The notes beneath the pieces were generated by a model. That model did no database searches. It saw only the letters and a list, made by a program, of their open reading frames with translations, and was not told the origin of the DNA. Positions 1 through 64,000 of a stretch of 64,000 nucleotides of DNA are shown in pieces. Origin of the DNA: Myxococcales bacterium (lineage in GTDB: Bacteria > Myxococcota > UBA727 > VGSZ01); the NCBI GenBank assembly GCA_023248635.1, contig JAHFED010000003.1, positions 62,001 to 126,000 of the forward strand, in the 5' to 3' direction. Numbering within the stretch: the first letter of the stretch is position 1; each line of letters opens with the position of its first letter. Both the position numbers and the translations under genes were made by a program.

Positions 1-94
1 GACGCAGGGCGAGCAGCAGGAACACCACAGCCGTGACGACCACGCCGACCTGCCCGAGGCGTTTGCGCCCCGGCGGCGTGACGGCGCTGGGCAT
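1..94 (-). CDS. N-terminus of a membrane protein, cut by the window edge
   Basis: A minus-strand frame opens with ATG at 94 and runs off the left edge after 31 codons. The start reads MPSAVTPPGRKRLGQ, a short basic segment. A run of hydrophobic residues (VGVVVTAVVFLLLAL) follows and looks like a first membrane helix with the N-terminus inside. No clear ribosome binding site is visible. The family cannot be named from this much sequence. It shares its strand with the Nudix gene to its right, 79 bases away. Confidence 0.4.
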   Translation of the reverse strand, partial: MPSAVTPPGRKRLGQVGVVVTAVVFLLLALR

Positions 95-173
95 CCGGAG
101 GCGAAGGGCGCTGAACACCTGCGAAGCAATGCAGCGCCTGTGCCGAGGTTTTGACGCGCCGGTGTCCTGAACC

Positions 174-809
174 TCAATCCTTCTCGAATGCGATGTCCCA
201 GTCCGTCGACGAGCCGAGGTGCGGCAGGGGCAGCGCGAGGCCCTCGAGCAAGAGCTCGTCGAGGATGTAGGCGGTGAGGCCCCACACCGGGAAAGGGCCG
301 GCCGAAAACACCGGCGCCACCCTCGGCCCCAAGCGCTGGGCGGTGCGGTGCGCGGGATCGATCAGGGACGACAGCGACAGAGCAAAAGCCACATCGATCT
401 CCGCCCGCGAAAGCACGAGGCGGTCGACGTCGACGTCGCCGATGAAGCCGATGACCGGGGTGACGCCGACGCCGGTGATGGCTGGGACCTCGTGCAACAC
501 GCCGAGCACCTCCACCTGTTCGCGGCCGATGCCGACTTCTTCGTCGAGCTCGCGCAAGGCGGTGGCGACGACGTCACGGTCGGTGGGATCGCGCCGGCCG
601 CCTGGGAAGCTCACGTGCCCCTTGTGGGTGGAGACCGTTTCTGTGCGCTTGGTGAAGAGCACCGAGGCGACGCCGTCGACGTGGCACAGCGGCACCAGCA
701 CCGCAGCACGGGGCAGCGCCCCCGCCATGCGGCGCGGCGAGATGACCCCCAAGCGCCCGCGGATCGCTGCGCGGGTGTCGACGTCGAATTGTCGGGGGGC
801 TCCGCTCAC
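174..809 (-). CDS. Nudix hydrolase, CoA pyrophosphatase (NudL/YeaB) type
   Basis: 211 residues from a GTG at 809. Enzymes of this subgroup cleave coenzyme A and its derivatives to phosphopantetheine and 3',5'-ADP. The Nudix box lies at about residues 68-94, with SFPGG, then TALRELDEEVGI; the REL-EE core supplies the metal-binding glutamates. The stretch around it (VSFPGG, later PAITGVGVTPVIGF and VWGLTAYIL) matches the NudL pattern rather than MutT. The GTG start sits 11 bases after the stop of the upstream AgmX-like gene, so the two are probably co-transcribed. A longer frame exists upstream but only reads through the AgmX-like gene in the wrong frame. Confidence 0.85.
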   Translation of the reverse strand: MSGAPRQFDVDTRAAIRGRLGVISPRRMAGALPRAAVLVPLCHVDGVASVLFTKRTETVSTHKGHVSFPGGRRDPTDRDVVATALRELDEEVGIGREQVEVLGVLHEVPAITGVGVTPVIGFIGDVDVDRLVLSRAEIDVAFALSLSSLIDPAHRTAQRLGPRVAPVFSAGPFPVWGLTAYILDELLLEGLALPLPHLGSSTDWDIAFEKD

Positions 810-820
810 CTGGGCGCGTC

Positions 821-1813
821 TCAGGGCTTCGGCGGCGGCGGCTTGCCGAGCTTGAAGGGCACGCTGACGTTCTTGCGCTCGCCGCTGAAGCGGGGCCATT
901 TCAGCGCGCTGATGGCCTTCTGCACGCAGCCGATCACCGGCCGCCCGCGCAACTCGCGGGCGTCGAGGTTGATGTTGATGGCCTTGCCCTCCTCGGTGAT
1001 CGTGTAGGAGAGCACCACCTGCGCGGGCATGTCTGCGTTGGACTCCATCTCGGCCTTGAAACAGGCCTTCATCTCTCCCTGGGCTCCCTTCAGGGGTGAG
1101 ATGGCTTCGACATTGGTCAGGCTCTCGGGGATGGGAGCGTTCTTGTCGTCGTCGGCGTCGTTCTTGGCATCCTTTTTCGTGTTCTTGGTGCGCGGCCGGC
1201 GGGGATCGCGTTGGTCGTCGTCGGCGTCGTCGTTGGCTGCGGCCGCGACTGCGGCGGGGGGGAGCTCGCGTTTCAGCTCGGGCGGTTTTTGCGGCAGATC
1301 CACCAGCGGAGGTACCCGGGCGATCCAATCCGCGGTGTCGTCCCAAGGTCGGGCCACCATCAGGGCGCGGGCCCCGGCAGCGGCAGCGGCGAAGGGCGCG
1401 GCGAAGAGCACCAACACGATGAGGACACGCAGCAGGCGCGCGCGGGCCACGGCGTCCTGGTGGGCTTTTTCTTCGGCAGCGAGGCGGCGCTCCTCTTCGG
1501 CGGCCATCCAGGCCTCGCGAAAGAGCCTCAACATCTTCATCGGCCGGAAGGGCTGACCATCGCGCGCGATGGGCGTGTCGGCGGAGAGCTCCCCCTTCTT
1601 GATCTTTTCGACGAGGACGATGGCGGTGACCGGACCGAGCACCAGCTCATCTTGTTTGAAGAGCCACTCGCCCTGGGTGGGATCCTCGTCGCCCAAGCGG
1701 GTCACGGCGGAGACGCCGTCGAAGCTGGCGTCTCGTGCCTCGTCCTTCGCTCCTGGGCTGGGGCGCTGGGGGGGGTCGGTGCGGGCGAGGGAGGTCACGA
1801 CGACGGCGAGCAT
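821..1813 (-). CDS. GYF_2 domain protein with an AgmX/PglI-type C-terminus
   Basis: 330 residues. An N-terminal GYF_2-like domain (about residues 48-100; EWLFKQDELVLGPV through PMKMLRLF) is followed by a charged helix, one membrane helix (about 127-150) and an acidic/basic low-complexity linker. The C-terminal domain (about 235-325) contains MKACFKAEMESNADMP, VVLSYTITEEG and a Cys near GCVQKAI. This layout is found in myxobacterial AgmX/PglI-like envelope proteins, where the C-terminal part resembles a TonB C-terminal fold. The role, probably envelope or motility related, is inferred from the family. It is transcribed divergently from truA, with 55 bases between the starts. Confidence 0.7.
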   Translation of the reverse strand: MLAVVVTSLARTDPPQRPSPGAKDEARDASFDGVSAVTRLGDEDPTQGEWLFKQDELVLGPVTAIVLVEKIKKGELSADTPIARDGQPFRPMKMLRLFREAWMAAEEERRLAAEEKAHQDAVARARLLRVLIVLVLFAAPFAAAAAGARALMVARPWDDTADWIARVPPLVDLPQKPPELKRELPPAAVAAAANDDADDDQRDPRRPRTKNTKKDAKNDADDDKNAPIPESLTNVEAISPLKGAQGEMKACFKAEMESNADMPAQVVLSYTITEEGKAININLDARELRGRPVIGCVQKAISALKWPRFSGERKNVSVPFKLGKPPPPKP

Positions 1814-1868
1814 GGCTGTGCCGGGGCCCCCCTGCCAAGCGCGGCCTGGGGGTGGAACAACTCGATCT

Positions 1869-2687
1869 GTGAAGGACCTCAGCGATCGGACCGCGCTCCT
1901 GGTGCGCTTTGGCTACGACGGCGGCCGCTTTTGGGGGTTGCAGCCTCAGCGCGGGCTCCCCACCGCCGGAGCCGCTCTGGCCCGACGGCTGACCGAAGCC
2001 GCCGGGGCGCCTCCCAAGGGCCTCTGTTTCGCGGCCCGCACCGATCGTGGCGTCCACGCCCTGAGCAACCTCGCCACCTGCTATTGGCGCTTGGACGTCG
2101 ACGTCGACAACGTCCTGCAGGCCCTGTCCCAGGAGCGCGACGACGGCCTTTTGGCGGTGCACGGCGCCTGCGTCCCCCCGACGGTGCACGCACGCGGCAT
2201 CTCTCGAGGCAAACACTACCGCTATCGCATCCGGGACCAGCAGGCCGGCGACGACCTCGACGACACCCGTGCTTGGCGCGTCGTCCCAACTCTCGATCCG
2301 GCCCGCATGCAGGAAGCCGCGAGGGCCTTGTTGGGGCGCCACGACTTCAGCTCTTTTCGCGCGGGCGGATGTTCGGCGGCGACAGCGGAAAAGACCCTCT
2401 ACCGCATCGACGTCAGCCGAGACGGCGCCGACATCGTCGTTGACCTGGTGGGGGATGCCTTCTTGCGCAAGATGGTGCGGAACCTGGTGGGCCTACTGGC
2501 CGAGGTCGGCAGCGGCTGGCGCCCCGTAGACGACGTCGTCGCCGTCTTGGGCGCCCGCGTTCGCCAGGCCGCTGGTGTGTGCGCTCCCCCCGAGGGCCTC
2601 ACCTTGGTCGCCGTGGGCTGTGCTTGGCCCGACGACGGCAGCGCCTTGTTGGAGGGGACGCCCCACGAGCGGGAGCCCTCGTCGTGA
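1869..2687 (+). CDS. truA: tRNA pseudouridine(38-40) synthase TruA
   Basis: 272 residues from a GTG at 1869. TruA converts uridines 38-40 of the tRNA anticodon arm to pseudouridine. The catalytic Asp is D59 in RTDRGVHA (canonical RTDAGVHA). Other family signatures are FGYDGGRFWGLQ at the N-terminus, the YRYRI strand, HDFSSFR and AFLRKMVRNLVG near the end. Length is normal for TruA. The GTG was chosen because homology starts directly after it; the frame is open upstream but there it overlaps the opposing promoter region. Confidence 0.93.
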   Translation: MKDLSDRTALLVRFGYDGGRFWGLQPQRGLPTAGAALARRLTEAAGAPPKGLCFAARTDRGVHALSNLATCYWRLDVDVDNVLQALSQERDDGLLAVHGACVPPTVHARGISRGKHYRYRIRDQQAGDDLDDTRAWRVVPTLDPARMQEAARALLGRHDFSSFRAGGCSAATAEKTLYRIDVSRDGADIVVDLVGDAFLRKMVRNLVGLLAEVGSGWRPVDDVVAVLGARVRQAAGVCAPPEGLTLVAVGCAWPDDGSALLEGTPHEREPSS

Positions 2688-2813
2688 AACAGCGACCGGC
2701 GCCGACGACGGCGCACACCGCAGGCGTCCGCAGGCCGGCGGATCATGAACAAAACGTGGGTCGCCGACCCTGGCCCCGTTGGCAGCGCGGCCCAGCCCGG
2801 GCACACCCAGGCG

Positions 2814-5495
2814 ATGTTCGAGCACCGCAGCCGGCCCATCGTCGTCGCCATCGTCTTGCTGTTGGCCGCGTGCGAGGCCAAAGCCCCGGACCCCACCGAC
2901 GAGCCCCCGTGCACCACCGTCGACGGCTGTCCCGCTCTCGAAGTCTGCGTCGCCGGCGTTTGTGTGCCGGCACCTCGCTGCCTGGGCATCGACGACTGGC
3001 CCTTCTGCCGCGAGAGCCTCGATGCCCTCGCCGCCGGCACCGGACGAACCGCTGTTTGCAGCGCCGACGACGAGGGGAGCTTGGATTCCCACTGCCGGGT
3101 GGCCTGCGAGATCGACGCGCAATGCGCGCCCGACGCTCTGTGCACCGATTTTGGCAACTGTGTCCCGGGGCTGCGACGGCACCCCACGGGGCGAGCGCCC
3201 AGCGCTCACGCGGACCTGCTGGCCGGGGTGGGTGAAGCGCGACTGAATGTGCCCTTGACGACGTCGTTGGGTGGATTGGCCGCGCGGGCCGGTCCGGGGG
3301 ACGGGCGCTGGGCCGATGGACTGGACCCCGCCGTGGGCCACCTCGAAGGGCTGTGGGCGCGGGCGGCCTCCCTCGACGTCGGCGACGGCCGCCTGCTCTT
3401 GGTGCGCCTGCCCATCATTTTTCCCACCGGCGCCCTCAGCGAGGCCATCGCCCAGGGCCTGCAGGATGCCACCGGCGACGACTGGCGCGACGCCCTCGTC
3501 GTCAGTGCAACCCACACCCATTCTGGGCCCGCGCGCTTTTTGCCCTTGCTGGGTGAGAGCGAGGCCGTGCTTGGACCCTTCGGCATCGGCACTTTCCGCC
3601 AGGAGATCTTCGACCGCATCGTGCAGTCCGCCGTCGACGCCGCTCTCTTGGCCATCAACTCTCAGCAACCCGCGGCGCTGGGCTGGACCATCGTCGAGGC
3701 CTTCGACACCGAGGATCGCATCGCCCAGGATCGGCGGGCCGAGAGTCCGCCCTTCGACGACAACCGCGCGCTGCTGGTGCGCGTCGACGACGAAGCTGGA
3801 CGTCCTTTGTTCGTGCTCACCAGCTTCGGGGTGCACCCCACCGAAAACAACAGCCAATGGGCCACCAATGACGTCGTCGGCGGCGTCGAACGCTCTGTCG
3901 AAGCCGCGCTCTTTCCCCTGGCCGGGCGTGTGGTGCCCGTGCTCTTTCTCGCGGGCAACGGCGGGAGCATGTCGCCGTCGGCGGGCAAGGGCGGCCTGGC
4001 TGTGCCCCACAGCAACGAGGCCACCGGCGCCTTCTTCGTCGAAGAAGTGCTGCCCGCGTTGACGACGTTGACGACCCGGCGCGATGTGCAGCTACAGGCG
4101 CGCGCGCATCGTTTTCCGATCACCAAACCTCTGCTCGGCTACGAACCCGGCGAGTGGGTCAACGACGGCACCCCACCTTTCGGCGGCGAGATCACCTACG
4201 GCGGCATCAATTGCTTCACCAACGTCCCCGACGACGTCGAACCCTTCGATGCCCATCTCGAGCGCGAGGACATGGACTGCGGCATCTCCTTTCACACCTT
4301 CTTGTTCAACCATCCGCCTTCGGTGTTTCAGCGCACCCAAATCGGGGCCATCAACCTCGACGGACTCGCGCTGCTCACCCTGCCCGGCGAGCTCACCATG
4401 GAGCTCTCGTGGGGCATCGTCAGCGAGCTCTCGCGCACCGACGGCCTCGATCCACTGGCGACCTTCACCCTCGGCTATGCCAACGATCACCTCATGTACC
4501 TGCTGCCGACGACGCTGGACGAAGACGCTCCGCCGTGGCCCGGCTACACGGGACCCGCGCCCAGCGCCTACCCACCCCTGGCCTTTTCGCCCCTGCGCGG
4601 GGGCTTCGAGGCCGACACCTCCATCTTTGGCGACCGCTTCGGCGACTACTTGGTGCACGAGGCCGTCGTCGCCTGGCAGCGCTTGCAGAGCGGGGCGGGG
4701 CCCGCGCTCGAAGAAGCGCCCGCGGTCTATTCCCCCGACGTCAAGACCCCCATCGACGTCGACCAAACCGCCGAGGCAGACCTCGGCCGCATTCTGGTCG
4801 ACCTGCCGGCCGCTTTGCCCCGGCATGCAACGGCGGTGTTCTCGTTTTTCGGCGGGGACGTCGCCGTCGACGGGTCGGGGCCCGCAGTGGAGCTCGTCAC
4901 CGAAGACGGGGCGGCTGTGCTCTTGGCCTCGGGCCGCCCTTTCTCCACCGATCACGCGCTCTTTCCCCTCGGCGTCGTTCGCGGCGACGACGGTTGGCGC
5001 TGGACCGCTTTTCTCGAGCTCCCCCCCGCGTTCCCTACTGGTCGATACCGCCTGGTGGCGCACGGGCGCGCCCGCACCAGCGCTGGCGACGTCGACTACC
5101 GCGTCGACAGCGCCGTCTTCAGCGTGGCACCAGCGGAGCTCAGCGTGAGCGCCCACCGTGACGGAGCGGACCTCATCGTCGTCGTCGGCTTGCAGACCGA
5201 TGTCCCCACGCTCGATGCGCGCGGCATCATCGGCCGCGTGGGCCTGCTCGATGTTCGCGTACCCTCGGGCAGCGTTGCTCCTTTGACGGCCGGCTCCCTG
5301 TTGGCCGACGCCGTGGTCGCGCGCCCTGCGGCAGGGGGACCGACCTTGGCCGCCGTCAGCGTCGTCGAAGCCAGCGAAAACGGTCTGCCCATCACCCAGG
5401 CGCGCATCGTCGACGTCGACGCCGCCGCGCTCGACGTCGAAGTCACCGACGTCCATGGCAACACCGGCAGCGTTCATGTGGAGGCCCGGCCATGA
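2814..5495 (+). CDS. Lipoprotein resembling neutral/alkaline ceramidase
   Basis: 893 residues. The start at 2814 gives a lipoprotein signal (VVAIVLLLAAC). A short Cys-rich segment follows (about residues 25-110, with GCPALEVCVAGVCV), of the kind common in deltaproteobacterial surface lipoproteins. From about residue 140 the sequence resembles the N-terminal catalytic domain of neutral ceramidase, including the ATHTHSGP motif, the later FGVHPTENNSQW and LAGNGGSMSPS. A family member would hydrolyse N-acyl amide lipids, but the substrate here is unknown. The last 200 residues look like beta-sandwich modules. The downstream membrane gene overlaps it by 4 bases (ATGA). Confidence 0.72.
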   Translation: MFEHRSRPIVVAIVLLLAACEAKAPDPTDEPPCTTVDGCPALEVCVAGVCVPAPRCLGIDDWPFCRESLDALAAGTGRTAVCSADDEGSLDSHCRVACEIDAQCAPDALCTDFGNCVPGLRRHPTGRAPSAHADLLAGVGEARLNVPLTTSLGGLAARAGPGDGRWADGLDPAVGHLEGLWARAASLDVGDGRLLLVRLPIIFPTGALSEAIAQGLQDATGDDWRDALVVSATHTHSGPARFLPLLGESEAVLGPFGIGTFRQEIFDRIVQSAVDAALLAINSQQPAALGWTIVEAFDTEDRIAQDRRAESPPFDDNRALLVRVDDEAGRPLFVLTSFGVHPTENNSQWATNDVVGGVERSVEAALFPLAGRVVPVLFLAGNGGSMSPSAGKGGLAVPHSNEATGAFFVEEVLPALTTLTTRRDVQLQARAHRFPITKPLLGYEPGEWVNDGTPPFGGEITYGGINCFTNVPDDVEPFDAHLEREDMDCGISFHTFLFNHPPSVFQRTQIGAINLDGLALLTLPGELTMELSWGIVSELSRTDGLDPLATFTLGYANDHLMYLLPTTLDEDAPPWPGYTGPAPSAYPPLAFSPLRGGFEADTSIFGDRFGDYLVHEAVVAWQRLQSGAGPALEEAPAVYSPDVKTPIDVDQTAEADLGRILVDLPAALPRHATAVFSFFGGDVAVDGSGPAVELVTEDGAAVLLASGRPFSTDHALFPLGVVRGDDGWRWTAFLELPPAFPTGRYRLVAHGRARTSAGDVDYRVDSAVFSVAPAELSVSAHRDGADLIVVVGLQTDVPTLDARGIIGRVGLLDVRVPSGSVAPLTAGSLLADAVVARPAAGGPTLAAVSVVEASENGLPITQARIVDVDAAALDVEVTDVHGNTGSVHVEARP

Positions 5496-5908
5496 GTCCC
5501 GCCCTTGGATGGCGCGCCCGACAAGGCGTGCTTGGGTTGGTCGGCGCCGTATACGCCCTGATCGCCGTGGCTAGTTTCGTCGCCCCCGACACCATGGCCG
5601 CCGGCCTCGGATACCGGCTGGACAACGTCGATGCCCGCAACGAGTACTCAGCCATCTACGTCGGGCTCTGGCTGGCCACCGCCCTCATCTTTGGCCTCAG
5701 CGCGCGCCGACCGCGAGACCGCTCGCTGCTCCTGGTCTGCCTGCTGCTCATCGCCGGGCAGGTGGTGGGTCGGCTCGCGGCCGCAGCGACGGCGGGGCTG
5801 CCTACGGCGCGGCTGCTGCCTCCTTCCCTCATCGAAGCTGTGGGCACGCTGGTGCTCTTTTTGATGCTGCTGACCCTCCCGCGGGACGCCGACGACGCCC
5901 CTCGCTGA
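5492..5908 (+). CDS. Small four-helix membrane protein, DUF4345-like
   Basis: 138 residues with about four predicted membrane helices (around residues 12-30, 52-68, 77-97 and 112-128). The N-terminal pattern (LGLVGAVYALIAVASFVAP, then NEYSAIYVGLWLATALIF) resembles DUF4345-type proteins of unknown function. The ATG overlaps the stop of the ceramidase-like gene as ATGA, so translation is probably coupled and the two products may act together in the membrane. The family assignment is tentative; that this is a membrane protein is clear. Confidence 0.65.
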   Translation: MSPALGWRARQGVLGLVGAVYALIAVASFVAPDTMAAGLGYRLDNVDARNEYSAIYVGLWLATALIFGLSARRPRDRSLLLVCLLLIAGQVVGRLAAAATAGLPTARLLPPSLIEAVGTLVLFLMLLTLPRDADDAPR

Positions 5909-5963
5909 GCGCGATGGTGCACAGGTCCTTCCCGAGGGGCGGGGCCCATGGCACCTGTGGCAT

Positions 5964-7553
5964 ATGGAGTTGGTGCCACGTTTCTCCGCGAACGCTGTCG
6001 CTGTCGCCGTCGTCGTCGCCGTCGCCGTCGCTGCTGCCTGTGGGACGCCCTCTGGTGCCCAGGGCGGACCCGATGCTGCCCGTGGCCAGAAGTTCTTCCA
6101 GCTGAAGTGCAACCGCTGCCATCCCGACGGCGGCGCTGGCGTCGGTCCCGCCATCGATCCCACGCGCGCCAGCAGCGTGCTGACACTGGGCACCACCTAC
6201 AACCGCCACACGGTCCCCCAGGACGAGTACGCCGGCCTGCTGGAATTCCTGACCGTGACCTATGGGCCGGCCACCGCCGTGGCCTTGGCGCCGACGCCCA
6301 CGGAGGCTGTCGTGGTGCCGCCAGTGATCGCTGGGCCCATTGCCACCGCACCGGTCGCTCCTCCGGTCGTCGCCGTCGCGCCCGTCCCTCCCCCCGCCGC
6401 GCCCGTGGTCGATGCCCCTCCGGCCGACGTCGTCAAACCCCCAGTCGCGCTGTCGCCGACACCGACCGCCCCCGTCGCCACGGTGGCCCCGACGACGTCT
6501 GCCACCGCGGCCCCGACGACGCCCACGGCGATACCGACCACGCCTGCCGCAGCGGTCCCGGCGACGACGGCCACGGCGGTCCCGACGACGCCGGCCCCGG
6601 CGGCCCCGACGCTGCCGACCCCACCTCAGGCTCCCGCTGCCACGCCTCGAGAAGAAGCGACGCCGCTCGCTGCGGGGCCACCCAGCCCCGGCAGTGCAGT
6701 TGGACGCATCAAGGTGATCGTCCTCGATTTGAAGGGGACCTCCATCGACGCCGCCGCCACTTCGGCCGTCGGCAGCCTCGTCACGGTCACCCTCTCGGAA
6801 TTCAGCGCGCTCGAGGTCGTGTCCGGCTCAGACGTGCGCGAAATGATGGCGCTCGAGGGCGCCAAGGAGCTCACGGGCTGCGAAGGAGGCACCAGCTGTG
6901 TCGCCGAGCTGGCCGGAGCGCTGGGTGCGCGCGTCGTCGTCTATGGCCAGATCGAGAAGCTGGGCAGCAACCTGGTGATGAGCTTGAACCTCCAGGACAC
7001 GCTCGTCGGCAAATCGGTGGGGCGCATGGCCTTCCAAGCCGACGACATCGACGCGCTGGGGGCCGCCGTTCCCGGCGCTGTCCAGAAAATGGTCGCCCCT
7101 TTCCTCGAGCAGGAGCATCTCTCCCCAGCAACGACGACGACGACGGCGCCGGTGGAGGCGCCGAAGCAAAACGGCGTGCTCGCCGCCAACGCCGTCGTGA
7201 CCTCGGATCCTGAACCCGCGGGAGCCTTGGGGGCCATCGCGCTCAGCGCCGGCGGCGGCGTGCTCGTGGTCGGCGGGGTCATCGTCGCGGCCATCGCCGC
7301 CGTTCCCTGGCTGGCGCTGCAGGGGCAAAACGATCAGCTCAAAGCCCTGCGCGCCGACTTCGACGACGCCGACGCCACCGAGGATCGGGCCGACATCAGC
7401 AGCAGCGCCTCGGCGTTGCAGGCAGAGGCCAACCAGAACCTCAACAGCTGGAACGACGGCGGCCAGTACTTCTTCGTCACGGGCGTCGTCGCCGCCGGCG
7501 TCGGCCTTGGCGCTGCTGCCGTTGGCATTCCCTGGCTTGTGATGGGCGAGTAG
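5964..7553 (+). CDS. Lipoprotein fusing a c-type heme domain to a CsgG-like domain
   Basis: 529 residues. A hydrophobic start ends in a lipobox-like VAAAC (Cys26). A single heme-binding motif CNRCH follows in a short cytochrome-c-like segment (about 38-95). Residues about 100-245 are a Pro/Ala/Thr-rich spacer. Residues about 250-390 form a globular domain (IKVIVLDLKG, FSALEVVSGSDVREMM, ALGARVVVYGQIEKLG) like the CsgG/FlgO-type periplasmic fold often seen in myxobacteria. Two membrane helices follow near the C-terminus (about 415-440 and 500-525). Seeing both a lipid anchor and C-terminal helices is odd. No close functional analogue is known to me. Confidence 0.65.
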   Translation: MELVPRFSANAVAVAVVVAVAVAAACGTPSGAQGGPDAARGQKFFQLKCNRCHPDGGAGVGPAIDPTRASSVLTLGTTYNRHTVPQDEYAGLLEFLTVTYGPATAVALAPTPTEAVVVPPVIAGPIATAPVAPPVVAVAPVPPPAAPVVDAPPADVVKPPVALSPTPTAPVATVAPTTSATAAPTTPTAIPTTPAAAVPATTATAVPTTPAPAAPTLPTPPQAPAATPREEATPLAAGPPSPGSAVGRIKVIVLDLKGTSIDAAATSAVGSLVTVTLSEFSALEVVSGSDVREMMALEGAKELTGCEGGTSCVAELAGALGARVVVYGQIEKLGSNLVMSLNLQDTLVGKSVGRMAFQADDIDALGAAVPGAVQKMVAPFLEQEHLSPATTTTTAPVEAPKQNGVLAANAVVTSDPEPAGALGAIALSAGGGVLVVGGVIVAAIAAVPWLALQGQNDQLKALRADFDDADATEDRADISSSASALQAEANQNLNSWNDGGQYFFVTGVVAAGVGLGAAAVGIPWLVMGE

Positions 7554-7554
7554 A

Positions 7555-8019
7555 GTGCCTGCTGTGTCCTTGCCCATCTCGGCTCTCATCGTCGTCGTCG
7601 TCGCGGGCTCTGCCTGCGCGCTGAAGGCCACCGACCTCGACCCCTTTGGCCGTGCCTGTGCCTCCGCGGCCGACTGCGCGGCCACCGATGCCTGCGTGGA
7701 TCTCGGCCAGGGTTTGGTCTGCGCCCCCGCTCAGGGAGGCGGCGAAGTCGCCGACGCCGGCGCCACCGACCTGCGCTGCACGACCACCGCGGATTGCGGC
7801 ACCGGCGAGGGCTGCGTGCAGCTCGAGAACGGATCCTTCTGCGCCGCCGCCGACGGCAGCGGGTTGAGGGTCGAATTCGGTGCGCTCAACGGGGTGCCGC
7901 GCCTGAGCGGTCGCACCACGAGTGGGCTGGTGCTGCGAAATGGTGGCCTGGTGGCCAAGCCTTGGGTGACCGGGCGGGCGGCGAGCGGCCTCACGGTCAT
8001 TGGTGGAGATTTGCGATGA
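7555..8019 (+). CDS. Cys-rich secreted lipoprotein of unknown function
   Basis: 154 residues from a GTG one base after the previous stop. The N-terminus has a lipoprotein-like signal (ISALIVVVVAGSAC). Two Cys-rich motifs follow (CASAADCAATDACVDLG and CTTTADCGTGEGCVQLEN), the C-x5-C-x5-C spacing typical of short surface modules in myxobacterial lipoproteins. The end is Gly/Leu-rich. Its stop overlaps an ATG of the next frame (ATGA at 8016), so the two genes were probably coupled originally. Confidence 0.6.
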   Translation: MPAVSLPISALIVVVVAGSACALKATDLDPFGRACASAADCAATDACVDLGQGLVCAPAQGGGEVADAGATDLRCTTTADCGTGEGCVQLENGSFCAAADGSGLRVEFGALNGVPRLSGRTTSGLVLRNGGLVAKPWVTGRAASGLTVIGGDLR

Positions 8020-8030
8020 AAGTACGGATG

Positions 8031-8128
8031 TTCAAGACGCTGGCGCGGCTTGAAGTTTGGATGTTCAAGACGCTGGCGCGGCTTGAAGTTTTGAAGTTTG
8101 GATGTTCAAGACGCTGGCGCGTCTTGAT
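8031..8128. repeat. Family P1 palindrome, three tandem copies at a gene start
   Basis: Three copies of a 24-base palindrome (arms TTCAAGACGC and GCGTCTTGAA or GCGGCTTGAA around a TGG-type centre) begin at 8031, 8064 and 8105, spaced by AGTTTGGATG-like linkers. The third copy ends in TCTTGATGG, so its last bases supply the ATG at 8127. This array separates the ATGA overlap at 8016 from the signal peptide of the downstream gene. Confidence 0.9.
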
Positions 8129-8711
8129 GGTCAAGACCCGCGGTGTTTTCGGCCTTCTGTGCGCCGGTGCGCTGGGCGCCGTGATGACCTGGGTGGCCAC
8201 CGCTCACGCCGACGGCGTCCCGGCGGCGCTCGGCTCCCCCGCGCTCACCTACTCGGGCGTGCTCTTGCGCGACGGCGTACCCGTCACCACCCCGGTCGAG
8301 GTCGAAGTCGGCTTGTGGACCGACCAGGCACGGGGTGCCCCCGACGAAGTTCTGTGCAGCACCGGCGAAGGAACCATCGTCACGCCCGATGCCTTCGGAA
8401 CCTTCTCCATCGACCTGCCCGACGCTGTCGGCGAAGGCCAGGACGGCAAGAGCTGCCTCGACGCCCTTGCTGCCGCGTTTCCCGGCACCCGACCGACCGT
8501 CTTTGTGCAGGTCGAGATCGCCCGCGAGTTCATTTCCTACACCGTCGACGGTGACCCGGGCACCCCGGGAACCCAGGCCACATCGGTGGATCGCTTGCCC
8601 ATCTCGGCGGTGCCCTTTGCCATCGAAGCAGACCGATCGTCGTCGGCGTCGGGTGCTTTGGCTGAGCAGCTGGCCCGCATCGAGACGCGCCTCAGCGCCC
8701 TCGAGCAGTGA
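8127..8711 (+). CDS. Secreted protein with a SLYD-like beta domain
   Basis: 194 residues with a good signal peptide (MVKTRGVFGLLCAG through ATAHA). The mature part starts with ALTYSGVLLRDGVPV and VEVEVGLWTD, like the 'fold plus LYD' domain of many secreted bacterial proteins. It ends with LPISAVPFAIEAD, the segment that usually closes that domain, and a short coiled coil. Function unknown. The start needs care: an ATG at 8016 overlaps the previous stop (ATGA) and is in frame, but residues from there to 8127 are encoded by three copies of a palindromic repeat. I place the start at 8127 because the signal peptide begins there. Confidence 0.6.
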   Translation: MVKTRGVFGLLCAGALGAVMTWVATAHADGVPAALGSPALTYSGVLLRDGVPVTTPVEVEVGLWTDQARGAPDEVLCSTGEGTIVTPDAFGTFSIDLPDAVGEGQDGKSCLDALAAAFPGTRPTVFVQVEIAREFISYTVDGDPGTPGTQATSVDRLPISAVPFAIEADRSSSASGALAEQLARIETRLSALEQ

Positions 8712-8941
8712 TCCTCATCCCGCGTCCGCTTGATGTTCGACCGCGTTCCGAGATGGGAAAGACGCGGGATGACGCGCGTGAAGCGCGCCCGCGGAACGCG
8801 GAGTTGGTGGGGGGCCCCGGGTCCGGCTCCGCCGGCGCGGGGGGAGGTCTGCACCAGACCTCCCAGAAGAGCATCCCCGACGGCGATGAACGAGACCGCT
8901 CCGCGGTCGAAGTTCAGCGAGACCGGGGATCAGGCACACCG
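8712..8941. repeat. Intergenic repeats of families P6 and P5
   Basis: This gap between convergent genes is made of repeats. Positions 8717-8749 carry family P6, whose only other copy in the window is inverted at 59152-59184. Positions about 8776-8935 carry family P5: a GGAGTTGG edge, a GTCCGGC/GCCGGC hairpin, the palindrome GGAGGTCTG-CACCAGACCTCC and a GTTCAGCGAGA block near the end. The same blocks recur at 18664-18830 and 31075-31180. I see no gene. Confidence 0.75.
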
Positions 8942-9841
8942 CTAAAATGTGAACTCGTCGGTGAGCTCGACCAGGTGCATGTTCTTGAGATGCAGCGCCG
9001 ATAGCTCTTGCTTCGTCTGCTCGTAGAACGATGGCTTCAAATGATAGACAAAGAGCGGAATGTCATCGCGCGCTTTGATCTTGCCCATCTCGGCGTGCAG
9101 GGTCTGCGGCGTGTAGTGGCCAGCGACGTCAGCGAGGGCCTGCATGTGGTTCGGGAAGCTGAGCTCGACGAACATTCCGCGCAGGTCTGGGGTCTCATTG
9201 GCAACCTGCCATAATTTCGTCGTCGGACCGGTGTCTGATGAATACAGGAACGATCCGTTTTCTCCACGGATAATCATTGCCATGGATTCGACCGGGTGCG
9301 TGACGGGTACATATTGTACCTCGTACTCGCCTGCGGCCAGGGGCGCTGCTTGGGGCACCATGGCGACGGTCTTCTTCGATGTCCCACGGGCCTTTTGAGC
9401 CGCAGCCAGCACAGGGGCGCTCTTGGCGCTGGATGACGTCGAGAGGGCGACGCCGGGCGGGGGGATGCGAAACACATCGAGCGCTTCGCGAACGTGCAGG
9501 CGCATCACTGGATTGTCGGCGGTGGGAATCTTCGTGAAGTCCGGCCACAGGTAGTTGTTGAAATAGGAGGTCTGCAGCGTTTCGGCGGTTTCGGGACCGC
9601 AGTGCAAATGAACGGGTTCTGGGCGACGACCGATGACCTGATCGGCCATCAACGCCAGGTCCTTTACGTGGTCCATGTGGCTGTGGCTGATGAGCATGTG
9701 ATCGATCTTCACCTGGTCGTTCAGGTCGAGGCTGCGACACACCGCGCCAGCATCGATGGTGATGCGTTCGTCGATGAGCATGCACGTCGTCCGATGACGA
9801 GGTGTCTCTCCTCCGTGACAGCCCAGCACCCGAACGCGCAT
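8942..9841 (-). CDS. MBL-fold metallohydrolase, cAMP-phosphodiesterase class-II-like
   Basis: 299 residues from ATG at 9841. The N-terminus (MRVRVLGCHGGE) and the metal motif SHSHMDHVKDLALM are those of the metallo-beta-lactamase fold close to class II cyclic-nucleotide phosphodiesterases. A later VTHPVESMA, SSDTGPT and the FVELSFPN strand supply the other metal and active-site positions. The true substrate cannot be told from sequence; members may cleave cyclic nucleotides or other phosphodiesters. A Ser/Ala/Lys-rich insert (about 165-190) interrupts the core and may be a loop. The frame extends upstream, but homology starts at this ATG. Confidence 0.75.
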   Translation of the reverse strand: MRVRVLGCHGGETPRHRTTCMLIDERITIDAGAVCRSLDLNDQVKIDHMLISHSHMDHVKDLALMADQVIGRRPEPVHLHCGPETAETLQTSYFNNYLWPDFTKIPTADNPVMRLHVREALDVFRIPPPGVALSTSSSAKSAPVLAAAQKARGTSKKTVAMVPQAAPLAAGEYEVQYVPVTHPVESMAMIIRGENGSFLYSSDTGPTTKLWQVANETPDLRGMFVELSFPNHMQALADVAGHYTPQTLHAEMGKIKARDDIPLFVYHLKPSFYEQTKQELSALHLKNMHLVELTDEFTF

Positions 9842-10187
9842 GGTCGACGCTCGCAGGACGAAGCAGCCGGGGTCAAGTCCGGTGGTTGGCCGCCAAGGGT
9901 GCCGCTCGACGAGGTTTGGGCCGGGCTCAACCACCAGCACTTGAGCGCTGCCAACGGCTCACCTCAGAGCATCGCACCGGGGGCCCGTGCACGTACCCAG
10001 TGATTGCCGGGAAGCGTGCGATGTGTCTAGCTGCGCCGACCTCGACGAATGCCGATGTTTGCGCTGTTGGCACGGCGCGGGGCCGATGGTTTGAGCCGTC
10101 GCCACGGCGACGACGACGACGACGACGAGCGCTGCGCGCGCACCAGCAACGACGTCACGGCCCCGTGACGGAAGGACCGACCCAAAG
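9842..10187. other. Divergent intergenic region with P2 fragments and a CGA tract
   Basis: 346 bases between two divergent genes, so it must hold both promoters, though I cannot point to a convincing -35/-10 pair. Degenerate family P2 pieces occur near 9939-9962 (TTGAGCGCTGCCAACGGCTC) and 10056-10085 (TTGGCACGGCG). A CGA/ACG trinucleotide run lies near 10107-10130. A frame across 9802-10191 is Arg-rich and without homology; I do not call it. Confidence 0.5.
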
Positions 10188-13121
10188 ATGAAGTACGCGC
10201 CGTTGCCATGGGTCCACCTCGCCGACGCTTTGCGGACCTCGCTGCGTCGGCTGCGGATCGTGCTCGAAGAACCCGCCTTCATCGCCGAGCGCACCTTTGT
10301 CCGCCTCCACGACGGGCCGCGCAGCGAATCCATCGTCGAGACCCGGCCGCTGCTGCACGGGGCCCAGACGCCGCTGTCGGCCCGCGAACGCGCGGTCATC
10401 GAGATCCTGCACGAGGCCGGGCCCAGCCACGCCAAGAAGGGTCGCTTCTCGCTCACCAAGGCCCAGGTCGGACGCCTGCTGGCCTTCGCTGCCGACGTCC
10501 CTCTTGAGGTCGAAGGCAAAGGCAGCATCGCCGTCGTCCCCCGCCCCGCTCGCATCACTGGCCGCGTGAAAGAACACGAGACGGGCACCGCTCTGGTCTT
10601 TGAGGCCGTCGACGCCGACGGCATCACCATCGACAAGCCGATGATCCTCGGCGAACGCGAAGCCTTTCTCCTCGACGATCAGCTCAAGATGTTCCGCGTC
10701 TCGCCGCCGCTGCTGCCCGGCGAAGCCCGCACCCTGCTCGAGTCCGAGCCCCTCGTGCTCGCGGGCTTGTGCACCGAAGAAGGCAAGGCTGGCTTCGAGT
10801 CGGTCACCGGCCTCGGCGCCGACCTCGCCGACCTCGTCGAAGTCGCTCGCACCCCTGAGCCCGCGCCCCGCATCGTGTTGCGGGCCATGCTCACGCGCGC
10901 CGACGACGGCCCCGGCTTTCAGCTGCGGGTGCACCTCGTCACCGAGCTCTCCGCGCGCAACGCCAGTGAGAATGGAGAATCCATCGCCGACGAGGTCGAG
11001 ATCTCGGCGCGGGGATCGATCCCTCCCGTTCACGCCGTCGAGCTGCCGCCAAAAAAGGGCGAAAAAGAGGGCGGGGCCATGCTCATCGCGCGGCCGTCGA
11101 CGCAGGAAGAGATGGCGCGCCGGGCGCTCTTTGACCTCGGCTTGCACGCTGCGGGCACCCACCGGGGCTTCTCCGCGCAGGGCGAGCCCGGACTCGATGT
11201 GCTGGTGAAGCTGGCTGGAGGCCAAGGCATCCCAAGCTTCGTCTACGTCGACAAAGACACGCTGCCGCGCATCGTGCGCTTGCCCAATGTGCCCCGCCTC
11301 AAGGCCACCACCCGCCCTGAACGCGAAGGCGACAAGCGCGGATTGCTCGATGTGCGTCTCGACATCGGCGACGAAGCCCGCGAGCTCGCGCTCAAGTTCG
11401 ACGACATCATCAAGGCCGTGCTGGCGGGGCGCCAATCGCTGCTCGTCGACGACGACACCGTGCTCGGCTTCAGCCCCGAGGCCGGTGCTGCTCTGGAGCT
11501 CATCGCCGATCAGCTCGAGCTCAAAGATGCGGGCCAGACGCGTGAGATTGGTCCCGCGGAGCTCGCGCTCTTGGTGGCTGGTCTCGAGGGACGCGTGGAG
11601 GTCGACACCGACGACGAAGAGCTCAAGAAGCGCATCGCGGAATTCCTGGCCGAGCCGCTGGACGCCGATCGCATCCTGCCCTCGATGCTGACGGCGACCT
11701 TGCGGCCCTACCAGCACGACGGCGTCGCCTGGCTGAGCCAGATGCACCGGCTCGGGGTCGGTCGCATCCTCGCCGACGACATGGGTCTCGGTAAGACGCT
11801 CATGGCCATGGCCCTGCTCGCCAAGACCAAAGAAAACGACGGCGTGAAGCCGTCCCTCGTCGTCGCTCCCACCTCGGTGCTCGACGTTTGGGTGCAAGAG
11901 GCCAAGCGCCACTGCCCCGGGCTCAACGTGCTCAAGTGGCACGGGCGCGATCGCAAAGAATCCGAAGCCGCAGCCCGCGAAGCCGACGTCGTCGTCACCT
12001 CTTATGCTTTGTTGCGCCGCGACGTCGAAGGCAGCTTGGGCAACTTGGATTTCCGCTACTTGATGCTCGACGAAGCCCAGAACGTGAAGAATTCGTCGAC
12101 GGAGGCCTGGAAAGCGGCCCGCCTGGTCAAGAGCGATCAGCGCATGGCCCTGACCGGTACCCCCATCGAAAACCGCGTCGAGGAGCTGTGGTCGATCCTC
12201 GACCTCGTTGCACCCGGGCTCTTGGGCAGCGAGCGCGCCTTCGAGCGCCGTTACGGCCGTCCCATCGCCAAGGGCGACGCCAACCGCCTCGACGAGCTGC
12301 GCAAGCGCACCCGGCCGGTGATCCTGCGCCGCAAGAAAGAAGACGTCGCCAAAGACCTGCCGCCGAAGATCGAGACCGTGCTGCGTTGCGAGATGGCGCC
12401 GGAGCAGCGCGCCCTCTACCTGCGCGTGCTCGCCGAGGTGCGCTCCGACGTGCAGAAGGCCCTGCAGGTGCACACAAGGGCCCGCGCCCGAGCACCGATC
12501 CTCGCTGCGCTGATGCGCTTGCGTCAGGTGTGCTGCGATCCCCGTTTGCTCGGCGACGACGAACGCTTCCAGGCCAAGGGCGTGGCGTCGTCGAAGCTGC
12601 AGCTCTTCGAAGAGACCATGGTCGAGGCCCTGGCCCAGCCGGAGCGCAAGGTCATCGTGTTTTCGCAGTTCGTCGAGATGCAGAAGATCTTGCACGAGGT
12701 GCTGGAGAAGATCGGCATCAACAACGCCCTGTGGTTGCACGGTGCCACCAAGGACCGCGGTGACGTCGTCGCCAAGTTCCAGGAGGCCACTGGACCGCGG
12801 GTCATCGTCGTCTCGCTCAAGGCCGGCGGCACCGGCGTCACCCTCACGGCCGCAGACACCGTCGTGCACTACGACCCCTGGTGGAACCCCGCCGTCGAAG
12901 ACCAAGCGACGGACCGCGCGCACCGCATCGGCCAGACGAAGACGGTGCACGTCATCAAGCTCGCCTGCTCCGACACCCTCGAGGAGCGCATGCTCGACCT
13001 CGGCGAAGACAAGAGAGCGGCGGCAGAGAGCGTGCTCGGCAAGGATGGCCAGGGTCCCAAGAGCCTCAGCCTCGAAGAAATCGAAGGCATGCTCGACGCC
13101 GAAGCCTCACGGGGATTCTGA
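10188..13121 (+). CDS. SNF2-family DNA-dependent ATPase/helicase
   Basis: 977 residues. The C-terminal 480 residues are a full SNF2 motor: LRPYQHDGVAWL (motif Q region), Walker A DDMGLGKT, VVAPTSVLDVW (Ia), DEAQ as motif II, LTGTPIENR (III), VIVFSQFVEMQ (IV), LKAGGTGVTLT (V) and DRAHRIGQ (VI). The N-terminal half is a long lineage-type extension of unknown fold that is typical of the HepA/RapA-like bacterial group. Such proteins translocate on duplex DNA and remodel protein-DNA or transcription complexes. The ATG follows a divergent promoter region and the gene stands alone. Confidence 0.9.
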   Translation: MKYAPLPWVHLADALRTSLRRLRIVLEEPAFIAERTFVRLHDGPRSESIVETRPLLHGAQTPLSARERAVIEILHEAGPSHAKKGRFSLTKAQVGRLLAFAADVPLEVEGKGSIAVVPRPARITGRVKEHETGTALVFEAVDADGITIDKPMILGEREAFLLDDQLKMFRVSPPLLPGEARTLLESEPLVLAGLCTEEGKAGFESVTGLGADLADLVEVARTPEPAPRIVLRAMLTRADDGPGFQLRVHLVTELSARNASENGESIADEVEISARGSIPPVHAVELPPKKGEKEGGAMLIARPSTQEEMARRALFDLGLHAAGTHRGFSAQGEPGLDVLVKLAGGQGIPSFVYVDKDTLPRIVRLPNVPRLKATTRPEREGDKRGLLDVRLDIGDEARELALKFDDIIKAVLAGRQSLLVDDDTVLGFSPEAGAALELIADQLELKDAGQTREIGPAELALLVAGLEGRVEVDTDDEELKKRIAEFLAEPLDADRILPSMLTATLRPYQHDGVAWLSQMHRLGVGRILADDMGLGKTLMAMALLAKTKENDGVKPSLVVAPTSVLDVWVQEAKRHCPGLNVLKWHGRDRKESEAAAREADVVVTSYALLRRDVEGSLGNLDFRYLMLDEAQNVKNSSTEAWKAARLVKSDQRMALTGTPIENRVEELWSILDLVAPGLLGSERAFERRYGRPIAKGDANRLDELRKRTRPVILRRKKEDVAKDLPPKIETVLRCEMAPEQRALYLRVLAEVRSDVQKALQVHTRARARAPILAALMRLRQVCCDPRLLGDDERFQAKGVASSKLQLFEETMVEALAQPERKVIVFSQFVEMQKILHEVLEKIGINNALWLHGATKDRGDVVAKFQEATGPRVIVVSLKAGGTGVTLTAADTVVHYDPWWNPAVEDQATDRAHRIGQTKTVHVIKLACSDTLEERMLDLGEDKRAAAESVLGKDGQGPKSLSLEEIEGMLDAEASRGF

Positions 13122-13143
13122 GACGAGCAGCGTCGTCGCTCGG

Positions 13144-13178
13144 CCCCCCGGCCCCCAAAAATGGGGGGGGGGTGGGGG
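13144..13178. other. C-run/G-run hairpin after the helicase gene
   Basis: A run of six C, GG, then five C is followed by AAAAAT, ten G, T and five G. The halves can pair into a very strong hairpin, and the G side could also form a quadruplex. It lies 23 bases after the helicase stop, has no T-tract, and may end or block transcription. Confidence 0.6.
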
Positions 13179-13219
13179 CGGAGCAAGGACAATGGTTCGA
13201 CGATCTTGAAGTGTTGATG

Positions 13220-13238
13220 TTCAAGGGCGCGTCTTGAA
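13220..13238. repeat. Family P1 palindrome, shortened copy
   Basis: TTCAAGGGC then GCGTCTTGAA: a P1 copy that has lost part of its centre. It is preceded by GTTGATG as at 14424-14430. It overlaps the TTG start proposed for the small frame at 13234. Confidence 0.7.
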
Positions 13239-13473
13239 GGAGGGCTGCAGTGACAGAGCAAGATGCCATGTTGCATTGGAAGCACGCGTCCAGAAACTCG
13301 AGCAGCAAGGGGCATCGCTCAAGAAGTGGCTCCTTCTGGTTACCGTGACGTGTCTTCTCGTGGGCATCTCGACTCTCCTCGCAGGCCTCACAAACGAGCG
13401 CGTATTTCGGAAATCGCAGCATCGCTTTCAACAACTGGAACAGCGCTGCGCTGCCCACGGCGAAACACACTGA
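13234..13473 (+). CDS. Possible small membrane protein with coiled coils
   Basis: 79 residues from a TTG at 13234. A charged helix (EARVQKLEQQGASLKK) leads into one membrane helix (WLLLVTVTCLLVGISTLLAG), followed by another charged helix (RFQQLEQRC). The pattern looks like a real single-pass protein rather than random sequence, and its AT-richer codon use differs from its neighbours. Against it: the TTG lies in a repeat, and the last 86 bases overlap the opposing HTTM gene. Function unknown. Confidence 0.35.
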   Translation: MKEGCSDRARCHVALEARVQKLEQQGASLKKWLLLVTVTCLLVGISTLLAGLTNERVFRKSQHRFQQLEQRCAAHGETH

Positions 13474-14404
13474 CCAAGAAGGGCACCACGAGGACGACGT
13501 CGACGATGATCCAATCGGTAAACGCCGGGCCCAGGGTCAGTCGAACGACGACGTGAAAGCCGAAGGCGACGACGACGAAGCCCACGCGCCACCAGCGGCC
13601 CAGGATCAGAAAGACCGGGGCAAAGAGCTCCGTCGCCAGGGTCACCCACGAGAGCACCGCCATCATCGCCGACGACGACGCGAGCCATTTTCCCAAGGGG
13701 CTCACCTGGCCCATGTAGAGGTGCCCGCTGATGGTGTCGCTGTCGAGGGGGCCGTACCAATACTGCAAGCTGCGGGCGCCGCCGGCGAGGTACCACTGTA
13801 GGGTTGAACCGCTGAGCCAGGGCAGCAGGTCGGCCCGCACCTTGGCCAATCCCGAGGCTGTGTAGAAGGCGCCGACGACGGCGCCGACGAAGATCTCGCC
13901 GAAGCGCGGCACCGGGGGACATACGATCTCGAGCCAAGGTGTGGAATCGCCGCGTCGTCGTCGCCAGGCCAAGAGCAGGCAGCGATCGAGGGAGAAGCCC
14001 GTGGAGCCTGGCAGGAGAGCCAACGCGAGCAACAGCTGCCCAGGCAAGGCCGGCGTGTGGTTGAAGAAGCCCCAGCCCGAGCCGACGGCGTTGATGACGA
14101 TGAAGGCCAGACCCGTCAGCAGCAGCGCCGGGCGGGTGGCGAGGCCGATCAACGCGCAGATGCCGCAGATCAGCAAGGCCGGACCGACGGCAGCGACGAG
14201 CCCTCCCGGTGGCGGCCACCAGCCCAGCTGCCCCAGGGTTCTCTCGAGGTGGGGGGCGTGCAGCAACTCGAGAGGGTGTTTGCGCAACGAGGCCCGCAGC
14301 CCTTCGCTGGCGCCGATGAAGCGCGTGGCCAGCAGCCAGCCCAACAGCACGATGCGCAGCAAGGGCAGCACCAGGTCGCGTTGCAGACGCAGCAGCCCGC
14401 TCAC
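13388..14404 (-). CDS. HTTM-domain / vitamin-K-carboxylase-like membrane protein
   Basis: 338 residues with six or more membrane helices. The arrangement (FFNHTPALPGQLLLALALLPG, then AKVRADLLPWLSG, and the late TELFAPVFLILGRWW) resembles HTTM-domain proteins, the membrane part related to vitamin K-dependent gamma-carboxylase; DoxX-like is the other possibility. The reaction is unknown in bacteria. The GTG start at 14404 overlaps the stop of the upstream gene as GTGA, so the two are translationally coupled and probably work together. Confidence 0.6.
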   Translation of the reverse strand: MSGLLRLQRDLVLPLLRIVLLGWLLATRFIGASEGLRASLRKHPLELLHAPHLERTLGQLGWWPPPGGLVAAVGPALLICGICALIGLATRPALLLTGLAFIVINAVGSGWGFFNHTPALPGQLLLALALLPGSTGFSLDRCLLLAWRRRRGDSTPWLEIVCPPVPRFGEIFVGAVVGAFYTASGLAKVRADLLPWLSGSTLQWYLAGGARSLQYWYGPLDSDTISGHLYMGQVSPLGKWLASSSAMMAVLSWVTLATELFAPVFLILGRWWRVGFVVVAFGFHVVVRLTLGPAFTDWIIVDVVLVVPFLVSVFRRGQRSAVPVVESDAAISEIRARL

Positions 14405-14943
14405 GGGACCTCGGCGATGCTGTGTTGATGTTCGAGACGCTGGCGCGTCTCGAAATGGTGCGCGGCGACGACGTAACGGCCCAACACGCGCTTGCTCTTG
14501 ACGGGTTGGGTCTGCTCGAGATCGATGCGCAGGGCGACGACGTCGTCAAAGACGGGTCTCTTGCTCCGGCGCGTGTGCCGGATCATGGCCTGCACGAAGC
14601 GCTCGATGCGGGCCGCCCGTTTGGCTGCGGTGTCGTCGTCGACGTGGCCGAAGGAGGTCGATGGGTCGTCGCTGCCCCAGGCCTCGATGAGAAAGGCGCG
14701 CTTGAAGAGCCACTCCGAGATGCCCGAGGCCGGCAGGGTCGGCAGGGGCTCGGTGCTGCCGTCTTTCTTTTCAAGGATGAAGGTCGGCAGGTAGAGGGCG
14801 TTGTCGACGGGGGAGGCCGCAAACATCGGGGCGCAGGTGTAGGGCCAGGCCTCGAAGGGAACGACGACGGCGGCGACGTTGGGGACAAAGAGCAGCAGGC
14901 TGGCGACGACGCACCAGACCCCGTGTCCCCACGCCGGCTTCAC
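14401..14943 (-). CDS. Membrane-anchored partner of the HTTM protein, unknown
   Basis: 180 residues from a GTG at 14943. An N-terminal hydrophobic helix (CVVASLLLFVPNVAAVVVP) is followed by a soluble, probably periplasmic domain with WPYTCAPMFAASP and FILEKKDG. Such proteins sit next to HTTM proteins in other genomes, which fits a shared role, but no function is known. The last 15 or so residues (HHFETRQRLEHQH) are encoded by a P1 palindrome, so the C-terminus has been replaced or extended by a repeat. It starts 3 bases after the glpX stop. Confidence 0.6.
   Translation of the reverse strand: MKPAWGHGVWCVVASLLLFVPNVAAVVVPFEAWPYTCAPMFAASPVDNALYLPTFILEKKDGSTEPLPTLPASGISEWLFKRAFLIEAWGSDDPSTSFGHVDDDTAAKRAARIERFVQAMIRHTRRSKRPVFDDVVALRIDLEQTQPVKSKRVLGRYVVAAHHFETRQRLEHQHSIAEVP
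14431..14454. repeat. Family P1 palindrome inside a coding end
   Basis: TTCGAGACGC and GCGTCTCGAA arms around TGGC. Both arms carry the same T-to-G/A-to-C change relative to other copies (GAGACGC/GCGTCTC), so pairing is kept by compensating changes. It encodes the C-terminal residues of the 180-residue membrane-anchored protein. Confidence 0.85.
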
Positions 14944-14946
14944 GGC

Positions 14947-15933
14947 TCACCAGCCATAGTTGGGCTTGCGATCGAAGTGGTGCTCGGCCTCGATGGTGCG
15001 GATGGTGCCGCTCTTGCTGCGCATGACGATGGATTGGGTGTGGGCGCCGCCCTTGAAGTAGCGAACCCCCTTGAGCATGTCTCCCGTCGTCACGCCGGTG
15101 GCCGCAAACATCACGTCGCCCTTGGCGAGGTCGAGCAGCGACCACTTTCGATCGAGCTCGGTGATGCCCATCTTGCGGGCGCGATCCCGTTCGCCGTCGT
15201 TTTTGTAGATGAGCCGACCCTGGAAATCGCCACCGGTCGACCGCAGCGCCGCCGCCGCCAGCACGCCCTCGGGGGCTCCGCCCGATCCAAAAAGCACGTC
15301 GACGCCGGTGAGGGGAATGCAGGCCGCGATGGCCGCGGAGACGTCGCCGTCGGAGATCAATTTCACGCGCGCGCCGGCTTTGCGGACTTCGGCGATGAGC
15401 TTGTGGTGGCGCTCGCGATCCAAGATCACCGCGGTCAAGTCTTCGACGTAGACGCCCTTGCTGGCGGCGATGGCTTTGAGGTTGTCGGTGGGGCTCTTGT
15501 CGAGGTCGATCACGCCCTTGGCGTCGGGACCCACGGCGATCTTGTCCATATAGCAATCGGGAGCGTGCAGCAGGTTGCCCTTGTCGGCGATGGCGACGAC
15601 GGCGATGGCGTTGGGCAGTCCCAGGGCGCACAGGTTGGTGCCCTCGAGGGGGTCGACGGCGATGTCGACTTCGGGGTCGGTCTCTGCTCCGGCGCCCACT
15701 TTCTCGCCGATGTAGAGCATGGGGGCTTCGTCGCGCTCGCCCTCGCCGATGACCACGGTCCCGCGGATCGCCAAGCCATCGAAGGAGCGGCGCATGGCGA
15801 CGACGGCAGCTTCGTCGGCCCCGTGCCGATCCCCGCGTCCCATCAAGCGGGCGCAGGCGAGGGCGGCGGCTTCGGTGACACGAACGACCTCGAGGGCCAG
15901 GTTGCGATCGAGGGTCGGGCGGGCGGTGGTCAT
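14947..15933 (-). CDS. glpX: Fructose-1,6-bisphosphatase class II
   Basis: 328 residues. GlpX removes the 1-phosphate from fructose-1,6-bisphosphate in gluconeogenesis. Signatures include VIGEGERDEAPMLYIGE and VDPLEGTN (metal and substrate site, with the DPxxGT motif), the ISDGDV loop, and FGSGGAPEGVLAAAALR. Length and start (MTTARPTLDRNLALEVVRV) are normal for the family. It heads a tight minus-strand run: the membrane-anchored unknown follows after 3 bases and the HTTM gene overlaps that one. Confidence 0.96.
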   Translation of the reverse strand: MTTARPTLDRNLALEVVRVTEAAALACARLMGRGDRHGADEAAVVAMRRSFDGLAIRGTVVIGEGERDEAPMLYIGEKVGAGAETDPEVDIAVDPLEGTNLCALGLPNAIAVVAIADKGNLLHAPDCYMDKIAVGPDAKGVIDLDKSPTDNLKAIAASKGVYVEDLTAVILDRERHHKLIAEVRKAGARVKLISDGDVSAAIAACIPLTGVDVLFGSGGAPEGVLAAAALRSTGGDFQGRLIYKNDGERDRARKMGITELDRKWSLLDLAKGDVMFAATGVTTGDMLKGVRYFKGGAHTQSIVMRSKSGTIRTIEAEHHFDRKPNYGW

Positions 15934-16029
15934 GCGTACTCCCGGAGTGGTGCTGGTGTGCAGACGGGGAGGGAGCGTTGCTCGAACGGTCCATGCACCA
16001 CAACGTCAAAGCGCGCAGCGACCACCCGA

Positions 16030-16443
16030 TCAGGCGAGGGGCACATCGCCAAACTGCGGCGGGAACAGCGGCCGAATCGACGCGGGGAAGCGGACGGGCC
16101 GCCCGCTCTCCTTGGACAAGCAAGCGTGGCGGGTGCTGCCCTCGCTCAAAAGGGTGGTGCCGCACAGCACGCGGTAGCCGAAATCGACTGTGATGCGAGA
16201 GACCGCAGTGATCTCAGTTTCAATCACCAATAGATCATCAAAATGTGCCGGAGCCTTGTATTTGCAATTGACTTCGACGACGGGGAAGAAGAAGCCCTCC
16301 TTCTCGAAGGCGCCGTAGTCGAAGGCGCGCTCCCGCATGTACTCGCAGCGGCCGCGCTCAAAGAGGTTCAAGTAATTGGCGTAATACACCACGCCCATCT
16401 GATCGGTATCACCGTAGATGACGCGGTATTCCGTACGGTTCAC
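16030..16443 (-). CDS. Acyl-CoA thioesterase, 4-hydroxybenzoyl-CoA/YbgC type
   Basis: 137 residues from a GTG at 16443. A single hot-dog domain with the family signature YGDTDQMGVVYYANYLNLFE at residues about 10-29; Asp15-region (DTDQMG) is the catalytic part in YbgC/4HBT enzymes. These hydrolyse short acyl-CoA or aromatic CoA thioesters; in many Gram-negatives YbgC is linked to the Tol-Pal envelope system. No tol genes are present here. The GTG lies 4 bases after the stop of the outer-membrane gene, so the two form one transcript. Confidence 0.85.
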   Translation of the reverse strand: MNRTEYRVIYGDTDQMGVVYYANYLNLFERGRCEYMRERAFDYGAFEKEGFFFPVVEVNCKYKAPAHFDDLLVIETEITAVSRITVDFGYRVLCGTTLLSEGSTRHACLSKESGRPVRFPASIRPLFPPQFGDVPLA

Positions 16444-16447
16444 AAGC

Positions 16448-17320
16448 TTAGAAGACGTACTTGATGACGGGCGCGAAGGAGAAGCCAGGGATGATGACAA
16501 GCTCGGCCCCCGATGAGGGGATGACCGCCAGCACGAAATTGCCGTCGATGCCGACGAAGACGTCGGGGAGCAGGGTGGCGTAGCGGACCCCGAGGCCGGC
16601 GCCGACATTGCCGCCGATGGTGGGCTCTCCGGGTGCTGGTTCGGGTGACAGGAAGCTGGCGCCGCCCATCAGCTTGCCCATGATCGCCAAGCGCTCGAGC
16701 ACGTAGAAGCTGCCGACGACGGCGAGGTTGATGTTGGTCAGCCCGTAGTCGCGGGGGTTTTCGATGCTGTCGCCATAGACGGCGGCGTTGGCGACGAAGC
16801 CGGTGCCGAAGCTGAGCTGAACGCCGAGCCATTGCAGGATGTCGTAGCCGACCGAGAGGCCGATGTAGGGCTGCAGCTGCGACGTCGGCACCGGCTTGCA
16901 GGGGGGACCGCCGCACTCCTGAGAGATGGTGAAGCCCGTGGGCGAGCCCGCGGAGTTGCCCAAGACGAAGAAGCCGCCCAGATCGGACTGGGTATAGATG
17001 CCCTGCTTGAAGACGAAGCCGGTGGCGCCGCCGAGGGATTGACCGAGCACGGTGCCGCCGACTTTGACCTCGGCATCGGGCAGCGCCGTCGACACCTCTT
17101 CGCCATCGCTTTTCTTTGGCTCTTCGACGACGGGATCCCCCAGGACGTCGGCGTCGGCGGCGGCGGCGGCCTTGGGCTCCGCCTTCTTCTTCGCCGCCAG
17201 CAACAACCCGGTGGGGCTCAGCTCATAGCGAGGCAGATCGCCAAGCCCTGAGGATCCAGCCTCGGCCACCGAGGGGGCGAGCAAGAAGACAAAAGGGACG
17301 ACGAGAAGCGAGCGCGTCAT
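16448..17320 (-). CDS. Outer-membrane beta-barrel protein
   Basis: 290 residues. A signal peptide (LLVVPFVFLLAPSVAEA) is followed by an Ala/Lys/Asp-rich stretch and then alternating hydrophobic strands (LQPYIGLSVGYDILQW, NINLAVVGSFYVLERL, VFVGIDGNFVLAV). The chain ends in an aromatic residue (IKYVF), the usual mark recognised by the BAM machinery. The class resembles the small outer-membrane barrels of myxobacteria (CglE/OMP_myx types). A pair of Cys (CGGPPC) may form a loop disulfide. The function is not known. Confidence 0.75.
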   Translation of the reverse strand: MTRSLLVVPFVFLLAPSVAEAGSSGLGDLPRYELSPTGLLLAAKKKAEPKAAAAADADVLGDPVVEEPKKSDGEEVSTALPDAEVKVGGTVLGQSLGGATGFVFKQGIYTQSDLGGFFVLGNSAGSPTGFTISQECGGPPCKPVPTSQLQPYIGLSVGYDILQWLGVQLSFGTGFVANAAVYGDSIENPRDYGLTNINLAVVGSFYVLERLAIMGKLMGGASFLSPEPAPGEPTIGGNVGAGLGVRYATLLPDVFVGIDGNFVLAVIPSSGAELVIIPGFSFAPVIKYVF

Positions 17321-17452
17321 GTTGGGGCCCCGCTATCAGGAACGCTCGACTGGGAAAAGTGCTGCGTCTCCCTTCGCTGGCGCCGAGGGGCGCACCGTCG
17401 ACGAATCCGTCGCTGGGGCTGCCCCAGCGCCTTGCTGCCGTGACCAGAGGGT

Positions 17453-17473
17453 GACAAATGCGGGTGCATTGTC
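17453..17473. promoter_or_regulatory. Operator-like inverted repeat upstream of carF
   Basis: GACAAATGC and GCATTGTC flank GGGT, an almost perfect inverted repeat (one extra A in the left arm). It lies 52 bases before the desaturase start, in the divergent gap between the outer-membrane gene and carF. The position suits a regulator site. I cannot tell which gene or regulator is involved. Confidence 0.35.
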
Positions 17474-17524
17474 TTGGCTTGGCTCACGATCCGGGCATCC
17501 CGGGGAGCTCGTAACGAGATCACC

Positions 17525-18370
17525 ATGGCGAACCCTCCCTCCCCTGCCCCGCCGCCTGCGTCCCGACCGCAGCCCTTCAAGCACACCCTCGGCCATACCG
17601 CCTTCGAGCTCCTCGGCATCACCGTGGCGATGACGCTGACGTCGTTGCTGCTCTACCGCTGCGTGCACGGCATCGGCGACGCCTGGGAGATCGACGGCAC
17701 CTCCGCTGGCAACTCCTTGGCCCTCGTGCTCGCCGGGGCGGTGTTCTCCGGCTACCTGCTGGCCGATCTCGGCAGCGGCGTGGTGCACTTCTCCTTCGAC
17801 CGATTTTTCTCTATCGATACGCCAGTCTTGGGCCGGCATTTTGTGCATCCTTTCCGCCGCCATCACTCCGATCCAAAAGACATCACGCTGCATGATTTCA
17901 TCGAGACCAACGGCAACAACTGTCTTGCGGCCTGCTGCGTGTTGATTCCGCTCGCGCTCATCCCCTTCGACTACACGGTCGGCTGGCAGCTCTTCGTCGT
18001 CGCCATCTTCGTCTTTGCCTCCATTGGCACCTTCGCAACCAACCAGTTCCACAAGTGGGCGCACATGCTCCACCCTCCCGCCCTTGCCGTGTGGCTGCAG
18101 CAGAAGCACCTGATCTTGCCGCGCGATCATCATCAGATTCATCACACGCATCCCTACCACACTCACTACTGTATCACGACCGGTTGGTTGAATGCTTTCC
18201 TACTGAAGATCCACTTCTGGCGTTTCCTCGAGATCTTTGGCCAGCGCGTGCTCCGCCTGCCGATCTTCACCGAGGAAACGCCCTGGGAGCAGCTGGCGGG
18301 CTCGACGGCCTTCGCCGAGCGCGAAGAAATGGCGAGCCTGTCGGAGCCCCAATTTTCCGAGTCCCGCTGA
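17525..18370 (+). CDS. carF: Plasmanylethanolamine desaturase, CarF/TMEM189 family
   Basis: 281 residues, about the length of Myxococcus CarF. The family makes the vinyl-ether bond of plasmalogens by desaturating plasmanylethanolamine; in Myxococcus it is also needed for the light (singlet oxygen) response of carotenoid genes. Histidine clusters that bind the di-iron centre are visible: HFVHPFRRHH with SDPKDITLHDF at about 105-125, a HKWAHMLH at 176-183, and DHHQIHHTHPYHTHYC at 201-216. Four membrane helices surround them. The ATG at 17525 was chosen by the family N-terminus. No carotenoid genes are in the window. Confidence 0.9.
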   Translation: MANPPSPAPPPASRPQPFKHTLGHTAFELLGITVAMTLTSLLLYRCVHGIGDAWEIDGTSAGNSLALVLAGAVFSGYLLADLGSGVVHFSFDRFFSIDTPVLGRHFVHPFRRHHSDPKDITLHDFIETNGNNCLAACCVLIPLALIPFDYTVGWQLFVVAIFVFASIGTFATNQFHKWAHMLHPPALAVWLQQKHLILPRDHHQIHHTHPYHTHYCITTGWLNAFLLKIHFWRFLEIFGQRVLRLPIFTEETPWEQLAGSTAFAEREEMASLSEPQFSESR

Positions 18371-18986
18371 GGTCGGTCGCGCAGGGTGGCTGCGATCTGA
18401 CTGCCCCTTTCCGCGTCACCAAGCAGCCCGCCGAAGCAACCCAGAAGCCGGCCCACCCCCGGCGCCGGCGTTGGATCCGCTGGTTTATTCCCACTTCTTT
18501 TGGGGAGATCGTTGGACCTTGATGGCCCTGGCCCAGGCGAGGTGACGATGACGATTGCGGTGGAGCTCGCTGGGGCTGAATGACGATGGATCCGTCGCCC
18601 AGGGTCCGTTCTCTGTGACTGCCCGGATCAGCGTCAGCGAGAAGCAACCCGATGATCCCAAGTCCAGTTGAAGTTCGCTCAGGCGCGGGGAGCGCGCGCG
18701 AAGCGGAGTTGGGTGGGCCCCACCGTCCGGCTTCGCCGGCGTGGGGAGGGTCTGCATCAGACCCTCCAGGAAGAACATCTCCGACCTCGGTGAACGAAGT
18801 TCAGCGAGATCGGGGATGAAACCTTTGGATCAGCGGCGAACAGACCCCGCCTGCGACTCCTTCGTTCCCCAAAAGAAACCCGCGCCGAGCAGACTCCATT
18901 GTTGACAGGGGAAAGGTCTTGGTGACAGCGTCCGCTCGGCGTTTCTTGCCCGTGCAGCGCGATGCTGCGCAATGAAGGAGCAACTC
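18371..18986. other. 616-base gene-free region with P5 repeat
   Basis: No credible gene. Positions about 18664-18830 hold a family P5 block: AAGTTCGCTCAGGCGCGGGG, an AGCGGAGTTGG edge, a CCGGCTTCGCCGG hairpin, and GGAGGGTCTG-CATCAGACCCTCC, closing with GTTCAGCGAGATCGGGGATG. TTGACA at 18902-18907 could be a -35 element for the gene at 18987, but no good -10 follows. The remaining sequence looks like decayed repeat or coding DNA. Confidence 0.6.
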
Positions 18987-19373
18987 ATGAAGATGAAACA
19001 TCTGCTGGTGGCGACGGCTTTGGCCCTCGTCCCAGCCACTGCCTCACTCGCCGACAAAGCCGCGCTCGAAGCGGCCAAGAAGGCCAAAGAAGAAGCCAAG
19101 GCGAAGGCCATCGAAGCCGCCCGTGAAAAAGCCAAGGCGGAGCTCGAGGCCAAGGCCAAGGCCAACGCTGTCGCTGCCGCCAAGAAGGTCGACAAGAAGG
19201 CCGAGGCCGAAGAGGCCAAAAAGGCCGAGGAAGAGCTTCACCAGCAGCACCTCGGCATCATCGAACGCTTGGAGCAGATCGCGACGGCCACGGCCAACGC
19301 CGAGCTGACCACCAAGGTCGCCTCCATCAAGACCAAAGAAGACAAGCGCCACACCCTCGCCATCGGCGGTTGA
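18987..19373 (+). CDS. Secreted Ala/Lys/Glu-rich helical protein
   Basis: 128 residues. A signal peptide (MKMKHLLVATALALVPATASLA) precedes a long Ala/Lys/Glu helix (KKAKEEAKAKAIEAAREK and similar) and a C-terminal helix with ERLEQIATATANAEL. Such proteins may lie in the periplasm as extended coiled coils. Function unknown. The start at 18987 is chosen because AAGGAG stands at 18975-18980, six bases upstream; an earlier ATG at 18972 would include that site in the coding region. Confidence 0.75.
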   Translation: MKMKHLLVATALALVPATASLADKAALEAAKKAKEEAKAKAIEAAREKAKAELEAKAKANAVAAAKKVDKKAEAEEAKKAEEELHQQHLGIIERLEQIATATANAELTTKVASIKTKEDKRHTLAIGG

Positions 19374-19501
19374 CGCGCAGAGCGTTGACGTCGTGCTCCC
19401 CGGCGACGTCGACGGCTCCGTTCTTGGTCTTTCAGTGATCTCGGAATCTCGGAATCCCCTCCTGCCCCGCGGCAAGAATTTTCGCACCGGAGTTTTTTTC
19501 C

Positions 19502-19804
19502 ATGAAGAAGTTGTCGATTGCCCTCTTGGCCGCGTTCGCGCTGGCCGCCGCCGCCTGCCCCGCTGAGCCACCCCCGCCCCCGCCGGAGCCGGTCAAGCCC
19601 GTCGAGCCGATCAAGCCCGTCGAGCCCCCGCCCCCGCCGAAGCCCGTGATCCCGGCCTACGAGCCCACTGGCGAACACGCTGACCTGAAGAAGGCTGCCG
19701 CCGCCGGCATCGACGAGAACACCGCCGTCATGAAGGCCGCCGAGACCGAAGCGAAGATCGACCAGGCCATCGCCACCCTCGAGGCCGCCCCCAAGAAGAA
19801 GTGA
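19502..19804 (+). CDS. Small proline-rich lipoprotein
   Basis: 100 residues. Lipoprotein signal LLAAFALAAAAC, then a proline-rich tether (PPPPPPEPVKPVEP and PVEPPPPPKPVIP) and a C-terminal charged helix (TEAKIDQAIATLEAAPKKK). The design suggests a lipid-anchored spacer reaching through the periplasm. CCGGAG lies 10 bases before the ATG. A rho-independent terminator follows at 19871. Confidence 0.75.
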   Translation: MKKLSIALLAAFALAAAACPAEPPPPPPEPVKPVEPIKPVEPPPPPKPVIPAYEPTGEHADLKKAAAAGIDENTAVMKAAETEAKIDQAIATLEAAPKKK

Positions 19805-19870
19805 TTCTTCCGCACGTTGGCAGCCTTTGGGCCGTGCAAGGGTCCAAACATCAGTACTTGCTGGAGAGTC

Positions 19871-19897
19871 GAGCGCCATCTGGCGCTCTTCTTTTTT
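19871..19897 (+). terminator. Rho-independent terminator
   Basis: Stem GAGCGCCA/TGGCGCTC with a TC loop, followed directly by TTCTTTTTT. It closes the transcript of the small proline-rich lipoprotein and lies before the P2 repeat array. Confidence 0.9.
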
Positions 19898-20249
19898 GCC
19901 GCACGATGTTAGGTCGTCGTCGTCATCTGAGGCGCTGCGAGGCTTGCACCCTCGGGCCGCAACGGCTCAAAGCTGGAAGCACCGTACGCGGTGCCAACGG
20001 CGCTCAGCAGACGTACTTTGCGCCGCGCCAACGGCGCAAAGCAGGAAGCGCTTTGCGCCGTGCCAACGGCGCAAAGCAGACGTACTTTGCGCCGTGCCAA
20101 CGGCGCAAAGCAGGAAGTACTTTGCGCCGTGCCAACTGCGCAAAGCAGGAAGCACTTTGCGCCGTGCCAACGGCGCAAAGCAGGAAGCCCTTTGCGCCGT
20201 GCCAACGGCGCCAAGCAGGAAGCACTTTGGCACTGCCAGGAGCCACACC
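19898..20249. repeat. Family P2 palindrome array (about 35-base unit)
   Basis: Six near-perfect copies of a 24-base palindrome (TTTGCGCCGT-GCCA-ACGGCGCAAA) begin at 20017, 20052, 20086, 20121, 20156 and 20191, with degenerate copies at both edges (about 19965-20232). Units are separated by an 11-base linker, GCAGGAAGCAC or GCAGACGTAC. The frame of the downstream kinase stays open through the whole array. It ends just before the kinase ribosome binding site (CCAGGAG at 20237-20243). Confidence 0.92.
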
Positions 20250-22475
20250 ATGACCGGGGCCGCGAAGCACACCCTCGACGCCATCGCCACCGCGACCCGG
20301 GCGACCTTTGACAAGCGCCGGAGCATTCTCTCCTTCGACGAATACCTCGACGACGTCGCGCTGCACCCGCGCCGGCACCTGCGCAACGCCGCCCGTTACC
20401 TGATGGACGTGATCCAGCACTTCGGCGTCGACGACATCAAGCACACCATTGGTCAGGTGCGACGCTGGCGCCTCTTCGATCAGGCCTTTGACGAAAACCG
20501 CGGGCGCGTCGCTGGACAAGAGCGTGTGCAGGCCGCCCTGGTGCGTGTGCTCGAGAACTTCGTGCGCAGTGGGCGCATCGATCGGCTGGTGCTGCTGCAC
20601 GGACCCAATGGGTCGGCGAAGACGTCGCTGATCCAGGCCCTGACCCGCGCGGCCGAGGTCTACTCCCAGACCGACGATGGCGCGCTCTATCGCTTCAACT
20701 GGATTTTTCCCACCGGGAGCGTGCAGCGCGGCAAGCTTGGCTTCGGCGGTTCGTCGTCGTTGCACGCGGGCAGCTATGCCCACCTCGAGGGCACCGCCGT
20801 CGAGAGCCGCCTGCCCTGCGAGCTCAAGGACCATCCCCTCTTTCTCCTGTCCCGTGAAGACCGCGTGGGCTTTCTGCAGGAGCTCGTGCGGCCGCTGCAG
20901 GATCGGGAGAAGGATTGGATGCTCCCCGAGATCTTGAAGACCGGCGATCTCAGCGTGAAGAACCGCCGCATCTTCGACGCCCTGCTGGCCACCCACCACG
21001 GCGACATCCACGAGGTGCTGCGCCACGTGCAGGTCGAGCGCTTCTACCTCTCGCGCCGCTACCGCTGTGGCGTCGTCGCCGTCGAACCCCAGCTCAGCGT
21101 CGACGCCCACTCCCGGCAGGTCACCGCCGATCGATCCCTGGCCATGTTGCCGCCGGCGTTGCAGCACGTCGCCCTCTTTGAGACCGCCGGCGCGCTCAAC
21201 GATGCCAACCGCGGTGTCTTGGAGTTCAACGATCTCTTGAAACGCCCGCTCGACGCCTGGAAATATTTGTTGGTGGCGACGGAGCAGGCGCAGGCGTCGC
21301 TGGATCAGGTCTCTCTCTTTCTCGACGTCGTGATGATTGGCAGCAGCAACGAACTGCATCTCGACGCCTTCAAGCAGCACCCCGATTGGCCGTCGTTCAA
21401 GGGACGGATGGATCTCATCACCGCGCCTTATTTATTGAGGGTGAGCGACGAGCTCTCGATCTACTCCGACCAGGTCCCGCGGGCGTTGACCGGGCTGCAC
21501 GTCGCGCCCCACGCCCTCGAAGTCGCTGCGCGCTTTGCGGTGTTGACGCGCCTCGAGCCGCCCGAGCCCGGCCACTACCCAGAGCAGGTGAGAGACACCA
21601 TCGCCGGCCTCACGCCCGTCGAAAAGATGGCCCTCTACGACGACGGCGCCGTTCCCGAACGCCTCACCCAGCGTGAGAAGAAAGACCTCCGCGCCATCGC
21701 CGCCCGCCTCTACGAGGAACACGTCAACGACGACGACTACGAGGGACGCCACGGCGCCTCGGCGCGCGAGATCCGCGTGGTGCTCTTGAACGCGGCCCAA
21801 GATCGGCGCTTCGATCACCTCTCGCCCATCGCCGTTCTCGACGAGCTGCGCCAGCTGGTGAAGGCACGCTCCTCCTACGATTGGCTGCGCCGCGATGCCG
21901 TGCGCGGCTACCGCGACGTCAACGCCTTCGTCGAAGACATCGAAGACCTCTTGCAACGACAGCTCGAAGAAGAGGTGCGCGAGTCCATCGGCCTGGTGAA
22001 GGCCGGCAGCCACGTCGAGCTCTTCGAGCGCTATCTCAAGCACGTGTCGGCGTGGACCAAGGGCGAAAAGCTCCCCGATCCCATTCACCCCGGGCGCTCG
22101 GTGGACCCCGATCCCGAAGTGCTGCGGCTCGTCGAGAGCGTGTTGTCGGCATCGGGAGAGAGCGCCGAGGACTTTAGACGGGGCCTCATCGCCCAAATCG
22201 GCGCCTACAAGCTCGAGCACCCCGATGACGCCGTCGACTACGAGCTTTTGTTCGGTAATTATATGCGCCGCTTGAAAGAAGATTTTTATACTCAGCGGCG
22301 CAGCGCCATCGAGAGGATCGAGACGGCCTTGCTCAAGCTCCTCGATGGCGAACCTGCGCGCGACGTCGACCCCAAAGACCGAGAGCAAGCCGAGCGCTTG
22401 CGAGCCAACCTACTCATAAAAGGTTACAATGATTCGTCGATGAGAACCATTGTCGCCTGGCTTTTGAAGCGCTGA
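20250..22475 (+). CDS. prkA: PrkA-family serine protein kinase (AAA domain)
   Basis: 741 residues from an ATG preceded by CCAGGAG. PrkA proteins are AAA ATPases with a C-terminal kinase-like part and act in stationary-phase and stress signalling. The P-loop GPNGSAKT is at 118-125. Other PrkA-type segments are NDANRGVLEFNDLLKRP, VVMIGSSNELHLDAF and FKGRMDLITAPYLLRVS, and the C-terminal ELLFGNYMRRLKEDFYTQ. In most bacteria prkA is next to yeaH (DUF444) and spoVR; neither is here. Three further plus-strand genes follow with gaps of 10 bases or overlaps. Confidence 0.87.
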   Translation: MTGAAKHTLDAIATATRATFDKRRSILSFDEYLDDVALHPRRHLRNAARYLMDVIQHFGVDDIKHTIGQVRRWRLFDQAFDENRGRVAGQERVQAALVRVLENFVRSGRIDRLVLLHGPNGSAKTSLIQALTRAAEVYSQTDDGALYRFNWIFPTGSVQRGKLGFGGSSSLHAGSYAHLEGTAVESRLPCELKDHPLFLLSREDRVGFLQELVRPLQDREKDWMLPEILKTGDLSVKNRRIFDALLATHHGDIHEVLRHVQVERFYLSRRYRCGVVAVEPQLSVDAHSRQVTADRSLAMLPPALQHVALFETAGALNDANRGVLEFNDLLKRPLDAWKYLLVATEQAQASLDQVSLFLDVVMIGSSNELHLDAFKQHPDWPSFKGRMDLITAPYLLRVSDELSIYSDQVPRALTGLHVAPHALEVAARFAVLTRLEPPEPGHYPEQVRDTIAGLTPVEKMALYDDGAVPERLTQREKKDLRAIAARLYEEHVNDDDYEGRHGASAREIRVVLLNAAQDRRFDHLSPIAVLDELRQLVKARSSYDWLRRDAVRGYRDVNAFVEDIEDLLQRQLEEEVRESIGLVKAGSHVELFERYLKHVSAWTKGEKLPDPIHPGRSVDPDPEVLRLVESVLSASGESAEDFRRGLIAQIGAYKLEHPDDAVDYELLFGNYMRRLKEDFYTQRRSAIERIETALLKLLDGEPARDVDPKDREQAERLRANLLIKGYNDSSMRTIVAWLLKR

Positions 22476-22485
22476 CGGGAGAAAC

Positions 22486-23063
22486 ATGCACAACCACAGC
22501 TTCCAGTCCCTCACGTCCCTGGGCAACGACGAGCTGGATCGCGTGCTCGAAGCCGGCGTCCCTCCCGCCTTCTCGAGCATCGCTGGCTCCGAGTTTCGCG
22601 GCTGGAACGTCTTCGGCGACTTCATGGGCCGCGCCGTCGGCACCGTCTTGGGTATCCAGCGCTTCGCCAAGGGCTTCTTCGCCAGAGATGCTGGTGGCGA
22701 CGTCGACGGGCTCGAGGCCATCGAGGGGTACAACGTGAAAATCCAACGCGGCACCAAAGACGAGCCCTGGACCGCGATCCCCGACGACGCCCGCCCCACC
22801 CGCTTCGGTTTTTACAAGGTGTGGAAGGCCGGTCTGGGCGATGGACGGCTGGGTCGCCACCCCAATGCCCTCCTGCTGGACTACAGCCAGGGCAATCCCA
22901 AGCCGGGCCTCTTTGAGGGCGGCGGGCTCAAGGACTTCGTCGTGCAGGTCAGCGCCGACAATCCCAATCTGCTGCTCGGCAAGGCGTACATGATGCTGGG
23001 CCCTGTGAGCACGCCGCCCTCGTTCTTCGTGATCGAGCGACTGCGGAAAGTAGACTTTCGCCC

Positions 23064-23067
<4 letters not shown>
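22486..23067 (+). CDS. Conserved-looking protein of unknown function
   Basis: 193 residues, no signal peptide or membrane helix. I do not recognise a family. The chain looks globular: MHNHSFQSLTSLGNDELD, FGDFMGRAVGTVLGIQRFAKG, then a beta-rich second half (FYKVWKAGLGDGRL, NALLLDYSQGN, VQVSADNPNLLLGKAYMML). GGGAG lies 6 bases before the ATG. It begins 10 bases after prkA, and its stop overlaps the next start (GTGA), so it is the middle gene of this operon. Confidence 0.65.
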
Positions 23068-24068
<1,001 letters not shown>

Positions 24069-24078
24069 AGGTCGCGAG

Positions 24079-24594
24079 ATGCGCAGTCAGGCCCTGAGTC
24101 CCGTCGTGGCTTACGATTTCGCGCTGCAGTCCTATGGCCTCGACGACGCCATCGCCGCCCGCTTTGCCCAGGGGGTCAGCCTCGATGCGGTGATCGCCTT
24201 GCACCTGGAGCTGCTGGACGCCATCGCTGCTCGGGTGCCCCCCGCTGAAGACGTCGTCGTCAACGCGGGCGCTGTCGTGCGGGGTCCCCGCGATCTCACG
24301 GCCTGCCGACGAGCGCAGCGGTCGCTGAGGCCCCACTGGGAGCGCTGGGCGAGCGGCATGGAGCAACAGCCCGGTTGCGCCCACTACCGCATCGCGTGCC
24401 TGGCGGCCGGTGCCTTGTCTTGCGTGATGACCGAGAAGGCGGCCAAGCGCCGTGATTGCGTCGTCGGCGCACTGACCACCGCCGAGATGGCCCACGCGGA
24501 GCTCGGTGATGCCGCCGACGTCGCCTGGGGTCGGGTGCGGCGCGCCCTTGAGCTGCATCTCCCGCGAGTCGCTGACGTCGCCGTCGCTCGCTGA
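24079..24594 (+). CDS. Protein of unknown function, helical
   Basis: 171 residues. The start at 24079 is 10 bases after the previous stop. It is predicted to be mostly helical (YDFALQSYGLDDAIAARFAQ, SLDAVIALHLELLDAIAAR) with four Cys in the middle (TACRRAQ, GCAHYRIACLAAGALSCV). It lacks a signal peptide. I recognise no family. It is the last gene of the prkA run; the opposing fabF gene ends 4 bases later. Confidence 0.55.
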   Translation: MRSQALSPVVAYDFALQSYGLDDAIAARFAQGVSLDAVIALHLELLDAIAARVPPAEDVVVNAGAVVRGPRDLTACRRAQRSLRPHWERWASGMEQQPGCAHYRIACLAAGALSCVMTEKAAKRRDCVVGALTTAEMAHAELGDAADVAWGRVRRALELHLPRVADVAVAR

Positions 24595-24598
24595 TCGT

Positions 24599-25873
24599 TC
24601 AGCGCGCTCGGCCAAAGAGCAACACGCCGTTGGTGCCGCCGAAGCCGAAGGAATTGGACTGGACGACGTCGACACGGTGCTGGCGGGCTGTGTTCGGGAT
24701 GTAGTCGAGCTCGCATTCGGGGTCGGGCGTCTCGTAGTTGATGGTGGGCGGCAACACGCCCCGTTGCAGGGCCAAAACCGAGATCACGCTTTCGACGCCG
24801 CCCGCACCGCCGAGGAGATGGCCGGTCATGGACTTCGTCGACGACACCATCAACTTCTTGGTGTGATCGCCGTAGACCGCTTTGATGGCGTCGCTCTCGC
24901 TCTTGTCGTTGAAGTGCGTCGAAGTGCCGTGGGCGTTGATGTAGCCGACCTGCTCCTTGTTGATCCCGGCCATGCGCAGGGCTTGCTTGAACGCGCGCTG
25001 GGCGCCCTCGCCTCCCTCAGAGGGAGCGGTGATGTGGTTGGCGTCGGCGGTGGAGCCGTAGCCGATCATCTCGGCATAGATGGTGGCGCCCCGCTTTTGC
25101 GCGTGCGTGTACTCCTCGAGCAGCAAGAAGCCCGCACCCTCGCCCATGACGAAGCCGCTGCGGTTCTTCTCGAAGGGGCGGCTGGCTTTTTCGGGTGCGT
25201 CGTTGCTGTTGGTGCACAGCGCGTGCATCGAGGCGAAGCCGGCGACCGCGAGGGGCTCGCAGCAGGCTTCGGCGCCGCCGCACAACATCAGATCCGCGCG
25301 TCCGTCGCGCACGTGCATGAAGCCTTCGCCGATGCCGTGGGCCCCAGAGGTGCACGCCGACGCCGGCGCCCAATTGGCCCCGCGCAGGTTGAAGCGGATG
25401 GAGATGTTGCCCGGAGCGAGGTTGGCGACGATGGCCGGGATGAAAAATGCGCTGACCCGCCGCGGGCCCTTGGTCATCAGGCTGGTGTAGCTGTCGATGA
25501 TGCCGCCCAACCCGCCCAGGCCGACGCCGACGATGCAGCCGGCCATGTCTCCTTCTTCGTCGGAGAGCTTTGGGGGCAGCCCGGCGGAGTCCCAACACTG
25601 CTTCGCCGCCGCCTGGGCCAAGAGAATGAAGCGCTCCATGCGCTTGGCGTCTTTCTTGTGCTCGGTCCAAGCCTCGGGATCGAACTGGGGCACCAGGCCA
25701 GCGATGGTGACCGGAAGCTTGGCGCCGGCGAATTCCAGCGTCTTCCACTCTTCGACGGTGCGAATCCCGCTCTTGCCGTTGACGAGCCCCGTCCAGGATT
25801 GCTCGGTGGTGACGCCGAGGGGCGTCGTCATGCCGATGCCAGTGACCACAACGCGTCGGGACTGTGCGGACAT
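24599..25873 (-). CDS. fabF: 3-oxoacyl-ACP synthase II
   Basis: 424 residues from ATG at 25873, with TTGAGGAG just upstream. FabF extends acyl-ACP by condensation with malonyl-ACP. The catalytic Cys is C174 in [13 protein letters not shown]; the two active-site His are in NAHGTST and in [10 protein letters not shown], and SFGFGGTNG closes the fold. It follows acpP on the same strand (124 bases), the usual acpP-fabF order, but no other fab genes are near. Confidence 0.95.
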
Positions 25874-25997
25874 GAGGCTCCTCAAGACCAGGCCCGGCGA
25901 CCTGGGGTGCCGGCGTCTTGAACCAGCAGAACTTCAGTGCGAACCGCCGAACCACACCGCAGACCGCGGCTGGAGCAAGACAGCAGCCGCGACGGCG

Positions 25998-26228
25998 TCA
26001 GGAATGCGTTTGCACGTAGCCGATGGCGTCGCCGACGGTGCGAATCTTTTCGGCTTCTTCGTCGGGGATCTCGGTCTGGAACTCTTCTTCCATTGCCATG
26101 ATCAGCTCGACGATGTCGAGGGAGTCGGCGCCCAGGTCTTCGATGAATTTGCTCTCAGGCTTGATCTGTTCTTCGGAGACGCCGAGTTGGTCGGCAATGA
26201 TCGACTTGACGCGGTTCTCGACAGACAT
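25998..26228 (-). CDS. acpP: Acyl carrier protein
   Basis: 76 residues. Ser36 in [12 protein letters not shown] is the site for the phosphopantetheine arm. The chain is acidic and has the usual length and ending ([16 protein letters not shown]). An AAGGAG ribosome binding site lies upstream of the ATG at 26228. Its product carries fatty-acid intermediates for FabF, encoded next. Confidence 0.97.
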
Positions 26229-26515
26229 CGTGGCTCCTTGGAGGAACAGGCAGGCGCTGCTGCTACCCGTCTTCGTTTTCGGAGACAACCGTGTCGTCGC
26301 GCCGCACCACATTGCCGGCATCGGCGCAAGAGCCGACCCCATCCCCGTGACCGGGCGAAGCGGCCCCGCGCGCCGTGCCAACGGCGCCAAGTACCGGCCC
26401 TGCGCCCTGCAAGTGCGCACTGCCGTCGGCTCGAAGTGAGGGGGACGCGCTCTTCTCGCGGATGACACTTGTGTGAAGCCCTGGCGCCGCATACATGGTG
26501 GCCTCCTGATTCGGT
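26229..26515. other. Region between acpP and tRNA-Glu
   Basis: 287 bases between divergent units, so it should contain both promoters; I cannot assign them with confidence. A single P2-type palindrome (CGCCGTGCCAACGGCGCCAA) lies at 26371-26390. No gene is visible. Confidence 0.5.
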
Positions 26516-26591
26516 GACCCCATCGTCTAGAGGCCCAGGACATTGCCCTTTCACGGCAATGACGGGGGTTCGAATCCCCCTGGGGTCGCCA
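26516..26591 (+). tRNA. tRNA-Glu (anticodon TTC)
   Basis: A full cloverleaf: acceptor GACCCCA/TGGGGTC, D arm with CGTCTAGAGG, anticodon arm TTGCC-CTTTCAC-GGCAA with anticodon TTC, and T arm GGGGG-TTCGAAT-CCCCC. The discriminator G and an encoded CCA end the gene at 26591. A terminator follows 9 bases later, so it is a single-gene unit. Confidence 0.96.
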
Positions 26592-26599
26592 ACCTGAAC

Positions 26600-26630
26600 A
26601 CCGGCGCATCACAACGCCGGTTTTCTTTTT
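26600..26630 (+). terminator. Rho-independent terminator of the tRNA gene
   Basis: Stem ACCGGCG/CGCCGGT around an 8-base loop, followed by TTTTCTTTTT. Confidence 0.9.
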
Positions 26631-26640
26631 CGGGTGTGAG

Positions 26641-26766
26641 CTGTGCCAACGGCTCAAAGCAGGAAGCACTTCCCCGTCGGCGACGCTCGTTTTCTTTTCC
26701 CGCGCTCGCTGGTCAGGTCCGGTCCCAGCGTCCTGAAGCGCCGACGGTTGAGCCGTTGGCACCGCC
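26641..26766. repeat. Half and single copies of family P2
   Basis: GTGCCAACGGCTCAAAGCAG at 26643-26662 carries the right arm and linker of P2. TTGAGCCGTTGGCACC at 26748-26763 is an inverted copy. They flank the leader of the Gly-Glu repeat lipoprotein and could pair over about 100 bases. Confidence 0.65.
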
Positions 26767-26789
26767 AACAGAACTTCGCCGAGGCCCCG

Positions 26790-28211
<1,422 letters not shown>

Positions 28212-28225
28212 AGGCCCCAGGAATG

Positions 28226-28439
28226 TTCATCGCCTGGCGGCGATGAATTCACCCACAGCGCTTCGCCTGTCGGTGAATTGTCCACAGGTTCATCGCCTGG
28301 CGGCGATGAATTCACCCACAGCGCTTCGCCTGTCGGTGAATTGTCCACAGGTTCATCGCCTGGCGGCGATGAATTCACCGACAGCGCTTCGCCTGTCGGT
28401 GAATTGTCCACAGGTTCATCGCCTGGCGGCGATGAATTG
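28226..28439. repeat. Family P3, 63-base tandem repeat (four units)
   Basis: Units start at 28226, 28289, 28352 and 28415 (last one partial), exactly 63 bases apart. Each has two palindromes: TTCATCGCC-TGGC-GGCGATGAA and TTCACCGACAG...CTGTCGGTGAA, then TTGTCCACAGG. The unit is 21 codons and has no stop in one frame, where it reads STGSSPGGDEFTDSASPVGEL-like. It joins the end of the lipoprotein gene to the HisH-like gene. The same unit occurs in the PLD gene at 34171-34332. Confidence 0.95.
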
Positions 28440-28472
28440 CGGCCCCCATCGTCGTCGGCGCAAGCTGCGCGG

Positions 28473-29171
28473 GTGCCCGCGCCCACGGTCCTCGTGCTCG
28501 ACTATCCCATCGCCCGGACGCGACGTCTGCTCTCGGCGCTGGCTGCCGTCGGCGTCGAGGCCCGGCTCACCGCCACGCCCTTGGCCGCGCGACCGGCCGA
28601 CATCTTGGTGGTCCCCGACGGCGACGACGACGACCGCGCGCTCTCACGAGGAGTGTCAGCAGGCGTCGTCGATGCCATCGCCGGCCATGTTGCCAAGGAG
28701 CGGCCCCTGCTCGCCATCGGACTGGGCCTCTGTTTCCTCCTCAGCGGCCGCACCCACCCCTCGATGCCCATGGGCGCCGACATCTTCCGCGCGCCGGTGC
28801 AGCGCTTCGATCCCCGCATGGCCGACGAAGGCGAAAGACCCCTGCTCGCACCCCACGTGGGAGCCTCGTTCGTCGTCGGCCTCGATCGGCAACCGACGCT
28901 CTCGGCCATGGTGAAGAAGGGCGACGCCGGCGTTTGGCTCACCTTTCGCCACCGCCTGTGCGCCCCCGCCCGCATCCACCAGGCCGACGTCGCTGTGGGG
29001 CACCACGGTGTCCCCTTTGCGGCGGCCATCTGGCGGGGCGCGACCTTGGCCGTACAGTTTCTTCCCGAGCAGTCCGGCCCCGTAGGCCTCGAGATGCTGC
29101 GGGCCTTCTTCGGCGCCGCCGGACAGCCCATGGCAGCCCAGCTCAGCAGCCAGCCCAAGGTCGTGTCATGA
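28473..29171 (+). CDS. HisH-like protein lacking the glutaminase catalytic residues
   Basis: 232 residues from GTG 28473. The whole chain follows the pattern of HisH, the glutaminase subunit of imidazole glycerol phosphate synthase: VLVLDYPIARTRRLLSALAA at the start, RPLLAIGLGLCFLL where HisH has the nucleophile elbow GICLGMQ, APHVG, GVPFAAAIWRGATLAVQF and EQSGPVGLEMLRAFF. The nucleophile Cys is Gly83 and the catalytic His of QFHPE is Leu197 (QFLPEQ); only Glu199 remains. Glutamine hydrolysis by the known mechanism is therefore not expected. The frame is open back to 28278 through the P3 array, so a longer product is possible. Confidence 0.75.
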   Translation: MPAPTVLVLDYPIARTRRLLSALAAVGVEARLTATPLAARPADILVVPDGDDDDRALSRGVSAGVVDAIAGHVAKERPLLAIGLGLCFLLSGRTHPSMPMGADIFRAPVQRFDPRMADEGERPLLAPHVGASFVVGLDRQPTLSAMVKKGDAGVWLTFRHRLCAPARIHQADVAVGHHGVPFAAAIWRGATLAVQFLPEQSGPVGLEMLRAFFGAAGQPMAAQLSSQPKVVS

Positions 29172-29439
29172 GCACCGCCCTGCAACGGTCTCCAACACCG
29201 AGACGCAAAGCGGGCCGCGGCCATCGAAGCGCTCGTTGCCCTCGAGCTCTGCCGACGCTGACCGGTTCATTTCCCCGGGCCCGGGCGCCGACGACGATCT
29301 CCGTCGCCGGCGACAGCTCGAGGGAGCGCGCCTACACCAAGGGCAGGGGTCCAGCGGGGTTGCCCGAGGCCTTCTCCGCGCGAGGTGCGTTCTCCGCGCG
29401 AAGCGCGTGGAGCACACGGAGCCCCGCACGGGGAAGGAC
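29172..29439. repeat. Intergenic P4 repeat block
   Basis: 268 bases between the HisH-like and HisF-like genes. About 29336-29420 holds CCAAGGGCAGGGGTCCAGCG, then CTTCTCCGCGCGAGG and GTTCTCCGCGCGAAGCGCG, the blocks of family P4 in the opposite order to 40567-40680. A frame starting with ATG at 29168 crosses it but encodes only repeat-derived Arg/Ala-rich sequence. Confidence 0.65.
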
Positions 29440-30228
29440 ATGACGCTCGCGCGGCGGCTCTGCGCTCTGCTCGACGTCGACGAACATGGTCGACCCGGCC
29501 GCCCCTACACCCGGCACGGTTTGGACGCGACCTTCGTCGAGGCCATTGTTTCTTTCATGGTGCAAGACGGCGTCGACGAAGTGTGGCTGCACGCGATGCA
29601 TCCCAAGGCGTCGCAGACGTCGACGCCGGCGGATGTGAAATTGCTCTTCGAGCCTTTGGGCAGTCTCGAGCGGCGCGTGTTCGCCCCCATCGTCGCCTGG
29701 GCTCCCATCGGCAGCCCCGCCGATGCCCGCCTGCTCTTGGAGTTCGGCGCGGACCGCATCGTCGTCGACGCCAACCGCGGGCTGCCCGATCCCGTGGGCT
29801 TCGTCGAGCGCATCGTCGAAGCCACCGGGCCGGATCGCGTCTGCTGCGCCGTGCACGCGCGGCGCGTCATCGACGACAAGGGCACGGCCTTCGAGCTGGT
29901 CTCGCCCTCTCTCGAAGGCAGCGGCATCAACGCGGTCTCGCTCGTCGACCGCTTGACCGGCGTGGGGGCTTGCGAGGTCCTGCTCGTGCCCGTCAAGGGC
30001 GCCACCCAGGGCCGCGCGTTGCACGACGGGGAGCTCATCGAGTTGTGTGCGCAGACCTTGTCCTTGCCCCTGCTGGCCCACGCCGACGACGTCGAAGCAG
30101 CGGATGTGGCCACCGCGTTGCTGATGGGCGCCGACGGCATCGTCAGTCGCTTGTTTTCGGGCGGGCGGCCCGGCTTCGACGAGGTGAAGAGGGCGCTGAG
30201 CGACTATGGGCTTCCCATTCGTTCGTGA
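29440..30228 (+). CDS. HisF-like protein lacking catalytic and phosphate-binding residues
   Basis: 262 residues; GGGAAGG precedes the ATG. The length and start (LARRLCALLDVDEHGRPG) match HisF, the cyclase subunit of imidazole glycerol phosphate synthase, a TIM barrel. D12 in LLDV corresponds to the first catalytic Asp (D11 of Thermotoga HisF). The second one (D130 in IDAKR) is His139 in AVHARR, the SIDRDGT loop is replaced by PVKGATQG, and the phosphate loops GGG and SGGAG are WAP and HADDV. The scaffold seems to be kept without the known chemistry. It follows the HisH-like gene on the same strand, so the pair may still form a complex. Confidence 0.75.
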   Translation: MTLARRLCALLDVDEHGRPGRPYTRHGLDATFVEAIVSFMVQDGVDEVWLHAMHPKASQTSTPADVKLLFEPLGSLERRVFAPIVAWAPIGSPADARLLLEFGADRIVVDANRGLPDPVGFVERIVEATGPDRVCCAVHARRVIDDKGTAFELVSPSLEGSGINAVSLVDRLTGVGACEVLLVPVKGATQGRALHDGELIELCAQTLSLPLLAHADDVEAADVATALLMGADGIVSRLFSGGRPGFDEVKRALSDYGLPIRS

Positions 30229-30275
30229 GCGACCAGGGCGCAGGCGTTGCAGCAGTGGCCAGGGCGGAGACCGCC

Positions 30276-31067
30276 ATGAACCACACCGTCGCCGACCTCA
30301 GCAGGCAGCTGGCCAACCTGATCGCCGTGGTGGTTGGCATCATGGCCTTGGCAACGCTGCCCCTGACCCAAGATGGCGGCGCTCGTGAGCACGTCGTCGG
30401 CGCCGACCCCTTGTTGGCCGCAGCCCCGGGTGCCGCCCTGCTCTGGCTGCCGCTGGTGGCGTGGATTCTCCTCTACGCCGTGTGGCAGGCACTGCCGGCG
30501 CAGCGCGCCCATCCCCTCTTGCGACGCGTCGGCTGGTGGACGGCGACGGCGGCGGCGGGGAACGTCGTCGCCGCCTTCTGCCATGCGCGGGGACACCCCT
30601 TCGTGGCCTGGGCGACTGTCGCCACCGTCGTCGCGGCGCTGCTGCAGGTGGAGCGCGAATCCCGGGGCGTCGGCGGCGACGATCAGGGGCTCGTGCGCGC
30701 TCCCTTCGGCCTGCTGCTGGGGTGGATGTGCATGTCGCTCCTGCTGCAAAGCGCGCAGGTGTTGCACGTTGTGTTGCGGGCCGACGTCAATCCTGTGCTG
30801 GGGATCTTTGGTGCCATCGCCGGCATCGTCGGCATCGCCGCGGTGGGCATCTTCTTCGCGTTGCTCCACGACAACCACTGGCTCGGGGCGGCCATTGCCT
30901 GGGGTCTCGGCGCCGTCGCCCTGGAGCGGCAGGAGCTTCCCTCGTTCGCCTTCCTGGCGGCCCTCGCCGCGCTGATCGTCGTCGTCGCCATCGTGGCCTC
31001 GCTGCTGGTCGACCCCGGGCCCGAACGAAGTTCCTTGCCCTCAGGCGGGGCGGCCAAGACGGCCTGA
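30276..31067 (+). CDS. Seven-helix membrane protein, possibly TspO-related
   Basis: 263 residues with about seven predicted membrane helices. The N-terminal part (LANLIAVVVGIMALATLPLTQ, then WLPLVAWILLYAVWQ) is loosely like the longer TspO/MBR-related membrane proteins, but the Trp-rich core motifs are weak, so this is tentative. The start at 30276 has GGAG 6 bases upstream. An in-frame GTG at 30225 overlaps the HisF-like stop (GTGA) and would add 17 residues. Its position suggests co-transcription with the HisH/HisF-like pair. Confidence 0.55.
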   Translation: MNHTVADLSRQLANLIAVVVGIMALATLPLTQDGGAREHVVGADPLLAAAPGAALLWLPLVAWILLYAVWQALPAQRAHPLLRRVGWWTATAAAGNVVAAFCHARGHPFVAWATVATVVAALLQVERESRGVGGDDQGLVRAPFGLLLGWMCMSLLLQSAQVLHVVLRADVNPVLGIFGAIAGIVGIAAVGIFFALLHDNHWLGAAIAWGLGAVALERQELPSFAFLAALAALIVVVAIVASLLVDPGPERSSLPSGGAAKTA

Positions 31068-31356
31068 TCCCCGAGGGTCTGATGCAGCTGATGCAGACCC
31101 TCCGCCACGCCGGCGGAGCCGGACGGTGACCGAAGTTCGCTCAGACGCGGGGAGCGCGCGCGGAGCGGAGTTGCCCTCAGAGCACACCGGCAACAAATGC
31201 CGTGCTGGGGCGAGAAGGCTGGGCCCGACTGCGATCCTGCTGCTCTTGCGTGGGGTTCGGGCGCCGTCCCCAACGCCGTTCGGCCGGCACCCGACTTGCT
31301 CAAGCCCAAGGGGCGATCAGGCGCTACTCCGGCGCCGGCGCGATCCAGGAGCAGCC
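31068..31356. repeat. Intergenic P5 repeat block
   Basis: 289 bases. Positions about 31072-31175 hold a P5 copy: GAGGGTCTGATGCAG...CTGATGCAGACCCTC, the hairpin GCCGGCGGAGCCGG, and AAGTTCGCTCAGACGCGGGG with AGCGGAGTTG. The rest, up to the hemerythrin start, shows nothing clear. Confidence 0.6.
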
Positions 31357-31875
31357 ATGGACATCTACGAGATCCTGCACACCGACCACGTCAACGCTCT
31401 CGGCTTGTTGGCCAAGCTCCACGCCAGCCACCCCGGAGCCGCGCGCAAAGAGCTGCTGACGTCGGTGATCGACCAACTCACTGCCCACACGCTCGCCGAA
31501 GAGGAGATCCTCTACGACCGCCTGCTCGACCGGGCGCGGGAGCTCACGCTTGAGGCGAAGGAAGAGCATTTTCTGGTGACCCGGCTGCTCGAGGAGTTGG
31601 CCACCATGAGGCTCGAAGACGAGCGGTTCACCGCCAAGGTCAAGGTGCTCAGCGACGTCTTGGAACACCACGTTCGCGTCGAAGAAGCCGATCTGTGGGC
31701 GGCAGCGAAGGCCAGCTTCGACCCAATCATCGCTCAGAACTTCGCCGGCGAATTCATCGTGCTCAGAGACAAGCTGAGCAAGCGGCCGATCCTGATGCGC
31801 CTGGGCGAGACCCGCCTGAAGAAGGTCGTCGACGCCGTCGGCCACGTCTTCCAGCCCGCGGGCGATCAGCGCTGA
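31357..31875 (+). CDS. Hemerythrin HHE-domain protein
   Basis: 172 residues. A four-helix hemerythrin-like domain with candidate di-iron ligands H11 (HTDHVN), H44 and E48 (HTLAEEEILYDR), H71 (KEEHFLV), H104 or H105 and E109 (LEHHVRVEE). Such proteins bind oxygen or nitric oxide or act in iron and redox stress. The C-terminal 50 residues are an extra tail. CCAGGAG lies 6 bases before the ATG. A single gene with no obvious partner. Confidence 0.85.
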   Translation: MDIYEILHTDHVNALGLLAKLHASHPGAARKELLTSVIDQLTAHTLAEEEILYDRLLDRARELTLEAKEEHFLVTRLLEELATMRLEDERFTAKVKVLSDVLEHHVRVEEADLWAAAKASFDPIIAQNFAGEFIVLRDKLSKRPILMRLGETRLKKVVDAVGHVFQPAGDQR

Positions 31876-31941
31876 GCTCTGCGAACCCGACCGAGGGCTC
31901 GAGCACGGGCCGCAGCCACGGTCGGTCCGCCGAGGTGGTTC

Positions 31942-34368
31942 ATGCCAGCTTCGTCCATCGGCGCGCGCTTCCCAGGCAGCGCAGCCCGCCCGGCGGTGAA
32001 ACAACGGACGCCCATCGTCGTCGCGCCGGGCGGCCCTGCGACGTCAAATGTGTGGCGGGTGGAGCGGGCCACGCGGGCCGCAGTGCTCGTCGACGCCGAC
32101 GCCTATTTCTGCGCGCTCCACCGGGCACTGCAGGGGGCGCGCTCGCAGATCCTCTTGTTGGGTTGGGACATCGACAGCCGTCTCTGCCTCCGCCGCGATC
32201 TCGACGAAGAAGGCCAGCGGCGGGCGACGCTGGGCCCCTTCCTCGACGGCATCGCGCGCCGCGGGGTGAGCGTGCACCTGTTGAGCTGGGACTTCGTGCC
32301 CCTCTTTGCCTTCGAGCGCGAGTCGCTCTCGGCGGCGAAGCTGGACTGGCAGACACACCACCGCATGCGCTTCGAGCTCGATGGAATGCACCCGCTCGGG
32401 GCGTCGCACCACCAGAAAGTCGTCGTCATCGACGACGCGGTCGCCTTCTCGGGGGGCATCGATCTCTGCGGTGCGCGTTGGGACACCCCAGCCCACGTCA
32501 TCGACGATCCCCGGCGCCTGGATCCCCCGGCCTCGCAGCACAAGCCCTTCCACGACGTGCAAATGGCGGTCGAGGGAGCGGCGGCCGCGGCCCTGGGCGA
32601 CCTTGCCCGCGAGCGCTGGCGGCGGGCCACGGGCGAGAAGCTGCGAGCACCAGCGCGGCCGTCGACGTCGCCGTGGCCTGCGGAGCTCAAGGCGGATTTT
32701 GTCGACGTCGACGTCGCCATCGCGCGCACCGAGCCCCTCTTTGAGGATCGCGCCCCCGTGCGGGAGGTGGAGCAGCTGCACCTCGACGGGATCCGGCTGG
32801 CCCGCTCCGCGGTCTACCTGGAGAACCAGTACCTGACGTCGCGCTCGATCCGCGAGGCGCTGACGACGAGCCTGCGCGGGACCCACGGGCCCGACATCGT
32901 CATCGTCGTCCCCCGCGTGTGCTGCGGCTGGTTCGAGGAGCGCACCATGGGCCTGCGGCGGGCCGAGCTGCTGCATGCCCTTGCCAAGAGCGACGCGCAC
33001 CAGCGGCTCTCGGTGCTGGCCCCGATCCTCTCGCACGATGAAAACGCGCCTCGTCTCAACGTGCACGGCAAGGTCTCCATCGTCGACGATCGTTTGCTGC
33101 GCGTCGGCTCCGCCAACCTGTCGAACCGCTCGATGGGGCTCGACACGGAATGCGATCTCGCCATCGACGCGGTCAACGACGACGGCGGCGTCGACGACCA
33201 CATCGCCCGCGGCATCATCGGCGTGCGCGCACGGCTGCTCGCCGAGCACCTCGATGTCGACGTCGACCTCGTCCAGCCTGCCATCGAGGCCCTGGGCTTG
33301 CGCGGCGCCATCGCTGCGTTGCAGGGGCGCGATCGAACGCTCATCGCCGTCCACGACGCCGACCTGGGCTTGCGCGAGATCCTGCTGCCGCTGGCGGTCT
33401 TTGCCGATCCCGAGGCGCCGACGCTGCTGGATCCTCTCACGGCGCGGGGCTGGAGCGGCTTGGGTCCCCCGCGGCGACGGCTGCGGGCCGCCATCGCCGT
33501 CGTCGTCGCCATCGTGTTGGTGCTCACAGCGATCGTGGTGTGGCGCTCGACGTCGCTGGCATCGGTCCTCGCTCCCGCCCGCGTGCACGAGCTCCTGGGC
33601 GGTGACCCCGGACCCTGCATCGGCATCGCCGTCGTCGTCGGCGGCGGCCTGGTGTTCTTTCCCCTCACGCTGCTGGCGCTGACGTCGGCGTTGGTGTTTT
33701 CCCCTCTCGCCGCCTTTGGAGTGAGTTGGGTGGGGGCCCTGCTCAGCTGTCTGCTGTCTTATGGCATCGGCCGAATCATGGGTGCGCGGGCCCTCACCCG
33801 ACTGGTCGGGCGCCGACCCTTGCGCACCGCCGCCCGACTCGACGGGCGTGGCATCTGGGCCACCGCCGGCCTGCGACTCGCACCGGTGTCGCCCTTCACG
33901 CTCGTGAACCTCTGCGCCGGAGCCGCGCGGGTGCGGCTCCCGCAATTCCTCTTGGGCTCGGCTCTCGGCCTCCTGCCTTCGGTGTTGCTGCTGACGCTGC
34001 TCGGACAGCTGCTCGGGTTGTTGGTGAACAAGGTCTGGCACGTCGAAGTCGCCGCCATCGTCGTCGTCGCTGGCCTTTGTGCCACGGGTGTGGCCGCCCT
34101 GCTGTTTCGCCGTCGACGACGGGGCCGGGCGGAGGCCGGCGCTCCCCCGAACCTGGATCTCCCGCCGCCAGAATTGTCTACAGGTTCATCGCCTGGCGGC
34201 GATGAACTCACCGACAGCGCTTCGCGTGTCGGTGAATTGTCTACAGGTTCATCGCCTGGCGGCGATGAATTCACCGACAGCGCTTCGCGTGTCGGTGAAT
34301 TGTCTACAGGTTCATCGCCTGGCGGCGATGAATTCTCCGCCCGGCGGGGCGGCGTGGCGTCGGCATGA
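31942..34368 (+). CDS. Phospholipase D / VTT (DedA-like) membrane fusion
   Basis: 808 residues. Two HKD motifs form the phospholipase D active site: HHQKVVVIDDAVAFSGG at about 154 and VHGKVSIVDDRLLRVGSANLS at about 373. After a linker, residues about 505-725 are a membrane domain of the VTT/SNARE-associated (DedA-like) type (LTLLALTSALVFSPLAAFGVS, RLAPVSPFTLVNLCAGA). The C-terminal 60 residues are three in-frame copies of the 21-residue P3 repeat and are probably not structured. The likely role is hydrolysis or transfer of phospholipid head groups at the inner membrane. The EEP-family gene overlaps the stop. Confidence 0.88.
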   Translation: MPASSIGARFPGSAARPAVKQRTPIVVAPGGPATSNVWRVERATRAAVLVDADAYFCALHRALQGARSQILLLGWDIDSRLCLRRDLDEEGQRRATLGPFLDGIARRGVSVHLLSWDFVPLFAFERESLSAAKLDWQTHHRMRFELDGMHPLGASHHQKVVVIDDAVAFSGGIDLCGARWDTPAHVIDDPRRLDPPASQHKPFHDVQMAVEGAAAAALGDLARERWRRATGEKLRAPARPSTSPWPAELKADFVDVDVAIARTEPLFEDRAPVREVEQLHLDGIRLARSAVYLENQYLTSRSIREALTTSLRGTHGPDIVIVVPRVCCGWFEERTMGLRRAELLHALAKSDAHQRLSVLAPILSHDENAPRLNVHGKVSIVDDRLLRVGSANLSNRSMGLDTECDLAIDAVNDDGGVDDHIARGIIGVRARLLAEHLDVDVDLVQPAIEALGLRGAIAALQGRDRTLIAVHDADLGLREILLPLAVFADPEAPTLLDPLTARGWSGLGPPRRRLRAAIAVVVAIVLVLTAIVVWRSTSLASVLAPARVHELLGGDPGPCIGIAVVVGGGLVFFPLTLLALTSALVFSPLAAFGVSWVGALLSCLLSYGIGRIMGARALTRLVGRRPLRTAARLDGRGIWATAGLRLAPVSPFTLVNLCAGAARVRLPQFLLGSALGLLPSVLLLTLLGQLLGLLVNKVWHVEVAAIVVVAGLCATGVAALLFRRRRRGRAEAGAPPNLDLPPPELSTGSSPGGDELTDSASRVGELSTGSSPGGDEFTDSASRVGELSTGSSPGGDEFSARRGGVASA
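34171..34332. repeat. Family P3, 63-base tandem repeat inside the PLD gene
   Basis: Units start at 34185, 34248 and 34311, again 63 bases apart, with the same two palindromes as at 28226-28439 but CGTGTCGG instead of CCTGTCGG and CTACAGG for CCACAGG. They are translated in frame (GELSTGSSPGGDEFTDSASR-type) as the C-terminus of the PLD fusion. Confidence 0.95.
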
Positions 34369-35111
34369 TCTCCCTGCTCTCCCTGCGGGTGGCGACGTGG
34401 AACGTCCACAGCTTCATCGGCACCGATGGCCGCAAGGAACCGCGCCGCACCCTCGCGGTGCTGCAGGAGCTCGACGCGGATGTCATCGCGCTGCAGGAGG
34501 TCGAATGCCACGGCAAAGACGGCCTCGCGGCGATGGCGGCGCTGCACTCCGAGCTCTTGCTCGGCCCCGCCTGTCCCGCGCGCAGCGGCTTCGGCAACGC
34601 CGTCGTCAGCCGCTTTCCCGTCGAGAACCTGCGGGTGCACGACCTCAGCGTCGCTGGCTTCGAACCCCGCAACGTCGTCGATCTCCAACTGCGGGTGGCG
34701 GCGTCGGTGCCGAGCGTGCGCCTGCGGGTGCTGGCCACGCACCTCGGCCTCGACGCGCGTGAACGCCGCAGCCAAGCCGACCAGCTCGTCGCCATCCTCG
34801 ACGACACGCGCGCTGGTCCAGCGGACATCACCGTGTTGCTTGGCGACCTGAACGCCCTCGACCGCCAGGAGTTCAGCGTGCAGCCCCTGTTGGCCCGCTT
34901 CGCCCCCGCGCTGCCAGTGCGCTCTTTTCCGGCCTTGCTGCCGATGCTGCGCCTCGATCGCGTCTTGGTCCTGTCCCCCGCCGTCGTCGCCGTCGCCACC
35001 CACCGATCGCGCCTGGCCCGCGTCACCTCCGATCACCTGCCCGTCACCGGCACTGTGGTGTGGAGCGGCAGCGGCAAGGTCGCCGTCGACGCCGTGCGCC
35101 GGGCCCGCTGA
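34365..35111 (+). CDS. Endonuclease/exonuclease/phosphatase (EEP) family protein
   Basis: 248 residues; the ATG overlaps the PLD stop (ATGA). EEP motifs in order: RVATWNVHSFIGTDG, ALQEVE, ATHLGLD, LLGDLNAL and SDHLPVTGTV, which form the metal-dependent phosphodiesterase site. EEP genes often sit beside PLD-VTT genes, so the two probably act on linked lipid or head-group substrates, though the exact reaction is not known. The chain has no signal peptide. Confidence 0.87.
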   Translation: MISLLSLRVATWNVHSFIGTDGRKEPRRTLAVLQELDADVIALQEVECHGKDGLAAMAALHSELLLGPACPARSGFGNAVVSRFPVENLRVHDLSVAGFEPRNVVDLQLRVAASVPSVRLRVLATHLGLDARERRSQADQLVAILDDTRAGPADITVLLGDLNALDRQEFSVQPLLARFAPALPVRSFPALLPMLRLDRVLVLSPAVVAVATHRSRLARVTSDHLPVTGTVVWSGSGKVAVDAVRRAR

Positions 35112-35127
35112 CCTGAGCGCATCTTGG

Positions 35128-36624
35128 TCAGCTTGGCGCGCCTTGCAGCAGTTGCTCGTAGGTGCCCGCGATGCGCTGGGCCAGGATCAACAGGCCGCCG
35201 ACGTCGGATCCGACGTGCTGATCGTGGCCGTTGTCGACGACGAGTAGATTCACGACGCGACCCCGCACCAAGATGGGCAGCACCGCCACCGATTTGGGGA
35301 TCTTCTTGCCCGTGGCCTTCACCCAGACCCCGTTGGCCGTGAAGGGCTGCAACGGTCCGAGGTAGTAGGCGCGGCTGTCGGCCACCAAAGCAAAGACCGA
35401 GGGCAGCTCGCGGGCGAGGCTGACGTCGACGAGGGTGGCGCTGTCGAAGCCGTCGCCGACGCCCTGCCAGCCGACAAAAGCGTGGTGGTAGACGGTGATC
35501 AAACAGGCTCGCGCGAACTGGGCCCGGGCCGCGCGCAACACCACGCGGGCGATGTCGTCGCGAGAGCTTGCGCCCGTGAGCAGCTCCGCGGCCTCCTCGA
35601 AAGAGAGGGGGGAGAGGACCGTCGCTGGCGCCGGGTTCGTCGTCGCTGGCGGCGCGCTGAGCACCTCCGCTGGGGTGGGGTCCCCGGGTGGCAGGCTCTC
35701 GGGTTCGCTGGCGACCTCGACGAGCTGGACCTCGCCCGGGGCCTCCGGCAGGCCCTTCGGCAGAGCGGGCATGGGGTTGGTGTCCTCGAGGCCCCGCACC
35801 CAATCGACACCGGCCGTCGACTCCGCTTCGATGGCAGGCACCGCGGCTTCGTCGTCGACGTCGCCCTGGTCAGCGCTCAGCGCCCGGCCCGGGATCAAGC
35901 GCATCCGATCGGGCTGCGTGGTGTCGGTCCAATCCGGAACCCCGTCAGCGTCGTCGGCGTTGTCGCCGAACAGATCTGCTTCGGGATCCGGCTCGGGCTC
36001 GAGGTCGGCGATGGGCTCGCTGGCATCTGGGGCCTCGTCCGCGGCGGCATCGGAGCGGGCCAAGGCGACCTTGGCGTAGAGCTGGTGAAATTCCTCCTCG
36101 GAGACCAGGTCTTCGACGGCCACCGGGGCGGTTGGCTCGGCGGCGGCGAACACCGCCCTTTTGACGACGTCGACGGGGTTGGGGCGCAGGGAGCTCTTGT
36201 GGCCGTAGTGCTCGAGCAGCAGACGCCAGAGTCGGGCCTCGCAGACAACGACGGGCTGGACCTTCAGGCGGGTGGCAAAGCGAACGTCGTCGACGGCCTG
36301 GAGATCGTTGGGGTCCTGCATCAAGAGGTACAGGGTGCGATCGGCGATGTGATGGGGAACGAGAGCGTGCTTGATCGCCAGGGCCTTGGAGACGGTGGCG
36401 ACAGCGTCGGGATCCACATGCAACACCGAGCCGTAGCCTGCGTGCACGCCGTGCTGCGTGCCCAATGCCCCAGCCAGTGCTTCTTCGTCGACGACGCCGA
36501 GGGCCATCAGGTTGGTTCCCAAGCGATCGCCGTAGACGACCTGTTGTTCCAATGCCTGAGCGAGCTGTTCGCGCGTGCAGAGCCCGCGCGCCAGCAGCAG
36601 CTCACCAAGGCGAACCCGCGACAT
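35128..36624 (-). CDS. MshEN domain protein with a GAF-like C-terminus
   Basis: 498 residues. The N-terminal 140 residues are an MshEN/GspE N-terminal domain (LGELLLARGLCTREQLAQAL, LGTNLMALGVVDEEALAGAL, PNDLQAVDDVRFATRLKVQPVV), a known c-di-GMP-binding type. A long acidic, Pro-rich linker (about 180-340) follows. The C-terminal 150 residues look GAF-like (SSRDDIARVVLRAARAQF, then IPKSVAVLPILVRGRVVNLL). There is no ATPase domain, so it is not a pilus motor; it may sense a nucleotide. The same C-terminal pattern occurs in the gene at 45995. Confidence 0.75.
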   Translation of the reverse strand: MSRVRLGELLLARGLCTREQLAQALEQQVVYGDRLGTNLMALGVVDEEALAGALGTQHGVHAGYGSVLHVDPDAVATVSKALAIKHALVPHHIADRTLYLLMQDPNDLQAVDDVRFATRLKVQPVVVCEARLWRLLLEHYGHKSSLRPNPVDVVKRAVFAAAEPTAPVAVEDLVSEEEFHQLYAKVALARSDAAADEAPDASEPIADLEPEPDPEADLFGDNADDADGVPDWTDTTQPDRMRLIPGRALSADQGDVDDEAAVPAIEAESTAGVDWVRGLEDTNPMPALPKGLPEAPGEVQLVEVASEPESLPPGDPTPAEVLSAPPATTNPAPATVLSPLSFEEAAELLTGASSRDDIARVVLRAARAQFARACLITVYHHAFVGWQGVGDGFDSATLVDVSLARELPSVFALVADSRAYYLGPLQPFTANGVWVKATGKKIPKSVAVLPILVRGRVVNLLVVDNGHDQHVGSDVGGLLILAQRIAGTYEQLLQGAPS

Positions 36625-36844
36625 GGACCCAAGCTACTGCGCTTTGGACGGCGGCAGGTCGGCACGCCGGCGGCTGCGTCTGACCCCGGGTCCGGCGCTA
36701 TGTTGCGGTCCCTGAAGACCGCCGGCGTCTCGAAGAATTGGTACTGAACGGTTCAAGACGCTGGCGCGTCTTGAAGTTCTGACGGTTCAAGGCGCGCCAG
36801 CGTCTTGAACATCAAACGTCAGCCCTACAGCTCTGGAGCCAACC
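36625..36844. repeat. Family P1 palindromes between divergent genes
   Basis: Two clear copies: 36752-36775 (TTCAAGACGC-TGGC-GCGTCTTGAA) and 36786-36809 (TTCAAGGCGC-GCCA-GCGTCTTGAA). A degenerate copy with GAAGACC-GCCG-GCGTCTCGAAG lies at about 36713-36734. The copies are in opposite orientation of their centres (TGGC and GCCA). The gap is otherwise unremarkable. Confidence 0.88.
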
Positions 36845-37606
36845 TTGATTCCCAGTCCGTCGCCGACGAGCCGAGCGAAAAACGCCCAGACCGTGCTCGC
36901 CCTGCTGCCCGCCGCCGTGCGCCACCGCGTCGAGGAGCTCCTGGCCGCCGTGAACCAGGCTTTGGGTCGCCACCTCGTGTCCGTCGTCGTCTACGGCAGC
37001 GCGGTGCGCGGCGGCTTCACCCACCGCAGCGACGTCGACCTGATCCTGGTGATCGACGACGACGACGCTTTGCTGTTGCGCCGGCTCGCGGACCCGCTCG
37101 CCATCGGACGCGCCGCCGCTCGCATCGACTGCCTCATCCTCAAGGACAGCGAGATCCCTCGGGCCGCCGACGTCTTTCCGATCTTGTACGACGACGTGCG
37201 CGCCTGCCACACGGTGCTTTTTGGGGGTGATCCCTTCGCCGAGCTCGTGGTTCACACCGAGCACCGACGCCTGCGCGTGGAACAGGAGCTGCGCGACGCA
37301 CGCATTCGCTTGCGCCGGCTCGTCGTCGACACCGCCGTCGACGACGTGGGGTTGAGCGTCGGCGTCGATCACCTGCTCAAGCAGATCCGCGCGCCACTGG
37401 CCTCGCTGCTGCGCCTGCACGACATCGTCACGCCCGATGATCTGATCACCGTCCTCGATGTCATTGGCAAGCGTTTGCAGGTCGACACCATCCCTCTGAC
37501 GCAGAAAGCGGCGTCGTCTCTGCCTGCAGCCATCGCTCTCGGCACGGTGCTCGACGCGGCCATCGACGACGTGGACGAGCTCGACACCAGCCGGACGGTC
37601 ACGTGA
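36845..37606 (+). CDS. Nucleotidyltransferase-domain protein
   Basis: 253 residues from a TTG at 36845, with CTGGAG 6 bases upstream. The domain has the pol-beta-type motif GSAVRGGFTHRSDVDLILV at residues 51-69; D63 and D65 should bind the metal, and D94 in ARIDCLIL may be the third. The second half is helical, as in HEPN-like or substrate-binding tails. The target is unknown: it could be a small molecule, RNA or protein. The next gene overlaps its stop (GTGA). Confidence 0.72.
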   Translation: MIPSPSPTSRAKNAQTVLALLPAAVRHRVEELLAAVNQALGRHLVSVVVYGSAVRGGFTHRSDVDLILVIDDDDALLLRRLADPLAIGRAAARIDCLILKDSEIPRAADVFPILYDDVRACHTVLFGGDPFAELVVHTEHRRLRVEQELRDARIRLRRLVVDTAVDDVGLSVGVDHLLKQIRAPLASLLRLHDIVTPDDLITVLDVIGKRLQVDTIPLTQKAASSLPAAIALGTVLDAAIDDVDELDTSRTVT

Positions 37607-38436
37607 GCTACGCACTCGGATGCTTGGGGCTGGCCGCGTTGCTCGGCGGGCTCGGGGTGTTGGCGGCCATGGTCGTCGGCTACGTCCTGGATGGTCCCGT
37701 GCTGCGTTCGTCGTCTGCGTCGACGTCGGCGATGGCCCTGGCCCCCAGCCAGCCCCTGATCGTCGGGCGCATGCCGGGCCCCGACGACGTCCTCTTGCTG
37801 GCCTTACTGCGGGGCGGCGTGCGGGCCGTGGCTGAAACGCTTCTGGTCGGCGCCCTGAGCGCGGGCTGGCTGCGGCACCAAGGCACCTCGTACTCCATCC
37901 TCCACGACGTCGAAGCGCGGGATCGAGGCCAAGCGGTGTTCCAGCGCCACGCCGCGGATCCCCTCCTGAGTTTGGGCCAAGCCATGCACCGAAGCGCGCT
38001 TGAGCTGGAGCCTGGGCTGCTGCTGCGCGCCGAAGGAGGCGGGCTCTGGCGTCCGACCGACCGGCGGCTGTTGCTGCGGGCCATCGGGACCGGCGGAGCC
38101 CTGACTGCGGTGCTCTTGAGCCTGGCTTGGATGCGGGTGATGACGACGGAGGCGCTGGCGGCGTTTGCATTGGTCGCCTTCGTCGTCGTCGCGGTCTCGC
38201 ACGAGCTGACCAAGGCTCTCACGGCCCGCCATCGCCAAGCCCACGCCATGTTGACCTGGCTCGATGAAGTCTGCGGCAGCCTGCGGGACGACGTGCAAAA
38301 CGGCCGGGAGCGCGATCCTCATCGTGTGTCGTTGGTCGCAGCCCTCGACGGCCTGGAGGGCACCCACTGGGTGGGTACGGCGCTGAACGTTCGCCTGGAA
38401 TCGCATGACGCAGGGTCTCTGAGGGCACAGAACTAA
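37603..38436 (+). CDS. Membrane protein, TIGR04222-like
   Basis: 277 residues. One N-terminal helix (CLGLAALLGGLGVLAAMVVGYVL) precedes a cytoplasmic segment with PDDVLLLALLRGGVRAVAETLLVGALSAGWL, which resembles the TIGR04222 pattern of uncharacterised membrane proteins, and two further helices (about 163-182 and 187-205). The GTG start overlaps the nucleotidyltransferase stop, which suggests joint function. Its stop TAA shares three bases with the opposing mreB stop. Confidence 0.55.
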   Translation: MSYALGCLGLAALLGGLGVLAAMVVGYVLDGPVLRSSSASTSAMALAPSQPLIVGRMPGPDDVLLLALLRGGVRAVAETLLVGALSAGWLRHQGTSYSILHDVEARDRGQAVFQRHAADPLLSLGQAMHRSALELEPGLLLRAEGGGLWRPTDRRLLLRAIGTGGALTAVLLSLAWMRVMTTEALAAFALVAFVVVAVSHELTKALTARHRQAHAMLTWLDEVCGSLRDDVQNGRERDPHRVSLVAALDGLEGTHWVGTALNVRLESHDAGSLRAQN

Positions 38437-39458
38437 AGCAGCAAACGTCGGTACTTCGACAGATTTTCCAACACAATGCCCACACCGTCGACGACCGCGT
38501 GCAAGGGATTTTCTGCAACAAAGACTGGCAGCGCGCACTCTTCGCTCAAGAGTACATCGAGATTGCGGATCATGCCGCCGCCGCCGCACAAGACGATGCC
38601 GCGATCGATGATGTCGGCGGACAATTCGGGCGGCGTCTTTTCGAGGGTGGCCTTCACCGCGCCGACGATCTGGCGGATGCAATCGTTCAGGGCTTCGCGG
38701 GTCTCGACCGAGGTCACGGTGATCTGTCGAGGCACACCGGTGATGAGATCGCGGCCTTTGACGTCGAGGTCGAGCTCTTCTTCGAGGGCGTAGGCCGAGC
38801 CGATCTTCATCTTGATGAGCTCGGCGGTGCGCTCGCCGATGAGAATGTTGTGGCGCTTGCGCACGTAGTTGACGATGGCTTCGTCGATCTTGTCGCCGGC
38901 GACGCGCAAGGTTTGCGACGACACCAAGCCCCCCAGCGAGATGACGGCGACGTCGGTGGTGCCGCCGCCGATGTCGACGATCATGCTGCCCCGCGCCTCT
39001 TGCACGGGCAGACCAGCACCCACCGCCGCAGCCATGGGTTGCTCGATGAGGTGCACCTCGCGCACGCCGGCGCCGACGGCGGCCTCGCGCACGGCCTTCT
39101 GCTCGATCTGGGTGATGCCCGCGGGCACCGAGATGATCAGGCGCGAGCGCACGAAGCTGCGGCCCTGGTTGGCCTTGCCGATGAACGACTTGATCATCGC
39201 TTCGGTGACCGTGAAGTCAGCGATGACGCCGTCGCGCATCGGACGAATCGCCGTGATGTTGCCTGGGGTCTTGCCGAGCATCTCTTTGGCGTCGCGACCG
39301 ACGGCGAGCACCCGGACGTTGTTGCCGTTTTTGGTGATGGCGACGACGGAGGGCTCGTTGAGGACGACGCCTTTGCCGCGGACGTGCACGAGGGTGTTGG
39401 CGGTCCCGAGATCGATCGCCAGGTCGGTGGAAAAAAGCGAAGTGAACTTCTCGAACAC
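38433..39458 (-). CDS. mreB: Rod shape-determining protein MreB
   Basis: 341 residues from GTG 39458. MreB is the bacterial actin that guides cell-wall synthesis in rods. Actin-fold motifs: AIDLGTANTLV (phosphate 1), VDIGGGTTDVAVIS (phosphate 2), VREVHLIEQPMAAAVGAGLP and LCGGGGMIRNLD (adenosine). The GTG was chosen because FEKFTSLFSTDLA is the normal MreB N-terminus; longer frames add unrelated sequence. No mreC, mreD or rodA follow downstream, so mreB stands alone here. Confidence 0.95.
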   Translation of the reverse strand: MFEKFTSLFSTDLAIDLGTANTLVHVRGKGVVLNEPSVVAITKNGNNVRVLAVGRDAKEMLGKTPGNITAIRPMRDGVIADFTVTEAMIKSFIGKANQGRSFVRSRLIISVPAGITQIEQKAVREAAVGAGVREVHLIEQPMAAAVGAGLPVQEARGSMIVDIGGGTTDVAVISLGGLVSSQTLRVAGDKIDEAIVNYVRKRHNILIGERTAELIKMKIGSAYALEEELDLDVKGRDLITGVPRQITVTSVETREALNDCIRQIVGAVKATLEKTPPELSADIIDRGIVLCGGGGMIRNLDVLLSEECALPVFVAENPLHAVVDGVGIVLENLSKYRRLLL

Positions 39459-39792
39459 AGCGGCACCAACGGACGGCTGACGGGGGCGACGACGACGACG
39501 TCTTGTCGCTGTTCCGTGCCCGTTTGTCACGCCGCGCTTCTCGCGCGCACGGAGTCGGGGCGCGGGGTCGAAGCCGGCGACGGGTCGGCAGGGCAACACC
39601 GGCCCCGAGCAGCCCGTGCGGGTCTTCGACGACGTCGACAGCGGCAACGCCTGGGCGGCTGGGCCCCTGGTGATGGGGTGCTTCGCCCGATGGCCGGTGG
39701 TTGAGCCGTCGGCACCGCTCAAACACCAGCGTTGACGACGTCGGGTGGAAACCGCATATGCCCGGCGACACTGTTTTTTTTCGAGGTACTCC
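39459..39792. other. Divergent region between mreB and a small gene
   Basis: 334 bases that must hold both promoters. A degenerate P2 palindrome (TTGAGCCGTCGGCACCGCTC) lies at 39703-39722. A run of eight T (39773-39780) precedes the small gene. Nothing else is clear apart from the candidate promoter at 39732. Confidence 0.5.
39732..39760 (+). promoter_or_regulatory. Candidate sigma-70 promoter for the small gene
   Basis: TTGACG at 39732-39737, a 17-base spacer, then CATATG at 39755-39760. It ends 32 bases before the ATG of the small gene. The spacing is right; the -10 is only a fair match. Confidence 0.35.
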
Positions 39793-39975
39793 ATGGTCGA
39801 CAAGAAGAAGTCCGACGCTGTCTCCGAACTGCTCCTCGACAAGCGCCTGGTCGAACGCCAGATCGCCAAGGGCAGCCTGAGCCGCACCGAATTCGAGAAG
39901 CAAATCAAAGACCTGCCCGACCTCGCCGATCGCGCCGACAACATCGCGGCCATCGTCTACCCGCAAAACAACTGA
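39793..39975 (+). CDS. Small charged protein of unknown function
   Basis: 60 residues. Charged and helical (VDKKKSDAVSELLLDKRL, RTEFEKQIKDLPDLADRA) with no signal peptide or membrane helix. GAGG lies just upstream of the ATG. It precedes the DUF1844 gene by 12 bases, so the two are one transcript. Family not recognised. Confidence 0.7.
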   Translation: MVDKKKSDAVSELLLDKRLVERQIAKGSLSRTEFEKQIKDLPDLADRADNIAAIVYPQNN

Positions 39976-39987
39976 CGCGAGGCCACG

Positions 39988-40566
39988 ATGACCGACGAGC
40001 GCCGCGAAGAAGAAAAACAGAAGAAGTCGAGCTTCAAAGTCGTCGACCGACGCCGGTTCACCGACGACGGCGACGAACGATCGGGGCCTGACGTCCCCAA
40101 GGACGATCGCGTGCGCGTCGATCCCAAGGTCGAGGCCAAGGCGGCTCCCGGCGCTGCGGGAGCAAAGGCCGAGGCGAAGCCGAGCGCTGGGCCACGGCCC
40201 GGCAACGGTCCAACGCCGGCGGAACAGCACCCCAGGGCCGAGCCCGCTCCGGCCCCAGCCGCAGCCGCCGACGGCCTCACCTTCTCGATGTTCCTGCAGT
40301 CGCTGGCCCAGCAAGCGCTGATGCAATTGGGGCTCATCCCCTGGCCCCACGGGCAACGCGAGCTCGCTCTCGATCAGGCGCGCGACACCATCGACATCGT
40401 CGGGCTCCTCAAAGACAAGACCAAAGGCAACCTGAGCGCCGAAGAGCAGCAGCTGATGGACACCGTCGTCTATGAGCTCAAGGTCTCCTTTGTCGAGGTG
40501 CAGCAGGCCATCGCTCGATCTCGTGCTGGTGTGAAGGTTGCGCCGCCCCCGGGGATGCCCAGGTAG
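39988..40566 (+). CDS. DUF1844 family protein
   Basis: 192 residues. The N-terminal 90 residues are charged and Pro/Ala-rich; the last 100 are the DUF1844 domain (TFSMFLQSLAQQALMQLG, then ARDTIDIVGLLKDKTKGNLS and DTVVYELKVSFVEVQ). The family is conserved in deltaproteobacteria, Acidobacteria and relatives, with no known function. It ends at the start of a P4 repeat block. Confidence 0.85.
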   Translation: MTDERREEEKQKKSSFKVVDRRRFTDDGDERSGPDVPKDDRVRVDPKVEAKAAPGAAGAKAEAKPSAGPRPGNGPTPAEQHPRAEPAPAPAAAADGLTFSMFLQSLAQQALMQLGLIPWPHGQRELALDQARDTIDIVGLLKDKTKGNLSAEEQQLMDTVVYELKVSFVEVQQAIARSRAGVKVAPPPGMPR

Positions 40567-40891
40567 TTGTTTCGCCTTCGGCGGAGAACGCCTTCGGCGC
40601 AGAACGCGCTTCGCGCGGAGGAGGCCTCCGGCCGGGCCAAGGGGGTCCAGGGCACCCCCCCTGGACCCCTGCCCTTTGGGTGGTCGCGTCCCTCGAGCAG
40701 TTGCCCCCGAAGACTGTCGTGGTGCGAGCCGCCTCGTGGCAAGTGCTCGAGGGAACGACGGCTTCGATTGCCCATCGTTTTACGTTTGGGGAACCGAGAA
40801 CATCAAGCGCAGTGGCCGCCGGGTCGGTCGCCTGCAAGGCATCAAGCAAGTGCCCCTGGCGAGCGAGGGGCCCCTCTGGCAGGAAGCGACC
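40567..40891. repeat. P4 repeat block upstream of nuoF
   Basis: 325 bases. Positions about 40567-40680 hold family P4: CTTCGGCGGAGAACGCCTTC, GCGCTTCGCGCGGAGGAGGC, CCAAGGGGGTCCAGGGC and the inverted GGGGGTCCAGGG...CCCTGGACCCC hairpin. Related blocks in the opposite order are at 29336-29420. The remainder up to the nuoF start (40892) shows no gene or clear promoter. Confidence 0.7.
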
Positions 40892-42196
40892 ATGGACCTG
40901 GATTACACGCCGATCTTGTTGCCGAACCCGAGCCGCAGCACCGCCGTCACCCTCGCCGAATACGAGGCCCGCGGCGGCTATGGCGGTCTGCGCAAGGCGG
41001 TGGCCCTCAAGCCCGAAGACGTCACCACCAAGGTCAAGGATGCCGGGCTCAAGGGCCGCGGCGGCGCCGGCTTTCCGACGGGGCTGAAGTGGAGCTTCGT
41101 GCCCAAGGGGCCAGGCCCCAAGTACATGGTCGTCAACGCCGACGAATCCGAGCCTGGGACCTTCAAAGATCGCGACCTGATGGAGGTCGAGCCCCACACG
41201 CTCATCGAAGGCATCGCCATCGGCTCCTACGCCATCGGTTGCGAGCTGGCCTTCGTCTACATCCGCGGCGAATACACCGTCGCCGGAGAACGCCTGCGCG
41301 CGGCCATCGCCGAAGCCAAGGTCGCGGGCCTGTTGGGATCGCCGGCCGAGATGCTCACCAAGGCTGACGGCTCCCCCTTCGTCCTCGACATCATCGTCTT
41401 CCTCGGCGCCGGCGCCTACATCTGCGGCGAGGAGACGGCCCTCATCGAGTCCCTCGAAGGCAACCGGCCCATGCCCCGCTCGCGGCCCCCCTTCCCCGCC
41501 GTCGCCGGCCTCTACATGAAGCCGACCGTGGTGAACAACGTCGAGACGTTGTGCAATGTTCCCTTTATTCTGGAAAAGGGCGTCGACGCCTATAAGGCGA
41601 TTGGAAACCCGCCAAACAACACCGGTCCAAAAATCTTTTGTTTGTCGGGACATGTCAAAAAACCAGGCAACTATGAACTGCCGCTCGGCAAGGTGAGCTT
41701 GCGCCAGCTCATCGAGGATTTCGGCGGTGGCACCCCCTCGGGCCTGCCGGTCAAAGGCGTGTTGCCGGCGGGCGTGTCGGCGCCGATCATTCCCGCTGCC
41801 CAACTCGATGCTTTGCTCGACTACGACGGCATCAAAGGCGCTGGCTCGATGCTGGGGTCGGCGTCGTTCATCGTGATGGACAGCTCCGTCGACATGGCTT
41901 GGGCCGCTACGCGCATGGTCGAGTTCTTCCGCCACGAGAGCTGCGGCAAGTGCACGCCCTGCCGCGAAGGCACCTCGTGGCTCGAAAAGACCCTGTTTCG
42001 CATCATGGACGGCGGCGGCAAAGACGGCGACGTCGAAATTCTGCAATTTGTCAGCAAGCAGATCGCCGGGAATGTGCTGTGTGCATTGGGCGACTTTGCT
42101 ACTTCTCCTGTCATGTCTTCGATCAAACACTACCCCGAAGACTATGCCAAACACCTCCTGAAAATCGGCAAGAAGACCGATCGCGCAGCGGAATAG
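40892..42196 (+). CDS. nuoF: NADH-quinone oxidoreductase subunit F
   Basis: 434 residues. NuoF binds NADH, FMN and a 4Fe-4S cluster in complex I. Motifs: GRGGAGFPTGLKWSF (NADH/FMN), NADESEPGTFKDR, AYICGEETALIESLEG and the cluster motif ESCGKCTPCREGT near the C-terminus. GGCAGGAAG lies upstream of the ATG. No nuoE, nuoG or other nuo gene is adjacent, so it is an orphan copy, as happens in some myxobacteria. Relatives in NAD-dependent hydrogenases and formate dehydrogenases share these motifs, so complex I membership is likely but not proven. Confidence 0.9.
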   Translation: MDLDYTPILLPNPSRSTAVTLAEYEARGGYGGLRKAVALKPEDVTTKVKDAGLKGRGGAGFPTGLKWSFVPKGPGPKYMVVNADESEPGTFKDRDLMEVEPHTLIEGIAIGSYAIGCELAFVYIRGEYTVAGERLRAAIAEAKVAGLLGSPAEMLTKADGSPFVLDIIVFLGAGAYICGEETALIESLEGNRPMPRSRPPFPAVAGLYMKPTVVNNVETLCNVPFILEKGVDAYKAIGNPPNNTGPKIFCLSGHVKKPGNYELPLGKVSLRQLIEDFGGGTPSGLPVKGVLPAGVSAPIIPAAQLDALLDYDGIKGAGSMLGSASFIVMDSSVDMAWAATRMVEFFRHESCGKCTPCREGTSWLEKTLFRIMDGGGKDGDVEILQFVSKQIAGNVLCALGDFATSPVMSSIKHYPEDYAKHLLKIGKKTDRAAE

Positions 42197-42203
42197 CTGC
42201 TCC

Positions 42204-43208
42204 ATGCACGTCGTCGTCACCGGGGCCTGCGGCTTCATCGGTTCCCACGTCACACAGGCGCTGCTGGCCCGCGGCGACAGCGTCGTCGGCGTCGACAACT
42301 TCAATCACTTCTATGATCCGGTGGTGAAAGAGGCCCACCGCGCCCTGCTCGAGGAACATCCGGGCTTCGCGCTGGTGCGAGGCAACCTGCTCGACGCCGT
42401 CGTCAGAACCGCTGCCTTCGTTCGCCGCCCCGACGTCGTCGTTCATTTGGCGGCCTGGGCTGGGGTGCGGCCGAGCATCGAGATGCCGGCGCTCTACCAG
42501 CGCGAGAACATCGAAGGCACCGTGGCCATGATGGAGCAGACCCGCGCCTGCGACGTCGGCGGATCGCTGCCCCGCTTCGTCTTTGCTTCGTCGTCGTCGG
42601 TCTATGGCGGCCAGGGTCGATCCGGGCAGGGAAAAGTTCCCTTTCACGAAGACGATCCCGTCAACGAACCCGTGTCGCCCTACGCCGCCACCAAGCGCTG
42701 CTGTGAGCTGCTGCTGCACACCTGGGGTCACCTCTGGGGCTTGTTTTCGACGTCGTTGCGTTTTTTTACAGTGTATGGTCCGCGCCAACGACCAGAGATG
42801 GCCATCCACAAGTTCTCCCAGCTTCTCCTCGCAGGCCGTCCAGTGCCCCGCTACGGCGATGGTTCTACGGCCCGCGACTATACCTACATTGATGATATTG
42901 TAGGTGGGGTGCTTGCGGCCATCGACCGCAGCAGCGGGCCCACCAGCCGCATCTACAACCTCGGCAACTCGAAGACCGTGCGTCTCGATGCTCTCATCCA
43001 GAAGTTGGCCAACGCCTTCGACGTCGAAGCGCGCCTCGTGCCCATGGCCGAGCAGCCTGGCGACGTCCCCCTCACCTGCGCCGACATCACCCGAGCCCGC
43101 GCGGAGCTGGGCTACGACCCGCTCACCTCCATCGACGCCGGCTTGGAGAAATTCGCCGCCTGGTTTCGCACTCGGCACGGCGCGCCCCGATCGAACCCAG
43201 GACACTGA
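42204..43208 (+). CDS. NAD-dependent sugar epimerase/dehydratase
   Basis: 334 residues. An extended SDR enzyme with GACGFIGSH (NAD-binding, residues 7-15) and Y160-K164 (SPYAATK) as catalytic pair; S130-S131 precede them. RFFTVYGPRQRPEMAIHKF and GSTARDYTYIDDIVGG resemble UDP-glucuronate 4-epimerases, which supply galacturonate for surface polysaccharides. The exact substrate is not certain. It begins 7 bases after the nuoF stop and overlaps the next start, but the functional link to nuoF is probably none. Confidence 0.85.
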   Translation: MHVVVTGACGFIGSHVTQALLARGDSVVGVDNFNHFYDPVVKEAHRALLEEHPGFALVRGNLLDAVVRTAAFVRRPDVVVHLAAWAGVRPSIEMPALYQRENIEGTVAMMEQTRACDVGGSLPRFVFASSSSVYGGQGRSGQGKVPFHEDDPVNEPVSPYAATKRCCELLLHTWGHLWGLFSTSLRFFTVYGPRQRPEMAIHKFSQLLLAGRPVPRYGDGSTARDYTYIDDIVGGVLAAIDRSSGPTSRIYNLGNSKTVRLDALIQKLANAFDVEARLVPMAEQPGDVPLTCADITRARAELGYDPLTSIDAGLEKFAAWFRTRHGAPRSNPGH

Positions 43209-44824
43209 TGCTGCGCCTCACCCCCCTCGGTGGCGTCGGACGCTTCGGCCGCAATTGCCTGCTCATCGAGGACGAAGACACCGGGGCCGCCGTCGTCGTC
43301 GACTGCGGCGTGCGTTTTGCGGGACCCGAGCTCCCCGGCTTCGACGTCGGCCTGCCCGACCTGGAGCGTCTCGGCACGCTGGGCGACCGGCTGTTGGCCT
43401 ACATCATCACCCATGGTCACGAGGACCACATCGGCGCCATGCCCCTCGCCCTGCGCGAGCGCTCTGCGCCAATTTATTGTACATCATTTACCGCACGTTT
43501 CCTTCAGCGCCGTTGTGCTCGCCTCGGCGAGCGACGTCCACCCATCGACGTCCTTGCTTACGGTGAAACACGCTCCGTCGGACCCTTTTCATTCTCCTTT
43601 GCCGCCGTCTCGCACTCCATCCCCGGCGCCGCGAGCCTGATCCTGCGCACCCCCGTCGGCGTCGTCGTGCACTCCGGTGATTTTCGAGTCGACGAAGATC
43701 CGGTCTTTGGCCTGCCCACCGACCTCGAGAGCTTGCGCGCGGCCGCGGGGAGCGATGGCGTCGCCTGCTTGCTCGCCGACTCCACTGGCGCCACCCTTCC
43801 CGGCCGCAACGGCGGCGAAAAACCGATCGGCGTCGCTCTGGATCGTTGCTTCGACATGGACGAAGAAGGCGGCGTCGTCTTCGTCTCCCTCTTCGCCAGC
43901 CACCTGCAGCGTCTGGCGCTGCTCATCGACCTGTGCCGACGGCGGGGACGCAAGTTGGTGCTCTTGGGCCGCGGGCTGCTCGAAGCGCTGCAGATGGGCC
44001 TCGCCGAAGGCGTCATCGACGGCAGCGACGTCATCGCCGACGAAAACGCTTTGAGAAACCTGCCGAGGGCGCGCTTGTGCATCGCCCTCACCGGCAGCCA
44101 GGGCGAAGAGCGTGCGGCCCTGGCACGGTTGGCGCGCCGCGATCCCACCCTGGGCATCAACGTCGAGCCCGGTGATCGCATCGTCTTCTCGGCGCGGGTC
44201 ATCCCGGGCAACGAGCGCAGCGTGCAGCCCCTCGTCGACGCCTTCGTCGACCAAGGCGCCGACGTCGTCGCCGGCCGCGGCGCTCCTCACGTTTCAGGTC
44301 ATGGCTACGCCGAAGACCTCCGCTTGCTCCTGCAGGCCTGCCGCCCGCGCGTGTTCGTTGCTTTGCACGGCAACCCCGAGAACCTCGTGGCCCATGGCGA
44401 TCTCGCCCGCGAAGTTGGACTCGACGACGGGCGCATCGTCGGCCTCCGCGACGGCCACACCCTGGTGCTCGACGGCACGAGCGGCCCCCGCCACATCGAG
44501 GCTCCCAAAGCCCACGAGCCCGCCGCCATCGACGGCGACGTCTGCTGGTTTCCCGCGTCCTTGGTGCACAGCCGGCTGCGCATGGGCAAAGCTGGCATGA
44601 TCATCGTCAATGTCGTCGATGGCAGCGACGTCGTGGTGGTGCCCCACGCGGTGTTTCCCGAGCTCGCGGGCGCCCTGCTCGACAAGGTCAAAGAGGCGCT
44701 GCGGGCGGCCCTGCGAGATCGAGGCGCCGTCGACGACGCGGCCCGCCGATCGATCAACCGCATCTTCTACCGCTTGCACCGTACCCCACCCGAGCTGCTG
44801 CTGCTGCCGGCCGTTGGGAGCTGA
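43208..44824 (+). CDS. RNase J-type MBL/beta-CASP ribonuclease
   Basis: 538 residues; TGATG overlap with the epimerase gene. The metal site is THGHEDHIGAMPL (residues 68-80), followed by HSIPGAASLILRT, HSGDFRVDEDP and a beta-CASP part with LTGSQGEERAAL and FSARVIPGNE. The C-terminal domain (FPELAGALLDKVKEALRAAL) is present. RNase J enzymes process and degrade RNA as endo- and 5'-exonucleases. The N-terminus is shorter than in RNase J1 and the sequence is divergent, so the name is by family. Confidence 0.85.
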   Translation: MLRLTPLGGVGRFGRNCLLIEDEDTGAAVVVDCGVRFAGPELPGFDVGLPDLERLGTLGDRLLAYIITHGHEDHIGAMPLALRERSAPIYCTSFTARFLQRRCARLGERRPPIDVLAYGETRSVGPFSFSFAAVSHSIPGAASLILRTPVGVVVHSGDFRVDEDPVFGLPTDLESLRAAAGSDGVACLLADSTGATLPGRNGGEKPIGVALDRCFDMDEEGGVVFVSLFASHLQRLALLIDLCRRRGRKLVLLGRGLLEALQMGLAEGVIDGSDVIADENALRNLPRARLCIALTGSQGEERAALARLARRDPTLGINVEPGDRIVFSARVIPGNERSVQPLVDAFVDQGADVVAGRGAPHVSGHGYAEDLRLLLQACRPRVFVALHGNPENLVAHGDLAREVGLDDGRIVGLRDGHTLVLDGTSGPRHIEAPKAHEPAAIDGDVCWFPASLVHSRLRMGKAGMIIVNVVDGSDVVVVPHAVFPELAGALLDKVKEALRAALRDRGAVDDAARRSINRIFYRLHRTPPELLLLPAVGS

Positions 44825-45367
44825 TCAGCCCTCGTCCAGCGCCGTCGACGACGACACCGGCCGCCACATCTCGATCAGGGGCCACACCAAAAGCACCAAC
44901 CAGGCAGCGCTCATCAGCACCGCCGAGGGCCCGAACAACACGCCGAAACCCGGGCTCGAAAAACGCACCAGCGGCGGCAAGAGCAGGTGCACCAACGTCG
45001 ACGTCGACGCCGTCACCAGCACCACGATCTTCTTCCGCGTCGTCAGCGCGCACATCATGAAGAGATGGCCGACGATCAAGAGCACCACCGGCATGGTGAA
45101 GGCGTGAAAGTGCAGGGTCTCGACCACCTGCCGCGCCGGCTTCTCCATGCGCATCGATGCGCCGTCGGCGGGGGGGGCCAAGCCCGGCGCTTCATCGCCG
45201 TAGAAGTAGCGGACGACGTCGTCGCCACCCAAGCCGAGGCCGTCGTCGCGGTAGAGCCAGGCGCTGCTCCCCACGCCGACCAAAACGAAGAGCAAGAAGG
45301 CCGAGTAGAGCACCCGCGCCTCGAGAGAGAGGCGGGCCAAGGGAAAGGGGCGCGCAAACTGCCTCAA
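44825..45367 (-). CDS. Membrane protein coupled to an FMN-binding protein
   Basis: 180 residues with four predicted membrane helices (around 19-40, 90-110, 113-133 and 144-166). A His in the second helix region (ETLHFHAFTMP, VGHLFMM) could bind heme. I do not recognise the family. The TTG start at 45367 overlaps the stop of the FMN-binding gene (TTGA), the same coupling style as elsewhere here, which suggests a two-protein redox unit in the membrane. It ends next to the RNase J stop. Confidence 0.6.
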   Translation of the reverse strand: MRQFARPFPLARLSLEARVLYSAFLLFVLVGVGSSAWLYRDDGLGLGGDDVVRYFYGDEAPGLAPPADGASMRMEKPARQVVETLHFHAFTMPVVLLIVGHLFMMCALTTRKKIVVLVTASTSTLVHLLLPPLVRFSSPGFGVLFGPSAVLMSAAWLVLLVWPLIEMWRPVSSSTALDEG

Positions 45368-45924
45368 GGTGCGGCGCCGACGGAGGGGGGCAAGTTGGTG
45401 GCGATGGTCTTGGCAAGCGCGGCCAACGCGAGCGCCCGACGCACCACGATCACCGTGCTCTGGCAGGACAGGGTCGCTCCGCTGATGGCGTCGACGGCGA
45501 CGGCGGCGGGCTCGAGATCTCTTTGGGTCTTGCCGACGAATTGTTTGCGGTAGCGGGCCGCACGGATCTCTGCCCCGTAGGCCTCGCGGTAGGCCATCAC
45601 CTCGACCCTTTGCACCGCCAGCGCCGCATCGATCTGCACGGCGAAGGAGATGGGCTCGTGCTGCCCGCGCTCGTCGTCGACGACGGCGTAGCCATCGAGG
45701 TGCGCGCCCGTCCAGGCCACGTAGACATGGTGCTGTTTCGCGCCGCCGGGGATGCCCTGGCCGGCCAAAGCGGCGCCGTCGACGGTCACGAAGCTGACGC
45801 GCTCAGAGGTGGGAAAGAGCTCTTTCAAGACCGCGGCCGTGGTGAACCACCGACCCGCCTGGGCGCGCGCACCTTGGCTGCAGGCCAAAGCGAGGACGAC
45901 GACGACGACGAAGCGGGGGAGCAC
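45364..45924 (-). CDS. Exported FMN-binding domain protein
   Basis: 186 residues from GTG 45924. A signal peptide (FVVVVVLALACSQGARA) precedes an FMN_bind domain with VDAISGATLS at about 144-153, where Thr151 is the site for covalent FMN in NqrC/RnfG-type proteins (attached by ApbE). Electrons probably pass between this flavin and the coupled membrane protein. The Cys in LALAC could also be a lipid anchor. No apbE gene is in the window. Confidence 0.78.
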   Translation of the reverse strand: MLPRFVVVVVLALACSQGARAQAGRWFTTAAVLKELFPTSERVSFVTVDGAALAGQGIPGGAKQHHVYVAWTGAHLDGYAVVDDERGQHEPISFAVQIDAALAVQRVEVMAYREAYGAEIRAARYRKQFVGKTQRDLEPAAVAVDAISGATLSCQSTVIVVRRALALAALAKTIATNLPPSVGAAP

Positions 45925-45994
45925 GGGCGAGGCTTAGCCCCCGCTCTGCCGATGCTCAAGTGGACCGAGGCCCGCGGGCGTGTGACAAACGGCC

Positions 45995-47467
45995 GTGGCC
46001 CAAAGCGACATCGACGGCGCGGGCTGGGACCTCGCGCAGGCCCTCGCCCACCTCACAGATCAGAGCTCCCGAGACGGCATCGTCCACGTCGCCACGACCT
46101 TTGCCCGCGGCTGCCTGCCTTTTGCCGCCGTCTTCGGCGTTCGCACCGTCGACGGCGTCAGCTCGTGCCAGGGCTGGAACCGGCAGGGGCCGGTGGTGGG
46201 AGCGCTCTTTGCCTCCCCCTTGGTCGTCGCTGACGATTGCGTGGTGAAAAGGAGCCTGGCGGTGCCCGCGCTCTTTTTTGGCAGGCCCACGCTCTCGGAA
46301 GGCAACGTGCGCTTCTTCGACTGGCTGGGTCGACGAAGGCCCAAGACCATGTTGCTGGTTCCCATCGTCGTCGGCGGTCGCCCTGTCGCTGCGCTCTTTG
46401 CCGATGCCGGCGTGCGAGCCTGTGATCCAGCGGCGCTGGCGGATCTCATCATCTTCTCCTCGCGCCTCGGGGGGGCCTTTCACGCTCTCCTGCGCCAACA
46501 TCGACGCACAGCAGCTCCACCGCCGGCCCTGGATGCAGAGAGCTTGGTCGTCGACGCCGCCCTCTTGCCGTCGTCGGCCCCGGATCAGGTCGTTCACGAG
46601 GTGTCGTCGAGCGGGGTCACGCGAACGGATCAGGAGCTGGTCGCGCTGCTGCACGACATGGACGAGAGCGTCGTCGCCGGCGCCGGTGCCGAGCTCGTTG
46701 CCCGAGGAGCCGCTGCTGTCCCCGCTTTGGCCGCGCTCTTTCCCGGACGTCTGCGCGTCGATCCCTGCGCCGACGACGTCGACGTCCCCACAGCGCACGC
46801 TTTGAGCGCCGTCGTCGACGTCCTGGCGCGCCTGGGGACCCACGGGCTGCCCGTCGCTCAGGCCCAGCTCGAGAGTGCCGATCGGAGTTGTCGCTTCGCG
46901 GCCCTGCTCTTGTTCAGGCTGACACCCGATGCGCGGTGCATCGACGCGCTCGGGGCGCGCCTGTACGACGACGAAGCGAGCATTCGCCGGCTGGCGGTCC
47001 TCGCCCTTGTGCCCCTGTTGGCCCATCCGGGCTTCGAGTCGGTGCTCCGGGAGCTGCGGCATCAGGCGTCGACGTCGTCGGCCCCAGCAAACCGGCGCCG
47101 CGCCGTCGAGCTGCTGGGTGCCTTTCGCGACGTCGGCGCCATCCCCTTGTTGGTGGCGGCGTTGGCGACGGAGCTGGCTGATGCGGCCGCGGCGGCCCTG
47201 AGAGTCATTGGGCTGCAGAACCACGGGCCCCGTGCTGGCGCCTGGGAAAAATGGTGGGCCAAGGCCAAGAAACGCTCTCGCATCGACTGGCTCGTCGATG
47301 CCTTGGACTCCGACGACGCGGCATTGCGCACCCAGGCCCAGGGTGAGCTGCAAGCCCTCGCTGGCGCCGACGTCGGCGACGGGGCTGACGACGTGCGGGG
47401 CGATCGCAAGCGCACCATGGCGGTGTGGCGAAAATGGTGGGCCCGCCACAAATTGCCGATGGTTTGA
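45995..47467 (+). CDS. GAF-like plus HEAT-repeat protein
   Basis: 490 residues from GTG 45995. The first 165 residues are GAF-like (SSRDGIVHVATTFARGCL, RPKTMLLVPIVVGGRPVAALF), with the same pattern as the C-terminus of the MshEN protein at 35128. After a linker, residues about 225-450 form HEAT-like helical repeats (AAAVPALAALFPG, DARCIDALGARLYDDEASIRR, RRAVELLGAFRDVGAIPLL). The end has AWEKWWAKAKK. It is probably a scaffold that senses a ligand; partners are unknown. Confidence 0.65.
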   Translation: MAQSDIDGAGWDLAQALAHLTDQSSRDGIVHVATTFARGCLPFAAVFGVRTVDGVSSCQGWNRQGPVVGALFASPLVVADDCVVKRSLAVPALFFGRPTLSEGNVRFFDWLGRRRPKTMLLVPIVVGGRPVAALFADAGVRACDPAALADLIIFSSRLGGAFHALLRQHRRTAAPPPALDAESLVVDAALLPSSAPDQVVHEVSSSGVTRTDQELVALLHDMDESVVAGAGAELVARGAAAVPALAALFPGRLRVDPCADDVDVPTAHALSAVVDVLARLGTHGLPVAQAQLESADRSCRFAALLLFRLTPDARCIDALGARLYDDEASIRRLAVLALVPLLAHPGFESVLRELRHQASTSSAPANRRRAVELLGAFRDVGAIPLLVAALATELADAAAAALRVIGLQNHGPRAGAWEKWWAKAKKRSRIDWLVDALDSDDAALRTQAQGELQALAGADVGDGADDVRGDRKRTMAVWRKWWARHKLPMV

Positions 47468-47473
47468 GCCCCG

Positions 47474-47543
47474 TTTGGCGCGGCGCAAAGTGCTTCCTGC
47501 TTTGCGCCGTTGGCACGGCTCAAGGTGCTTCCTGCTTTGCGCC
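47474..47543. repeat. Family P2 palindromes, inverted orientation
   Basis: Two copies in the opposite orientation to the array at 20017: GGCGCGGCGCAAAGTGCTTC and TTTGCGCCGTTGGCACGGCT, each followed by GTGCTTCCTGC linkers, then a last half copy CTTTGCGCC. They begin 7 bases after the GAF-HEAT stop. Confidence 0.85.
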
Positions 47544-47675
47544 ACCTCGTGGACCCTGCAACGAGCCAGGACACCGCGCTGCGCTCGGTCTGCCTTTTGC
47601 TGCTCAAGAAGGACCGGGCGAGTTCGGACGCCCGGTGTCGATGGCTCCTGCTGCCGCGGGGGCAGGGGGTGGGGC

Positions 47676-48110
47676 ATGTCGCATTTGTGGATCATGGTCG
47701 CCGACGCCGCTGCTGCACGCATCTACGCCACGAGCGAACGGGGCGAGGCCTTGCTCTTGATCGAGAGCATCGAACACCCGCAGGGGCGGTTGCGCGATCA
47801 AGATCTGGTCACCGCACGCCCGGGCTCCAACAGCAGCGACACCTCCCCCCGACGTCACGCCTTCGAGCCCCACACCCCCGCCGGCGACGTCGAGCTCGAC
47901 CACTACGCTCAGCACCTGGCGGCCCGCCTCGAGCAAGGGCGCGTGCAAAACGCCTTCGACGGACTGATGTTGGCCATGCCGCCGCGCTTGCTGGGACGCG
48001 TGAAGGCCGCCCTCTCCCCAGAGACGGAGCGCTTGCTGCAGCAGTCCCTCGATCAGCGGCTCATCGAGCTGAGCGCCGAAGAGCTGCGCGCCTACCTCAC
48101 ACCCATCTGA
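47676..48110 (+). CDS. Host-attachment-type protein (PF10116)
   Basis: 144 residues. It starts MSHLWIMVADAAAARIYAT, the usual start of the 'protein required for attachment to host cells' family, and ends with ELSAEELRAYL. In between are HPQGRLRDQDLV and FDGLMLAMPPRLLGRVKAAL. The family has no proven biochemical function; it was named from Agrobacterium. GGGGGTGGGG precedes the ATG. A single gene. Confidence 0.8.
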   Translation: MSHLWIMVADAAAARIYATSERGEALLLIESIEHPQGRLRDQDLVTARPGSNSSDTSPRRHAFEPHTPAGDVELDHYAQHLAARLEQGRVQNAFDGLMLAMPPRLLGRVKAALSPETERLLQQSLDQRLIELSAEELRAYLTPI

Positions 48111-48290
48111 TCAATCTTGGGCGCGCTGCACGTCGACAGAGATGTCGCCGTCGGCGTCGCGGTGAACGTGCACCTGCCACGGGTTGCAGCACACTGCGCA
48201 GTCATGAACGAAGCTCCCCGACGTCATCGGATCGAGCTCCATCTCGACCTGTTCAAAGCAGTAGGGGCAGGTGCACTCGACGAAGTCCAT
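48111..48290 (-). CDS. CPXCG-motif cysteine-rich protein
   Basis: 59 residues. Two Cys pairs (CTCPYC and CAVCC) form a zinc-ribbon-like unit with FVECTCPYCFEQVEMELD; the family carries a CPxCG-type motif, here CPYCF. Function unknown. I chose the ATG at 48290, closest to the domain; an in-frame ATG at 48329 would add 13 residues. Confidence 0.75.
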   Translation of the reverse strand: MDFVECTCPYCFEQVEMELDPMTSGSFVHDCAVCCNPWQVHVHRDADGDISVDVQRAQD

Positions 48291-48316
48291 GTCGTCGATT
48301 CTAATCCCTGAGTTCA

Positions 48317-48373
48317 GTTGAGTTTGCACTCAACCGAACCCACGGATTGTGTTTCAAGGGGGCTGCGCCCCCT
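48317..48373. other. Two hairpins between the POP and CPXCG genes
   Basis: GTTGAGT-TTGC-ACTCAAC at 48317-48334 and AGGGGG-CTGCG-CCCCCT at 48357-48373. Neither has a T-tract on the minus strand, so they are repeats or weak terminators rather than standard ones. Confidence 0.6.
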
Positions 48374-48467
48374 CCCGTCGTCGAGCGAGTCGCCGACGGG
48401 GCCCTCCCCATCCGTGGTCGCTCCGCTCCCGAGAGGCAGATTTCAACTGATCTCTGGGATGAGCCAG

Positions 48468-50714
48468 TCACAGGGGAGGCATGGGTTCGGCGCCGAGCGC
48501 GGCCAACAAGAAGGTCCAGCGGTCGGCGGCTTCTTCGATGACCTTGGTGGTCGGTTTCCCTGCGCCATGCCCGGCTTTGACGTCGATGCGGATGAGCACC
48601 GGCGCGTCGCCGCCTTGGGCGTCCTGCATGGCCGCCGCGTACTTGAAGGAGTGGGCCGGCACCACGCGGTCGTCGTGATCGGCGGTGGTGATCAAGGTCG
48701 GTGGGTACTTCGTGCCCTTCTTCAAGCTGTGCAGCGGCGAGTAGGACAAGAGCGTGGGCAGCATGGCTTCGTCGTCGGAGGAGCCGTACTCGTTGACCCA
48801 GGCGTGGCCGATGGTGAACTTGTGGAAGCGCAGCATGTCCATCACGCCAACCATGGCGACGCCGGCGCCGAAGAGCTCGGGGTGTTGGGTCAAGGACGCA
48901 CCCACCAAGAGTCCGCCGTTGCTGCCGCCGCCGATGCCGAGCTTGCTGGGCACCGTGATCTTCTGATCGACCAACCAGCGCGCGGCGGAGCTGAAGTCGT
49001 CGAAGACGTTCTGCTTCTTCTTCAGCATGCCGGCCTCGTGCCACTCCTCGCCGAACTCGCCGCCGCCGCGCAGGGAGGGCTGGGCGTAGACGCCGCCGCG
49101 CTCGAGCCAGGCCACCAGCGCCGGTGAAAAGGCGGGGGTGAGCGAGATATTGAAGCCACCGTATCCATAGAGATAGGTCGGATTGTTTCCATCGTAGGGC
49201 AGCCCTTTCTTATGCACGACAAACATCGGAATTTCCGTGCCATCTTTCGACTTGTAGAACACCTGTCTGGTCTCGAAGGCGTTCGGATCGAATTTGACGA
49301 CGGGCTGCTTCCACAACGTCGACACCCCGCTGCTCAGGTCGAGTCGGTAGATCACCGTGGGATAGGTGAACGATGTGAATGAATAGTAGGTCTCAGTGTC
49401 CTTCGACTTGCCAGCGAATCCGCCCGAGGTGCCGATCGACGGAAAAGGCAGGTCGCGCAGTTTCTTGCCCTTCAGGTTATAGAATTCGACGACGTCGTGG
49501 GCGTTGCTGAGCTTTTTCACCAGGAAGCCGCCGCCGATCATCGAGACCGCTTCGATCTTCTCCTTGGGCTGCTGCGCGATGATCTCGTGCAGCTTGGGCT
49601 CGGGAGCCTTCAATCCCTTGACGTCGACCGAGACCAGCCGCTGCCGGGGCGCATCTTTGTCCGTGTGGATGTAGAACGTCGTGCCGACATTGCTGACGAA
49701 GCCATAGGAGGCGTCGAAAGCGTCAAACAATTTCTGGACGGGATCTTCCTTCTTCGTTAGCTCTTTAAAGTACACTCGATTGCGACGATCAGTGCCTTCC
49801 CACACGCTGATGATCAGATACTTGCCGTCTTCGGTAACGGCCCCGGCGAAGCCCCAGGTCTTGTTCTCCTTGTCCTCGAAGACGAGCTGGTCCTTGTCCT
49901 GCGCTTCGCCGACGACGTGATAATAGACCTTGTGATAATAATTCGCCTGCTCGAGATCGGCGCCTTTTTCAGGCTCCGGATAGCGCGAGTAGAAGAACCC
50001 TTTGTTGTCTGGTGTCCATGACGCACCCGAGAACTTTGACCACTGAACGAGGTCGGCCTTGTCGGTGCCCGTGGCGATGTCCTTGACGTGCCAGTCCATC
50101 CAATCCGAGCCCCCCGACGACAGCGCATAGGCCATGAGCTTGCCGTCGTCGGAGATGGCCATGCCGCTCAGGGCGATGGTGCCGTCCTTCGAGAGGGTGT
50201 TGGGATCGAGCAACACGCGGGCATCTTTTTCGTCGGCGTCGACGACGTACAAGACCGCTTGGTTCTGCAGGCCGTCGTTCTTCCAATAGTAGGTGCGGCG
50301 ATCCTTGCCCTTGCCCTCGATGAAGGGGGGCGCGTAGCGCTCGTAGTTCCACAGCTCGGTGAGCCGCGCCTTCATCGGCTCGCGCACCGCGTTCTTCTTC
50401 AACCAGCCAAAGGTGAGCTCGTTTTGGGCCGCGACCCACGCGGTGGTGTCTGCGGCATCGGCGTCTTCGAGCCAGCGGTAGGGATCGGCGATCTTCGTCC
50501 CATGCAAGTCGTCGACGACGTCACCCTTCTTCGACTCGGGGTATTTGCTCACGCGGGCTGCTTTCTGTGCGGGTGCCAGGGAATGGGCGCCAATGACGTC
50601 GGCGGGTTGGGTGGACGGCCCCTCGTTGGCGGGTGGCGCGGGGGCGGGCTTGGTGCCAGCACAGGCGATGACCAAGACCAACGACGACGCCAACGGGGTC
50701 AAGCGGTGAAACAT
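48468..50714 (-). CDS. Prolyl oligopeptidase (S9A) lipoprotein
   Basis: 748 residues. Signal with lipobox-like LVLVIAC, then a Pro/Ala linker. The seven-blade propeller (about 60-480) starts with DPYRWLEDADAADTTAW. The catalytic domain ends the chain: Ser598 (GGGSNGGLL), Asp in DHDDRV (about 681-682) and His716 (KAGHGAG). The enzyme cleaves after Pro in short peptides and probably acts outside the cytoplasm. The codons 49100-50100 region is AT-richer in places than its neighbours. A single gene on the minus strand. Confidence 0.95.
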   Translation of the reverse strand: MFHRLTPLASSLVLVIACAGTKPAPAPPANEGPSTQPADVIGAHSLAPAQKAARVSKYPESKKGDVVDDLHGTKIADPYRWLEDADAADTTAWVAAQNELTFGWLKKNAVREPMKARLTELWNYERYAPPFIEGKGKDRRTYYWKNDGLQNQAVLYVVDADEKDARVLLDPNTLSKDGTIALSGMAISDDGKLMAYALSSGGSDWMDWHVKDIATGTDKADLVQWSKFSGASWTPDNKGFFYSRYPEPEKGADLEQANYYHKVYYHVVGEAQDKDQLVFEDKENKTWGFAGAVTEDGKYLIISVWEGTDRRNRVYFKELTKKEDPVQKLFDAFDASYGFVSNVGTTFYIHTDKDAPRQRLVSVDVKGLKAPEPKLHEIIAQQPKEKIEAVSMIGGGFLVKKLSNAHDVVEFYNLKGKKLRDLPFPSIGTSGGFAGKSKDTETYYSFTSFTYPTVIYRLDLSSGVSTLWKQPVVKFDPNAFETRQVFYKSKDGTEIPMFVVHKKGLPYDGNNPTYLYGYGGFNISLTPAFSPALVAWLERGGVYAQPSLRGGGEFGEEWHEAGMLKKKQNVFDDFSSAARWLVDQKITVPSKLGIGGGSNGGLLVGASLTQHPELFGAGVAMVGVMDMLRFHKFTIGHAWVNEYGSSDDEAMLPTLLSYSPLHSLKKGTKYPPTLITTADHDDRVVPAHSFKYAAAMQDAQGGDAPVLIRIDVKAGHGAGKPTTKVIEEAADRWTFLLAALGAEPMPPL

Positions 50715-50901
50715 GGCAACCTCGGTAGCTGAATAGCGGCGCCGCCGTCGTCGTCAAAGGACTTCGACCCCGGTCACAGGACATTGGCAGCCCCTTGCAT
50801 ACGGTCGTCCCCTTTCGGAGATCTCAGGCGCCCGGCGGCCTGCAACACGACCCAACGATGCGCCGTCGGCTCGGCGCGTTTCCCGGCGGAAAGGCCCTTC
50901 G

Positions 50902-51321
50902 ATGAAGATGGTATTTCGTGTCGTTCTCGCCCTTTTCATGATGGGCGCGGGGGTCATGCACTTCGCGAATCCTGATTTCTTTGTGCTCATGGTTCCAAAG
51001 ATGCTCCCGGAACCGCTGTGGATCACCTGGATCAGCGGCGTCTGCGAGCTGCTGCTGGGTGCGGCTGTGCTCTGGCCCCGCACCCGTTCCTCCGCCGGCC
51101 TCGCGCTCATCGCACTCTACGTCGCTGTCTTTCCCGCCAACCTCAACATGGCCCTGCACCCCATGGAAACCGGCGCGGCCGCGATGCCCCCGTGGGCCCT
51201 GTGGCTGCGGCTGCCCTTTCAGGCGGTGTTCATCGGGCTGGCCTGGTGGGTGAGTCGCCCCGATTCTCAAGAAAACCAGACAGCAAAAGCTGACGACGTC
51301 GACGTCTCAGCGCCTCTTTGA
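50902..51321 (+). CDS. DoxX-family membrane protein
   Basis: 139 residues with four membrane helices. Start MKMVFRVVLALFMMGAGVMHF with a His in the first helix, then PEPLWITWISGVCELLLGAAVL, fits DoxX-like proteins (MauE/DoxX superfamily), which are often linked to thiol or quinone redox, though the role here is unknown. GGAAAGG lies upstream of the ATG. It overlaps the end of the opposing MmcQ/YjbR gene by 15 bases. Confidence 0.8.
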   Translation: MKMVFRVVLALFMMGAGVMHFANPDFFVLMVPKMLPEPLWITWISGVCELLLGAAVLWPRTRSSAGLALIALYVAVFPANLNMALHPMETGAAAMPPWALWLRLPFQAVFIGLAWWVSRPDSQENQTAKADDVDVSAPL

Positions 51322-51639
51322 TTTCTGTTTGATCATCGCGATCGCGTGAGCCCCGGCCAAGGCGTCTTTGACATCGTCTTCGTGCGCGGCGTTGAGGGCC
51401 ACGCGGGTCCAACCCATTTTGCCCCACCCGCCCTTGAGAGCCGCGAAGGCCTGCGGACGGCCTCGGCTGAGCAGCTCCTGCTGCTCGAGGGCCAGCTTGA
51501 GGTTGGCGTCGGCGCCGTCGGCGGCGAGGGTGGCAAAGATGCGCTGGGGCGTGCGGAAGGCGATGCGCTCCATGTGCGGCGCTTCGCTGGCATCGGTGAG
51601 GGCAAGGGCGAGGGCGCGAAAGCGGGACGCGGTGATCAT
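51307..51639 (-). CDS. MmcQ/YjbR family protein
   Basis: 110 residues with the CyaY-like fold. Typical pieces are RALALALTDASEAPHMERIAF, RTPQRIFATLA and GGWGKMGWTRVALNAAHEDD. Such proteins are found as single domains and are thought to bind DNA; no function is proven for this one. It is divergent from the PGBD gene, 23 bases away. Confidence 0.85.
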   Translation of the reverse strand: MITASRFRALALALTDASEAPHMERIAFRTPQRIFATLAADGADANLKLALEQQELLSRGRPQAFAALKGGWGKMGWTRVALNAAHEDDVKDALAGAHAIAMIKQKSKRR

Positions 51640-51662
51640 CGCCCGAGGCTATTCTGACGGCG

Positions 51663-53009
51663 ATGGCCATTCGAGGACCGCAGGGCCCCCGCCCCGAAAC
51701 CGCGCCGCAGCCGCGGGAGCAGCCGCAGTCGCCGATTCAGCGTCTCCTGGATTTCGGCGCTGCCCGCACGCCCCAAGAGGCAGTGAAGCTGCTCAAAGAG
51801 ATCCTGACCCTGCTGGCCGCCGGCGGGTTCCCGGTCGCGAAGCTGGGGGACAAGGGCGATGGCAGCCCCGAGCAGCAGCTGTCGTCAACGTTGAAACAGC
51901 TGCAGAAACAAGAAGGGCTGCCCCAAAGCGGCCAGCTCGACAAAAAAACCTTCGACGCCCTCGACCGCTTGGGGCTGCTGACCAAGAAAGATGGTGCCGC
52001 CGAATCCCTCGATCAAAAGACACTGAAAACGTCATTGTCCGAAACGAAATTCTCTATCGGCGGGCCGCGATTGACCTCGGAGTTGGTGGCCCCGCGCGGT
52101 GGAGGCGAGGCCCCCGTCGGCACCCAAAAGACCCGCAGCATCGAGAGCGAGCAGACCCGAGCGCGGCTCGAAAGCACCAAGCCCGACGTCGAAGTCGACC
52201 TGCGCAGCATGCTGAGCGCGCTCAAATCGGCTGGTTTCCTGGGTGCGGGCAAGGGGAAAGAGCAGCTCACCGACGCCGTCAAGAAGCTCCAACGCGTCGA
52301 CGGCTTGCCCCCCACCGGCCACCTGGATGCAAAGACCGTCGAGTCCCTGCAAAAGCGCGGCGTCGTCGACGCACCGACCGCCCAGGCTCTCAAAGAGCAA
52401 GATCCCAACTGGTCGCCGCCACCAGCGTTGACGTCGACGGCCTCTGACGAAGCCAAGGGAACCCTCCGCGGCGACGACGCCAGAGGGCAGGGTGGCCCCG
52501 AGGGAGCAGCCCTGGGCAAAGGCGGCAGCGGCGGCCCCGGATCCACGGTCCAAGCGAAGGCCTCCACCGATGGCCGCGTGGACGAGGGCGAGGTCGGCGG
52601 CGAGAGCGAAGACATCGGGAACAACTACGCCGGCGACGACAACGACGACGACGAGCGGGGACAGGCCAACGTCGACGCCGGCGACGACGCTTCCTTCGAT
52701 CATTGGGAGGTGCAGCTCCTCGCGCTGCAGATCGATGAGGCCCTGCCCCAGATCGTGCGCGACGACGACGGCGGCGGCCCGGCGACCTACGGCTGGGACG
52801 TGCGCCTGTACAAGCCGGGCATCTACGCCGCGCACCAGCCCGCCGAAGAGCTGCTGCACCTCGTGGTGACCCGGGCGGGCCCCTTTGACGCCGTGTGGCA
52901 ACAAGCCCTGGGCGCGGTGAACGAGAAGCTCGCCAGCTGCGAGCCCGACGCCGACGTCGTCGACGAAGCAAGCTTGCGACGGGCCTTGCAGCGCGCCCGC
53001 TACCGGTAG
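51663..53009 (+). CDS. Two-PGBD protein with an unrecognised C-terminal domain
   Basis: 448 residues, no signal peptide. Two peptidoglycan-binding-like segments: LKQLQKQEGLPQSGQLDKKT at about 77-97 and VKKLQRVDGLPPTGHLDAKT at about 207-226. A Gly/Asp/Glu-rich linker (about 255-345) follows. The last 100 residues form a domain (TYGWDVRLYKPGIY, ELLHLVVTRAGPFDAVWQQAL) that is also the C-terminus of the gene at 59206. It heads a three-gene run with a Fic-like protein and an unknown. An exported effector or wall-associated scaffold is possible, but that is a guess. Confidence 0.7.
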   Translation: MAIRGPQGPRPETAPQPREQPQSPIQRLLDFGAARTPQEAVKLLKEILTLLAAGGFPVAKLGDKGDGSPEQQLSSTLKQLQKQEGLPQSGQLDKKTFDALDRLGLLTKKDGAAESLDQKTLKTSLSETKFSIGGPRLTSELVAPRGGGEAPVGTQKTRSIESEQTRARLESTKPDVEVDLRSMLSALKSAGFLGAGKGKEQLTDAVKKLQRVDGLPPTGHLDAKTVESLQKRGVVDAPTAQALKEQDPNWSPPPALTSTASDEAKGTLRGDDARGQGGPEGAALGKGGSGGPGSTVQAKASTDGRVDEGEVGGESEDIGNNYAGDDNDDDERGQANVDAGDDASFDHWEVQLLALQIDEALPQIVRDDDGGGPATYGWDVRLYKPGIYAAHQPAEELLHLVVTRAGPFDAVWQQALGAVNEKLASCEPDADVVDEASLRRALQRARYR

Positions 53010-53068
53010 GATCGACGCCGCGCTGTGCTGACGAAGGCAGGGGCGCGCTGTGTGCTAATTCCAATGCT

Positions 53069-53692
53069 GTGTCCCACCAACTGCGCGCCGTGCTGGCCCA
53101 GCCGAACACCGATGTGATCGACGCGGTGTTGCGCGAAGACGGCGCAGCGGGGGCCGGTCTCTTTCGCCTCGCAGCAAGCTTCGGTTCGCCCACCGTCCGC
53201 GTCGACGTCGCCGTCAACGGTCGACCCCACGTTTTTCCGGCGGCCGAGCGGGTGCGGGCTCTGCTCGAGTTGCTCTTTGCGCGCCTCGACACCCTGTGCC
53301 AACTCGCCACCACCCCGGACCTCGACGTCGATGTCGCCGCCTTCGCCATCTGGGGCCTGACCGCGATCCATCCCTTCGACAACGCCAACGGCCGGACCGC
53401 GGTGGCTTTCGCGCAGCTGCTCTTGGCCCAACGTTGGTCGACGTCGTCGTCGCCGCTGGCCTTGCCCAACGACGCGCACACCCGCCTGGCGCCGCTGATG
53501 ATGGACATCGACGTGGCCGAAAGCGATGTGTCGCCCCTGGGCCAACTCCGCTCCGCCGCGCGCGTCGAGGCGCGCTTGCGCACCTTGAGGCTCGAGGACA
53601 TCGGCAGTGTGCCCGGCCTCGCCCGCACCTCGGCTGCCCTGCGCGCCGCGCTGCTGCCCGCGCTGGCCGAACGCGTCCAATTCTCGTCGTGA
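53069..53692 (+). CDS. Fic-like protein with altered motif
   Basis: 207 residues from GTG 53069. A Fic fold is suggested by IWGLTAIHPFDNANGRTAVA at about residues 88-107. The motif HPFDNANGR keeps His, Asn-Gly-Arg and spacing, but the usual acidic metal ligand is Asn and the Gly of GNGR is Ala (DANGR-type motifs occur in phosphocholine transferases). AMP transfer is the common Fic reaction; with these changes the donor or activity may differ. The gene lies 59 bases after the PGBD gene and 34 before the next, on the same strand. Confidence 0.68.
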   Translation: MSHQLRAVLAQPNTDVIDAVLREDGAAGAGLFRLAASFGSPTVRVDVAVNGRPHVFPAAERVRALLELLFARLDTLCQLATTPDLDVDVAAFAIWGLTAIHPFDNANGRTAVAFAQLLLAQRWSTSSSPLALPNDAHTRLAPLMMDIDVAESDVSPLGQLRSAARVEARLRTLRLEDIGSVPGLARTSAALRAALLPALAERVQFSS

Positions 53693-53726
53693 TCCCGAAC
53701 TGCAGCTCTTGTCCCGGAGGGTCTCC

Positions 53727-54740
53727 GTGAGCTCGATTCAACCGCCCATCACCACGCGACTGCTGCGCACCGACCCCGAGGCGCTCCGCCAGCAGTTGAC
53801 GACGACGACGCTGGACGCCCGCACCGCCACGGATCTGGTCAAACAGGCTGGCTACCTGGGCACGCTCACACCCGCCCAGCTCGACGTGTTTACCGCGGCC
53901 GCCGCCTCCCCCGGCGCCAGCGCCGTGGCCCGGGACGTGGTCCAGACTTTTCTGAGCGGGCTGCAGCAGAAGCCAGCGTCGGCGTCGTTGTTCTCGTTCC
54001 TGCATTGGAAGCCCGCCCCCTCGCCTTCGGTGGCGGTGGCCGCCGATCGCGCTGTCACGGACGCCACCAGGAAAGCGACCGGGGCCGTGCGCGCCTTCCT
54101 GGCGACGGTCGATCCGTTGCTGGCCCGGACCTCACTCAGCCAGCTCCTCGGCCGCAAGGACATCGCCGCGGCGATCCTTCACCTCGACAACGCCCCCGCG
54201 CACAACGTGGCGACCTCCGAGCTGCTGAAGTCGTTGCTCAAAGAGATCAAGGCACCGCCCCCCTTCGCCGACGTCTACGCCCAGGTCGGCAAGCGCAGCG
54301 TGGACACCAGCTTCGCCACCGAGCTCTTGCGCTCGGCTGCGCTCTCGTCGTCGCCGGCGGCGGCCTACGAGAAGATCGCCGACCTGGAGCACAGCCGCGT
54401 ACCCATGAGTGAGTGCGGCCGCGCGTTTTGCGCCGGCATCAACCAGGCGCTGACCAACGGCGCCACCGACGTCGGCGACCTCTACCAGGGGGCCATGCAC
54501 GGGCAGTTCGGCGGCCGCGGCGTTCGCGGCGCGCGCGATGCCATGGCCTCCTTCGACCAGGCCCTCGCCGACTTCGATCCCGTGTTGGCCGAGAAGGGCC
54601 GCAGCCTGTTGTTGTTGGACCCGGGCCGAGACCCGAAGCTCCAGCAGGCCTGGAGCTCCATCTGCCAAGCCAGCGGTGGCGACGAGGGCGAGAACCTCAG
54701 AGCTTTCGCCAAGCAGGCCATCAAGGCAGCCTTCGCCTGA
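53727..54740 (+). CDS. Helical protein of unknown function
   Basis: 337 residues from GTG 53727, with CGGAGGG six bases upstream. Mostly helical (LVKQAGYLGTLTPAQLDVFTAAAA, VQTFLSGLQQK, ELLKSLLKEIKAPPPFADVYAQVG) and no signal peptide or membrane helix. Small/Ala-rich. I recognise no family. As the last gene of the PGBD/Fic run, before a strong terminator, it may be the substrate, immunity protein or partner of the others. Confidence 0.6.
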   Translation: MSSIQPPITTRLLRTDPEALRQQLTTTTLDARTATDLVKQAGYLGTLTPAQLDVFTAAAASPGASAVARDVVQTFLSGLQQKPASASLFSFLHWKPAPSPSVAVAADRAVTDATRKATGAVRAFLATVDPLLARTSLSQLLGRKDIAAAILHLDNAPAHNVATSELLKSLLKEIKAPPPFADVYAQVGKRSVDTSFATELLRSAALSSSPAAAYEKIADLEHSRVPMSECGRAFCAGINQALTNGATDVGDLYQGAMHGQFGGRGVRGARDAMASFDQALADFDPVLAEKGRSLLLLDPGRDPKLQQAWSSICQASGGDEGENLRAFAKQAIKAAFA

Positions 54741-54781
54741 TTCGACGATGGCTGCGTTGTTGGCACCGACCAGAGCAAAAG

Positions 54782-54811
54782 AAAGAGCGCCCGGTGGGCG
54801 CTCTTTCTTTC
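54782..54811. terminator. Bidirectional rho-independent terminator
   Basis: Stem AAAGAGCGCCC/GGGCGCTCTTT with a GGT loop, followed by CTTTC on the plus side and preceded by an A-rich stretch (AGCAAAAG) that reads as T-rich on the minus. It separates the convergent unknown gene and the giant metzincin. Confidence 0.9.
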
Positions 54812-54830
54812 ACTCTGAGACGATCCAGAA

Positions 54831-57800
54831 TCAGAGATCCAAGTCACCAGACCACACGTCGGCGTAGCCAAAGGTGCGCGCCGTCGAGCCCATGATCTGC
54901 AGCACCTCGAGGTCCTGCCGAGGCTCGAATTCGAAGGTCCCCTGGTAACCCGGCAGCAAGGTGGAGCCATCGCCCTCGGCGCCGTCGACGTAGTACTTGC
55001 TCTTGATCTCTCGGATGAAGTCGAAGGCCGTCGAGTAGAAGGCGTCAGCACCCGAGCGCACCTGCTTGACTGCGTAGTAGTGCAGGCCGGTGACGGGGTC
55101 GGTGACCTCGGCGTAGGCGTTGCGATCCTCGCGTACGAGGGGGTCGACGTTGATGTCGGTGATGTTGATCGCCGTACCGACCGCGAGGGCCTCGCCGAAT
55201 TCGAAGTCGTCGGTGGCCTGGCCGTTGAACGCCGCGTTGAACATGGCCAGCAAGCGGAAGGTGTACTGCTGGTCGGGGTTGAGGGCCGCTCCCGTCACGG
55301 CACTGCGGTCGAAGGAGCCGCCCGTGGTGGTGTCGAGCAGGGGAACGACGTCGATGGAGCCATCGGCGTTGAGCACCGGGCCATAGCGGCCGACGTTGTC
55401 GGTCACCGAAGCGCCCACCAGGTTGTTGAGATCGTTGCCGAAGATGGTGTTGAGGCTGATGAGGAAGCTGCGGGCGTCGGAGGAGGCGTCGACGCCGATG
55501 AAATCGGTGTTGCTGTCGCCAATGGCCTTGACCGCCAACCACTTCTCCCACCACGACCCGATGACCGTGGGTTTGATATAGAAGTAATACCCGTATCGAT
55601 CGCGGTCATAGAGTGTATTGGCAGCACGCACGTCGAAGCCGGGGGCGAGCTCGGTGACCGTGAAGGCATCAGCCACGGGATTGCCGGCGACGTCGATGAC
55701 CAGCGGCGGGACATAGAGCTTGTCAGCGTCGACGACGCCCACGGCGCCGACGGTGCCGTCGGCGGTGCCGTCGCAGCTGAGCGAGTCGGGGACATGGCTG
55801 AAAGCCGTGGTCGCTGTGATCTTGAGCGCGAGGCGGCGGTCGGCGTTGACGTCGTCGGCCGGCGGCTGGGCAGGCTCGAAGCTGTCGCAGAAATTCGGAT
55901 CGCTGCTCATCAAGCGGATGTCAGCGGTCTCGGGGGGCCTCGAGGTGGAGCCGTTGCCGACGACCGTGTCGTAGCAGCCGGGCTTAAGGCGGGCGTAGCA
56001 GCCGACGTCGGGGGACTCGATGACCTCGGCCATCAGGTTGACAGCGTCGACCGTGCCGAGGAACCCGGCCAGGCCGCAGGAGTTGGCGGCGAAGCGGTTG
56101 GTGTCTTCGACGACGACGTTGCCGTTGTCCATGACGAGGCAGGGCTTGCCGTCGCGGATGATGAGCTCGTCGTTGACCCAGTTCTTGTATTGATTCAAGA
56201 CATAGGTGTAGTCGACGGTATAGACACGCGATAGGTAGCTGAATACGTCGACGCCAAAGGTCAACCGCTCACGCTTGAATGCATTGAACAAGCGGTAATT
56301 GCGGTAGTGATCGATGGCGTACTGCGTGCGCTCGAAGTTGTCGGCGCCCTGGTCCCAGATGGCGCAGGTGGCCGAGGCCTCGCGGTATTCATCGGAGCAG
56401 AAGGAGTAGGGAACCTCGACCCGGTCGCCGGCGACGACGTCGTCGAGCCTCTTGACCTTGCGGAAGTTGATGTTGGTGCGGTCGTACATCGCGGCGACGC
56501 GGTCCTCGTAGGTGGCGCCGTTGGAGACGACCTCGGGATACCAGGTGTAGTGCACTTCACCGGCGCGCAAGAGCTGGGCGCGCTGCTTGGTGATGTCGGT
56601 GTTGTTGAAGACCTCGACGATGTCGCCGTAGGCGTATTTGATGGCCGCGAGATCGTAGGAGCCCAGCTCCGTCGACGTACCGTAGGTGCTCGCGTAGTCC
56701 ATCACCGAGCTGTCCTGCTGGTCGCGCATGCCGCTCTCGATGGCGATGTTCAGCGCGTCGCGGTCCGGGCCCGAGGCGGTGATCTCCCACTCGGGGATGG
56801 GGCGGGGGTCGGTGGCGTTGCGCACACCGCCGCGGGCCTCCCAGTAGGCAGGACCGAAGTTCAGCGCATCCGTCGAACCAGAGAAGTTATGGCGCAGACC
56901 CATGGTGTGTCCGACTTCATGAAGCTGGGTGTCTCCCATGGTCTGAGTCACAATGAAGTCATACACTTGCTGATCGGTGACGCCGTCTTTCAACACAAAG
57001 AACTCTTCGCCCCGGTCGTTGGGGGTCGGCGAAGCCTGGTAGAAGCGCGTGCGCACGGTGCGCAGCATTCCCAGCAGACCGTCGTCAAAGACGTCTTCAG
57101 CCGAGAGGATGCAGGTCTTGCCTGGCGCCATCAGCATGCGGTTCTGGCGCTCGCGAGCGCGCTCGAAGAGCATGTCGTTGTCGAAGAGACGGGCAGCGAT
57201 GACGGCGTCGGCTTGCTCGGGGGCGATGCCTTCGGAGAGGAGCTGGCCGGCAAAGACCTCCTTGATCTCGTCGGTCATGGCCAGCTCGTCGAGGCCCGAG
57301 TTCTTGAGAGCGACGATGCGAGAAGCGCGGTTGTCGTGGAAGGCCAGACCGCTGTCGATGTTGCGGCGCAGGCGCTCGGCCTTTTGGTCGATGTGGAGGT
57401 TGTCGGCCATCTTTCTGGCTCGCTCACCGATGTCGCGGCCGCGACCCCGCAGCGAACGCGCGGTGACGGCAGCCTGCGAGCGGGTGAAGGAATCCCGGGC
57501 CGGCAGGCCGTCGCTGATGTCGTCGGGCTGCAGGATGTTGAGTTGGAGCTTGAGGATGTCGAGGGTGCGGGCCGCGATGCTGGCGCCGGCTTCACCATAA
57601 TAAAAAGCGTTGCCCGCGATGAGCTCACCCGTCAAAGGATCGGAGGCTGACGGCCCGTATCCCAAGGGCGAGGACTCCTGCGCATTGGGGATGTAATAGT
57701 ACATCGAGAAACGCAAGTCGCCGATCTGAGGATTGGTGCCGACGGCGCCGCATTCGGCGGGATCGTCTTTCTGCACCGGGTTGTTCGGGCACAGGGTGAA

Positions 57801-58967
57801 GATGCGCTTGCCAGCGAGGTCGGCGTCACTCCAACCGGTCGAGGCCTTGATGGCCTCCTTGAAGAGATTGTTCCACTTCTCGCCGTTGTCGAGCGCCTGC
57901 GCGCGCAGGCCGGCAATCTCATCGTCCTTGGGGAAGTCGTCGTTCAGATAGTACACGACGGTGCGCAGCTGGTCGGGGCTGCAGGCGGCGTAGGGCTGGT
58001 CGGCGTCGGCGTTGTAGCAGGACTGCGCGTCTCTCCAGAGGTTCCAGCGGTTGGCCAAGCGGATCTGCGAGGGCTCGTTGATGCCGTATTGGTCGTCGTA
58101 ACGGAAGCGCTCGGTGCGGAAGAAGCCGAACTTCTGAAAGCGGACGTCGTCGTAGTCCAGCGGCATGTAGTCCGACGGCGTCACCTCGCGGAAGGAGGAG
58201 CGCATCTTGATGGTGCCGCCGAGGCAGTCCTTGTAGATCGACTGATAGAAGTAGCATTCTGGAATCTTACCGTAGCCATAAGCTGTATAGTCGACGCTCT
58301 CAGGCTCGACATTATACTCAGTAACCACATCGATATAGGAACCGGTGATGATCGGACGCTCCTTCACATTGGCCGGATTGTCGTCGGCCTCGGGGATGCT
58401 GCGCGACGCCGGCGTTTGCAGCGCGGTCGAGCTGCCGAAGCGGAAGTCGGCGATGTGGTTGGTCGACCAATCGACGCGGATGTAGTCGCGGTCGTACCAG
58501 GGGCGATCGGAGCCGTCCTCGACGATGACGTTGGTCTGTTCGCCGGTGGCTGAGTTGTAGGCGCGCTTGACATCGAAGTGGCTGCTGATGGCGAAGGCCG
58601 CGAGCGGTGCCCCCTGGTACGGGCCGGTGCCCGGCCGGACGTAGCCATCGCCCTGGTTGCCGACGACCGCGCCGCCGTCGACGTTTTGCAGCCAGCCATA
58701 GCTGCGGTAGGCGTAGAGGAAATTCTCGGTCACCTCGAAGGTCACGCGCTCGGTGTCGCTCTGCTCGCCGATGAAGGTGACGCCATTGGTCGCCGGAACG
58801 TCGATCACCGTCTGCCGGAAATAGAATTCCTTGGGCGTGCCATCGGCGTTCTTGAAGATCTGCTTGTCGACGCGGTCGGGCTGGGTGCGGTCGATATCGC
58901 CGATGCCAGGGCAACCGGCAGCCAAGGAGAGGGCTGCAGAAAAAGCGGTCAACAGGCGCAGTCGCAT
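54831..58967 (-). CDS. Giant zinc-metalloprotease lipoprotein (metzincin type)
   Basis: 1378 residues. Lipoprotein signal MRLRLLTAFSAALSLAAGC. The zinc site HEVGHTMGLRH starts at His683; the following SVMDYASTYG is the likely Met-turn. The environment (QTMGDTQLHEVGHTM, NFSGSTDALNF) resembles DUF5117-type zinc-dependent proteases. Long N- and C-terminal parts (about 650 residues each) have no domain I recognise, and aromatic-rich beta segments suggest surface modules. Likely a cell-surface protease of unknown target. It sits between the two PGBD paralogues. Confidence 0.85.
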   Translation of the reverse strand: MRLRLLTAFSAALSLAAGCPGIGDIDRTQPDRVDKQIFKNADGTPKEFYFRQTVIDVPATNGVTFIGEQSDTERVTFEVTENFLYAYRSYGWLQNVDGGAVVGNQGDGYVRPGTGPYQGAPLAAFAISSHFDVKRAYNSATGEQTNVIVEDGSDRPWYDRDYIRVDWSTNHIADFRFGSSTALQTPASRSIPEADDNPANVKERPIITGSYIDVVTEYNVEPESVDYTAYGYGKIPECYFYQSIYKDCLGGTIKMRSSFREVTPSDYMPLDYDDVRFQKFGFFRTERFRYDDQYGINEPSQIRLANRWNLWRDAQSCYNADADQPYAACSPDQLRTVVYYLNDDFPKDDEIAGLRAQALDNGEKWNNLFKEAIKASTGWSDADLAGKRIFTLCPNNPVQKDDPAECGAVGTNPQIGDLRFSMYYYIPNAQESSPLGYGPSASDPLTGELIAGNAFYYGEAGASIAARTLDILKLQLNILQPDDISDGLPARDSFTRSQAAVTARSLRGRGRDIGERARKMADNLHIDQKAERLRRNIDSGLAFHDNRASRIVALKNSGLDELAMTDEIKEVFAGQLLSEGIAPEQADAVIAARLFDNDMLFERARERQNRMLMAPGKTCILSAEDVFDDGLLGMLRTVRTRFYQASPTPNDRGEEFFVLKDGVTDQQVYDFIVTQTMGDTQLHEVGHTMGLRHNFSGSTDALNFGPAYWEARGGVRNATDPRPIPEWEITASGPDRDALNIAIESGMRDQQDSSVMDYASTYGTSTELGSYDLAAIKYAYGDIVEVFNNTDITKQRAQLLRAGEVHYTWYPEVVSNGATYEDRVAAMYDRTNINFRKVKRLDDVVAGDRVEVPYSFCSDEYREASATCAIWDQGADNFERTQYAIDHYRNYRLFNAFKRERLTFGVDVFSYLSRVYTVDYTYVLNQYKNWVNDELIIRDGKPCLVMDNGNVVVEDTNRFAANSCGLAGFLGTVDAVNLMAEVIESPDVGCYARLKPGCYDTVVGNGSTSRPPETADIRLMSSDPNFCDSFEPAQPPADDVNADRRLALKITATTAFSHVPDSLSCDGTADGTVGAVGVVDADKLYVPPLVIDVAGNPVADAFTVTELAPGFDVRAANTLYDRDRYGYYFYIKPTVIGSWWEKWLAVKAIGDSNTDFIGVDASSDARSFLISLNTIFGNDLNNLVGASVTDNVGRYGPVLNADGSIDVVPLLDTTTGGSFDRSAVTGAALNPDQQYTFRLLAMFNAAFNGQATDDFEFGEALAVGTAINITDINVDPLVREDRNAYAEVTDPVTGLHYYAVKQVRSGADAFYSTAFDFIREIKSKYYVDGAEGDGSTLLPGYQGTFEFEPRQDLEVLQIMGSTARTFGYADVWSGDLDL

Positions 58968-59151
58968 GGACTTCCTCGAGGCAGGAGTTCGGAGGCTGCC
59001 GGGTAGGCCCCGGTCGCACAGTGTCGGACCGTAGAGCAAGGGCCAAGCCTGTCCAGGTCGGTCCCTGAGACGGCATTGGAAGGCCCCGTGCTCGCGCTGG
59101 CCGGCTGGAGTGTCAGCTGGCTAACGATCTTTCGCGTGCCTTCGACCAGCT

Positions 59152-59184
59152 GGAACGCGGTCGAACATCAAGCGGACCCGGGAT
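59152..59184. repeat. Family P6 repeat, inverted copy
   Basis: GGAACGCGGTCGAACATCAA plus GCGGACCCGGGAT, the reverse complement of 8717-8749 with one mismatch over 33 bases. It lies upstream of the metzincin gene, about 50 kb from its twin. The rest of the gap 58968-59205 shows nothing clear. Confidence 0.85.
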
Positions 59185-59205
59185 CAGTACACCGCGGTCA
59201 CAGCA

Positions 59206-60591
59206 CTAGGCGCGGCCGGGAGGCCGAACCACCTTGCCCAAAGTCGCCGCCGTCGGGTCGCCGTCACGCGCGCGGGCCTGCCGCAGGGCGCGGACGATGT
59301 CTTCGACGGTGGGCACCGGCGTGTCGCGCTCGAGCTTGCGGACGAGGGCCTGCACGTTGGCCTGCGCCTTCTGCCACACGGGATCGAAGGCCGTCGCCGA
59401 CTTCACCACGAGGTGCACCAGGTCTTGGGCTTTCTGGCCGGGCCCGTAGATGCCGGGCTTGTAAAAGAGCACATCCCACGAATAGGTCGTCGCCTTGTTG
59501 GTGCTGGTGGCGTCGCGCTGGATCTTCTGCAGCGCCTCGAAGGCCTGGTCCGAGAGCGAGGGCACCTGATAGTGGCCGGCGTCGGCGTCGGTGCCGTCGT
59601 CGGTCGAGGCGTGCCCGCGCTTTGGATCGCCGTGGTCTTCGTCGCCCGACGACGCGTTGCCGCGGAATTTCTCGGTGCCATCGGCAGGACCCGCAGATCC
59701 GACGTCGCGGCTGGCTTCGGCGTCGTGGCCTCCGCCTGCTTGATCACCGCCCTTGCCGCGCTTCTTGCCCTCGCCGCCCTCGCCTTCGCTGGCTTCTTCG
59801 TCGGCTTCTTCGTCGAGGATGCCGCGCTCGGTGGGGTCTTTGCCAAAGAGGGCGGGCTTGCGCCGCTGCTCCTCGGTCTTTTGCTCGTTGGCCTTGAGGC
59901 CGCGGGCGACGTGCAGCTTGTTGTCCTTGGCTTTGTCGAGCTGCTGCTGATCGTCTTTGGCCGCGGCCTTCTTGGCCTCCGACGTCGACCCGGTCTTCTG
60001 CTCGACCTCGCTCGCCTTCTTGGTCTCTTTGGCCTGGTCGGCTTTGGCCGTGTCCGTCGACGTCTGCTGGGCGCCGCCGACCTGGCCTTGCTTGTCGGAG
60101 GTCACGCCCTGGTCGCCGCCGAGCTTGTTCAGCAGGGCGTCGAGGAAATTGGTGTCCGGGGTCGAGTTCTTGGCGAGGTCGGCGCGCTGTTGGGCCCCCT
60201 GTTTCAAGAGCGAGGGCGCGCCCCGCTCGAAGTCGTCTTTGGCGGTCTTTGCCGGCTCCTGCGGTGCTCCCGTGATGCCCGCGGTCTTGAGCGCTTCACC
60301 GGTCTTGCCGTCGAGCTGACCGGTGGCGCCGAGGCCGTTGCCGGCCTGGAATTGCTTGAGTGCGCCCACCAGCTGGGCACCGAGGTCCTTGGGGGCCGCC
60401 GGCGGCGCCTCGAAACCCTTGCCCTTGAGCCCCACCAGCACCTGCTCGGCCGTCGTCTTGGGCGCTTGCCCCGGCTGCAGCGAGGCCAGTCCCTTTTCGA
60501 GATTGGGAGAGAGCCCGCCCGCCGGCGACGGCAGCGACGACGTCCCCGGCGAGTGCATGCTCGGCGGGCGGTTGCCGTTGATGGTGCTCAT
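59206..60591 (-). CDS. PGBD protein, paralogue of the one at 51663
   Basis: 461 residues, no signal peptide. One peptidoglycan-binding-like segment (LKQFQAGNGLGATGQLDGKT at about 97-116), a long charged, Ala/Lys/Glu-rich middle (about 165-345), and the shared C-terminal domain (TYSWDVLFYKPGIYGPGQ, DLVHLVVKSATAFDPVWQKA). Compared with 51663 it lacks the second PGBD repeat. It lies between the SH3-like/cytochrome pair (37-base gap) and the metzincin gene on the same strand. Function unknown. Confidence 0.7.
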   Translation of the reverse strand: MSTINGNRPPSMHSPGTSSLPSPAGGLSPNLEKGLASLQPGQAPKTTAEQVLVGLKGKGFEAPPAAPKDLGAQLVGALKQFQAGNGLGATGQLDGKTGEALKTAGITGAPQEPAKTAKDDFERGAPSLLKQGAQQRADLAKNSTPDTNFLDALLNKLGGDQGVTSDKQGQVGGAQQTSTDTAKADQAKETKKASEVEQKTGSTSEAKKAAAKDDQQQLDKAKDNKLHVARGLKANEQKTEEQRRKPALFGKDPTERGILDEEADEEASEGEGGEGKKRGKGGDQAGGGHDAEASRDVGSAGPADGTEKFRGNASSGDEDHGDPKRGHASTDDGTDADAGHYQVPSLSDQAFEALQKIQRDATSTNKATTYSWDVLFYKPGIYGPGQKAQDLVHLVVKSATAFDPVWQKAQANVQALVRKLERDTPVPTVEDIVRALRQARARDGDPTAATLGKVVRPPGRA

Positions 60592-60628
60592 GGGCTGAGT
60601 ATTGCCGATCCAGCGCGGCCTGGCTTCC

Positions 60629-62341
60629 TCAGGGCCGCCGTTGGCGCTCCACGCAGCCGCCGAAGCCTTCCCAACGATCCTTGGTCACGACCTCGTGTAG
60701 GTGCCCAAACACATCCGGGAGCAGCTGCGGCGGCGAGGCCAGCAGCTGGACGTAGGTGGCCTGGCACTTCTCTTTGCCGTCGGCGGTGCCCAGGCGGGGA
60801 ATCAGGCCCTGCTCCTTGGGGGGCCCGCCGGGCCCATGAACGCCAAGGACGAAACCCGCGCCCACCAGCTCGAGGTCGTAGACCAGGACGCCCACCCACT
60901 GCGGGCTGATGAGTCGACGGGCATCTTTGGAGATGAAGATGGTCCCCTGATCACGATGCACCAATAAAGAAGATGCCTTCTCGTTCATACCGTTCTTGAA
61001 TTCATAGGGTTGGCCAAAAAAGATGTTTCCTCCGCTGTAGGGAGAGAGGGTGTAGCCACCCGACGGGGCGATCCCCGGTGCCCCCTTGCCGACGTCCACT
61101 TCAAGCCCGAGCGGCTGCAGGCGTGTGCTGCCGATGACGATGGGGACAGCATGGCCCAACTCCGCCGGCTGGGGCTCGCTCGCCTCGATCACCGGCTCGG
61201 GGCGCGGCGCCCCAAAAACGCGGGCCGACGCTTCCCTTTGTTGCCGTTCGCCTTCGGACTCGATCACATCACCGGTTAGAGCAACGGTGCTCTTGCCGAG
61301 ATTAAGATATGTTTCTAGGTAATAGTTGGCTTGATCAAAAGACCCGGCACAGACCACCAGTGGTGCTCCATTGTACGGCCCGGCCATCATCTTGGCGACC
61401 TCGGCGCAGTCCCGATAGCGCACGGGTCCACGATCTCCTCCTTCCTGATTGGCGACTTTCTCCAGCCCCTTGTAGTGCGGGCGCAAACGGGGCGCCGGCG
61501 TCACCGGGCAGCCCGGGCAGACCACCGCCGGCCACGCGCCGAGCAGCGTGCGGTGGCCGGCCACGCTGACCTCGGTGGCGGCGTAGACGTCGCTGGCGGC
61601 GGCGACGACGACGGCGGGGCCCGACACGGCGGGGCCATCGATCAACGCGCCCAGCAGGCCAAGGCCGGCGTCGGCGTCGACGTCGTAGGCGACGACGAAG
61701 ACGCGGCATTCGGGGGTGGCATCACAGGCCTGCACTCCGATCAGCTCGCGCTTGTGGGGGCCCAGGGCGTGCGGCACCTCGAGCAGGGTCAGCGTGCCGC
61801 CCCGATCACCCGGCGTGCCGAGCTCCAGGCGGGTGATGCGGCGGTCAGCGGCGAGCTTGGGGTCATCGACCCGCAGACGTGCCACGAAGTCGCCGCCCCA
61901 CGAGAGGGCCCAGGCCTCGACCGAGCCATCGCCGTTCAGGTCCGCGGTTCCGGCCAGGGGGGTGACGACGCTGCCAAAGAGGTAGCCCACGAGCGGTGGC
62001 ACGGGCGGCGACGACGGCGGCGGCGACGACGACGGCGCTCCGACGCTCACTTGCACCCAGCGCTCGACGCGGCCGTCCACCGACACCGGTGGGCCCACCG
62101 CGAGCACCTCGAGCGGGCGCGCGATCTCCAGGGTCGCGAGCACGGCCGCGTTGCGATCGGCGGACACGCGCAGGTTCGCTGCGTCGATGCCTACAAAGAG
62201 GCGATCCCCGATGGCGATGGGCGACAGCGACGTCGACTCCGCGGTCGGCCAGCGGATGCTCGATTCGTAGCGCAACGTGGCCGGCGCCGGCGACGTCGTC
62301 ACCGCTGGCAAGGCGAAGGACAAGGCCAGCACCAGGTTCAT
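60629..62341 (-). CDS. Exported protein with an SH3-like N-terminus
   Basis: 570 residues. Signal peptide MNLVLALSFALPAVTTSPA; then a possible SH3-like domain (AAVLATLEIARPLEVLAVGP, VERWVQVSVGA). A 'GTADLNGDGSVEAWALSWGG' segment resembles FG-GAP-type calcium repeats. The later part (YRDCAEVAKMMAGPYNGAPL and others) has single Cys pairs. No family is recognised. The start overlaps the stop of the five-heme cytochrome gene (ATGA), so the two are probably one unit on the cell surface. Confidence 0.6.
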   Translation of the reverse strand: MNLVLALSFALPAVTTSPAPATLRYESSIRWPTAESTSLSPIAIGDRLFVGIDAANLRVSADRNAAVLATLEIARPLEVLAVGPPVSVDGRVERWVQVSVGAPSSSPPPSSPPVPPLVGYLFGSVVTPLAGTADLNGDGSVEAWALSWGGDFVARLRVDDPKLAADRRITRLELGTPGDRGGTLTLLEVPHALGPHKRELIGVQACDATPECRVFVVAYDVDADAGLGLLGALIDGPAVSGPAVVVAAASDVYAATEVSVAGHRTLLGAWPAVVCPGCPVTPAPRLRPHYKGLEKVANQEGGDRGPVRYRDCAEVAKMMAGPYNGAPLVVCAGSFDQANYYLETYLNLGKSTVALTGDVIESEGERQQREASARVFGAPRPEPVIEASEPQPAELGHAVPIVIGSTRLQPLGLEVDVGKGAPGIAPSGGYTLSPYSGGNIFFGQPYEFKNGMNEKASSLLVHRDQGTIFISKDARRLISPQWVGVLVYDLELVGAGFVLGVHGPGGPPKEQGLIPRLGTADGKEKCQATYVQLLASPPQLLPDVFGHLHEVVTKDRWEGFGGCVERQRRP

Positions 62342-63303
62342 CGCGGCACCTCGAGAGGGATCTGCAACAGGGGGACGACGACGTCTTCGCGGGCCAAGTG
62401 AGACTCGAGCCCGGTCTCTGCCAGACGCAAGCTCACGTCGACGACTGCCCCCGGCAGCAGGGGCCCCAAAGGAAGAGGCAGCTGCAGGGTACGCAAGCCG
62501 TCGACGGGAATGCGCGTGTCGATGTTGTCTGCTCCCGTCGTCGACAGCCAGCGACCCAGGGTCTGGTGCACGAGCACGCGCTCGCACGAGGGGTCAGCGC
62601 ACACCCGCACCAACAGACGGCGAAAGGGATCACCGGTCGGAATGGCGTGCCCAGCGTCTCGCGCCGACAAATGGACCTGCACCATCGCACCATCGACGCC
62701 ATCGACGACGGCGGCGTCCACTGCAAAGGCCGAGCGCACGAAGGCGGCGTCGCGGGCCCCCAGGAAGCGGTGACTGGCGTTTTGCATGTGACACGTGCGG
62801 CACGAGCGCCCCTCCGCCGCTGCGTCGCTGTGCCGCCATTCTTCGATGGTATCTTGCGCCCGCACGTCGCTGTGCGGACGTTCGCCGACCTGCCAGGCGT
62901 CGACAGCCCCAAGGCCCAGCAGCGGCACCTCGTGACAGGTGGCGCACAGGCGCTCGTCGCCCATCGCTTCATCCTGGGCGATCGGATGGGCGAGGCGCGC
63001 CAGCAGCCCCGGCTCACGCGCGCTGCGCAGACCCGCCCCTGAGCGGTGGCAGGACAAGCAAGTGACGCCGTCGTTCGGGGCCGCCGCATCGGGCCCGTGG
63101 CAACTCAGGCACCACGGCGCGCGTCGGCGCGCGAAGCTCACTTCAAACGCTGCACGCATTGACGAGAGCGCGTGACCCGAGCTCTCCCACTGGGTGTGCT
63201 CGCGCTCGTGACAACGCGCGCACGACGCCGGAGTCCGCAACGACGACGACGACGTGCAGCCGAGCAAGAGCAGCAGGCAGAGAACCAGTGGCACTGCAGC
63301 CAC
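62338..63303 (-). CDS. Five-heme c-type cytochrome lipoprotein
   Basis: 321 residues from GTG 63303. Lipobox LLLLGC (Cys16). Five CxxCH motifs bind heme: 28-32 (CARCH), 65-69 (CLSCH), 82-86 (CLSCH), 120-124 (CATCH) and 168-172 (CRTCH). His residues nearby (REHTQWESSGHAL, EEWRHSD) are candidate sixth ligands. The last 140 residues are beta-rich without heme. It resembles the heme part of cytochrome c554/hydroxylamine-type proteins that move electrons in the periplasm. The donor and acceptor are unknown. Confidence 0.87.
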   Translation of the reverse strand: MAAVPLVLCLLLLLGCTSSSSLRTPASCARCHEREHTQWESSGHALSSMRAAFEVSFARRRAPWCLSCHGPDAAAPNDGVTCLSCHRSGAGLRSAREPGLLARLAHPIAQDEAMGDERLCATCHEVPLLGLGAVDAWQVGERPHSDVRAQDTIEEWRHSDAAAEGRSCRTCHMQNASHRFLGARDAAFVRSAFAVDAAVVDGVDGAMVQVHLSARDAGHAIPTGDPFRRLLVRVCADPSCERVLVHQTLGRWLSTTGADNIDTRIPVDGLRTLQLPLPLGPLLPGAVVDVSLRLAETGLESHLAREDVVVPLLQIPLEVPR

Positions 63304-63338
63304 CGTAGCGCAGGTCTGTTGGAATCAGATACAACGAC

Positions 63339-63362
63339 AAAAAAAACGGCCTTACGGCCGCT
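63339..63362 (-). terminator. Rho-independent terminator of rplL
   Basis: On the minus strand CGGCC-GTAA-GGCCG is followed by eight T. It lies 57 bases after the rplL stop. Confidence 0.9.
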
Positions 63363-63379
63363 TCTTTGTTGCTCAAATC

Positions 63380-63403
63380 CTCAAGATGCATGCGCATCTT
63401 GAG
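63380..63403. repeat. P1-like 24-base palindrome after rplL
   Basis: CTCAAGATGC-ATGC-GCATCTTGAG, same size and layout as the P1 family but with changed bases in both arms. It lies between the rplL stop and its terminator. Confidence 0.75.
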
Positions 63404-63419
63404 GATCAAGACGATCAGC

Positions 63420-63797
<378 letters not shown>

Positions 63798-63883
63798 GTG
63801 TGTCTCCAAGTTTATCGCGTGTTTTGCACGCGAATCAGGGGATAAGAAAACGAGAACTACCGTAGCAAAAAGAGTCGGTACGA

Positions 63884-63940
63884 TTCAAGACGCGCCAGCG
63901 TCTTGAACATCCAAACTTCAAGACGCGCCAGCGTCTTGAA
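63884..63940. repeat. Family P1 palindromes between rplL and the next gene
   Basis: Two copies, 63884-63907 and 63917-63940, each TTCAAGACGC-GCCA-GCGTCTTGAA, with a CATCCAAAC spacer. Both arms pair perfectly. They lie in the gap upstream of rplL, where the mRNA of an rplJ-rplL operon would run. Confidence 0.92.
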
Positions 63941-63964
63941 CATCCAAACTTCAAAAGGGAGGGC

Positions 63965-64000
63965 TCAGGCCGCCTTCTTCGCGTCGTCGTCGTGCTTTGC
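63965..64000 (-). CDS. C-terminus of a gene, possibly rplJ
   Basis: Only the last 11 codons are in the window: AKHDDDAKKAA then TGA (63965-63967). An Ala/Lys-rich tail of this kind is common in ribosomal protein L10, the usual gene before rplL. The identity rests on position only. Confidence 0.4.
   Translation of the reverse strand, partial: AKHDDDAKKAA

Follow-up and report, generated by a model that had tools for sequence, protein, structure and literature searches.

The window analysed here is a stretch of 64,000 nucleotides from a Myxococcales bacterium, and all coordinates below are positions in it. Near its middle lie two adjacent genes whose products resemble the two subunits of imidazole glycerol phosphate synthase (IGPS), the glutaminase HisH and the cyclase HisF. 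We refer to these genes and their products as psiHisH and psiHisF. The features of the locus are as follows.

28225..28438, no strand assigned: a 63-bp tandem palindromic repeat directly 5' of psiHisH, which belongs to a genome-wide family and is probably outside the system
28473..29171, + strand: psiHisH, a HisH-like pseudo-glutaminase of 232 aa with a GTG start
29172..29439, + strand: a 268-bp spacer between psiHisH and psiHisF, peculiar to the window's genome
29440..30228, + strand: psiHisF, a HisF-like pseudo-cyclase of 262 aa, with an ATG preceded by GGGGAAGGAC

The gene pair and its family ties

Both frames are open over the 232 and 262 codons that the first-pass annotation had given them, and the start position of psiHisH is matched by its orthologues. 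The HisH/HisF pattern noticed in that annotation is genuine but remote. Against the NCBIfam profile TIGR01855, psiHisH scores 53.2 bits (E=3e-14, residues 6-213), which is under the curated cut-off of 105.4 bits, and psiHisF scores 46.1 bits against TIGR00735 (E=4e-12, residues 3-261), where the curated cut-off is 294.55 bits. There is also a weak match of psiHisF to TIGR03572 (WbuZ/HisF2) at 36.3 bits, for a cut-off of 299.7 bits. In Pfam, the GATase family does not match psiHisH and psiHisF stays below the cut-off of His_biosynth; the libraries of defence and phage genes gave no meaningful match. When the PDB was searched with phmmer, HisH chains ranked first for psiHisH and HisF chains for psiHisF.

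An AlphaFold (AF2) model of psiHisF, built from an alignment with four orthologues, has a pLDDT of 86.6 and a pTM of 0.87. The best 50 PDB matches listed for this model are all HisF or HisF-based designs, with a TM of about 0.8, and the predicted structure is the (beta-alpha)8 barrel of HisF rather than an unrelated fold, which would have spoken against the first-pass annotation. The single-sequence AlphaFold model of psiHisH has a pLDDT of only 37, and its assignment to the HisH fold rests on sequence.

The first-pass annotation also described repeats flanking each gene. The tandem repeat 5' of psiHisH is indeed there, but none lies between the genes, and the next copies of the 63-bp repeat are found at 34185-34332, 4 kb past psiHisF. 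The repeat unit is built of palindromes, TTCATCGCCTGGCGGCGATGAA and TTCACCGACAG...CTGTCGGTGAA. The 22-bp palindrome has 156 exact copies in the window's genome, against none for a reversed control, and at the ends of some genes it forms part of the reading frame (STGSSPGGDEF). The repeats were rejected as part of the system because of this genome-wide abundance and because the frames of the orthologues overlap at the gene junction. It is also worth mentioning that the protein predicted at positions 26643-28211 contains a long low-complexity stretch, EGEGEGEG, and matches nothing in Pfam.

Orthologues, selection and genomic setting

Besides the window's own genome (G000), five genomes carry an orthologous adjacent pair, all of them within one order of uncultured Myxococcota. 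The identities to the window's psiHisH and psiHisF are 73 and 68% in a genome of the same genus (G002), 66 and 52% in one of the same family (G003), and 56 and 36% (G005) or 36 and 29% (G007) in two of the same order; the sixth pair, in G013, was added by a search with a psiHisH profile. In 195 genomes of the phylum, the six psiHisH proteins score 329-369 bits with this profile (the window's protein 369), compared with at most 95 for any other HisH. When 84,980 species genomes were scanned with a pattern as seed, only four of these six pairs came up, by a method that misses divergent members, including that of G013. By maximum likelihood the six psiHisH form one clade with a support of 100/100, and its internal order fits the grouping of the genomes. 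Three relatives, G001, G004 and G014, lack the pair, which is therefore not indispensable.

Between the window and G002, dN/dS (NG86) is 0.24 for psiHisH and 0.32 for psiHisF, with a dS of 0.8-0.9 that is near saturation. In canonical his-operon pairs HisF is better conserved (54-69%) than HisH (44-53%); the psi pairs show the opposite, and the better conservation of psiHisH suggests that this protein carries most of the function.

The pair usually follows prmC, whose product methylates a glutamine of peptide release factors. The order is carD - prmC - murA - psiH - psiF - yqeY - dnaG - rpoD in G013, with one small unidentified gene after carD, and prmC - psiH - psiF - yqeY - dnaG - rpoD in G005 and G007. 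In G002, prmC is directly upstream of psiH; in G003 a few kb separate the pair from prmC on its upstream side, and again from yqeY-dnaG on its downstream side. Direct adjacency to prmC has been lost in G003 and in the window's genome, where the prmC...rpoD order is broken around the pair. The spacer between the two genes sets the window's genome apart in the same region, the frames overlapping by 4 bp in G002, G003, G005 and G013 and by 14 bp in G007. The genes for an SNF2 helicase and a class-II phosphodiesterase (8942-13121; L056), 15 kb away in the window, adjoin the pair in G002, a local rearrangement. No WbpG-like amidotransferase gene adjoins the psi pair in the regions read. Since G004 and G014 have prmC-(murA)-yqeY-dnaG-rpoD without the pair, it is either dispensable or has been lost there.

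The window's genome assembly (6.5 Mb, 96.7% complete) contains only two PF00977 (HisA/HisF) genes, both on other contigs and each beside a HisH gene and a WbpG-like gene, which bears out the earlier remark that no other his gene is near. These HisH2/HisF2-type cassettes, at C130:26418-27706 and C133:54989-56310, suggest two sugar-amidation pathways, and they are all that the proposed search for a second hisH and hisF brought up in this genome. HisB and HisD were not found in G000, G003, G005 or G007; an assembly gap could account for the absence of a single operon from G000, but the same absence recurs in the other three. Genuine his genes occur in addition to the psi pair in two genomes, G002 and G013; the his operon of G013 has an intact HisH and HisF and lies apart from the pair. 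Among 14 genomes of the window's order these are the only two in which HisB was found, pointing to a widespread loss of histidine synthesis.

The missing HisB and HisD could be taken to mean that the pair is a decaying remnant of a lost histidine operon. This is highly improbable, and we have rejected it: the frames are open in six lineages, which share identical replacements and form a deep clade, the low dN/dS and the conservation contradict decay, and in G013 and G002 the pair co-occurs with his genes. The view that these are selected pseudoenzymes and not decaying genes, already put forward from the window's letters, has thus gained five more pairs with the same Cys to Gly and His to Leu changes, the fully supported clade, the dN/dS comparison in a relative that had been called for, and the retention of the pair in the housekeeping run of G013, a genome with an intact his operon as well. 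The pair thus bears the mark of a pseudoenzyme under selection, with catalytic residues lost in frames that the orthologues conserve.

Catalytic sites and the docking face

Residues of the six psiHisH were compared with 38 canonical HisH sequences, and those of psiHisF with canonical HisF. The positions that matter most are given below.

28617..28619, + strand: codon of Asp49, in place of oxyanion-strand Gly50 of HisH (Asp in all six psi, Gly in all 38 canonical)
28719..28721, + strand: codon of Gly83, in place of the nucleophile Cys84 of HisH (Gly in all six psi, Cys in all 38 canonical)
28809..28844, + strand: an insertion specific to psi, FDxRMxDExERPL, at about residues 113-124 (most canonical HisH have a gap here; M116, D118, P123 and L124 invariant in psi)
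29061..29063, + strand: codon of Leu197, in place of the catalytic His178 of HisH (Leu in all six psi, His in all 38 canonical)
29455..29457, + strand: codon of Arg6, the gate Arg5 of HisF, kept in 6/6 psi
29575..29580, + strand: codons of Asp46-Glu47, Asp45 and the gate Glu46 of HisF, kept in 6/6 psi
29584..29586, + strand: codon of Trp49, in place of HisF Val48, a proposed tunnel plug (Trp in all six psi; most canonical have T, V or C)
29755..29757, + strand: codon of Arg106, the gate Lys99 of HisF, a conservative change (Arg in all six psi, Lys in 29 of 30 canonical)
29854..29856, + strand: codon of His139, in place of the catalytic Asp130 of HisF (H, H, S, N, Y and P across the six psi)
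29974..29976, + strand: codon of Glu179, the gate Glu167 of HisF, kept in 6/6 psi and 30/30 canonical

HisH positions follow the T. maritima numbering; the reference sequence in the alignment is one residue short somewhere after Cys84, so that later positions come out one lower there, with the catalytic His at 177 and the following Pro at 178, and the assignment of the catalytic His to Leu is carried by the motif QFHPE versus QFLPE, not by the position number. For HisF, the lists of gate and catalytic residues reflect general knowledge of the enzyme rather than one published table.

The triad C84/H178/E180 of HisH, the hN12-fD98 contact to HisF and the part played by G50/V51 have been described (PMC8115485, PMC12828452). 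In all six psiHisH the Cys-His-Glu triad reads Gly, Leu, Glu, with the Glu retained, and the alignment agrees with Gly83 and Leu197 as first reported. The PGVG oxyanion strand is PDGD-like with its Gly50 changed to Asp throughout, and Asn12, present in 38/38 canonical sequences, is Arg in five of the six. In psiHisF the replacement of the second catalytic Asp by His139 had been correctly read. The Asp pair is gone as a pair: Asp11 is kept in two of the six, both of the window's genus, and Asp130 in none. The two phosphate-binding loops, said before to be missing, are lost with their GGG and SGG motifs (G80-G82, N103/T104, S201-G203). HisF Gln123, which has been reported to catch the carboxylate of Gln (PMC9052757), is Asp in five psiHisF and Gly in one. 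The catalytic face of psiHisF holds almost no polar invariant residue. Judged from these alignments, the active sites of IGPS are lost, with a broken triad, an Asp for the oxyanion Gly, and neither the cyclase Asp pair nor the phosphate sites.

What has been kept in psiHisF lies elsewhere. None of the six departs from HisF at R5, D45, E46, E167 or D219, K99 is always Arg, and D98 is found in five of the six; the position of T78 is Val. Counting positions kept in at least five of the six, all seven at the gate and docking face qualify, but none of the 20 that serve catalysis or phosphate binding (Fisher p=1e-6). Of the 68 positions that canonical HisF conserves, the gate residues are kept in 4/4 cases and the others in 8/64 (p=6e-4). 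R5, E46 and E167 are the members of the ammonia gate besides K99. V48, two residues past E46 on strand 2, should point into the barrel, and the Trp in its place may block the tunnel. K99 has been named as a gate member (PMC10115891). The conserved HisH-docking face and gate, set against the variable catalytic face, argue for a psiHisF-psiHisH complex. Some of these residues may, however, have been kept for barrel stability instead, and since psiHisF varies widely, with 20-35% identity between distant members, the docking argument rests on few residues.

The same gate and docking face could be cited in favour of an active IGPS with an unusual mechanism. Such an enzyme is barely conceivable here: it would have to work after the loss of the nucleophile, the general base, the oxyanion Gly, the Gln-binding Q123, both cyclase Asp and the phosphate sites, the remaining pathway was not found in four genomes, and G013 has a true HisH/HisF pair.

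A new enzyme deserves more consideration, although we find it doubtful. One protein, probably psiHisH, would have acquired a new active site made of residues that are invariant in the psi clade only (e.g. Cys163, His177, Arg159, Asp49). Many such invariants do occur in psiHisH, R167 and W155 among them. They are not the old triad, though, and they match no known chemistry; invariance is no proof of catalysis, and the bare catalytic face of psiHisF offers no help.

A probable non-catalytic pair and its known relatives

The reading that we favour, and consider probable, is a pseudoenzyme heterodimer under selection, derived from a hisH-hisF pair that was duplicated in an ancestor of this Myxococcota order. 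In such a heterodimer psiHisF would still dock psiHisH through the bottom of the barrel, by way of R6, D46, E47, R106, E179 and D232, and no ammonia would be transferred because of the invariant Trp that fills the barrel near the gate. The better conserved partner, psiHisH, would bear the function by means of a rebuilt pocket, where the glutaminase site used to be, and of the clade-specific motifs VPDG, FDxRMxDExERPLxxPHxG, FRHRLCAPARVP, AHHGVPFAGA and FLPExSG. A binding role is what we infer for the pair; most likely it binds or regulates without catalysis, as a module whose genes are expressed together with prmC and the neighbouring information-processing genes. The tie to prmC or the other neighbours is itself an inferred one and may reflect a housekeeping expression unit only. 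We can offer a bolder version tentatively, as a possibility that we think unlikely: a two-enzyme ammonia-channelling complex turned into a non-catalytic two-subunit sensor or adaptor, its interface kept, its tunnel plugged and its glutaminase pocket rebuilt, which is wired to the prmC-led housekeeping cluster and may link growth, or the termination of translation, to a metabolite.

The target of the pair could also be a canonical homologue, with the pair binding and tuning genuine IGPS or HisH2/HisF2 enzymes, as PDX1.2 does with PDX1. The face of psiHisF that is kept could bind a canonical HisH, and other HisH proteins are present in G000, G002, G003 and G013. We consider this improbable nonetheless, as G005, which is 96% complete, has the pair with no other HisH match, HisB or HisD, the same is seen in G007, though at only 70% completeness, and in G013 the his genes are at a different locus from the pair.

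For both allostery and ammonia channelling, HisH/HisF is a textbook model. A naturally occurring paralogue from which both chemistries have been removed and in which the interface is kept would separate the residues required for docking from those required for catalysis, and the pair may show how an enzyme complex becomes a signalling or scaffold device. It also cautions against annotating such genes as hisH and hisF in genomes that possibly lack histidine synthesis. The literature searched held nothing relevant on IGPS pseudoenzymes or dead HisH paralogues and no description of this pair.

Three known systems invite comparison. With IGPS of the T. maritima type the psi pair shares both families by sequence, the modelled HisF fold, the adjacency and order of the genes, and the docking and gate residues of HisF; it differs in having no glutaminase triad, oxyanion strand, cyclase Asp pair or phosphate sites, and in its barrel Trp, its psi-specific HisH insertion and its location outside the his operon. 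The HisH2/HisF2 (WbuZ-type) sugar-amidation pairs, of which the window's genome has two cassettes, are likewise HisH/HisF paralogues outside his operons, but they keep the Cys and His of HisH and most residues of the HisF catalytic face, and they adjoin WbpG-like genes. The plant pseudoenzymes PDX1.2 and TSB-like (PMC6829848, PMC12727527) are, like the psi pair, dead paralogues of a multi-subunit metabolic enzyme that have been retained by selection. In those cases a single dead subunit acts on an active partner, whereas here the two subunits of a pair are both dead and an active partner is missing in some cases.
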